Origin: an uncultured Cellvibrionales bacterium
GTDB taxonomy: Bacteria; Pseudomonadota; Gammaproteobacteria; Pseudomonadales; Cellvibrionaceae
Length of the DNA: 37,337 nt
Assembly (NCBI GenBank): GCA_913020395.1
Contig: CAJWCA010000005.1
Location: forward strand, 1 to 37,337
Reading direction: 5' to 3'
Made by a program: the position numbers and the translations under genes
Part shown: positions 1-37,337 of the stretch, in pieces
Layout: each line of letters opens with the position of its first letter
Position numbering within the stretch: position 1 is the stretch's first letter
Notes under the pieces: model-generated
Seen by the model: only the letters and a program-made list of their open reading frames with translations
Told to the model about the DNA's origin: nothing
Databases searched by the model: none

Positions 1-183
1 TGGGGTTCGGCGGGTATTGAACCCGATAACTTTACAGATTCGGCGGTGTCACCTACAGGGCAAGACTATGCCGCCATGGCATTATCAAGCTGGCCCTATG
101 GTTCAGCAGGTGAATGGAACGACATTTCAGGTCAGAATGAACTGGCCTATGTGATTGAATTTAGTAGCGCCGAAATATTCTAA
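1..183 (+). CDS. C-terminal fragment of a C-type lectin-like domain protein (5' truncated by window)
   Basis: Frame 1 reads without a stop from base 1: [60 protein letters not shown]. The WND...AYVIEF ending is typical of bacterial C-type lectin domains. Confidence 0.6.
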
Positions 184-199
184 AAAATGTGGAGTCTTT

Positions 200-535
200 A
201 TGTCTGACAAGTTTTTCTTCAAAGGCCGCCCGATGAACAAACCAAAACATGTAAATCTGGCGTATAGTACAAACCGTGAAATTAAACGGGGGACAGAGGA
301 ACACCCTCTTTCCCTGACCGTAACAACGGAAGAGCGCAAGGCGGAGCTTGAAGCAATTGCGGCTGAAAATGGACTGTACACAGATGTGACGGTGGATTCC
401 GAAGCAACTGAGAACACCGCAGAACTAGACTGCATCTTAAACAAGCCGGAAACGGTCAGTGTTGAGAAAACACCCAAACGAAATGATCCTTGCTCTTGCG
501 GGAGCGGGAAGAAATTCAAGAAGTGTTGCGGATAG
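200..535 (+). CDS. SEC-C metal-binding motif protein (SWIM/SEC-C, PBPRA1643-like)
   Basis: C-terminal [18 protein letters not shown] zinc-binding SEC-C motif. ATG at 200 is preceded by a GGAG-like RBS; the ORF-track start at 155 overlaps the upstream CDS. Confidence 0.8.
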
Positions 536-569
536 TTGGCTTCATGCTGCAGTGTTACACTGCTAAAAT

Positions 570-596
570 TCAGGCTATTTATTGCCAATAGCCTGA
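570..596. terminator. Rho-independent terminator, possibly bidirectional
   Basis: TCAGGCTATT-tattgcc-AATAGCCTGA, perfect 10-bp stem, followed on + by GTTCTTTCTTCTTT. Lies between convergent genes. Confidence 0.7.
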
Positions 597-639
597 GTTC
601 TTTCTTCTTTATAAGATCTATTTAATACGCCATTTCCAC

Positions 640-873
640 CTAGCGGCTAAGAGCAAAACGCACAATAGGCATAATGCCGTAAGAAATAATAGGCACAATA
701 ATTCCAACGACAACCACCACGTTCAACCACTTAATAGCGGGCAGAAAAGGCTCGACAAAGTCCGGAATGAAATAGACCAGGGGCACCAATGCCAAGAACG
801 TGACCAAAGTATAAATGTGCTCACTGACTGCTTTATCCTGCCTGCTATTATCTTGTTTTATCTGACTATTCAT
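640..873 (-). CDS. Small two-TM membrane protein, hypothetical
   Basis: 77 aa with two hydrophobic segments; GGAGTG RBS just upstream of the ATG. Confidence 0.6.
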   Translation of the reverse strand: MNSQIKQDNSRQDKAVSEHIYTLVTFLALVPLVYFIPDFVEPFLPAIKWLNVVVVVGIIVPIISYGIMPIVRFALSR

Positions 874-919
874 ACTTCACTCCTGATATTTTGCATCCGT
901 AACTTTGGGCATTGACGAA

Positions 920-1624
920 TCAGGCTGATTGACTCACCACTAGCAAATGTAAATCTTTATCAGCGTTAATTTCCATATTCATACCCTGTATCAGATCACC
1001 TTCCAGGGCATCGTGGGAGAAAGTCTCTTTATTTTCGATCAACTGACTAATCTTCCCCTCGCCAGTAATGACATACACTAATTGTTCGCCCGAAAGCGCC
1101 AGTTGTTTGCCCGCTTTTAAGTGCACAATATCGATCAGCGTACGGCTATCAAAAGTGTCTGCCTGTGAAGCGCTCCCACCATAGATTCGTGTAACGCCCT
1201 CCAACTCGGGTCTATAAAATTTATACGACGCACGTTGACCTTTGACTTCCGGCAAGGCCCACACTTGCAACATTCTGTTTCCACTCGCATCAGGGTTGAT
1301 TTCATTGTGATCAAAACCTTCACCACCGGCCCGCTGCACCTGAACATCCCCCGCAACCAGGTCTTTACCATGCTCCATTGAACCTTCATGACTGACACGG
1401 CCCTCTACAATCACGGAAATCACATCTATCTCGCTATGGGGATGCATGCCAGACTCCCCTTTAGGTTTATATGTAGCGTCGGCAAGATAAACCATGTTGC
1501 CCAAACCCTCGAAGGTTTCGGGACGTTTGCGGGCGCCAAAGACACGGCTGGACGTTACTAAGCGATGCTCTTGAATCCCTGCAAATCCGCCTAAGGGCAG
1601 TGAATCTCTAGATAATACTTTCAT
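920..1624 (-). CDS. Pirin family protein (YhaK-like bicupin)
   Basis: MKVLSRDSLPLGGFAGIQEHRLVTSSRVFG... with GESGMHPHSEIDVISVIVEGRVSHEGSMEH, a pirin-type cupin motif. Confidence 0.85.
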   Translation of the reverse strand: MKVLSRDSLPLGGFAGIQEHRLVTSSRVFGARKRPETFEGLGNMVYLADATYKPKGESGMHPHSEIDVISVIVEGRVSHEGSMEHGKDLVAGDVQVQRAGGEGFDHNEINPDASGNRMLQVWALPEVKGQRASYKFYRPELEGVTRIYGGSASQADTFDSRTLIDIVHLKAGKQLALSGEQLVYVITGEGKISQLIENKETFSHDALEGDLIQGMNMEINADKDLHLLVVSQSA

Positions 1625-1747
1625 GGCAAGCTCCGTTTGTTTGACTCTTTATGTTGTTGATGGGGCTATCTTAGAGCAAGCTAATTGTTTGAAAAATACC
1701 CATATGCTATATTCATTTTTTCATTTTCAACAACAATGACTCTCGCT

Positions 1748-2656
1748 ATGCCTAAGACTCAAGACCTTAACGATATGATGTTGTTTATGGCGGTTATCGA
1801 CGCCGGAAGCTTCACCCTGGCGGCAGACCGTTTGAACATCCCCAAAGCCAACCTGAGTCGAAAGGTCTCCCGTCTAGAGCAACAACTGGGGGTTACGTTA
1901 TTAGAGCGCACAACACGATCACAACATATTACCGAAGCCGGCAGTCGTTACCTGGCTCACTGTCGCCGTATACATCAAGAAATTGATCTCGCAGAGGCCT
2001 CTATTGGCCAGATTCTCAATGAGCTTGAGGGCCAGCTTCGTGTTGGCGCATCGGTGGGTATGGGGCATGAAATTATCAAACCGGTGCTGGGTCAGTTTAT
2101 GCATCAACACCCGGCGATTAACTTGCAAATGAACCTCGTCAATCGACGGGTTGACCTCATAGAGGAAGGATTTGATTTAGTCATCCGCATCGGCAAGCTA
2201 GAAGATTCCCGGCTGATAGCCAGGCATTTAGGCAAAGTGAGCAGAAAACTATACGCAAGTCCGCAGTATGTAAAACAGCAAGGTGAAATAAAAACACTTA
2301 AACATCTTGAACAAGCGGACCACCTTTTGATGAGCACGATTCAGGGTAGTGGCCGAGTGTTAGTTGGATCTGGCACAAAACGCCACGAGTTCAAGGTAGA
2401 ACCAAGACTGTTAGTCGATGACTATCTAATCCTGAAACAAATGGCGATAGAAGGTTTAGGGGTGGCAACCATTCCTGACTATATGTGCCAGCGGGCGCTC
2501 GAGAGCGGTCAGTTGATACAGATATTACCCAAGTGGGGAATGCCCGACGTGGATGTTTACGCACTCTACCCCAGACACAGACTTAACATTCCTAAAGTAA
2601 ACGCCTTTTTACTTTTCATACAAGAGATCTTTCAACAACGTTTAAGCACTGGGTAA
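1748..2656 (+). CDS. LysR family transcriptional regulator
   Basis: N-terminal HTH DLNDMMLFMAVIDAGSFTLAADRLNIPKANLSRKVSRLEQQLGVTLLERTTR; divergent from pirin. Start could be 1736 or 1748; the 1685 start is TTG and less likely. Confidence 0.88.
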   Translation: MPKTQDLNDMMLFMAVIDAGSFTLAADRLNIPKANLSRKVSRLEQQLGVTLLERTTRSQHITEAGSRYLAHCRRIHQEIDLAEASIGQILNELEGQLRVGASVGMGHEIIKPVLGQFMHQHPAINLQMNLVNRRVDLIEEGFDLVIRIGKLEDSRLIARHLGKVSRKLYASPQYVKQQGEIKTLKHLEQADHLLMSTIQGSGRVLVGSGTKRHEFKVEPRLLVDDYLILKQMAIEGLGVATIPDYMCQRALESGQLIQILPKWGMPDVDVYALYPRHRLNIPKVNAFLLFIQEIFQQRLSTG

Positions 2657-2791
2657 AAAAGCGCTAGTAAATAAAAAACCACCTCTGACATATTTCTTTA
2701 ATATAAATCCGTTTAAATCACACTTCTCAATTTTTCGAATACCAGCTAATTTAAAAGCTGGCTGACTTATTATCAATGAGGAGAATCAGCC

Positions 2792-5131
2792 GTGAGCAAT
2801 AATCACAGCCCAATAAACTTTGAAATGAATTCCATCGCCAAGGCCTGCGCCATGGCTATCGCATTGCTTTCCACACCGGGCACATTCGCCCAGGAGAGCA
2901 CACAAATTGAAGAAATTATCGTTCAGGCAAAAGGGGCGACCTACGGCAATAGCCTGGTAAGCGATGCCATGCGCAAGCAACAATCGAGCATCACCAGCAT
3001 TAACTCCCTGATTGATAATCTTCCGGGCGTTACAGTCAATGAAGGCGACACCTACGGCTTTGACGATTGGTCAACCGCTATCACCATTCGTGGTTTCTCA
3101 ACAAATTTGCAGGAACAACAGATTGGCACCACGATTGATGGCCTGCCAAATGGTGGTTCTAACTATGGCGGAGGTTCAAAAGCCAACCGCTTCATCGACC
3201 CGGCCAACATGGGTGGCATAGAGGTGACTCAAGGCACGTCTGACATTGCCTCTCGCTCACACGAGGCTTTGGGAGGCACAATCAACTACCTGACCGCTCA
3301 GCCTTCAGAGGCACAGGGTGTAGTAGCCGAGCTCTCCGTTGGTGAGTTTGACGCACACAGATATTCTGTGCGTTATGACACGGGTACATTTGCTAACAAT
3401 ACCCAGGCCTGGCTGTCTTACTCCCGTCAGGAGGCCAGCGACTGGGTAACAGAAACCGCTGAAAATGAACGAGACCACTTTGCTGCAAAAATTGTCACCG
3501 GGTTGGAGAAGGCAAAATTCACCGCATATCTCTCTTACGATGATACCCATGAAGACAACTATCAACGTGTGTATAGTGCGGCTCAATTCAATGCAAACTC
3601 AGAATCAGACGGTCTGAATGCCACCTGGTCAGGTGTGCCAAATGATGATCAGAATTTTCGTCAAGCCTGGTCAACACTCCGGGAAAACTTATTTAGTTAT
3701 GTGAAAGCAGACTTCAATTTCAGCGACGAACTATCACTGGAAAGCGCATTGTATTATCACAACAACCAAGGCCGGGGAGATTGGGCGCCCCCTTATTTGG
3801 TGGACGTATCTGCCGACAACTCTGAAGTCACTGGAGGGGCCACAGTCAACGGCAACAGCCAGTTCACCGGTACCGGCGCTACGTTTACCTATGTTGATTC
3901 TGCAGGCAACCCACTAAGCTCCTCCGTTGCAGGTTGTGATGTTTTTGATCGTAACCCCTCGTGCTTTTCCAGCGACGCCATTGCAGTACAATCCTACCGC
4001 CACACACATTACGAAAAAGATCGCACAGGTGTCACACTCGACTTCACCCTGCGAACAGATCTGTTTACTTATGAAAACGAGTTGCGCGGTGGCTTGTGGT
4101 ACGAAGATTCAACCCGGGATGAATCCCGTGACTGGCACAAAATTTCAGACGCCAGTGTTGGTCCGGCATTTGATGCCTCCCCTTATTATGTTCAATACAG
4201 CTATAGCTTCCCCCAGGAAACCAGCAAATGGTATCTGCAAAATAGCCTGACACTGGAGGCACTGACATTGAGCTTTGGGGTAAAACAGTTCTTTGTAGAT
4301 GTTCAACGTGATGACGTGTTTGGTGACTCCTCGTCCATTCAGGCGAATTCAGATTCTGACGTATTGTTTTCTGGAGGATTGGTATGGGAGACAAACATTG
4401 AGGGCCTGGAAGCCTTTTTCGGTTATGCAGAAAACTTTAAAGCGATTGGCGACGTTTTATTGGAAGACACCGAAATAGATTTGAGCACCATTGAGCCTGA
4501 AACCTCAACCAATATGGACATCGGCCTGCGGTATATCAACGACAGGTTTCAGGCCTCTGCCACCTATTACCAGAGTGACTTCGACAATCGATTGATCTTT
4601 GTGAGTGTCGCTTCACCTGCGGGGATTGACTATCTGGGCAGCGGTACAGGTTTCTATGAAAACAGCGGCGGCATCGAATCCAGCGGACTGGAGCTTTCTT
4701 TGGACTATAACTTAAACGAGCAGCTGAGCTTCTACAGCGCACTCACCGTCAATGAAGCAAGCTATTTGGGCACAGGCAATGCCGCCCTGGACAATCAGGC
4801 TGGAATCACACCCGGCTTGGACGTATTGGGCATCCCCGATAAGCAGTTGGTGCTCGGTCTGGAGTGGGAAAGTGAAAGAATATCTACCGGAATCTCAGCC
4901 AAGTACACAGGTGATCGTTATGCCAACGCCACAAACACCTGGAAAGTGGATGCCTACACGGTTGTTGATGCCTACGTCGGCACGACTATTGATGGCATAG
5001 GCAACGGCGTTACTCTAAACTTAGTGGCCAACAACCTGTTTGACGAAGACTACCTCGGCACAATTGTTAACAATGGCGCCTGGATTGGCGCGCCACGCAC
5101 TGTCTCAATGTCTGCAACAATAGATTTCTGA
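2792..5131 (+). CDS. TonB-dependent receptor
   Basis: Signal peptide, TonB-box-like IEEIIVQAK, plug domain (LPGVTVNEG...ITIRGFS...GGIEVTQGTSDIASRSHEALGGTINY), C-terminal NLFDEDYLGT...GAPRTVSMSATIDF. GTG start preceded by GAGGAG. Confidence 0.9.
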   Translation: MSNNHSPINFEMNSIAKACAMAIALLSTPGTFAQESTQIEEIIVQAKGATYGNSLVSDAMRKQQSSITSINSLIDNLPGVTVNEGDTYGFDDWSTAITIRGFSTNLQEQQIGTTIDGLPNGGSNYGGGSKANRFIDPANMGGIEVTQGTSDIASRSHEALGGTINYLTAQPSEAQGVVAELSVGEFDAHRYSVRYDTGTFANNTQAWLSYSRQEASDWVTETAENERDHFAAKIVTGLEKAKFTAYLSYDDTHEDNYQRVYSAAQFNANSESDGLNATWSGVPNDDQNFRQAWSTLRENLFSYVKADFNFSDELSLESALYYHNNQGRGDWAPPYLVDVSADNSEVTGGATVNGNSQFTGTGATFTYVDSAGNPLSSSVAGCDVFDRNPSCFSSDAIAVQSYRHTHYEKDRTGVTLDFTLRTDLFTYENELRGGLWYEDSTRDESRDWHKISDASVGPAFDASPYYVQYSYSFPQETSKWYLQNSLTLEALTLSFGVKQFFVDVQRDDVFGDSSSIQANSDSDVLFSGGLVWETNIEGLEAFFGYAENFKAIGDVLLEDTEIDLSTIEPETSTNMDIGLRYINDRFQASATYYQSDFDNRLIFVSVASPAGIDYLGSGTGFYENSGGIESSGLELSLDYNLNEQLSFYSALTVNEASYLGTGNAALDNQAGITPGLDVLGIPDKQLVLGLEWESERISTGISAKYTGDRYANATNTWKVDAYTVVDAYVGTTIDGIGNGVTLNLVANNLFDEDYLGTIVNNGAWIGAPRTVSMSATIDF

Positions 5132-5162
5132 GGCGATAAGGGAAGCCCTTAGCAGATGCGGG

Positions 5163-5192
5163 CGAGCACGACGGGATAACCTGTCTTGCTCG
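5163..5192 (+). terminator. Possible terminator hairpin of the TonB receptor gene
   Basis: CGAGCACGAC-n10-GTCTTGCTCG (one mismatch) about 30 bp after the stop; weak U-tract. Confidence 0.4.
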
Positions 5193-5289
5193 TCCTCAAA
5201 ACCCCTTTTACTCAGGTGTGGCCGCGACCTCTAACAATGCCCTTTTGGGGCCGAACAGGCTGAATAAGACGTTTAGGTACACCACAGTA

Positions 5290-5670
5290 ATGAGCAAGCC
5301 TCAAAGTAAAACCCAAAAGAAAATAGACAACCATGTCCGCCAGGCTCTGACTTCGGCCTGTGAGCAGTTTCTGGAAGACATACCCGGCTTTCAGTGGCTC
5401 ACCCATCAAGCCAACTACACCAATTTTCCAGCCAGTCTACTGGTGACCTGTGTCTTCGATTCAAGGGATAACCAACAATCTGCCGATATCGATGTGATTG
5501 TCAGGCTCATTCAATCCAAGCTGTTAAAAATTGGCGTGAAGTTCAAATCACCCAGGCAACAAATCATCTTTGATTGCGAAGAATCCTGCTCAACAGAAGA
5601 CGATGGCGACTGGAATCGCCGACTAGGCCGTCGCGACAAACGCAGTGTCGCCAGCAACAGACCCCTCTAA
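5290..5670 (+). CDS. Conserved hypothetical protein
   Basis: MSKPQSKTQKKIDNHVRQALTSACEQFLEDIPGFQWLTHQANYTNFPASLLVTCVFDS... soluble, single coherent ORF. The ATG at 5290 is preferred over the 5218 start. Confidence 0.65.
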   Translation: MSKPQSKTQKKIDNHVRQALTSACEQFLEDIPGFQWLTHQANYTNFPASLLVTCVFDSRDNQQSADIDVIVRLIQSKLLKIGVKFKSPRQQIIFDCEESCSTEDDGDWNRRLGRRDKRSVASNRPL

Positions 5671-5764
5671 AACAGGGGCTGTCGGGCTATTGTCGGGGTG
5701 AAGTCGTGGCCGACAACGGTGAATCACCGGCAATATCCGCTCCACAAAGCACCGAGGAATAAAC

Positions 5765-6178
5765 ATGATCGTAAGAAAGTTAAGAACCAAACGCAGCTGG
5801 TCCCAGGAGCAACTGGCCGACTTTAGTGGCTTGAATGTGAGAACCATTCAACGGGTCGAAAAGGGCCAAAAGGCCAGTTTGGAAACTCTTAAATGCCTTG
5901 CCTCGGTCTTTGAAGTTGATATAGATACTTTAACGGAGGAAATTACGGTGATTAATAAAGAAGCAGATGCATGGAAGGACCTACCCTGGTTATTCAGGGC
6001 TAATATGCTGGGCGTGAATTCAAGAAAAACGCTTATCAGGATTGAGGTGGTTTTGTTTGTCTTTGCAATTGTGATGTGGTTTGTCAGGCCCGATACAATC
6101 GGCACGCCCGTGATGTTTTTGTCGGCCTATGCCACCAGCTTGCTGACCCGCTATGGGGATAACAAGCAGGTCTGGTGA
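5765..6178 (+). CDS. XRE-family HTH protein with C-terminal 2-TM domain
   Basis: KLRTKRSWSQEQLADFSGLNVRTIQRVEKGQKASLETLKCLASVFEVD is a Cro/CI-type HTH; two hydrophobic helices follow. RBS GAGGAA. Confidence 0.8.
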   Translation: MIVRKLRTKRSWSQEQLADFSGLNVRTIQRVEKGQKASLETLKCLASVFEVDIDTLTEEITVINKEADAWKDLPWLFRANMLGVNSRKTLIRIEVVLFVFAIVMWFVRPDTIGTPVMFLSAYATSLLTRYGDNKQVW

Positions 6179-6225
6179 ATAGGTTTTATACCCAAAGGCA
6201 AGCAACTAAGGGCCCGGTAAAGTCA

Positions 6226-7809
6226 TTATCTCTCGGAGCCCTTTTCCTCCTTTTTTGCATTCTCCTCCGCGTCCTCTTCGGCTTTCGTTGCATCCAAATG
6301 GTGCTGCTGATCACCATAATAGTTGTCACCTGCGTGTTCCGAAGCCAAGGGGCTCAGGTAGTGTTCAGCCGTCTTGCCCTCTTTGTTCATTGCCAGCCCC
6401 GTAAGGCAGGCCTTCACGATAAAGGCACTGTTCAACACCGTTTTATAAGTGGGATCAAGGGCCGGATGAAGCTCCACAAGGTCGAAACTGACAACATTGG
6501 ACTCTGCACAGAGGCGCCTCACGATGGTAATGGCTTCCCGCATATTCAGCCCACCGGGAACCGGAGTGCCTGTGGCCGTTGCAAAGGCGGGATCAAGCAC
6601 ATCGATATCAAAGGAGATATGAATTTTCCGACCCTCTTCGCTAGCCTCCTCCACCACTCGATCAAGCACTGCATGCCACCCACGTTTTTCAACTTCCGCC
6701 ATGGTGTGATAACGCATGCCTTGCTCACGCATCCATTTAAACCCGGACTTGCCCGGCCCACTTGAGCGAAGGCCGACCTGAATATAATCAGCCGCTCGCA
6801 CATGCCCTTCATTAATTAAGCGGTAAACCGGTACACCATGACCAATAAGGTGCGCGCCACCCCACCAGGCGTCGTAATGGGAATCGAAATGAATAACCGA
6901 CACTTTCTCCTTGCCATAAACATCGGCCAGTGCTGCCACGTTGGGGTACTCCAGTGAATGATCCCCTCCGATTATGACCGGAACTGCCCCAGTTTGGGCA
7001 ATTTCACGCACCTTTTCACGAACATGACTCATGGAGCGTTCGGTGCTGTTGTTGTCGATTGCAACATCGCCGTAATCAACAATCGTTAATACTTTTGATG
7101 CTGCAATTTGAACATATTGATCATGACTTCCTATCGGCCACCCCTGCAGTCGCATGGCCGTTGTGGCTTCAGCACCGGAGTCTCGCCAACCCGACCCCAT
7201 GTTTAAAGGGGCACCGAGTATCGCCACGTCCACTTCCCCTGCAATAAGGTCTTCCTTACTCAATGCCAGAGGCAAACCTCCAAAAGTCGGAGGACCGCCT
7301 TCGCCATCGTAGCGGCCTAGCGCTATTGGCCCATTTTCTCGCTTGGGGTCCATCGACTTGGGGCGCTCTGCACGCCACGCATTAAACTCGGGTGAGCCCG
7401 TGTTAAACGGGATATTGGGTGCATCTCTACCTTCTTTATAACGAAAATGTGACACCGCGTGTTGTATCGCATTCACCCATACTTTTACATCCTCAATCGA
7501 ACGTTCTTCAAGCGCTTCAATAGTATCTTCAAGTGATCCGGCGAACCTCCTTGCATCACCACTTAAAAACTCTATTTCTTCAGGGCTCAGCAGCTCAAGC
7601 TTTGGCGCAATGCTTTCGGGCAACTCGATGGATTCGGCCTTTTTTTTCCGAGGATCTTCAACTTCGAATGGATAGGGCTGGTCTCCCACTACGTGCTCAG
7701 GCGTGGCAGGCAACTCGTCAGCAAGTAACTCGTCAGCAAGCAACAAAGGACTGCCCAGAGAAATGGCCAGCACCAAAACCAATTGCGCCTTATAATTCAG
7801 GTGAGTCAT
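6226..7809 (-). CDS. Exported arginase/agmatinase superfamily ureohydrolase (active-site motifs intact)
   Basis: Signal peptide MTHLNYKAQLVLVLAISLGSPLLLADE; motifs VIIGGDHSLEYP, HFDSHYDAWWG, HISFDIDVLDPAFATATGTPVPGG, VELHP. Confidence 0.88.
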   Translation of the reverse strand: MTHLNYKAQLVLVLAISLGSPLLLADELLADELPATPEHVVGDQPYPFEVEDPRKKKAESIELPESIAPKLELLSPEEIEFLSGDARRFAGSLEDTIEALEERSIEDVKVWVNAIQHAVSHFRYKEGRDAPNIPFNTGSPEFNAWRAERPKSMDPKRENGPIALGRYDGEGGPPTFGGLPLALSKEDLIAGEVDVAILGAPLNMGSGWRDSGAEATTAMRLQGWPIGSHDQYVQIAASKVLTIVDYGDVAIDNNSTERSMSHVREKVREIAQTGAVPVIIGGDHSLEYPNVAALADVYGKEKVSVIHFDSHYDAWWGGAHLIGHGVPVYRLINEGHVRAADYIQVGLRSSGPGKSGFKWMREQGMRYHTMAEVEKRGWHAVLDRVVEEASEEGRKIHISFDIDVLDPAFATATGTPVPGGLNMREAITIVRRLCAESNVVSFDLVELHPALDPTYKTVLNSAFIVKACLTGLAMNKEGKTAEHYLSPLASEHAGDNYYGDQQHHLDATKAEEDAEENAKKEEKGSER

Positions 7810-7818
7810 TCCGTGCTC

Positions 7819-9237
7819 CTAGCGTTGGCCGTGATCAAGTGACAATGGATGAACGTAGTTGGGTTTGTGACCCGCTTTTCGCACTGCGATCCCAACAAGA
7901 CAAGCATTCAACACCGCGTTTGCATGTGTTACTGAAAGTCTGGAGTAGTCCAGCATGGGAGCGAGGTCTGTAATCTCAAAACCAACAATCTCTTTAGCGG
8001 CACAAACATAACGTACCGTTTGGGTGACCTGCTCAATCCCGAGCCCCATTGCTTGCAGTCGTCCGGCCGCGATCATTTCAGCAGGAGCCAGAGCACTCAC
8101 ATCGATGGAAACAAAAAACGCCTCAGGTCCCCGGTCAACTTCTTTGCGAACGCGCTTTAGCACTTTGCTGAAACCTCTCCGCTGAATCTCGGCCATCGTG
8201 TGATAGAAAACACCTTTGTCTTGCAGCCACTGCAAAGTCTCTACATCGACATCAGGTCCCCTTAAACCGACCTGAATAGTATCCCCACCATTCACAATAC
8301 CCTCTTCAAGCAACAAATACATTGCCTGCCTGTCTGAAACGGTGTGATCTTCAAATCGCTCTGCGTCTGGATGAGCACTGAAATGCAATAGACCAAATGA
8401 ACCCGCTCCATGCATTTTGGCAACACCTTTAACCCCGGGATAAAGCATTGAGGTATCCCCTCCCACGATCATCGGAATGGCACCTGTGCCCGCTGTTTCC
8501 GCAATCATTTCTACAACGTGATCCACTGTTCTTTCGATGCTGATCCAATCAAAATAAATATCGCCGTAATCCACCACTGACAATATCTCGAAAGGTTTAA
8601 TGAGTGACTGTATGTCCGGAGTGGCAATGGTATTCAGCGCACGCATTTGATTCGGCGCCCGCCCAGCATCCCGTCGGCCGCTACTCATGTTGTTGGGCAC
8701 ACCAACAATGGCAACGTCAACATTGCCGGCGATCAAATCCTCTGGCCAAATAGCCACCTTAGCACCACCAAAAGTGGGCACACCAGATTTTGGGTGCAGA
8801 TAGCGATGCACGCTGAAAGGGCCAGCTTCACGTTTATCATCACGCAGCGCAGGAGGTGTGCGTAAAGCCCATACAAAATTTTTGGTTTTTAAGTTCAGTG
8901 GTGCGGCACCCATGTCGCGCTCGGGCGAATAGCTCATTTGCCGGGCTATGCCCATCAAGTCATTTATCAGCTTCTCCAAACTTTCCGGACTGCGGCTTGC
9001 GAGTTCATGTTCGAGTTGTCGTTCCGGTATGAACTTGACAGCATCACCCGAGGTGATAAAAGAGCGCTGCTCATGACTTAAAGCATTAAGCTTGTCGGCA
9101 AAAGGTTTCGGCACTACCCATTCGCCTCGCGCAATCGAGGCGGGAAGAAGGAGAAATACTAACAAAGATAAAGCCAGGCTCAGAATATAGCTCGAACTAC
9201 CCACTGGCTTTGCTGGAGATACCGTAATTCTTTTCAA
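7819..9237 (-). CDS. Exported arginase/agmatinase-like paralog with degenerate metal/catalytic motifs (predicted pseudoenzyme)
   Basis: Hydrophobic N-terminal signal; colinear with the downstream paralog; motifs changed to GGDTS, HFSAHPD, SIDVSALAPAE, ITDLAP. Confidence 0.82.
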   Translation of the reverse strand: MKRITVSPAKPVGSSSYILSLALSLLVFLLLPASIARGEWVVPKPFADKLNALSHEQRSFITSGDAVKFIPERQLEHELASRSPESLEKLINDLMGIARQMSYSPERDMGAAPLNLKTKNFVWALRTPPALRDDKREAGPFSVHRYLHPKSGVPTFGGAKVAIWPEDLIAGNVDVAIVGVPNNMSSGRRDAGRAPNQMRALNTIATPDIQSLIKPFEILSVVDYGDIYFDWISIERTVDHVVEMIAETAGTGAIPMIVGGDTSMLYPGVKGVAKMHGAGSFGLLHFSAHPDAERFEDHTVSDRQAMYLLLEEGIVNGGDTIQVGLRGPDVDVETLQWLQDKGVFYHTMAEIQRRGFSKVLKRVRKEVDRGPEAFFVSIDVSALAPAEMIAAGRLQAMGLGIEQVTQTVRYVCAAKEIVGFEITDLAPMLDYSRLSVTHANAVLNACLVGIAVRKAGHKPNYVHPLSLDHGQR

Positions 9238-9511
9238 TGACTTATCCCTTTCATTAAGACAAAGTAACAGTCTTTATTAAATCGGCAGAAGGGACTAGCT
9301 CAGTACGACAGATTCCTTTCCGCAGCGAAGGCAGGAGAACTTATGACAGAAATGTATTCAATCTATGAACGCTAGCAGGGGGTTGGGGATTGTCAAACGA
9401 TCGAACCCCTCATCGCGCGAGGAAAGGCTCGTGAAACCAAAGATATACACTCCCTTACAAAGAGAGTGTGACCACAAAAACGCTGATTTTCCTTTCCAGG
9501 TCAACTATTAA

Positions 9512-10063
9512 TTACTGTACAAACACCGTCGCGACCGCATAGCTACTATACAGCCCTTCACTGTCGATCGCGGCAATCTTGAACTCATAGTCGCCAGAAT
9601 TAAGACCCGACAGCACCAGCTCCGTTGTCTGTGCATCGGTGATATTTTCCGAGTAGTAAAGAGGCTCTCCCACCTTTTTGAATAATATTTCATAGCCATT
9701 AATTTCATACAATTCAAGCGTCTCTCCGTTCTCTCGGAAGGAAGGCACAGACCAACTCAGTGTTAAGGACGCCACACTGACTTCGGCCTCGGTAACGGGT
9801 GTAGACGCCTCGGTATCAGGTGTAGGCGTCTCGGTAACGGTTGTAGACGCCTCGGTATCAGATGTAGGCGTCTCGGTAACGGGTGTAGACTCGTCGGTTC
9901 CAGCGCAATAGTTACCAGGATAACCCGCTTTCTTGGCCCAGCCTTTTAAATTTTGATTTTTGTCACAAGGGTCCCTTTCTTTTGCCTCTGCCTCGATGCT
10001 GGCAAAAGTTATCAATAAAAACAGGGAAAGAACGAAGGTCAATAAACGCATAGTTAATACCAC
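9512..10063 (-). CDS. Small exported protein with Thr/Glu-rich repeat linker and C-terminal fibronectin type III-like domain
   Basis: Signal peptide MRLLTFVLSLFLLITFASIEAEA (likely start MRLL or upstream M); TPTSDTEASTTVTE repeats; LTLSWSVPSF...YEINGYEILFKKVG...ELVLSGLNSGDYEFKIAAIDSEGLYSSYA is Fn3-like. Confidence 0.75.
   Translation of the reverse strand: MVLTMRLLTFVLSLFLLITFASIEAEAKERDPCDKNQNLKGWAKKAGYPGNYCAGTDESTPVTETPTSDTEASTTVTETPTPDTEASTPVTEAEVSVASLTLSWSVPSFRENGETLELYEINGYEILFKKVGEPLYYSENITDAQTTELVLSGLNSGDYEFKIAAIDSEGLYSSYAVATVFVQ
9790..9897 (-). repeat. 21-bp imperfect tandem repeats (42-bp higher-order unit) within CDS
   Basis: gtaacgggtgtagacgcctcg / gtatcaggtgtaggcgtctcg / gtaacggttgtagacgcctcg / gtatcagatgtaggcgtctcg / gtaacgggtgtagac... 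Confidence 0.85.
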
Positions 10064-10302
10064 TTTTATGCCGAGAAGAATCTGTGTTGTTGGAGGGCAG
10101 TTTATAGAGCGGGGTCATTCAATCTGTGTCTTAGCTCACAGCTTGACACTCAAAAGGACTAAAACCGGGTTTATAACGACAAGAATGAGACGCGCGTCAC
10201 ACTATCACCTGCGTTGATTGCCCGGCATTCAGCAGGTGATGTTCTCCTTTTCACCCGCCTGTGAGATGCTGCGGGCAGAATTTCAGCCGCGAGAGATGAG
10301 TC

Positions 10303-11109
10303 ATGGATCTACAGGGAAAAATTATTGTTGTGACAGGCGCTGCCAATGGCATTGGCAAGGCTATGGCCCGCCGTTTTCACCAAGACAAACCAGAAAAAAT
10401 TATATTGGTTGATGTCGACAAAAAAGGGCTACAGGCGCTGGCCGAAGAACTGAGTGATACAACGGTATTTGTTTGCGATATGGCTTGCGAGGACGACGTA
10501 GCCCGGTTAATTCGGGAGACTGAAGCGGCCCACGGTCGCATTGACCTCTATTGTGGCAATGCCGGAATTTTCCGCATGGGCGGTGTCGAAACCGCCAACG
10601 AAGACTTTCAGAAAGTGTGGGACATCAATGTACAGTCCCACATATATGCTGCGCGAGCCGCCCTCCCGAAAATGCTTGAAAGAGGGCAAGGTTATTTCCT
10701 CATAACGGCATCGGCTGCCGGCATGCTGACACAGCTGGGGTCTTTAAGTTACTCCATGAGCAAACACGCGGCCCTGTCTTTTGCCGAGTGGCTGGCCGTT
10801 TCCCATGGGCATCAGGGCATCAAGGCCTCGGCACTTTGCCCCCAGGCAGTTGAATCAAACATGACAGCGGGCACTGATGGCAGCGTGGCTGGCATTGACG
10901 GCATGTTGCCTGCAGCGGATGTCGCAGAGTGTGTGGTGGCCGGGCTCGCGGCGGAGCAGTTCATGATTTTGCCCCACCCTGTGGTGAAGAAGTATTTTCA
11001 AAACAAAGCCAATGACTACGAACGCTGGATTGGCGGCATGAAGAAACTGCAGGAGCAATTTAGTCAACTGGCGCCTGAAAATACCGACACGGGTGCCGAT
11101 GTGTTGTAA
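10303..11109 (+). CDS. SDR family NAD(P)-dependent oxidoreductase
   Basis: VVTGAANGIGKAMARRF cofactor motif, CGNAGIF, YSMSKHA catalytic Y-x3-K. Confidence 0.92.
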   Translation: MDLQGKIIVVTGAANGIGKAMARRFHQDKPEKIILVDVDKKGLQALAEELSDTTVFVCDMACEDDVARLIRETEAAHGRIDLYCGNAGIFRMGGVETANEDFQKVWDINVQSHIYAARAALPKMLERGQGYFLITASAAGMLTQLGSLSYSMSKHAALSFAEWLAVSHGHQGIKASALCPQAVESNMTAGTDGSVAGIDGMLPAADVAECVVAGLAAEQFMILPHPVVKKYFQNKANDYERWIGGMKKLQEQFSQLAPENTDTGADVL

Positions 11110-11159
11110 CTACAACAAACAACCAACCTTTCAATCACCTCATCTCTAAGGAAATTAGC

Positions 11160-11450
11160 ATGGCAATTGGTGTAACGGCAAAACTACAGGTTCAAGCGGG
11201 AAAAAACGAAGCATTTGAAGGTATTTTCAAACGCCTGATGGAACAAGTTAGAGCCAACGAACCTGGCTGTACGTTTTATTCTCTGCACCAGTCCCGGGAA
11301 GATGCTCAACTGTATATTGTTTTGGAACAATATACAGACGAAGCCGCTTTGGCCGCACACGGTAAAACCGATTACTTCCGCGAAATAGGCCAGGAACTTG
11401 CGCCCTGCATGGCTGCCGCTCCGGTCCTCGAAATAATGGATACCGTATAA
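11160..11450 (+). CDS. Antibiotic biosynthesis monooxygenase-domain protein (putative quinol monooxygenase)
   Basis: 96 aa: VTAKLQVQAGKNEAFEGIFKRLMEQVRANEPGCTFYSLHQSREDAQLYIVLEQYTDEAALAAHGKTDYFRE. Confidence 0.85.
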   Translation: MAIGVTAKLQVQAGKNEAFEGIFKRLMEQVRANEPGCTFYSLHQSREDAQLYIVLEQYTDEAALAAHGKTDYFREIGQELAPCMAAAPVLEIMDTV

Positions 11451-11461
11451 ACCCACCCGTG

Positions 11462-11920
11462 TCATAACAAGTGAGCGGGTATCAAGTCCGTGCGCTTATC
11501 CCCGATTGGCCGAATGGCGACCCTACAGTGTTTTGTTACTGCCGGGTCGGCTCGGCTTTCCACAACGGTAAGAGTTCCACCTAGTTTCTTTATCAATTCA
11601 CGGTCGTAATTCATCATTTTATAACAGGCCTGTACATTGCCCGTTCCCACCAGCGAACAGTCTGCGTGTACCAAGCCGTAGCCGGTCCCGTCTTCAATAC
11701 GGTCGAGTGAACAAATCCCTCTGGGAAACATTCTTAGCCATTCTTCAGTAATCGCCTCCGGCGTGCCCTGCTTGCTGCCTTTCTTTGAAAGCAAGGTTAG
11801 TTTGGCCAACAAAGTTGTGAGCAGCCAAGTGGTTACTCCGTGATGTGGCCTCTGCGCCAAACGACCCAGGAACTGGGTAATTCGATTAAATCGCTTTGCA
11901 TCTTTACTGAGTTCTCGCAT
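11462..11920 (-). CDS. Conserved-looking hypothetical protein with conserved-type Cys residues
   Basis: ATG at 11920 is preceded by AGGATTATC; the ORF-track start at 12025 is possible. ...GLVHADCSLVGTGNVQACYKMMNYDRELIKKLGGTLTVVESRADPAVTKHCRVAIRP. Confidence 0.55.
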   Translation of the reverse strand: MRELSKDAKRFNRITQFLGRLAQRPHHGVTTWLLTTLLAKLTLLSKKGSKQGTPEAITEEWLRMFPRGICSLDRIEDGTGYGLVHADCSLVGTGNVQACYKMMNYDRELIKKLGGTLTVVESRADPAVTKHCRVAIRPIGDKRTDLIPAHLL

Positions 11921-12063
11921 GATAATCCTACTAATGAGTGACTGATTTATGCGGGTATTCGTAGCGTTGGGAATACCAGAGCACTTTTCCTTCAGCCAGA
12001 TTACCCATTGTGCGCCTTTCCTCACAGTGGCAAAATTGACACAATACAGACAGGATTGGACAA

Positions 12064-13062
12064 ATGAAGTCGATAGCCATTATCACATTTGAGGGCATGT
12101 TTGATTCATCGCTATCCATCACTCTGGATATATTGCGCAGCGCCAATCAAATAGCCACCGCCCAGGGTGAGGGCAGCCTGGGCGTTGATTTTGGCCTGTA
12201 CAGTGCGTCTGGCGAGCCGGTTAAAACCGCCGGTGGTCTGGTGATAAACCCACGCTCAGCGCTGGGCGATATCAAAAAGGTGGACGTTGTGATTTTGCCC
12301 GGCCTGGGCATCTCTGACGGCGAGCAGCTGAATAGGGTTCTAAAACAACAGGACGCCAATCAAATCATTCACTTTTTACGCGATCAACACCGGGCCGGCA
12401 GCACTATCCTGGGTTCTTGTTCCGCCTCTTTCTTTTTGGCCGAAGCGGGTATTTTTAGTGACAGTATGGCGACCACAAGCTGGTGGCTCGCAGACGAATT
12501 CAGGCGTAAATATCCGTCTGTAAAACTGCAGACAGAGAAAATGATTACCACAGGAAAGAACTATTTATGCGCGGGGGCAGCCATGGCCCAGGCCGACCTG
12601 ATGATGGTGTTGGTCTCATCATTGTACGGTACTGTAGTTGCCAGGCAGGTTGCCAATTACCTGCTTATCGATCAGCGAGAATTTCAATCCCAATACATTA
12701 TGTCAGGGCTTCTCAGTCACAAATACCCGGAGATAGAAAAGGCAGAGCGCTGGATCAGGCAGCACCTGTCCGGCACTTTCAGCATATCCGATTTGGCCGC
12801 GGCGGTGGGCATTGGCAAACGTACACTGGCAAGGCGCACCCAAGAGGCAATGGGGCTAAGCCCACTGCAGTTTGTGCAGCAAATCCGCGTAGAATCTGCC
12901 ATTCATTTGCTGGAAACCACTCACAAATCCTTCGATGTCATCGCCTTTGAATTAGGGTATTCAGACGCAGCAACGCTCAGACGGCTGCTGCAACGACACA
13001 CAGGAAAATCTCCTGCCCACTTCAGGCTAGCCCACACTGTTTCTTCTACAAGCCAACACTAA
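12064..13062 (+). CDS. GlxA family transcriptional regulator (DJ-1/PfpI-like domain + AraC HTH)
   Basis: N-terminal GATase1-like with GSCSASFFLAEAGIF; C-terminal AraC HTH FSISDLAAAVGIGKRTLARRTQEAMGLSPLQFVQQIRVESAIHLLETT...YSDAATLRRLLQRHTGKSP. Confidence 0.9.
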   Translation: MKSIAIITFEGMFDSSLSITLDILRSANQIATAQGEGSLGVDFGLYSASGEPVKTAGGLVINPRSALGDIKKVDVVILPGLGISDGEQLNRVLKQQDANQIIHFLRDQHRAGSTILGSCSASFFLAEAGIFSDSMATTSWWLADEFRRKYPSVKLQTEKMITTGKNYLCAGAAMAQADLMMVLVSSLYGTVVARQVANYLLIDQREFQSQYIMSGLLSHKYPEIEKAERWIRQHLSGTFSISDLAAAVGIGKRTLARRTQEAMGLSPLQFVQQIRVESAIHLLETTHKSFDVIAFELGYSDAATLRRLLQRHTGKSPAHFRLAHTVSSTSQH

Positions 13063-13535
13063 CAGTCGGATATGGGTAAGGAAGTGCTCACTTTATTGGA
13101 TTGAATAACCACTCGGGAATGAAACTTCTTTATATTCGGGTCCGCCATCAAGAGCCTTCTGGATAGGGTGTCAAATTGATTCATGCCCTCCACTACAAAG
13201 ATCGCAACAAAATCTACCTCGCCGGCGGTGTAATACAACTGCTGCACATGAACCTCGCCTGTAAAGCGCTCAATGATGTCGTCCAAGGCCTTTTCACCAC
13301 CACTGTCCAACACCACCTCAACGATTATCGTGGTCAATCCGGAAAACTGGTTACTGTCTAAAACAGCAACCTCTTTCTGAATCAGCCCCCTGTATTTCAA
13401 TTTTTTAATACGACGCTGGCAGGCAGATGCCGACAGCCCCACCCTATGCCCCAACACTTCGGTGCTCTGGCGAGCATCGACCTGAAGCTCCTTCAACAGC
13501 GCCAAATCAAACTTATCCACGCATAAATCCACCAT
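13059..13535 (-). CDS. Lrp/AsnC family transcriptional regulator
   Basis: KFDLALLKELQVDARQSTEVLGHRVGLSASACQRRIKKLKYRGLIQKEVAVLD plus AsnC ligand-binding domain. Confidence 0.92.
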   Translation of the reverse strand: MVDLCVDKFDLALLKELQVDARQSTEVLGHRVGLSASACQRRIKKLKYRGLIQKEVAVLDSNQFSGLTTIIVEVVLDSGGEKALDDIIERFTGEVHVQQLYYTAGEVDFVAIFVVEGMNQFDTLSRRLLMADPNIKKFHSRVVIQSNKVSTSLPISDC

Positions 13536-13545
13536 TAACAGCCAG

Positions 13546-13569
13546 ATAACGCCTAATAGTAGGCGTTAT
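13546..13569. promoter_or_regulatory. Perfect inverted repeat in Lrp/GST divergent intergenic region (candidate operator)
   Basis: ATAACGCCTA-ATAG-TAGGCGTTAT, 10-bp arms, 11 bp upstream of the lrp-like ATG. Confidence 0.6.
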
Positions 13570-13651
13570 TAGCGACACTTTAAAGCGCCATCGACCGGAG
13601 CGCCAGCTACAATAGCCTCAGTTTTCTAACAACAAGTTAATAGGTACTCTC

Positions 13652-14317
13652 ATGGCACGCATTCTTTACAGCGGAAACCGCAATGCATCCAGCTGGGCTT
13701 TCAGAGCATGGCTGGCGTTAAAGGAACAGGGCATCGAATTTACAGAACAGATCATCGACATTCGCAGGCCACAGCGCTGGAAAAATCTCGATGAGATAGG
13801 TGCGTTTTCTCCTCCTGCGGCGGTACCCGTGCTGGATGATGATGGTACGATCATTTTCGACTCCATGGCCATCATGGAATACGCCAACGAGCTGGGTGAT
13901 GGCTCACTGCTGCCTCGTGAGTTAAAGCTGCGCGCTAAAGCCCGTGCATTTGCTGCTTGGCAGCATTCAACCTTTTCTAGAACCTGCCCCTGCCTTTCCT
14001 TTGAAAGTGCGTTTTATGCTGACAAAAAAACACTCTCTAAGGATGAAATAGATGCAATAGAGTGGGTATACAATATCTGGGAAACCTCCATAAAAGCGTG
14101 TGCTGGCGACTATCTGGTCGGTGACTATTCGCTGGCGGACATTGCCCTGATCCCTTCTGTTGTAAGGTTCAGCTCCCACCTCCAACCGGGCGACAATTGG
14201 CCCTGCACCGCAGCCTGGATTGAGCGACTACTCGCACGGCCACACGTCAAAACCTGGATGGATGAAGCATACCAACAGCCACCCATTTATCTTCCCGGAT
14301 ATAGAGGAGACAGTTAG
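13652..14317 (+). CDS. Glutathione S-transferase family protein
   Basis: ILYSGNRNASSWAFRAWLALKEQGIEF...VPVLDDDGTIIFDSMAIMEYANEL...LVGDYSLADIALIPSV. Confidence 0.9.
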   Translation: MARILYSGNRNASSWAFRAWLALKEQGIEFTEQIIDIRRPQRWKNLDEIGAFSPPAAVPVLDDDGTIIFDSMAIMEYANELGDGSLLPRELKLRAKARAFAAWQHSTFSRTCPCLSFESAFYADKKTLSKDEIDAIEWVYNIWETSIKACAGDYLVGDYSLADIALIPSVVRFSSHLQPGDNWPCTAAWIERLLARPHVKTWMDEAYQQPPIYLPGYRGDS

Positions 14318-14414
14318 TAAGGCTTAGGGCTTCTGTGTAAACTGCTTGCAACTTTTCCAAATCCACGCCCACCACCTCGATAGTTAGCGCTGGGCGAGAC
14401 AGGACACACAGACA

Positions 14415-15392
14415 ATGAAGCAGGTCGTTATATTAGCCTCTGAACGGTGTTTACTTTCTACAGTTGCCGGCCCTATGGACATGTTTTTACAGGCGGGTGT
14501 TCTCTGGAATGGATTGCTCGGCAAAGAGCCTTCCCCTTTTTTTGAGGTGAAGGTAGTCACCATTGATGGCAACAATGTCACCAGTAATAATCAAATGCCT
14601 ATTGTGCCGAACTGCGCGGCAACTGAAGTGGAACAGGCAGACCTGGTGCTCATCCCCTCTCAGGGATATCAATTCGACCCCCATAGTGAAGACTATCTGG
14701 CTCGAGTTGACTGGTTGAAAAACTGTTATGAAAAAGGTGCGGACCTTGCGAGCATTTGCACCGGTGCCTTTCCCCTCGCATCAACAGGCTTGCTGGACGG
14801 AAAAACTGCAACCACGCACTGGGGTGTTGCCAAACAGTTTAAAGCCGCGTTTCCGGCCGTGGAGCTAAGAACAGATTTAATGGTCACCGACGAAGATAGG
14901 CTTTTTTGCGGTGGTGGCCTGACCGCCGATCTAAATCTCTCCCTCTATCTCATCAACAAATATTGTGGTCGAGAAATTGCGCTACAGAGTTCACGCTGCA
15001 CGCTGGTTGATTTAGACCGGGTTTCACAGCTGCCCTTTAGTGTTTTTTCACCGGAGCGAGACCACAACGACCATGAAATCTTGAATGCCCAGGATTGGAT
15101 TGGTCTTCACTTCAGGGAGAACATAAACCTGGACGCACTGGCGGAAAAATCTGGCATGAGTTTGCGTAATTTCAATCGGCGATTCAAGGCGGCAACCGGC
15201 GAGACGGCGGTGAAATATATGCAGCTGACTCGCATTGAATCCGTAAAGTTTGAACTTGAAAATACTCGACGTCCGTTTGAGGAAATAGCGGTAGAAGTAG
15301 GATATGAAAACGTCAGCTTTCTACGCAGGATATTTAAAAGCAACACGGGCCTGTCTCCAACCGTATACCGGAAAAAATTCTCCCTGTCTTAA
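14415..15392 (+). CDS. GlxA family transcriptional regulator (second copy in window)
   Basis: SICTGAFPLASTGLLDGKTATTHWG DJ-1/PfpI motif; C-terminal AraC HTH INLDALAEKSGMSLRNFNRRFKAATGETAVKYMQLTRIESVKFELENTRRPFEEIAVEVGYENVSFLRRIFKSNTGLSPTVYRKKF. Confidence 0.92.
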   Translation: MKQVVILASERCLLSTVAGPMDMFLQAGVLWNGLLGKEPSPFFEVKVVTIDGNNVTSNNQMPIVPNCAATEVEQADLVLIPSQGYQFDPHSEDYLARVDWLKNCYEKGADLASICTGAFPLASTGLLDGKTATTHWGVAKQFKAAFPAVELRTDLMVTDEDRLFCGGGLTADLNLSLYLINKYCGREIALQSSRCTLVDLDRVSQLPFSVFSPERDHNDHEILNAQDWIGLHFRENINLDALAEKSGMSLRNFNRRFKAATGETAVKYMQLTRIESVKFELENTRRPFEEIAVEVGYENVSFLRRIFKSNTGLSPTVYRKKFSLS

Positions 15393-15542
15393 AGGCTTAA
15401 TGGCCGCGTTTTGTCCCTATCAGACTTTTATTGTCCTTCCCAGTACTAACGCCAGACCTTACAACTCCGTATATTCTAGTTGACATGCCGGAGCCAGCAT
15501 ACGGGCCGGAGACATTCTTTGAGACTGTAAGGAAAAACTATA

Positions 15543-15944
15543 ATGATTACCGCCGTCATTGTTGCCAGCTTAATGACCATTACTATGTGGCTTCCCTATC
15601 TTATCGCCAGCACGCTTGTTCGAGGCCAGGCATCAACAATGGCTGGAAATCCCCGCCTTGACGACACACCCATTCCCGACTGGGCCAACCGCTTAAAACA
15701 GGCCCATCAAAATGCGGTGGAAAATCTGCCAGCGTTTATTGGTGTATGTGTGATGGCGCAAATGGCCGACGTGGTAAGCCCCGCAATGATATTAGCGGGT
15801 GTGATCTACAACTATGCCAGGGCAGCTCACTATGTATTGTACGGTTTGTCGGTACCTTTTTTAAGAACAGTGTCTTTCATGGTGAGCTGGTTAGCCACTG
15901 TCTACATTGGTATTTCATCACTCATGATTCTGCTTGCTAACTAA
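15543..15944 (+). CDS. MAPEG family membrane protein
   Basis: Four-TM 133 aa protein with RLKQAHQNAVENLPAFIGVCVMAQMAD...YNYARAAHYVLYGLSVPFLRTVSF, the MAPEG signature. Confidence 0.88.
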   Translation: MITAVIVASLMTITMWLPYLIASTLVRGQASTMAGNPRLDDTPIPDWANRLKQAHQNAVENLPAFIGVCVMAQMADVVSPAMILAGVIYNYARAAHYVLYGLSVPFLRTVSFMVSWLATVYIGISSLMILLAN

Positions 15945-15994
15945 GGGCACGCTCGGCTAAGGTCGAGCCACAGCATGCTGAGACCCACTTCGCT

Positions 15995-16753
15995 TTACCG
16001 CATGACATAGCGACTCAGGATCTCGGCGTATTGCCCGCTCTGCTTCAGATCGATCAGACATTCGTCAATCAGCCGAAGAAACGCTTTTTTGTCTGCAACT
16101 CTGGGTGATTGTTTAGAGAACGTGACATAATAATCGCCACTGCGAATATTGTAATCCAGCACTTTTATTTCTTTGCTGACACCCAGTCGTTTAGCATTCC
16201 AAAGCACGGTATCCCTGGTATTGACATAAACATCGATGCGCCCAGCCAGTAACATTCTCATGAGCGAGTGATTAGAATTACTGACGTGGATATTTTCGTT
16301 TTCCGTCCTTTTTTCCACATAAGACAGAAAATCCGGAGAGTACTTCAAACCCGCGAGATGGCCCAAAGCCAGGGTGTCGAAGTCGTCTATTGCACCAATC
16401 TCAATCGGGGACTTGGACCGTACAATCGGGCGATAACTTGCGGTATAAATAGGTACTTTGCCGTAATAAAGGAACTGATTGCGGCCAGGTCGATGAGAAA
16501 AGATATTGATATCCAGATCACCACTTTGAATACCCTGCCACATCCGCTTGATGGGCAAATGATTAAATTCGTATTTATAACCCGTATTGGGTAAACAGCG
16601 CTCAAGCAACTCCTTTCCAATGCCCGCAGGTTCATCGGTATTACCACTAAAGAAATAGGGTGGCCAATCATTGTCATTGACCCGAACGACTTCTGCACCC
16701 ACTGCCAGCAAAGGCATACAGAGCATCAGTAAAAACAGGGGTAGTCGGGTCAT
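15995..16753 (-). CDS. Periplasmic substrate-binding domain protein (SBP_bac_3-like), orphan
   Basis: Signal peptide; VVRVNDNDWPPYFFSGNTDEPAGIGKELLERCLPNTGYKYEFNHLPIKRMWQGIQSGDLDINIFSHRPGRNQFLYYGKVPIYTA. Confidence 0.85.
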   Translation of the reverse strand: MTRLPLFLLMLCMPLLAVGAEVVRVNDNDWPPYFFSGNTDEPAGIGKELLERCLPNTGYKYEFNHLPIKRMWQGIQSGDLDINIFSHRPGRNQFLYYGKVPIYTASYRPIVRSKSPIEIGAIDDFDTLALGHLAGLKYSPDFLSYVEKRTENENIHVSNSNHSLMRMLLAGRIDVYVNTRDTVLWNAKRLGVSKEIKVLDYNIRSGDYYVTFSKQSPRVADKKAFLRLIDECLIDLKQSGQYAEILSRYVMR

Positions 16754-17040
16754 AAGGGAGTGAAACCTCTATTTTTGATCTACTAATGTTCGCAAGGCCG
16801 CCACTGTAAGCCGGCTATCTAAAGCAAGTTTGACCAAAATCCTGATGTAATTCAATTATTTCGTGACCTGTCGAAATGAAAAGACCCTTCAATTCCCCCT
16901 CAGGCGGCATGGGCTGCCGCCTTTCGCTGAAAGTGAACTGTAAATCGTAGGCACACCCTCCTTCCGCTCGAGCCTCGCTTTTGCCAGATATTTTACTATT
17001 CTTGGAGAGTTCACCACTCACAGACCAAGGAGTTACTACA

Positions 17041-17574
17041 ATGAAGTCTTTTTCTGCAGTGCCTTACGCTCTGTCTCTGCTCACCGTATTGGGCTTTTCA
17101 CACACGATTTTGGCCGAATCCAACGAGGCCCTGATTGCCAAGGCTCGCTCAGCCGCACCCGCCGCAATCAGTGAAAAGGCCACCATTCTCTACAGAGGCA
17201 ATGTGCTGTTTGAGGGCTCAAACGGCTGGGTGTGCATGCCAGAAACCCTGCCCGACGACAATGCACCGATGTGTAATGACAGTGTATGGATGGAGATGAT
17301 GAAAGCCGTTGCCAGTAAGTCTTCCTTCTCCTCATCGAAGATAGGGCTGTCTTATATGCTGATGGGCGATGGAGGTGTCAGCAATTCAGACCCCTATCAC
17401 GCAGATCACCAAAACGCGAAAGACTTTATCAAAGAGGGACCTCACCTGATGCTGATAGTGCCAAGAGCTCAACTTGAAGGCGTTACCGATGACCCCAGTT
17501 CCGGTGTTCCCTATGTCATGTGGAAAGACACCCCCTACGCCCATATCATGATTCCCATTACTGATAGGGAATAA
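17041..17574 (+). CDS. Exported hypothetical protein
   Basis: ATG at 17041 with AAGGAG RBS; signal peptide MKSFSAVPYALSLLTVLGFSHTILA; single two-Cys core VCMPETLPDDNAPMCND. Confidence 0.75.
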   Translation: MKSFSAVPYALSLLTVLGFSHTILAESNEALIAKARSAAPAAISEKATILYRGNVLFEGSNGWVCMPETLPDDNAPMCNDSVWMEMMKAVASKSSFSSSKIGLSYMLMGDGGVSNSDPYHADHQNAKDFIKEGPHLMLIVPRAQLEGVTDDPSSGVPYVMWKDTPYAHIMIPITDRE

Positions 17575-17591
17575 TTTCTCAGGCATAAAAA

Positions 17592-17619
17592 AGGCGGACA
17601 AATTTTCATTTGTCCGCCT
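17592..17619 (-). terminator. Rho-independent terminator (best oriented for the minus-strand TonB receptor gene; may serve both convergent genes)
   Basis: AGGCGGACAAAT-tttc-ATTTGTCCGCCT, perfect 12-bp stem; TTTTTT tract on the minus strand. Confidence 0.88.
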
Positions 17620-17642
17620 AAAACAACACTCACTGAGGATGA

Positions 17643-20357
17643 TTAATAGGTGTATTCCACACTAAGCCCTAAAGTCTGCCCTTTTTCCTCTGTGAAGATC
17701 TCCACACCCTGTCGCTCAATAACAACACTTTCATCCATCAAGTTCTGAATTTTAAACTTCAGCGTAAAGTTTTCCGTAGGATAATAAGAGTAGGTCAAGT
17801 CAACAGAGTTAAAGGGTTGTTCAAAGGCATCTGGCGTGCCGTTTCGACCCGCCACATAGAGTCGCTCACCAAATACGTTATAAGACAGAGTCGAAGAATG
17901 TTTGCCATCAACCGAGTCAAAACCCAGCAATAGATTGGCTGAGTAATCTGAGGCTCCTACAAAACCTCGCGCTAAGTTTGTTGGCGCGTCTGCCGCACTA
18001 CCGACAAGCAGTTCGTGCTCCAGAAAAACGAAGTTACCCTGAATAAAGAAAGGCGACAAAACATCGCTAAACTGATCAAGATTCTTCAGGAACTCAAATT
18101 CCAGACCGGTCATTTCACCGCGCTCAGCGTTGAGGATTTCCACCGCCACTTTCGTGCCACCCGCGGCTTTTTCAAACTGTTCAATCGGGTTTACGATATC
18201 TTTTTGAAACAAGGTCAGCGTCAGGTTGTCGCCGCTATCAAAAAACCACTCTGCTCGAACATCGTAGTTGTCGATAGTAGAGGGAACAACATCCGGGTTG
18301 CCAAATACAACCGCTCCGGTCAAGGGTTCGACGTAGCTGGAAGAAGAGATATCCCTCAGGTCGGGCCGTATGGTTGTTTCAGCGAAATTGAATCGGAGCT
18401 GGAAAGTCTCCGCCCAAAAATCGTCGATACTGTAAGTTGCAGAAAATGCCAAATAGGTATCGTCGTCTGTATAGACTGCTTGCTCAAGCTCTTCAACATC
18501 CGTCGAGATTTGACTGGTCATATACGCCAATGGATCCCAAACCAGACCCACCTGCTGGTAATCTTCATAACGTGCACCCAGCGAGAAGCGCAAATTGTCC
18601 GCCCAGAAGACATCCAGCTTGCCAAAGTAGGCATCCACTTTAGACGCAGCGATGTAACTTTCTGAGTTACTGCCAACTACATCCAGTTTAAACCCAAGTG
18701 CGTCGTTATTGAGATTGTCATCCCCATAAATGGTGCTCAAGCTTTCACCCAGAAGAGGGTCACCGCCGGAGATGGTAGACTCAAGAGAAAACTGTAATTG
18801 TTTATAAGTTCTAACCTTTTGCCAGTAGTCAGACCCACCACTGAGTTCCAGGCGAACATTCTCAAAATCAACAGGTAACAGGGCAACAAAACCGCTGCTT
18901 TCCAGTTGATCATCCAGATCAGTGAATCGGTAATTCGCCTTGGTCAAAGCCTTTACGGAAGACGACAAGGCCAATCCGCTTAGAGGGTCAGCAATTGTTT
19001 CTGCTTCAACACTCAACTCACTGGGTATTTCTGTTGTCGCTGTGCTGTCAGAGTAATACCAATCCAGTTTAAGGCCGGTCAGTTTTGACAATACATCCAA
19101 ACCACCAAAGCGCTCACGGGTAAGCTCCCCAAACTCATGGGAACCGTGAAGCTGATTAACTTCCAGCTCACGCTGTTCATAACGCACCTTGATATCGCGA
19201 TCACCCACCCCCTCTGAAAGAGGACGGTTGTCATCCGCGCCAAAAGTATCAACCAAGGCCGTTTTGTCGTCGGTGTTTCGCAGATACAAACTTGTCAATT
19301 CAATGGCGTGTTCGCTGTCAAGGCGAAAGCCCGCCCCCAAATGCCCTGTCATGCTAACGTTGAACGTGGACTCTTTTTCAAATTCAACAAACTCCGTCGG
19401 ATTGGAAAATTTTCTCGAAACAATGTCGACTTTTCTCCAACTCCGATCATAGTTTACACCTGCCAGCACACCAAACTCTGAACCGTTATCAAACTCCCAG
19501 AGATTTCCGGCATTCATTTGCATCGACATCTCGGGCTCGCCAGAATCATCTTCAATTGAAAAGTTCCGATTTAAGCCAGAGGCAATATCCCGATTGATCA
19601 ACGCCGCATCGGCCGCACTCATGCCCCGATTTTCCGGCAAATTTCTAATCCCCTGGATACTGACATCACCACGATAGGTATCCAGGGCATTGGCCAGCTT
19701 TGCGCTCAAACCGCGGGTGCCGTCATCCTCACCCCACTTATCACTCCCGCCTCCTTGGTAACTTAGGAAATCCCCATCTGACACTGTATTCAAGCCTGTA
19801 CCCACTTGAACCGAGAACACCAGGTCGTCGGGAATACCCTTGGTTTTGATATTCACCGTGCCACCACCAAACTGTGAGGGCATATCAGCGGAATAACCTT
19901 TTTGCACCGACAGCGACTGAACAATCGAAGTGGGAAACAAATCCAGGGGTATAACGCTTCTAGACAAATCAGGTGAAGGTACTTCTGCGCCATTCACCAG
20001 AGACTTGGAATAACGTTCACCTAAGCCACGCACAAAAACAAATTTGTCATCAACCGTGGTAACACCCGGCATGCGCCGAAGGGCGTCGGCAACAGTGGAG
20101 TCGCCTGTGCGGCCAATCAGCTCTGCACCGAGAATGTCCATCGACACTTCCGAATCCATACGCTGGGTGATGACATCGGCGGCTGCATCCCGCAGCCTCC
20201 CCTGCACAACCACTTCTTCCATCGTAGCCGTAGGCGGTGCAACAGTGATGTCTGCTGCGCTGACCTGCGCACTCACCACAGCGCTTATCGCCAGAGTCAG
20301 CAAACTGCAGGTAGATATTGTCAATGTGCTGCTTAGTGTGTTCGTCATTTTATTCAT
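17643..20357 (-). CDS. TonB-dependent receptor (large, VRGLGERYSKSLVNGAEVPSPD plug type)
   Basis: Internal ATG at 20357 (MNKMTNTLSSTLTIS... signal peptide) fits better than 20513, which overlaps the upstream gene. Plug: MEEVVVQGRLRDAAADVITQRMDSEVSMDILGAELIGRTGDSTVADALRRMPGVTTVDDKFVFVRGLGERYSKSLVNGAEVPSPDLSRSVIPLDLFPTSIVQSLSVQKGYSADMPSQFGGGTVNI. Confidence 0.9.
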   Translation of the reverse strand: MNKMTNTLSSTLTISTCSLLTLAISAVVSAQVSAADITVAPPTATMEEVVVQGRLRDAAADVITQRMDSEVSMDILGAELIGRTGDSTVADALRRMPGVTTVDDKFVFVRGLGERYSKSLVNGAEVPSPDLSRSVIPLDLFPTSIVQSLSVQKGYSADMPSQFGGGTVNIKTKGIPDDLVFSVQVGTGLNTVSDGDFLSYQGGGSDKWGEDDGTRGLSAKLANALDTYRGDVSIQGIRNLPENRGMSAADAALINRDIASGLNRNFSIEDDSGEPEMSMQMNAGNLWEFDNGSEFGVLAGVNYDRSWRKVDIVSRKFSNPTEFVEFEKESTFNVSMTGHLGAGFRLDSEHAIELTSLYLRNTDDKTALVDTFGADDNRPLSEGVGDRDIKVRYEQRELEVNQLHGSHEFGELTRERFGGLDVLSKLTGLKLDWYYSDSTATTEIPSELSVEAETIADPLSGLALSSSVKALTKANYRFTDLDDQLESSGFVALLPVDFENVRLELSGGSDYWQKVRTYKQLQFSLESTISGGDPLLGESLSTIYGDDNLNNDALGFKLDVVGSNSESYIAASKVDAYFGKLDVFWADNLRFSLGARYEDYQQVGLVWDPLAYMTSQISTDVEELEQAVYTDDDTYLAFSATYSIDDFWAETFQLRFNFAETTIRPDLRDISSSSYVEPLTGAVVFGNPDVVPSTIDNYDVRAEWFFDSGDNLTLTLFQKDIVNPIEQFEKAAGGTKVAVEILNAERGEMTGLEFEFLKNLDQFSDVLSPFFIQGNFVFLEHELLVGSAADAPTNLARGFVGASDYSANLLLGFDSVDGKHSSTLSYNVFGERLYVAGRNGTPDAFEQPFNSVDLTYSYYPTENFTLKFKIQNLMDESVVIERQGVEIFTEEKGQTLGLSVEYTY

Positions 20358-20376
20358 GATAATTCGCTCGGGCTGT

Positions 20377-22029
20377 TTACTCGAACCACAAACTCTGGTC
20401 GCTATTAGTTTCTTGCAGGCCGAAGGTCCAGCCAGATATCCAATTGTCATCTTCACTGACCGCACCGATGTAACTGCGACCTTCCGTAGGCACAACCGTG
20501 CTGGGGCCACCATTAATCACCATGTCGCCCACGGGCAGCGAATAGAAGCCATTTAGGATTTGAAGATTAGCGTTGGCACTGGCTGTTGGGTCTTCACCCG
20601 CCTCTGCAGTTTGCTGAGTGTCATTGCTGTTGGCATCTAACCAAGCAAGTGTTGACTGACCTTCCAGATCACTGTCAACAAGATCCTGACAAGCCACAAT
20701 AGACTGTTCAAAGATCAGATCTCCGTCCAGTGCTGCCTGCTGCCCTTCGTTATCGATACGAACACAATAGTTGTAATCGTCGTCACCGAGTTTTTCGTCA
20801 CCCGAATAAGCCGTAGTGATCAGCGCGTTCTGAATGGTTGGGAAGTGAGCTTCTCGAATGCGCAATCCCTGACCAGGATCGTGTGTGCCATTCTCTTCAG
20901 CAGAAACAATGCACGTCAGGTTTTTGATCGTAGCAGAGGAGTTCAGGCCCCGTGCGATCATGTCATCAATAAAGGCCTGATCTTTGGAACTGTATGAACC
21001 AATACCATCTGATTCAACACAGCGGTTGCCATCAGTTTCAGATTGAATAACCAGCGCGTAATCAAAGGTACCGATATACCCTTCATCGATATCAATTGAG
21101 TCGTCACGCACATACAGGGCAACATAGTGACTAATGTCGACAGCACCCCCAAACATTTCAACGCCATCGTCGTAAGTAGAGTAGGCCTGAATGTAATCTA
21201 CCTGTGTGCCTGAACCCACCGCGTCAAACGCGATGCCGTTCAATTCGTTGCCCACATCAACCAAGGCACCGGTGTGTTTAACAATGAAGTATTCCAAAGT
21301 ACCGGAGTTATCTGCATCGTTATCGCCACCATAGTTCGTTTGGCCAGCGCCGGCTTTACCTTCCGCAGCAACATGACATTCTGATGCCAGTGCCAGGTCA
21401 ACGCCGCGTGTACCGGTGTAGGAACATTTGTTGGTCACACCAAATCCATTGATGATCATGCCGCCCCACTGGGATACGTCTTCAGCGCCCACGGTGCCAT
21501 CTACGGCATCGCTAACCGATGTGATTGTAATGGGGTTAACCGCTGTACCAACGGCTTCAATTTGTGAACCCCGGTTAATCACGAGGTAGTCATCACTGGA
21601 TTGAAACGCCAAGGTTTGGCCCGCTTCAATTGTGAGTACAGCACCGTCGCCGCCCTGGGTAATTCCCGCTGCGCTCATGTCAGCGTCACTCGTATAGTTT
21701 TGACCCACCACCAAACTTCCCTGAAAAATGTGCACACCGGGAATTGAAGGAATGGTTAGGTCAACCATCAATGGCTGATCCAGATCCACAAAGTTGGTGT
21801 CGTATATGCAGTCGCTTCCGCTAAGGAAACCTACTACCTGGCTGCCATCCATTTCATAGGATGCACAGGGATTATCAGAGTTACTACCGGTATCCGTACC
21901 GTTATTAACAACACTGTTGTCGTCACCAACGCGGTTAGACGGCGCAATGTTAATGTCGCCCCCGCCACCACCACAGGCGCTCAATACGAGCGCCATCACA
22001 CTTACACTGCTTAAGGTCTTAAATTTCAT
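20377..22029 (-). CDS. Lipoprotein, probable right-handed beta-helix/repeat fold, partner of the downstream TonB receptor
   Basis: Lipobox LVLSACGGGGGD; repeated short Gly/Asp/Thr-rich segments (VLTIEAGQTLAFQSSDDYLVINRGSQIEAVGTAVNPITITS); 19 bp upstream of the receptor start on the same strand. Confidence 0.75.
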   Translation of the reverse strand: MKFKTLSSVSVMALVLSACGGGGGDINIAPSNRVGDDNSVVNNGTDTGSNSDNPCASYEMDGSQVVGFLSGSDCIYDTNFVDLDQPLMVDLTIPSIPGVHIFQGSLVVGQNYTSDADMSAAGITQGGDGAVLTIEAGQTLAFQSSDDYLVINRGSQIEAVGTAVNPITITSVSDAVDGTVGAEDVSQWGGMIINGFGVTNKCSYTGTRGVDLALASECHVAAEGKAGAGQTNYGGDNDADNSGTLEYFIVKHTGALVDVGNELNGIAFDAVGSGTQVDYIQAYSTYDDGVEMFGGAVDISHYVALYVRDDSIDIDEGYIGTFDYALVIQSETDGNRCVESDGIGSYSSKDQAFIDDMIARGLNSSATIKNLTCIVSAEENGTHDPGQGLRIREAHFPTIQNALITTAYSGDEKLGDDDYNYCVRIDNEGQQAALDGDLIFEQSIVACQDLVDSDLEGQSTLAWLDANSNDTQQTAEAGEDPTASANANLQILNGFYSLPVGDMVINGGPSTVVPTEGRSYIGAVSEDDNWISGWTFGLQETNSDQSLWFE

Positions 22030-22233
22030 GGGCTCTCGGCCTCCTGGAACATGTAGGGTTTGTGTATTTGCGAGGAGAATAACGAAGCTTTGTGACAGGT
22101 GTGTAACAGAAATAAGACAGAATTATGACGAGAAGGAGCTCGTATTGTGCGAAGAAAGTGCCGGAAGAGAATGCTTCCAGGATGAAGCGATTGAGTTATT
22201 CCAGGTGATATAACGAAAGAAAAAACGCTAACG

Positions 22234-22265
22234 AAGCCCTGGAGCTAATTTAAGCTCCAAGGCTT
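22234..22265 (-). terminator. Rho-independent terminator of the minus-strand membrane protein gene
   Basis: Minus strand AAGCCTTGGAGCTTAAATTAGCTCCAGGGCTT (one mismatch) followed by CGTTAGCGTTTTTTC. Confidence 0.6.
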
Positions 22266-22286
22266 GTTAATCAAAAACGACAGCCG

Positions 22287-22781
22287 TTAAACCAGGGCCG
22301 CTGATCTTTTACGCAACCACAGTATTTGCAAGCCCAAGCCAACAACATAGGTCACCAGAAAGGCCAGGTAAAAACCTCTCAACAGAGGGTCTTCAATATC
22401 CGTCACAATAGGCGCATCAACCGGAAGCCGCATTAAACCGTCGGTAATGGCGGGAATCATGTGGAATAAAAAGGTACCGGTAAAACTTGTGGCCTGAAGA
22501 TAGGGCGAAAGCTTGCCAAACACCTGGGTTTTCGCCGCGATGCTACCCACCAACAATGCCAATAACGTGAGAACAGCCAACCCGTGGGCAGCGCCAAAAC
22601 CACCGTGTCGATATATGAACAAAGCCGTGGCCGCCGCAATAAAGGTACACACCAGGTATATTTTTCCGCTGGTCTGATTCAGCTCGATGACAGTGAATTT
22701 AGCCAGCGAATACAGTCCGCTGATGAGTGCTACGATAGCAATACCGGTATGGAACCAACCAAATAAAGAAATTTCGGGCAT
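22287..22781 (-). CDS. Multi-pass membrane protein, hypothetical
   Basis: 164 aa, four hydrophobic helices; FHTGIAIVALISGLYSLAKFTVIELNQTSGKIYLV. Confidence 0.75.
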   Translation of the reverse strand: MPEISLFGWFHTGIAIVALISGLYSLAKFTVIELNQTSGKIYLVCTFIAAATALFIYRHGGFGAAHGLAVLTLLALLVGSIAAKTQVFGKLSPYLQATSFTGTFLFHMIPAITDGLMRLPVDAPIVTDIEDPLLRGFYLAFLVTYVVGLGLQILWLRKRSAALV

Positions 22782-22830
22782 ATCTGTGTCCTCAGGAATT
22801 GTGGTCGAGTATTAAAGTGAGCAGATGATC

Positions 22831-22851
22831 GCACACAATTAAATTGTGTGC
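22831..22851. promoter_or_regulatory. Perfect 21-bp palindrome (candidate operator)
   Basis: GCACACAATT-a-AATTGTGTGC, 50 bp upstream of the ATG at 22781. Confidence 0.6.
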
Positions 22852-22942
22852 AATTTAAATTTACGGTTAATACTTCAACAGATGAGGAGAAACTCCAGGT
22901 TTGATAATGCCACTCACCGCCTGTTCGCGGTGAAACGAACCG

Positions 22943-23494
22943 CTATCGCAGCGGCATTCCGGTCAGAAAACCATGGAAATAGTAAAGAACGAAAGTCACT
23001 GCCAGCCCAATCGCCACAACGGCAATATCCCAGCGGCGACTGACCGGTGCATGGGTTTTGCCTCGCCCGCCAATGGAGACCAGCACCAGGTCCACAACCG
23101 CAAAGAGCGCAAAGCTGGCAAAAATTATTGTGCTGGCCAGGTCGCCATTGGCCATCAAGTGCGTTCCCCCCCAGAGTGTCAGCCCCAACAACATCGGATG
23201 CCGAACCGCTCGTTTAATATTGTTGGGCAGATCTGCGGCGACCAGTAAAATAAGGGCAAGCGGCATGGTCAATAGCGTGGCTGTTCGCCCCCAGGGGACC
23301 GGCTCCCACAGAGGAACAAACTCTGTCTGACTAAATCCGTAGATGATTAGCCCCAAGCCGACTGCCGAGACAACACTAAACAGTAGCTTGTATTTCTTTT
23401 CCCCATGGCTTTCCAGCAGCCGTGCTTTCAGCGGCGTGGAAGGCACCAGGTGCATAACAAAAAACAGCGCGGTTCCAATAACGAGCAAGGTCAT
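22943..23494 (-). CDS. NnrU family membrane protein
   Basis: LFFVMHLVPSTPLKARLLESHGEKKYKLLFSVVSAVGLGLIIYGFSQ...NNIKRAVRHPMLLGLTLWGGTHLMANGDLAS. Confidence 0.88.
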   Translation of the reverse strand: MTLLVIGTALFFVMHLVPSTPLKARLLESHGEKKYKLLFSVVSAVGLGLIIYGFSQTEFVPLWEPVPWGRTATLLTMPLALILLVAADLPNNIKRAVRHPMLLGLTLWGGTHLMANGDLASTIIFASFALFAVVDLVLVSIGGRGKTHAPVSRRWDIAVVAIGLAVTFVLYYFHGFLTGMPLR

Positions 23495-23508
23495 GGCGAT
23501 TCTCTCCT

Positions 23509-23958
23509 CTAGGGCTGGCGTTTAAAATTATTGATGATTTGCACAAGCACTTTCGCGGTGACATCCAGGTCTTTTTGGGAAATTCCCTGGGTGATGTCGG
23601 CTTCCAGTGTCTTGAGTAATGTATCCACCTGGGTGATTTTCTCCCCCGGTTTTAGGTGAAGGTAATTCACTCGCTTATCGGTCTGGCTGGCAACTCGTTC
23701 AACCAGCCCCTGGGCCTCGAGCTTGGAGATGGCGACTGACAGTGTCGCTGGCCGCACGGCTAACTTTTCTGCCAGGTCTTTTTGAGTGATGTTTTCCTCT
23801 CCCATCAGCAGCCCTGCAATACGCATTTCTGGATAGGTGATACCAACCGGTGCAAGCCTGGCCTCAATGGCCCGCCCCATCAATCGACCAATCTGACCAA
23901 AACGGCTGAGGAGCAAACGATGGGCTTCCGAAAGGAAATTAGTTGCTGAACTTTTCAT
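23509..23958 (-). CDS. MarR family transcriptional regulator
   Basis: YPEMRIAGLLMGEENITQKDLAEKLAVRPATLSVAISKLEAQGLVERVASQTDKRVNYLHLKPGEK winged-helix; operonic with nnrU-like gene. Confidence 0.9.
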   Translation of the reverse strand: MKSSATNFLSEAHRLLLSRFGQIGRLMGRAIEARLAPVGITYPEMRIAGLLMGEENITQKDLAEKLAVRPATLSVAISKLEAQGLVERVASQTDKRVNYLHLKPGEKITQVDTLLKTLEADITQGISQKDLDVTAKVLVQIINNFKRQP

Positions 23959-23975
23959 TTAGTTAGCCTAACTAA
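23959..23975. promoter_or_regulatory. MarR-type operator palindrome abutting the marR-like start codon
   Basis: TTAGTTAG-C-CTAACTAA, perfect 8-bp arms. Confidence 0.7.
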
Positions 23976-24020
23976 CCAAATAGCAAAAAGCAATTCTTAT
24001 TTTGACGCCCCCAAACAACA

Positions 24021-24053
24021 AACCCTCACATCGCATTGCACGATGTGAGGGTT
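24021..24053. terminator. Hairpin terminator downstream of DUF2855 gene
   Basis: AACCCTCACATCG-cattgca-CGATGTGAGGGTT, perfect 13-bp stem, TTTGTTTG on the minus strand; a second IR, GTTTTAACAT-tga-ATGTTAAAAC, lies at 24057-24079. Confidence 0.75.
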
Positions 24054-24089
24054 CTCGTTTTAACATTGAATGTTAAAACCGATGTTGCG

Positions 24090-25184
24090 CTAAAGCTCTA
24101 CAATCATGCCTTCATCCGGAGCAACACGCCCCTCGCAGACATCTGCATAGACCTCTGGCAGATTCTCCAGGCCGACAACGGTCTGCAACTTTAGCCAAGA
24201 CCTACTTTTAACGGCAGTCTCTTCAATAAAAGCGGAGGTTTTTTCTTCGAAGGCCCGCGGCCCCCATTCCTTAACCCGCTTTTGTATATGCCCGGGAGCA
24301 AAAAAGAATTCACTGCGCTCTGCAATAATACCTTCATTTGCCCCTCCCTCTTCCCAGTGGGTTAAACCGACATTAACGCAGTGCTTCATGTTGTCACCCA
24401 AATGACTATGCAGCGCACCCAGCACATCGCTGTTGCCCGACATATCCACAATAACGGTGGGCCGATTGGCATCAATCTCGCTCAGTTCGTCGTAACTGAT
24501 ATTGGTATCGTAAAGCCCCAGAGAATCCACGAGTTCGCGGTTTCTGGTAGACGTTACTCCAATGCTGGCGGGCGCCTCGGGGTCGTCGTGCAGCGCATAA
24601 GCCAGGCCAATACTGGTTTTACTGGAGGCGCTCACCACCACAATTTGCTCGGCGCCAAACCACTGCTTGTCCTGCAAGCTGTCCCACAGGCAATAGGATG
24701 TGATAAACAAAGGAGACAGCAGCATCCGCTCATTGTCACTTTGTGTATCCTGAACAGAATCACTGCCTATCCGCCGATAGATGTTATAACCCGGCGGCAA
24801 TTGACTGCGGTGTTCTGAACCGTCAATAAAACGTTCGCCGGTGACTTTAACAGGCACCATCGTTAACTGTTTAGCGGGCGGAAAGTAACCATAAATGCGA
24901 TCACCCACCGCCACATCGTCCACACTGGTTTCACTGACTTGTGCAAAACCCCACACGGGAATAACTCCCCAACCTTCACTGTCGTTACCCACGGGCGGGA
25001 AAAATTGCCAATACCCCAACATATCCCCCATGGCCGCATAAGTAATGTTATTGGCGGTTAGGGCAAAACGAACAATGTCTACTCTAATCTCACCCGGGTT
25101 TAAGGGTTTGTCATTGCTCTGAATTGGCTCTTCTACCAGGCGCTGACGGGTGAACTCGTCTTTTCGTATTTGGAACTGGGTCAC
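24090..25184 (-). CDS. DUF2855 family protein (MDR-like)
   Basis: LTANNITYAAMGDMLGYWQFFPP...GWGVIPVWGFAQVSETSVDDVAVGDRIYGYFPPAKQLTMVPVKV, the characteristic DUF2855 N-terminus. Confidence 0.85.
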   Translation of the reverse strand: MTQFQIRKDEFTRQRLVEEPIQSNDKPLNPGEIRVDIVRFALTANNITYAAMGDMLGYWQFFPPVGNDSEGWGVIPVWGFAQVSETSVDDVAVGDRIYGYFPPAKQLTMVPVKVTGERFIDGSEHRSQLPPGYNIYRRIGSDSVQDTQSDNERMLLSPLFITSYCLWDSLQDKQWFGAEQIVVVSASSKTSIGLAYALHDDPEAPASIGVTSTRNRELVDSLGLYDTNISYDELSEIDANRPTVIVDMSGNSDVLGALHSHLGDNMKHCVNVGLTHWEEGGANEGIIAERSEFFFAPGHIQKRVKEWGPRAFEEKTSAFIEETAVKSRSWLKLQTVVGLENLPEVYADVCEGRVAPDEGMIVEL

Positions 25185-25204
25185 TGGGAAACCTCCGTTT
25201 GTGG

Positions 25205-26605
25205 TTAGCCTATTTCAGCCATGAATTCTTGCAGTTTGGTCACTGCGGGAATGGCATTGCCGCGAATGCGTCCAATAATGGCCTGCTTCTCTTCGTCATC
25301 CGGGGACGCCGACTTCATCAAAGTGCTGAATCCGTCCAGGCGATTATCCAATAACCATTTGGCAATCTCCGGATGCTGTGACCAGGTGTATTGATTCATC
25401 ATGAACGCCGAGAACATTCTGATCCAGTCGGTATCGTGGTTGGGTAATGGCACAACACCGCAGATCGCATTTTTTTCAGCCTCATCATCATAAGCAGCTT
25501 CGATATGCGCAATGAAGGCGGCGCTGAATACCGGCTGATAGGATCGAACCGTTTGGGGTGTAATCAAATCCCCTTTAAATACTTCTGTGATTCGGGCGTT
25601 AGTAATTGCACTGGCCGAACAATCGACATGAAGCTCGTCTGGGCTGGTAGGTAAAGTGCCCTGCTCAAACACAATTTGGTCTTTCTCCAAACGCTCAACA
25701 CGCCCCAGGCGCACAATGTTTTTGATACGCCGCAGCTCCTTGAGCTCCAGCTGGCTGATCGTGGCGCCGTGAAACATTTTTGGACGAACATCTCTGTCGA
25801 TGCGCAGCAATACGCCGGCCGCCTCCAGGCGATCAAATAAGTCAGTCACAGATTCTGCGTCAACAATGGCCTCCATTTGCAGGGCCTGGGCACCAACGGA
25901 ATCAGCAAAAAACTCAGGCGAGGTCTGGGTATTCCTGCGGTCCAGCAGCCAGGCATCCCTCGGCATGACCCAGCGAATTTCATCGGGGTTAACGCCCTGC
26001 TCAAGCAACCAAAGGCAAGCATCAATGCCTGTTTTGCCCCCGCCGATCACGGTATATCCCGCAGGCGGCACCGTCATGCGAGTCAGGTCGTTGAGTGGAA
26101 TAAATTGCACACCCGGATCAATACTGAACGTTGGTGTGTGGGTTGAGGGCACCGAGGTTTGCAGGAACGTGCAGTCCACGGTCTTTTTCTTTACAGAAAC
26201 GGTATAGCGTTGCCCCGTCACCATCGACTGAAAACGCCCTTCCGAGCTGTATTCACACATCGGAAAATACTGAACGCGACCTGAGTTCAAAAATTTGTGG
26301 CGCATCACCTCGTCAAAATAGGCACTCACCTCAGCGCCGGTCGCCAAATCATTCAGGCCTTTGTTTAGACCAACAGGGTCGAGCCGCCCCTTGCTCAACT
26401 CGCGTGAGCTGACGCCATAATAGGCGGAAGGTTGATGCAGGTTCACAAAGGGGTAGGCGACATTCCAATGCCCACCCGGTTTAGGGTATTTGTCGACTAT
26501 CACAATATTTGCGTCGGTCTCATCCAGTAAGATATCGGCGAAAGCCATGCCGACGGCACCACTGCCGACAATTAGGTAGTCTGTTTCCAAGTGTATATCG
26601 GTCAT
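25205..26605 (-). CDS. FAD/NAD(P)-binding flavoprotein (monooxygenase-like)
   Basis: DYLIVGSGAVGMAFADILLDETDANIVIVDKYPKPGGHWNVAYPFVNLHQPSAYYGV (Rossmann GxGxxG) and YTVIGGGKTGIDA. Start at 26605 preferred (RBS AAGGTG). Confidence 0.88.
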   Translation of the reverse strand: MTDIHLETDYLIVGSGAVGMAFADILLDETDANIVIVDKYPKPGGHWNVAYPFVNLHQPSAYYGVSSRELSKGRLDPVGLNKGLNDLATGAEVSAYFDEVMRHKFLNSGRVQYFPMCEYSSEGRFQSMVTGQRYTVSVKKKTVDCTFLQTSVPSTHTPTFSIDPGVQFIPLNDLTRMTVPPAGYTVIGGGKTGIDACLWLLEQGVNPDEIRWVMPRDAWLLDRRNTQTSPEFFADSVGAQALQMEAIVDAESVTDLFDRLEAAGVLLRIDRDVRPKMFHGATISQLELKELRRIKNIVRLGRVERLEKDQIVFEQGTLPTSPDELHVDCSASAITNARITEVFKGDLITPQTVRSYQPVFSAAFIAHIEAAYDDEAEKNAICGVVPLPNHDTDWIRMFSAFMMNQYTWSQHPEIAKWLLDNRLDGFSTLMKSASPDDEEKQAIIGRIRGNAIPAVTKLQEFMAEIG

Positions 26606-26677
26606 GTTTCGCTGCACCTTTGTCTACAAATGTGTTCATTGATGGAAAGAAGCGTTATGCTGCAGTCTCACATCAAC

Positions 26678-26710
26678 ATAACGCCGTTATATTAAACATA
26701 ACAGCGTTAT
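26678..26710. promoter_or_regulatory. Two tandem ATAACnnnGTTAT palindromes, candidate TetR operators
   Basis: ATAACGCCGTTAT (26678-26690) and ATAACAGCGTTAT (26698-26710), 20 bp centre-to-centre, in the divergent promoter region. Confidence 0.75.
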
Positions 26711-26734
26711 ACCCTGTCAAGTACCCAAGGCAAA

Positions 26735-27328
26735 ATGAATCAAAACAAAGCAAAAATTCTTGAGGCAGCGTCTGAGCTTTTCCTGGAAGGGGGCACAGCC
26801 GCGTTAAGCGTGAGGGCCATTGCAAAACGGGCCGGCGTGTCCACCATTGGCATTTACAGCCACTTTGAGGGCAAACAGGGCATTCTGGATGCGCTTTATA
26901 TCGAGGGTTTTGAGCAAGTAGCCATTGCGATGGATGTTTTGACGCCCGGCCTTACGGCGCGGGATGCCGTATTGCAGGCCAGCAGCAATTACCTGCAACT
27001 GGCCGAAACCCACGAGGCACACTATCGGCTGATTTTTGGTGAAAGTAACGGGGCCTACGCCCCCTCTAATTCAGCCAAGGAAGAAGCGATTAGAGCCTTT
27101 GCCAGCCTGACAGACCTGGTTGCCAAGGTGTTTCCGGCCCTGCCCAGCCAGCACAGCAGAGAGCAGGCCGCTGTACGGGTCTGGGCACTACTGCACGGCA
27201 GCGTGAGCCTGAAACATCACGCAGTCGCGGAACTGGTAGACATGTCGGACTGGAAGGCCCAGGCACTGGCAGGGGTGGAGATTTTCATCGATGGCCTTGA
27301 CCTGGAAAAGACGCAGGAAACAGCATAA
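26735..27328 (+). CDS. TetR/AcrR family transcriptional regulator
   Basis: AKILEAASELFLEGGTAALSVRAIAKRAGVSTIGIYSHFEGKQGILDALYIEGF. Confidence 0.93.
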   Translation: MNQNKAKILEAASELFLEGGTAALSVRAIAKRAGVSTIGIYSHFEGKQGILDALYIEGFEQVAIAMDVLTPGLTARDAVLQASSNYLQLAETHEAHYRLIFGESNGAYAPSNSAKEEAIRAFASLTDLVAKVFPALPSQHSREQAAVRVWALLHGSVSLKHHAVAELVDMSDWKAQALAGVEIFIDGLDLEKTQETA

Positions 27329-27331
27329 CAA

Positions 27332-27357
27332 TGAGCCCTGATAAATCGCCGGGCTCA
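27332..27357 (+). terminator. Possible terminator hairpin after tetR-like gene
   Basis: TGAGCCC-n12-GGGCTCA followed by GGTCAGCGTTTTG; weak U-tract. Confidence 0.4.
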
Positions 27358-27387
27358 GGTCAGCGTTTTGATTTCCTACGAATGACT

Positions 27388-28977
27388 TCAAACATCTGTC
27401 AAAAAGTACTGAGTGCAGGGTGACTCCACATCGGCACTTTTGTTTTCATCCGAACAAACAGCCTCAATTTGCGCTCGCAATCCGGCGAGAACCGGTGCTC
27501 TAGAATCTTGCTCAGTTTTGGACCACTCCAGTAAACTCCGATTCATTCGTTCCAGGCGACTTTTATAATTCTGCAAACCATCATTCTGACTAAGAATTTC
27601 TTGCAATACCTGGGCGCTAACAGCGCGAATATCCGCTACTGATTCCGGGCTCATGCTGACCAGACGACTCACATACCCACCACCCCAACGGGCGCGATGC
27701 ATGGGCACTTTTGTGGTCTCCCAAGCTTTGCGATACCAATCCAGCGCCGCTTCAGTATTCTCAGCTTTACGCTCTATGTAGGCCATACCTGACATAAAAT
27801 AATAAGGCGCTTTAGATACCTTAATGCCATGCAGTAGTGTGTTGCGTGCATCGGCTTCTAAACCAACTTCATAGTACACACCCCACAAGCTATTCACTCC
27901 CGCGTGAGTCTGGTAAGGACCCAAGGTCGCTAAAAGAGCATCGGCCTGTGCCTTGCCCCAATCTACCTGATTCTGTGCAAGGCTCTGCCCGTCAGCCAAC
28001 AAAGCGGTGACCACTTCAGACCAGCCCGAGAGAATCGTTGCGCGCTTGAGCACATTGAAATCGGCATTTTCAACACCCGCCTGAAACAAATTGACGAGCT
28101 GACTTTGCAGTTGTTGCTGCCGCTCTCCACTCGCCAATACATTCACCGCGTCGGTGCCCAGATAGGCAAGTGCCGTCAAGTTGGCCTGACTCAAACTTGC
28201 ATTGGCAAGCACAGACTCCACCGCACCGAGGTGTGTTTGAGCCAGTGCACTCTCTCGAGTCTCTTCCTCTTCTTCAAACCAGGCGCCAAGGGCCGCCATC
28301 TGCAAACGGCTTCTCGCCACCGACAAGTGAGCCGGGCAAGCATTGGCGATTTCATTTAATACCTTACTGACCTGCTGATCGCCCAAGGCTCGCCCTCTGT
28401 CTTGGCTCCAGGAATAACCCGCTAACAATTCCCAGTCGCTATCTGACAGCGCCTCACCTGCCTGAACGGTCGCCACTAATTGTGCCACTGGCCGCAGCGC
28501 ATTCAAGGTCAGTTCAAGAACGCTGGCGTACTGTTGAATATCCATGCCTCCGGCAATGCGAGTCAACTCCTGACCCTCCGGGTTAAATACGATCACCGTT
28601 GGCAAGCCATAAATTTTGAATTTATCGGCATAACGAATGTTTTCAGCATTGCCGTTACTCATGTCTAGCGCGATAAATTGGCGGGACAAGGCGATGAATT
28701 CATCGCGAATAAAGATGGTGGCCTTCAGCTCGTGGCAATAAGGGCACCACTCCGCCCCCCAATAAAGAAACAGGGGTTTGTTCTGGGCCTTAGCACTGGC
28801 AAATGCTTCGTCGATGCTGTCTTTATACCAATGGATGCCCTCTGAGTGAGCCTTCTCTGCAGACTCGGTACTGTCAGGCCCCTCCACCGAGACAGCGGGC
28901 TCTGTGCCGCGGTCAGAGCAGGCAGCAAGTAATAGGGTAAACACAGCCAAAAAGGCCACTGAAGTGCTGCGAAACAT
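27388..28977 (-). CDS. Thioredoxin-fold lipoprotein (DsbD-gamma-like CPYC) with long alpha-helical C-terminal region
   Basis: Lipobox LLLAACSD; NKPLFLYWGAEWCPYCHELKATIF...YGLPTVIVFNPEGQELTRIAGG; about 370 aa of helical, TPR-like C-terminus. Confidence 0.85.
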   Translation of the reverse strand: MFRSTSVAFLAVFTLLLAACSDRGTEPAVSVEGPDSTESAEKAHSEGIHWYKDSIDEAFASAKAQNKPLFLYWGAEWCPYCHELKATIFIRDEFIALSRQFIALDMSNGNAENIRYADKFKIYGLPTVIVFNPEGQELTRIAGGMDIQQYASVLELTLNALRPVAQLVATVQAGEALSDSDWELLAGYSWSQDRGRALGDQQVSKVLNEIANACPAHLSVARSRLQMAALGAWFEEEEETRESALAQTHLGAVESVLANASLSQANLTALAYLGTDAVNVLASGERQQQLQSQLVNLFQAGVENADFNVLKRATILSGWSEVVTALLADGQSLAQNQVDWGKAQADALLATLGPYQTHAGVNSLWGVYYEVGLEADARNTLLHGIKVSKAPYYFMSGMAYIERKAENTEAALDWYRKAWETTKVPMHRARWGGGYVSRLVSMSPESVADIRAVSAQVLQEILSQNDGLQNYKSRLERMNRSLLEWSKTEQDSRAPVLAGLRAQIEAVCSDENKSADVESPCTQYFLTDV

Positions 28978-29128
28978 AGGTATCCTCCATTATTTTAAAT
29001 CAGAGTCTACCCCAAAAACCCTCAGAATGTGCAAACACATAACACGCCAGACTCAAGCAGCCCTGCCTCACGCCGCCATATTCTGCTAATCTCTATTTAA
29101 GAACAACATAACCCCACCTGAACAGGAA

Positions 29129-29866
29129 ATGAGGCCGACCTCCACAATGCAAAACATCTTATTGCCCGCATTGTTGATGCTGTCACTGACAATAGGGGCG
29201 GCCCCCGATCCCAGCCAAATCACTCAAACCCTACACATTGGAATTCTCGATTTTCCGCCCAACTACTCTTGTAAAGATGACACAATTACAGGCACCTATG
29301 TTTTATTACTAAAGCAGGTATCGACGAGAGCGGGCTTCAAACACACCTTGAAATGTTATCCTCCCAAGCGGCTCTATACCGTTCTTGCCAGCGGTGAAGT
29401 CGATTTTTATATGGGCCTTAAAACTACGGAAGAATATAAAAACCGGGTTCTCTACAGTAAAGAGGCCATGAGGCATATCGAGCTTCGGCTTTACGCCGCA
29501 TCACACAAAACATTACCTATCACCAAAGAACAGTGGCCCGGAAATCGATTTGTCATCCAAAATGGATACAACTACGGTGGGCTCATCACACATCTGGAAA
29601 CACTGGAACAACAGGGAGAAATCATTCTACATCGATCAGCCGAACATAGTAACGCAGTAAAAATGCTTCACAGCGGCCGGGCCGATTATTTTCTAGGTTA
29701 CAAAAATGCGGTCGAGACCGTCACCAAAGAAATGGGCGCACCCACACTCGACTCCCAGGAGATATACAAACTGAACCTGCACTTTTTGGTCAGCAAAAAA
29801 ACACCCGCCGCAGCCGAAGTTTTACAACGCCTTGAGGCTGCCTACCAATCGATGGAAGCGCAGTAA
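29129..29866 (+). CDS. Periplasmic substrate-binding domain protein (SBP_bac_3-like), orphan
   Basis: Signal peptide; LHIGILDFPPNYSCKDDTITGTYVLLLKQVSTRAGFKHTLKCYPPKRLYTVLASGEVDFYMGLKTTEEYKNRVLYSKEAM. Confidence 0.82.
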   Translation: MRPTSTMQNILLPALLMLSLTIGAAPDPSQITQTLHIGILDFPPNYSCKDDTITGTYVLLLKQVSTRAGFKHTLKCYPPKRLYTVLASGEVDFYMGLKTTEEYKNRVLYSKEAMRHIELRLYAASHKTLPITKEQWPGNRFVIQNGYNYGGLITHLETLEQQGEIILHRSAEHSNAVKMLHSGRADYFLGYKNAVETVTKEMGAPTLDSQEIYKLNLHFLVSKKTPAAAEVLQRLEAAYQSMEAQ

Positions 29867-29877
29867 GGCCCAACACT

Positions 29878-32253
29878 TTAATCGTCTCCAGCAATCAACG
29901 GCAAGCCTTTCTCAATCAGCGATTTTATACCGCTCTCACTCTGCGGCCGAGCCATATAATAACCCTGACCATCCAGACAGCCCAACTGTATTAAGCTTTT
30001 ATACTGTTCAGCCGTTTCAACACCTTCAGCTACAGTAGACATTCCCAGTGATCGCGCCATGTTGACAATCGACTCAATGATGACACCGTTATCTTTTCCC
30101 TGTCCTAAACGTTCAATGAAACTCTTATCTATCTTTAGAACATCAAAGTGGAATTGGTGCAGATAACTCAAAGAGGAATATCCCGTACCGAAGTCATCCA
30201 GGGCGAGGCAGACGCCCATCTCCCTTAATCGACTCATATTCTTTTGGACAACCCCAATGTTTGCAGCAAGACTTTCTTCTGTAATTTCCAAACATAATTT
30301 TTCTACCGGCGAAGACCGCTGGGTAAACCTTGTTTCAAGCTGCGACACCAGTTTTTGTGACGATATGCCCGCGGTAGAAACATTGACATTAATTTTAAAC
30401 GACTTGGGAATCCATTCTGACCAGCCAGAGACGACCTCTAAGGCAAGACCAATCACATGCTGATCCAGTAAAACAATTTGCCCAGAACGCTCCAACTCCG
30501 GAATAAATAACATGGGTGGTATTTCACCCAGCGTCTTGTGCCGCCACCGCACCAAAGCCTCTACCGCATATAACTTTCCTGTTGTTAAGTGCACCAAGGG
30601 TTGATATTCAAAATAAAATTCACCCTCAGATAATGCCTGAGGGAAATCATGGAAAAGCTTCGCAATCGTCAACTGCCGGCTGTCTGAGTTTCCTGCAGAG
30701 ACGACATATTGATTTCTTCCCCTAAGTTTTGCCTGATACATGGCATTGTCGGCCTGAGAGAATAAGGCATCTTTGTTTTCGCTTCCGATCACATATTCTG
30801 CGATACCAATACTCACTGACGCGGTTAATTCAACCGAACCGATAGAAATACTCCGATCAAATGCTGAGATGATTTTCTTGGCAACCGCCTCCGCTGGCGC
30901 CAACCCAGCGGAATCTTCCAGCAGAATGGCAAATTCATCCCCCCCTAAGCGACTCAGGGTATCGGTTATTCTTATACAGCCGAGTATTATGCTGCTGACT
31001 TCAATAAGCAGCTTATCGCCAACAACATGACCATAGGTATCATTGATCTGTTTAAATCTATCGAGATCAACAAACATAATCGCCAAATGGGTTCGACGCT
31101 CATTTTCACAGGAGAGCATTGCCTGGTGAACCCGATCATTAAACAGCTCTCGATTGGGAAGATTCGTTAAAGGGTCATGTAAAGCCAAAAACTTCATTCG
31201 AATGGCAGAATTTTTTCGCTCCAGCGCGCTGCTGATATGATGGGCAACAAACGCCAGCAGCTGCTTGTCTTCGTCGTCAAAGAGAAACGACTCAGTGTAA
31301 CTCTGCACTACTACAATGCCTCGATTTTCCCTGTCGCCAAAGGGCACACCCAGCCACGCCTCAGGCAGCTTTCCCTGAATAAATAAAATATTCTTTTCGA
31401 TTAATCTAACAATTTCATCCCGGTAAAAAAGAGAGGGCTTATTTTCGCGCATCACGTAGCTGGTAATGGTAGGCTCATCTTGATCAATCGGCATCAGCCC
31501 GTCTGGCACACAACCTTCATACTCGTCTACGTAATAAGGAAATTCCAGCGATTGCTCATCTTCAGATCGCAGGGTAATGTAAAAGTTTTCAGCAAAAGTC
31601 AGCGTGGCAATACACCGGTGCACGCCACTGTAGAATTCCTCAAGGGTATCGGCGTTGAACACCAGCTCCGCAATTTCAAACAAAACATTCTGAACTTTGC
31701 TGCTTCTCTCCAGCTTTTCTATACTCCCCTGCAAGGCATCAACCATCATTTTCTGAGAGATTTTTACAGAGGCAATAGATGCAATCGCGGTCAAAGTATT
31801 AATGTGAGCGTCGGTGAAAAAGTGGGGTTCCGGGTGTTCGGAGTCGATTACGCCAATGAGTTTTCCGTCTACCAACAGTGGAACTGCCAGCTCTGACAGG
31901 CGGGTTTCATCGTCAACAATATAACCTTCGTATTGACGTGTATCGTCTATGCGCAATGCTACTTTATCAGCGGCGACCCGACCTACAACACCTGCACCCA
32001 CCGGGATACTGATAGGATCGGCAACTTCATCATCGGAGGCACTTTTATTGCCATAGGCTGCAACCTGACGCAGTAGTTGGGCAGGTTCATCGAGTTGATA
32101 AATTACGACATCTACAAAACCCAGTTTGGCAACAACATTGCGCGCTAAATGCCACCAGACCTCTTTAACCGACTCAAGCGAGAGCATGTCAATGGCAAAC
32201 TGACTGGTGATAGAGAGATGCCTGATGTCGTCTGTCGCCCCATGGTCCTCCAT
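29878..32253 (-). CDS. GAF-GAF-GGDEF-EAL cyclic-di-GMP turnover protein
   Basis: RLGGDEFAILLED with upstream RITD (I-site), AVEALVRWRH, EITEES, LDDFGTGYSSLSYL, KIDKSF, AEGVET; two N-terminal GAF-like regions. Confidence 0.92.
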   Translation of the reverse strand: MEDHGATDDIRHLSITSQFAIDMLSLESVKEVWWHLARNVVAKLGFVDVVIYQLDEPAQLLRQVAAYGNKSASDDEVADPISIPVGAGVVGRVAADKVALRIDDTRQYEGYIVDDETRLSELAVPLLVDGKLIGVIDSEHPEPHFFTDAHINTLTAIASIASVKISQKMMVDALQGSIEKLERSSKVQNVLFEIAELVFNADTLEEFYSGVHRCIATLTFAENFYITLRSEDEQSLEFPYYVDEYEGCVPDGLMPIDQDEPTITSYVMRENKPSLFYRDEIVRLIEKNILFIQGKLPEAWLGVPFGDRENRGIVVVQSYTESFLFDDEDKQLLAFVAHHISSALERKNSAIRMKFLALHDPLTNLPNRELFNDRVHQAMLSCENERRTHLAIMFVDLDRFKQINDTYGHVVGDKLLIEVSSIILGCIRITDTLSRLGGDEFAILLEDSAGLAPAEAVAKKIISAFDRSISIGSVELTASVSIGIAEYVIGSENKDALFSQADNAMYQAKLRGRNQYVVSAGNSDSRQLTIAKLFHDFPQALSEGEFYFEYQPLVHLTTGKLYAVEALVRWRHKTLGEIPPMLFIPELERSGQIVLLDQHVIGLALEVVSGWSEWIPKSFKINVNVSTAGISSQKLVSQLETRFTQRSSPVEKLCLEITEESLAANIGVVQKNMSRLREMGVCLALDDFGTGYSSLSYLHQFHFDVLKIDKSFIERLGQGKDNGVIIESIVNMARSLGMSTVAEGVETAEQYKSLIQLGCLDGQGYYMARPQSESGIKSLIEKGLPLIAGDD

Positions 32254-32385
32254 GTTAGACAGGATTCACGATATTACTAATCATGCTGGGATGACCGACT
32301 ATACAATAAGGGAATATACTGTAATGAACTATAGACAAAGAATGTAGTTCTTCCCACAAAGCACCCCTTCAGTACAACACACTAA

Positions 32386-32407
32386 GGCCTCACCAGGTGG
32401 TGAGGCC
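32386..32407. terminator. Possible terminator/inverted repeat downstream of dienelactone hydrolase gene
   Basis: GGCCTCACC-aggt-GGTGAGGCC, perfect 9-bp stem, no strong U-tract. Confidence 0.45.
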
Positions 32408-32452
32408 GAGTAATCAGGGGAAACGACGGTTCTGGTTTTTCTCTATTGCCCT

Positions 32453-33271
32453 CTAATCGTTCAAGCGACTGGCGAAAAACGACAATATTTCATCGCGGGC
32501 CAGCACGGTTGGCTGCCCCTCCTCATCAATCAAATGAGAAGTGACAACGCTGTGAGGGCTCGTAACGTGTTTTTCAAAAAACGGAGGAACGTCCGAGTTG
32601 GCCGCGCTATCGGGTAATACTCGCGCGATAAAGCGGTCACCCAGCGCCTCCTCATAGGCGGCAAAACGCTGCGCCTTGCAGAACTGATCACCCTCAAACC
32701 GATAGGCCATGACCGTGAGGTCTTCCTTTTCCAAACGCTCACGAACGGCAGCAATTTCTTCCGGTGCAATCTCAATGCCGGCTGGGTCGTCCAGTGGTAG
32801 AGAAGGCTGAGAGAGCACGGGTGCCAGTACCGCAGATTCCAGCATCATTGAGAGTGCGAAATTGCCGGTAAAACACATACCAATTGCACCCACCCCCGGC
32901 CCGCCACACTCTTCATGTGCCTGTTTGGCCAGTGCTCGCAACCATTGTGTCACCGGGCTGGACCGGTTGGCCGCGAAGGCACGGAATTCTGCACTGACAC
33001 AGGCCCGCTGGAATACGGCAGCGCCTTCCTCGGCACTTTGAACCGCTCCGTCGCGCCCAAAAAGTGAGGGCATGTAAACCGTAAAACCCGCATCGCGCAC
33101 CCACCGACTAAAGCGGGCCACGTGGGGGCTAATGCCCGGCATTTCTGTCATAACAATAACCGCCGGACCCGAGCCCGCAACATGTACAGTTTTGCTTACC
33201 CCGTTCAGGGTAATGTCTCGGGGTGTGAAATCCTCGAGGGTATCGTCTTCATTCAAGAGTCGTATATTCAT
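32453..33271 (-). CDS. Dienelactone hydrolase family protein
   Basis: VIVMTEMPGISPHVARFSRWVRDAGFTVYMPSLFGR...GGPGVGAIGMCFTGNFALSMML: the GxCxxG nucleophile-elbow motif of the DLH family. Confidence 0.87.
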   Translation of the reverse strand: MNIRLLNEDDTLEDFTPRDITLNGVSKTVHVAGSGPAVIVMTEMPGISPHVARFSRWVRDAGFTVYMPSLFGRDGAVQSAEEGAAVFQRACVSAEFRAFAANRSSPVTQWLRALAKQAHEECGGPGVGAIGMCFTGNFALSMMLESAVLAPVLSQPSLPLDDPAGIEIAPEEIAAVRERLEKEDLTVMAYRFEGDQFCKAQRFAAYEEALGDRFIARVLPDSAANSDVPPFFEKHVTSPHSVVTSHLIDEEGQPTVLARDEILSFFASRLND

Positions 33272-33378
33272 TGGGCATCTCTCATCGTCGTCGCCCTGAC
33301 CGAATCATTCATTTCTCTAAAGTGCTCTTTAGTTGAATTTTGTTTCAGGGCGTACTTAGGGTAAGGAAATAACGCTTG

Positions 33379-33404
33379 CATCTTAGGACGAGTGTACTAA
33401 GATG
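33379..33404. promoter_or_regulatory. Inverted repeat immediately upstream of tetR-like ATG (candidate operator)
   Basis: CATCTTAG-n10-CTAAGATG; a second IR, CTAAAG-tgct-CTTTAG, lies at 33317-33332. Confidence 0.6.
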
Positions 33405-33409
33405 TCAAC

Positions 33410-34045
33410 ATGAAGAAAAAAGACCCCGCAAAGAGAGCATCGGGCGCTTCTGGACCTCGCCAAGGCAACGCCCTTGGCAAGGCCTCCCGAGCGCAAATTG
33501 TAGAAGCCGCTGAACGGCTTTTACGAACAGATGGCTATCACACACTAAGCACACGTAAAGTAGCCGAAGCCTGTGGCATTAGTGTCGGCAATTTAACATA
33601 TCACTTCCCCAACAAGGCGCAGCTGGTGGAAGCCCTGATTTCGGGCGTGTTTGAGCGCTACGAAAACCAACGGGCAGAGATTCGTTTCGACCAAAGCCTG
33701 ACGCCTGAGAATTACCTGAAGCAGCTGATCAATTGGTTACTAGACGATGCGGTGGACCCCGAGACCAGCGCACTATTTTTGGAACTCTGGGTATTGGCCA
33801 AACATCACGACTTTGGTGCAGAAACATTAGAGCGATTTTACCGTACCGCCACCGGCTGGATCTGCAAAGCACTCGAGGCGTATTTCCCCCATACCAGTAA
33901 CAAACAGCGCGAGTGCGCCGCCTATTTTATCCTGACACTCTCAGAGGGCTCTGTCGCTGTATTCTCCAGGCCACACCAGCGCCCCGCGAACCAGAAGGAC
34001 GTGTCAAACATCGCCATTAAGGCCGTGCTCACAACCCTGTCCTAA
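33410..34045 (+). CDS. TetR/AcrR family transcriptional regulator
   Basis: KASRAQIVEAAERLLRTDGYHTLSTRKVAEACGISVGNLTYHFPNKAQLVEALI. Confidence 0.93.
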   Translation: MKKKDPAKRASGASGPRQGNALGKASRAQIVEAAERLLRTDGYHTLSTRKVAEACGISVGNLTYHFPNKAQLVEALISGVFERYENQRAEIRFDQSLTPENYLKQLINWLLDDAVDPETSALFLELWVLAKHHDFGAETLERFYRTATGWICKALEAYFPHTSNKQRECAAYFILTLSEGSVAVFSRPHQRPANQKDVSNIAIKAVLTTLS

Positions 34046-34110
34046 ACCCGCAAGCCGGGGAATCCTTGACTATACTATTTAATAGTTACTAGTCACCGGA
34101 GCTTAGAGCA

Positions 34111-35361
34111 GTGATATCAAAGGAAGACCTCGAACCCGTTAATATCTTGCTGGTAGACGACATTCCCGACAACTTGATGCTCTTAGAGCACATATTGGAA
34201 AATGATGCTTATTACCTGATAAGAGCCAATTCCGGAGCTGAAGCTTTATCACTATTAGCTCAAAAGACCTTTGCTCTGGTCTTATTGGATGTGCAAATGC
34301 CCTGCATGGATGGATTCGAGGTCGTCGAAAAAATGAGGCAATCGAACACTAATACTGCTACACCCATTATCTTCATCACCGCAGAAATGAAATCTGACCA
34401 ATTTGTTGAACACGGCTACAGCGTGGGTGCCGTAGACTACTTAATTAAGCCAATCGATGAAAACATTCTTATTCATAAGGTTGCCGTTTTTGTTCAGATA
34501 TACAAACAACGGAAACTCATTGAGGAAAACAATCAGGCACTCCGACAGGAGATCCAGGAGCGTAAAAAAGCCGAAACGGAAAACGTCAAACTTCATTCGC
34601 AGGTCTTACACATTAATAAGTACGAAGCGATAAGGAAGATTAGTGGCGGCCTGTCCCACAACTTCAACAACCTTCTACATGCTATCTTAGGTTACAACGA
34701 GCTCGCACTCACTGAAGCAAAAAAATTAAACAGCAAAAAGATGGAAAATTACCTGTCCAAAATTCATGGTGGCGCATTGAAATGCCACTCTCTGGTGAAA
34801 GACATGATGACCTACAATCAACGGTCATACCAAAACAGTAGCAGTACCGACTCCTCCGATGAAGACAAGCTTACGCTCAGCCAGTTTCACTCTGAACTCG
34901 ACAGCATTCTCAATGAGGTCCGACTGCTTATTTCAGATAAAATTACTATTCGAAGGCAGAGTGATGTTTGTTTGAACGATATACCCGTCAGTGCGGAACT
35001 ATTGAAGGAAGTGCTTCCTCCACTGTGTTTAAACGCTGCAAGTGCAATGAAAGAAGCGGGAGAAATAACAATCGGTATAGCCACATGGTGTGATGCCGGA
35101 GAATGCGTTTCGTGTTTTAAACACTTCAACGGAAAATATTTTGATCTATTTATTTCTGATGGAGGACGCGGCATCGCAAGCGGAGAAAGCAACAATATAT
35201 TTGACCCCTACTACACAACAGAGGACATGGCAGAACACAAAGGGCTAGGGCTGTCTGTTGTACATGGCCTGGTGCATATTGCTGGCGGACACCTGCTGGT
35301 GGACAGCTTGGAAAACAGCGGAACCACCATTCACCTGCTATTTCCCAATGAGTCGTCTTAG
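34111..35361 (+). CDS. Response regulator-histidine kinase fusion (REC then HDFNNLL-type HisKA-HATPase)
   Basis: ILLVDDIPDNLMLLEHIL...LVLLDVQMPCMDGFE...FITAE...LIKPID, then GGLSHNFNNLLHAILGYNELAL, LNAASAM, DGGRGI, HKGLGLSVVHGLV. GTG start. Confidence 0.9.
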   Translation: MISKEDLEPVNILLVDDIPDNLMLLEHILENDAYYLIRANSGAEALSLLAQKTFALVLLDVQMPCMDGFEVVEKMRQSNTNTATPIIFITAEMKSDQFVEHGYSVGAVDYLIKPIDENILIHKVAVFVQIYKQRKLIEENNQALRQEIQERKKAETENVKLHSQVLHINKYEAIRKISGGLSHNFNNLLHAILGYNELALTEAKKLNSKKMENYLSKIHGGALKCHSLVKDMMTYNQRSYQNSSSTDSSDEDKLTLSQFHSELDSILNEVRLLISDKITIRRQSDVCLNDIPVSAELLKEVLPPLCLNAASAMKEAGEITIGIATWCDAGECVSCFKHFNGKYFDLFISDGGRGIASGESNNIFDPYYTTEDMAEHKGLGLSVVHGLVHIAGGHLLVDSLENSGTTIHLLFPNESS

Positions 35362-36266
35362 GCGATGGTCGCTTTCGCAAAAAAGTGTTTAAGTAATTGA
35401 TAAAATCGAGTGATATGAATCGGTTTTTCCTGCTGAAATCGATGCACCATATAAAATGGCCATTGCCGCCCCTCGCGGTCTGGCAAAACACGTAAAAGTT
35501 GACCCGAGTTTACATGTGGCTGTACGACAAACTCCGGCAATAAGGCGATACCCATATCTCGCAGCACTAATTCGATTGCACAAGGTAATGTGTTGGCTGA
35601 GGCAAAAGCCTTGACCTCAACGTCTGTTTTTTCTGTGTGCCCGCCTTCACTATAAAGTGAGAGTGTGGTGTTTTGCCACGGCGCTGGAATCCACCGGTGC
35701 TCCCCCAAACTCTCCACCGACTGTATTGTCGGTCGCTTCATCAAATATGCAGGTGAGGCACAGATTATTTCCCTGGCAGTGCCAATTGGCAAAGCCCTGT
35801 AATTACTGTCTTTCAACTCTCCCGCATATATCGCCAAATCCATATTTTCCTGGATCAAATCCTTGGGTTCGTCGCTGACTAATACCCGGGGCTCAATAAG
35901 CGGGAACTCCAGGCAAAGCTGCTGCAGTGCGGGCAACACAATGTCTTTTTCACAGGAGTGGGGAATTGTTAACGCAAAGACACCGGACGGGGCCTCTTTA
36001 CTGGAAGACAGCTCTTCAAAGGCCAGATTCACCTGATCCTGCAGCAACTCCGAACGGGCGAGTAATTTTTCACCCGCCGCAGTGAGAGACATTCCCCTGG
36101 TATTGCGCGACAGCAGTTGCTGGCCGATGTTCTGTTCCAGTCGCTTTAACTGCTGACTGAGAGCGGATTTACTCATGCCTATTTGCTTAGCGGCCAGGGT
36201 AAACGAGCCTTGTTTCGCTACCTCTGCGAACATTAGCAAGGCCGGTAGCATTTTAATATTGTTCAT
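35358..36266 (-). CDS. LysR family transcriptional regulator
   Basis: LPALLMFAEVAKQGSFTLAAKQIGMSKSALSQQLKRLEQNIGQQLLSRNTRGMSLTAAGE. Confidence 0.93.
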   Translation of the reverse strand: MNNIKMLPALLMFAEVAKQGSFTLAAKQIGMSKSALSQQLKRLEQNIGQQLLSRNTRGMSLTAAGEKLLARSELLQDQVNLAFEELSSSKEAPSGVFALTIPHSCEKDIVLPALQQLCLEFPLIEPRVLVSDEPKDLIQENMDLAIYAGELKDSNYRALPIGTAREIICASPAYLMKRPTIQSVESLGEHRWIPAPWQNTTLSLYSEGGHTEKTDVEVKAFASANTLPCAIELVLRDMGIALLPEFVVQPHVNSGQLLRVLPDREGRQWPFYMVHRFQQEKPIHITRFYQLLKHFFAKATIA

Positions 36267-36359
36267 ATAATTAAACAGTCAGTTCAAATAGTGGCTATTG
36301 TAGAGATAATATCCCTCAATTACGCTATGTCAACACTAAGCCACTACGGAGATTCATCA

Positions 36360-36638
36360 ATGAACGCCTATATTACTGTTGACCTGACACCTACCGACAC
36401 CGATCAATTGAGCACCTACAGCGCACTGGCCGCCGCAACACTGGTGCCTTTTGGCGGTGAGTTTATTGCTAAAGGCCCCATTCACTCCCTGCACGGAAGC
36501 ACTAACTTTCAAACTAAGGTGCTGATCCAGTTCCCGGACCGTGAAAGTGCTGAGAACTGGTACCATTCAGAAGAGTATCAAAAACTCATACCGACACGGG
36601 ATCGCGGCATGGAAAGCCAGTTTCACCTGCTGGGATAA
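36360..36638 (+). CDS. DUF1330 domain-containing protein
   Basis: MNAYITVDLTPTDTDQLSTY...GGEFIAKG...KVLIQFPDRESAENWYHSEEYQKLIPTRDRG. ATG at 36360 preferred over 36291. Confidence 0.88.
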   Translation: MNAYITVDLTPTDTDQLSTYSALAAATLVPFGGEFIAKGPIHSLHGSTNFQTKVLIQFPDRESAENWYHSEEYQKLIPTRDRGMESQFHLLG

Positions 36639-36672
36639 AGGGAGGAACACAGATAGGAAAAATTTGGGCGCC

Positions 36673-37337
36673 CTAGGTCTCGATCTCCGGCGCCAATAAC
36701 CACTTCATGATTAACTTGTCTAACCTATCGGGATCTATCGGTTTACTAATATAATCACTCATTCCCGCCTCCAGGCATTTCTCCCGGTCACCTCCCATTG
36801 CGTTGGCGGTCATTGCGAGTATCGGCACCCGACTGTTAGCGCCACCGGCTCTGCCCGCTCTAATCTCCCGCGTGGCTTCGTAACCATCCATCTCCGGCAT
36901 CTGGCAATCCATCAGCACCAGAGTATACGGTTTCCCGTCCGAAGCCTCTTTGAGACAGCGCAGAGCTTCGACGCCATCAGCGGCTATGTCGGCGGTGAGA
37001 TTAATATCCTCGAGAAGGTTTAACGCAACCTGCTGGTTAATTTTGTTATCTTCCACCAACAGAATCCTGGCATTTTCTGGCCAGTCCGGAATCCCCCCTT
37101 CATCGGTATCACTCAAACCATTCACGTAATGTTGAGTGATTAATGGTTTTGCCTGCTGTAATAACTTTCCGTCATCGGCGAGCACTGACAGCGCAGCAAA
37201 AAGATCCGAGGCAGTTGCTGGCTTGGGGAAATACCCCTGGAAACCGAGCTCAGAGAAATACTGTGCATCACCTCGACTAGTAATTGAGCTCATTATTACG
37301 AGCTTCATGTTTTTGAACTCAGGGGTCGATTTTAATT
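36673..37337 (-). CDS. Hybrid sensor kinase / multi-receiver protein, C-terminal part (5' end beyond window)
   Basis: ARILLVEDNKINQQVALNLLEDINLTADIAADGVEALRCL...LVLMDCQMPEMDGYEATREIRAG...ILAMTANAMGGDREKCLEAGMSDYISKPID receiver. The frame stays open to the window edge (LKSTPEFKNMKLVIMSS), inside a preceding receiver. Confidence 0.85.
   Translation of the reverse strand, partial: LKSTPEFKNMKLVIMSSITSRGDAQYFSELGFQGYFPKPATASDLFAALSVLADDGKLLQQAKPLITQHYVNGLSDTDEGGIPDWPENARILLVEDNKINQQVALNLLEDINLTADIAADGVEALRCLKEASDGKPYTLVLMDCQMPEMDGYEATREIRAGRAGGANSRVPILAMTANAMGGDREKCLEAGMSDYISKPIDPDRLDKLIMKWLLAPEIET

Follow-up and report, generated by a model that had tools for sequence, protein, structure and literature searches.

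A Predicted Noncatalytic Paralog Maintained beside an Apparently Exported Ureohydrolase in a Cellvibrionales Bacterium and Its Relatives

A stretch of 37,337 nucleotides from an uncultured Cellvibrionales bacterium, here called the window, carries two adjacent genes of the arginase superfamily, of which only the downstream one (A) encodes the residues expected of an active enzyme. The upstream one (B) raises an evolutionary question: Why would a bacterium keep, immediately before the gene for a ureohydrolase, a second copy that has lost its catalytic site? The explanation that we favor, by analogy with a known enzyme and with a probability of roughly 0.7, is that A and B are subunits of a single exported, probably periplasmic, heteromeric ureohydrolase in which B is noncatalytic.

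The Gene Pair and Its Catalytic Residues

The features of the locus are the following.

7819–9237, complementary strand: gene B, dead paralog of the arginase superfamily and predicted noncatalytic subunit, 472 amino acids, TTG start
9124–9237, complementary strand: signal-peptide-like N-terminus of B, ending near ...LLLPASIARG/EW, with a hydrophobic core and no lipobox (heuristic)
7966–8454, complementary strand: pseudo-active-site region of B, with T262, S287, D302, S381, R393, and D424 in place of H284, D309, H324, D403, T415, and E446 of A
7816–7821, complementary strand: stop codon TAG of B (7821–7819), overlapping the Shine-Dalgarno-like AGGAG (7820–7816) of A
6226–7809, complementary strand: gene A, predicted exported ureohydrolase with the full HDHDDD ligand set, catalytic His, and Glu, 527 amino acids
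7735–7809, complementary strand: signal-peptide-like N-terminus of A, ending near ...GSPLLLA/DE (heuristic)
6472–6960, complementary strand: active-site region of A, with H284, D309, H311, D313, H324, D401, D403, and E446

A preliminary description of this DNA had presented the two reading frames as colinear neighbors on the same strand and had quoted their motifs, in both respects correctly; likewise, the 9 bp between the TAG of B and the ATG of A (at 7809), with the TAG embedded in AGGAG, are found in the window as described. Both proteins belong to the superfamily, as indicated by their scores against PF00491 (Arginase; 235 bits and 1.3e-69 for A, 146 bits and 2.1e-42 for B, with a curated cut-off of 22) and by the arginase fold of their predicted models (pLDDT 79.6 for A and 83 for B), which were built from an alignment leaving out one row, from a plasmid record. 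The top matches in fold searches are structures of guanidinase, guanidinopropionase, and agmatinase. A and B share 37% identity over 433 columns (261 bits), with an E value of 1e-85 that rules out chance similarity, and their homology extends into a region of about 110 amino acids that precedes the arginase domain.

Judged by its residues, A has everything expected of a competent ureohydrolase, namely the HDHDDD ligand set, the catalytic His, and the guanidinium-binding Glu, whereas B has not. At the six di-metal ligands of A (H284, D309, H311, D313, D401, and D403, all kept), B has T, S, H, D, D, and S, so that three of the six are lost. The substrate Glu, E446 of A, is Asp in B. This bears out the earlier count of lost ligands and the reported loss of the conserved Glu, to which the catalytic His must be added: H324 of A, in HLIGHG, corresponds to D302 of B, in HTVSDRQ.

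The same pattern is found in a wider sample of 63 B and 98 A rows, for which we use the numbering of A. All 98 A rows possess HDHDDD and the catalytic His, while H324D and D403S are present in 63/63 B rows and T415R and E446D in 62/63. These four changes are exactly the columns that are at least 90% conserved in both A and B with different letters, and three of them affect catalytic or metal positions; the fourth, T415, belongs to the TGTPVPGG loop, taken here to be near the pocket. Because the losses at H284, D309, H311, and D313 vary among B lineages, the four signature changes look ancestral to B and the remaining losses later, as far as can be read from sequence comparison.

The N-termini of A and B in the clade that includes the window (clade 1) resemble signal peptides according to a hydrophobicity rule, which was used for all such calls. 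In the wider sample the rule is satisfied by 59/63 B and 63/97 A proteins, the lower share of A deriving probably from uncurated start sites.

Origin and Maintenance of B

To follow the pair in other organisms, 85,462 species genomes were scanned with the A/B alignment, and 74 loci, mostly metagenome-assembled, were kept after ranking by similarity to A only, the presence of B being no requirement. The sample represents the best 80 matches to A from two sequence patterns and consequently undercounts distant members, as well as B genes without A. A separate search of 98 relatives and 369 genomes of the class yielded, at the scores given, no further member outside the window's genome.

In a likelihood tree from which nine active-site columns had been removed, all 19 sampled B proteins form one clade (100/99, present in 100% of bootstraps), which rules out that catalysis was lost more than once, independently, within B. 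The paired A proteins also form a clade (91/94, not starred), outside which the solo A proteins branch. The only discordant case, the B-labelled protein L083_10605, which lay outside the B clade in a quick tree, turned out to be a frame-broken fragment of A. Moreover, the subtrees of B and paired A have the same main branching, with Sphingomonadaceae, Alteromonadaceae, multi-gene clusters of the Pseudohongiella type, and the window clade. The simplest reading of these trees would be one duplication, followed by joint descent of A and B. If the pairing of the two proteins has indeed lasted since a single ancient duplication, B, though dead, is probably required as a subunit.

Within the window clade, comprising 26 loci, an intact B lies directly before A in all 25 with a readable upstream flank (the exception, L042, is truncated by the end of its contig); aside from A and B, no neighboring gene family occurs in more than four of the 26. 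In other lineages A precedes B, sometimes in the series A-B-A-B (Pseudohongiella type) or A-B-A (Sphingobium). Gene order and surroundings have therefore changed while A and B stayed together, meaning that their adjacency outlives both. Six loci (L066, L068, L069, L073, L077, and L089) have four ureohydrolase genes in the A-B-A-B series, in most cases placed between a large TonB-dependent receptor on the upstream side and genes for PPIC, HupE/UreJ, and UrtA on the downstream side; the whole pair has apparently been duplicated here, and seemingly more than once.

Could B nevertheless be a pseudogene in decay? Its loss of catalytic residues, and nothing else, speaks for this possibility, which is almost certainly wrong. 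B is retained in both Gammaproteobacteria and Alphaproteobacteria, and decay is ruled out by the intact reading frames of the relatives combined with dN/dS values, computed for the closest genome pairs, of 0.05–0.18 for B (0.03–0.12 for A). B evolves somewhat faster than A, yet under clear constraint. The preliminary description had already considered the upstream gene as maintained, proposing dN/dS as a check and naming, as evidence to the contrary, homologs in which this gene carries a frameshift or the complete ligand set; the ratios are far below 1, hence not neutral, and no such homolog occurs among the sampled clade-1 loci. Its view of an apparently exported pseudoenzyme paralog, maintained and co-inherited with an active partner, thus stands. 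Translational coupling finds no support as a general feature, since gene order varies by lineage and so does the spacing between B and A, estimated in relatives from a small overlap up to 111 bp, so that the 9 bp of the window are not the rule.

The pairwise distances of A and B are strongly correlated (r = 0.90, Mantel p = 0.0005), a correlation that, like the mirrored trees, can come from co-inheritance alone. In some lineages A-type proteins evidently need no B, for copies of A only (for example in L088, L102, and L111) are found in a separate A clade.

Comparison with Known Ureohydrolases

GdmH and the guanidinase of Nitrospira are single-gene, homomeric enzymes, for neither of which do we know of a pseudoenzyme partner, and the known guanidinobutyrases, guanidinopropionases, and agmatinases are cytoplasmic homo-oligomers, whereas A is apparently exported and paired. 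GdmH (PDB 7ESR, 7OI1) and the Nitrospira guanidinase (9FEK) rank first or nearly so among the PDB matches in profile and fold comparisons, while the other enzymes (3NIO, 3NIP, 4DZ4, 7LOL) have the fold and ligand set of A, with 27–30% identity.

Among characterised ureohydrolases, the only kind that we have found to include a dead subunit beside the active one is metformin hydrolase, described as recently evolved and known as MetCaCb, MefH, or MfmAB (PDB 8X3G, 8RYI, 8SNF), whose defining features include an alpha2beta4 heterohexamer. Here, too, the genes lie in tandem, one product having six ligands and the other being degenerate, and the dead member is retained alongside the active one; the identity between subunits is about 34%, close to the 37% of our pair. 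MetCb has five of the six ligands changed and binds no metal, and MetCa without MetCb, which caps its pocket, is inactive and poorly soluble (PMC11271267; PMC11399263). In the MetCb clade the inactive member has lost three to five ligands (PMC11271267), a range and a tandem active/inactive layout that apply also to the window pair, with its three of six.

This likeness needs to be qualified in several respects. The nickel chaperone genes hypA and hypB adjoin MetCaCb and not the window pair; the term "signal peptide" is absent from PMC11399263, while A and B are apparently exported; A and B have their additional N-terminal region of about 110 amino acids; and the residues lost in B are other than those lost in MetCb. 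Profile scores place B closest to A (261 bits), then to guanidinase and formimidoylglutamase structures (166, for GdmH, and 162), well before MetCb (104), and A closer to guanidinobutyrase (195 bits) than to MetCa (106). Chains of metformin hydrolase have 18–24% identity to the predicted models in fold searches, and no MetCb record was among the matches listed in the plasmid searches. We have not filed A and B under MetCaCb because of the profile scores, the lack of adjacent hypAB, and the apparent export; an origin separate from MetCaCb appears likely on the same grounds, if not proven, the sequence part of the argument being profile scores rather than a tree including MetCb.

A dead paralog working with an active one is also known in the AdoMetDC prozyme of trypanosomes (PMC6221367), which has an unrelated fold; there the dead member is an established activator, a role that would be hypothetical for B. 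A structural, heteromeric subunit like MetCb, absent from the preliminary description, is the closer precedent. A second tandem arrangement of ureohydrolase genes, said to be independently evolved, has been mentioned, though not characterised, for Limnocylindrales (PMC11399263); it resembles our pair in being tandem. No report of an exported, paired ureohydrolase was found in the literature searched, a weak absence given the thin coverage of subscription papers.

If the family described here is indeed older, exported as it appears, and derived from a single traceable origin, the design of an enzyme with a dead partner arose more than once. Paired A, solo A, and A-B-A-B clusters would then form a natural series for what a pseudoenzyme subunit contributes.

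Possible Roles of B

According to the heteromeric reading, A would use its di-metal site to split a guanidino compound into urea and an amine. B, whose own catalytic site disappeared when its clade arose, would now be an obligate or stabilising noncatalytic subunit. It would probably form a trimer or hexamer with A, packing against it and shaping its pocket, the role demonstrated for MetCb/MefH-beta. What has been observed is that the two are paralogs, that B lost catalytic residues, arose once, and is under purifying selection, that it constantly adjoins A, and that both have signal-peptide-like N-termini and a predicted arginase fold; from this we infer a physical complex, a dependence of A on B, and a substrate, metal, and compartment. 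Against this reading speak the A-only copies of the separate clade, the mirrored trees, which co-inheritance alone can produce, and the three ligands that clade-1 B still has, with which it could hold a single metal or another ligand.

The last point leads to the pocket of B. Its eight columns are all at least 90% conserved in clade-1 B (hypergeometric P = 0.002 versus other core columns), and a near-invariant Arg, R393, is present in the pocket region. Such conservation agrees with continued binding of some molecule in the pocket, and B might then act on its own in the periplasm, binding or sensing the same guanidino ligand as A or else the product, urea or amine, co-transcribed with A without forming a complex. 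We consider this rather unlikely, given that gene-by-gene co-inheritance and the duplication of A-B units better fit a stoichiometric partner, that other B lineages tolerate more changes in the pocket (four of eight columns conserved), and that the known precedent is a subunit. Slightly less credit goes to B as a strict prozyme, with A folded and nearly inactive until B raises its kcat by a conformational change: the general evidence for a heteromer and the separation of paired and solo A in different clades would accommodate it, but they fit stabilisation or completion of the pocket equally well, and what the family precedent documents is solubility and pocket capping. It is very improbable that B has a different catalytic activity, mononuclear or metal-free, on its residual His and Asp. 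H311, D313, and D401 are indeed invariant in clade-1 B; however, other B lineages have lost D313 and partly H311, and the B proteins have, with hardly an exception, another residue in place of the catalytic His and of the Glu.

Returning to the heteromeric ureohydrolase, a bolder version of it is tempting, even if we regard it as doubtful. The pair could belong to a class of ureohydrolases that works outside the cytoplasm and combines an enzyme with a pseudoenzyme, the second such class to be known and one evolved independently. Its dead subunit would have a single origin, marked by the fixation of four changes in the pocket (H to D, D to S, T to R, and E to D). Occupying the pocket left empty, the Arg so gained may take the place of the metals or of the guanidinium of the substrate, thereby keeping B in a state resembling the ligand-bound one and supporting A.

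Genomic Context

The neighbors of the pair in related clusters suggest, by inference from relatives, that a guanidino-amine is converted into urea and amine outside the cytoplasm. HupE/UreJ-type membrane proteins and PPIC-type isomerases adjoin the pair at 18 loci each, the former hinting at nickel; UrtA is found there with scores above cut-off; and in Sphingomonadaceae the pair adjoins a quinohemoprotein amine dehydrogenase operon (alpha, gamma, and maturase above cut-off). In these clusters urea would be imported and split by urease, and the primary amine oxidised by the dehydrogenase. The A-B pair may reveal a periplasmic route for guanidino compounds as sources of nitrogen or amines.

Solo A genes adjoin urease genes: at L088, L092, L094, L095, L098, and L100–L102 an exported A-type ureohydrolase directly precedes urease accessory and structural genes. 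Clusters of the Sphingobium type, combining exported ureohydrolases with the amine dehydrogenase operon (L080, L081, L084–L087, L090, L096, L097, and L103), suggest a periplasmic guanidino-amine pathway of which we found no description.

This scheme does not extend to the subclade of the window. The window's genome (84% complete) has no match for urease alpha, UrtA, or QhpA, and no convincing urease alpha was found in the 12 nearest B relatives, while the sister subclade has it in 12/13 genomes. A direct transfer of the scheme with urease, UrtA, and amine dehydrogenase is therefore rejected for this subclade, and urea use cannot be carried over to the window. There, either the amine may be what the cell uses, or another substrate may be involved. 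A pair of PPIC isomerase and HupE/UreJ (HupE2) genes is present in the window's genome on another contig (G000:C111, L117:22-3947), among other neighbors and after a predicted exported protein of 631 amino acids; this module may serve other metalloenzymes, and a pair on a separate contig is weak evidence.

Around A and B, between positions 920 and 12025, the window encodes pirin, LysR, a TonB receptor, HTH and SDR proteins, and unknowns. Upstream of B, on the complementary strand, lies a gene (9512–10063) for a small predicted secreted protein having a degenerate repeat rich in Thr, Glu, and Pro (TETPTxDTEAST) and no Pfam match. Two long reading frames of the same strand, of 550 and 470 amino acids (20377–22029 and 25205–26617), are equally devoid of Pfam matches, and the first overlaps the start of the reading frame for a TonB-dependent receptor at 17643–20513.
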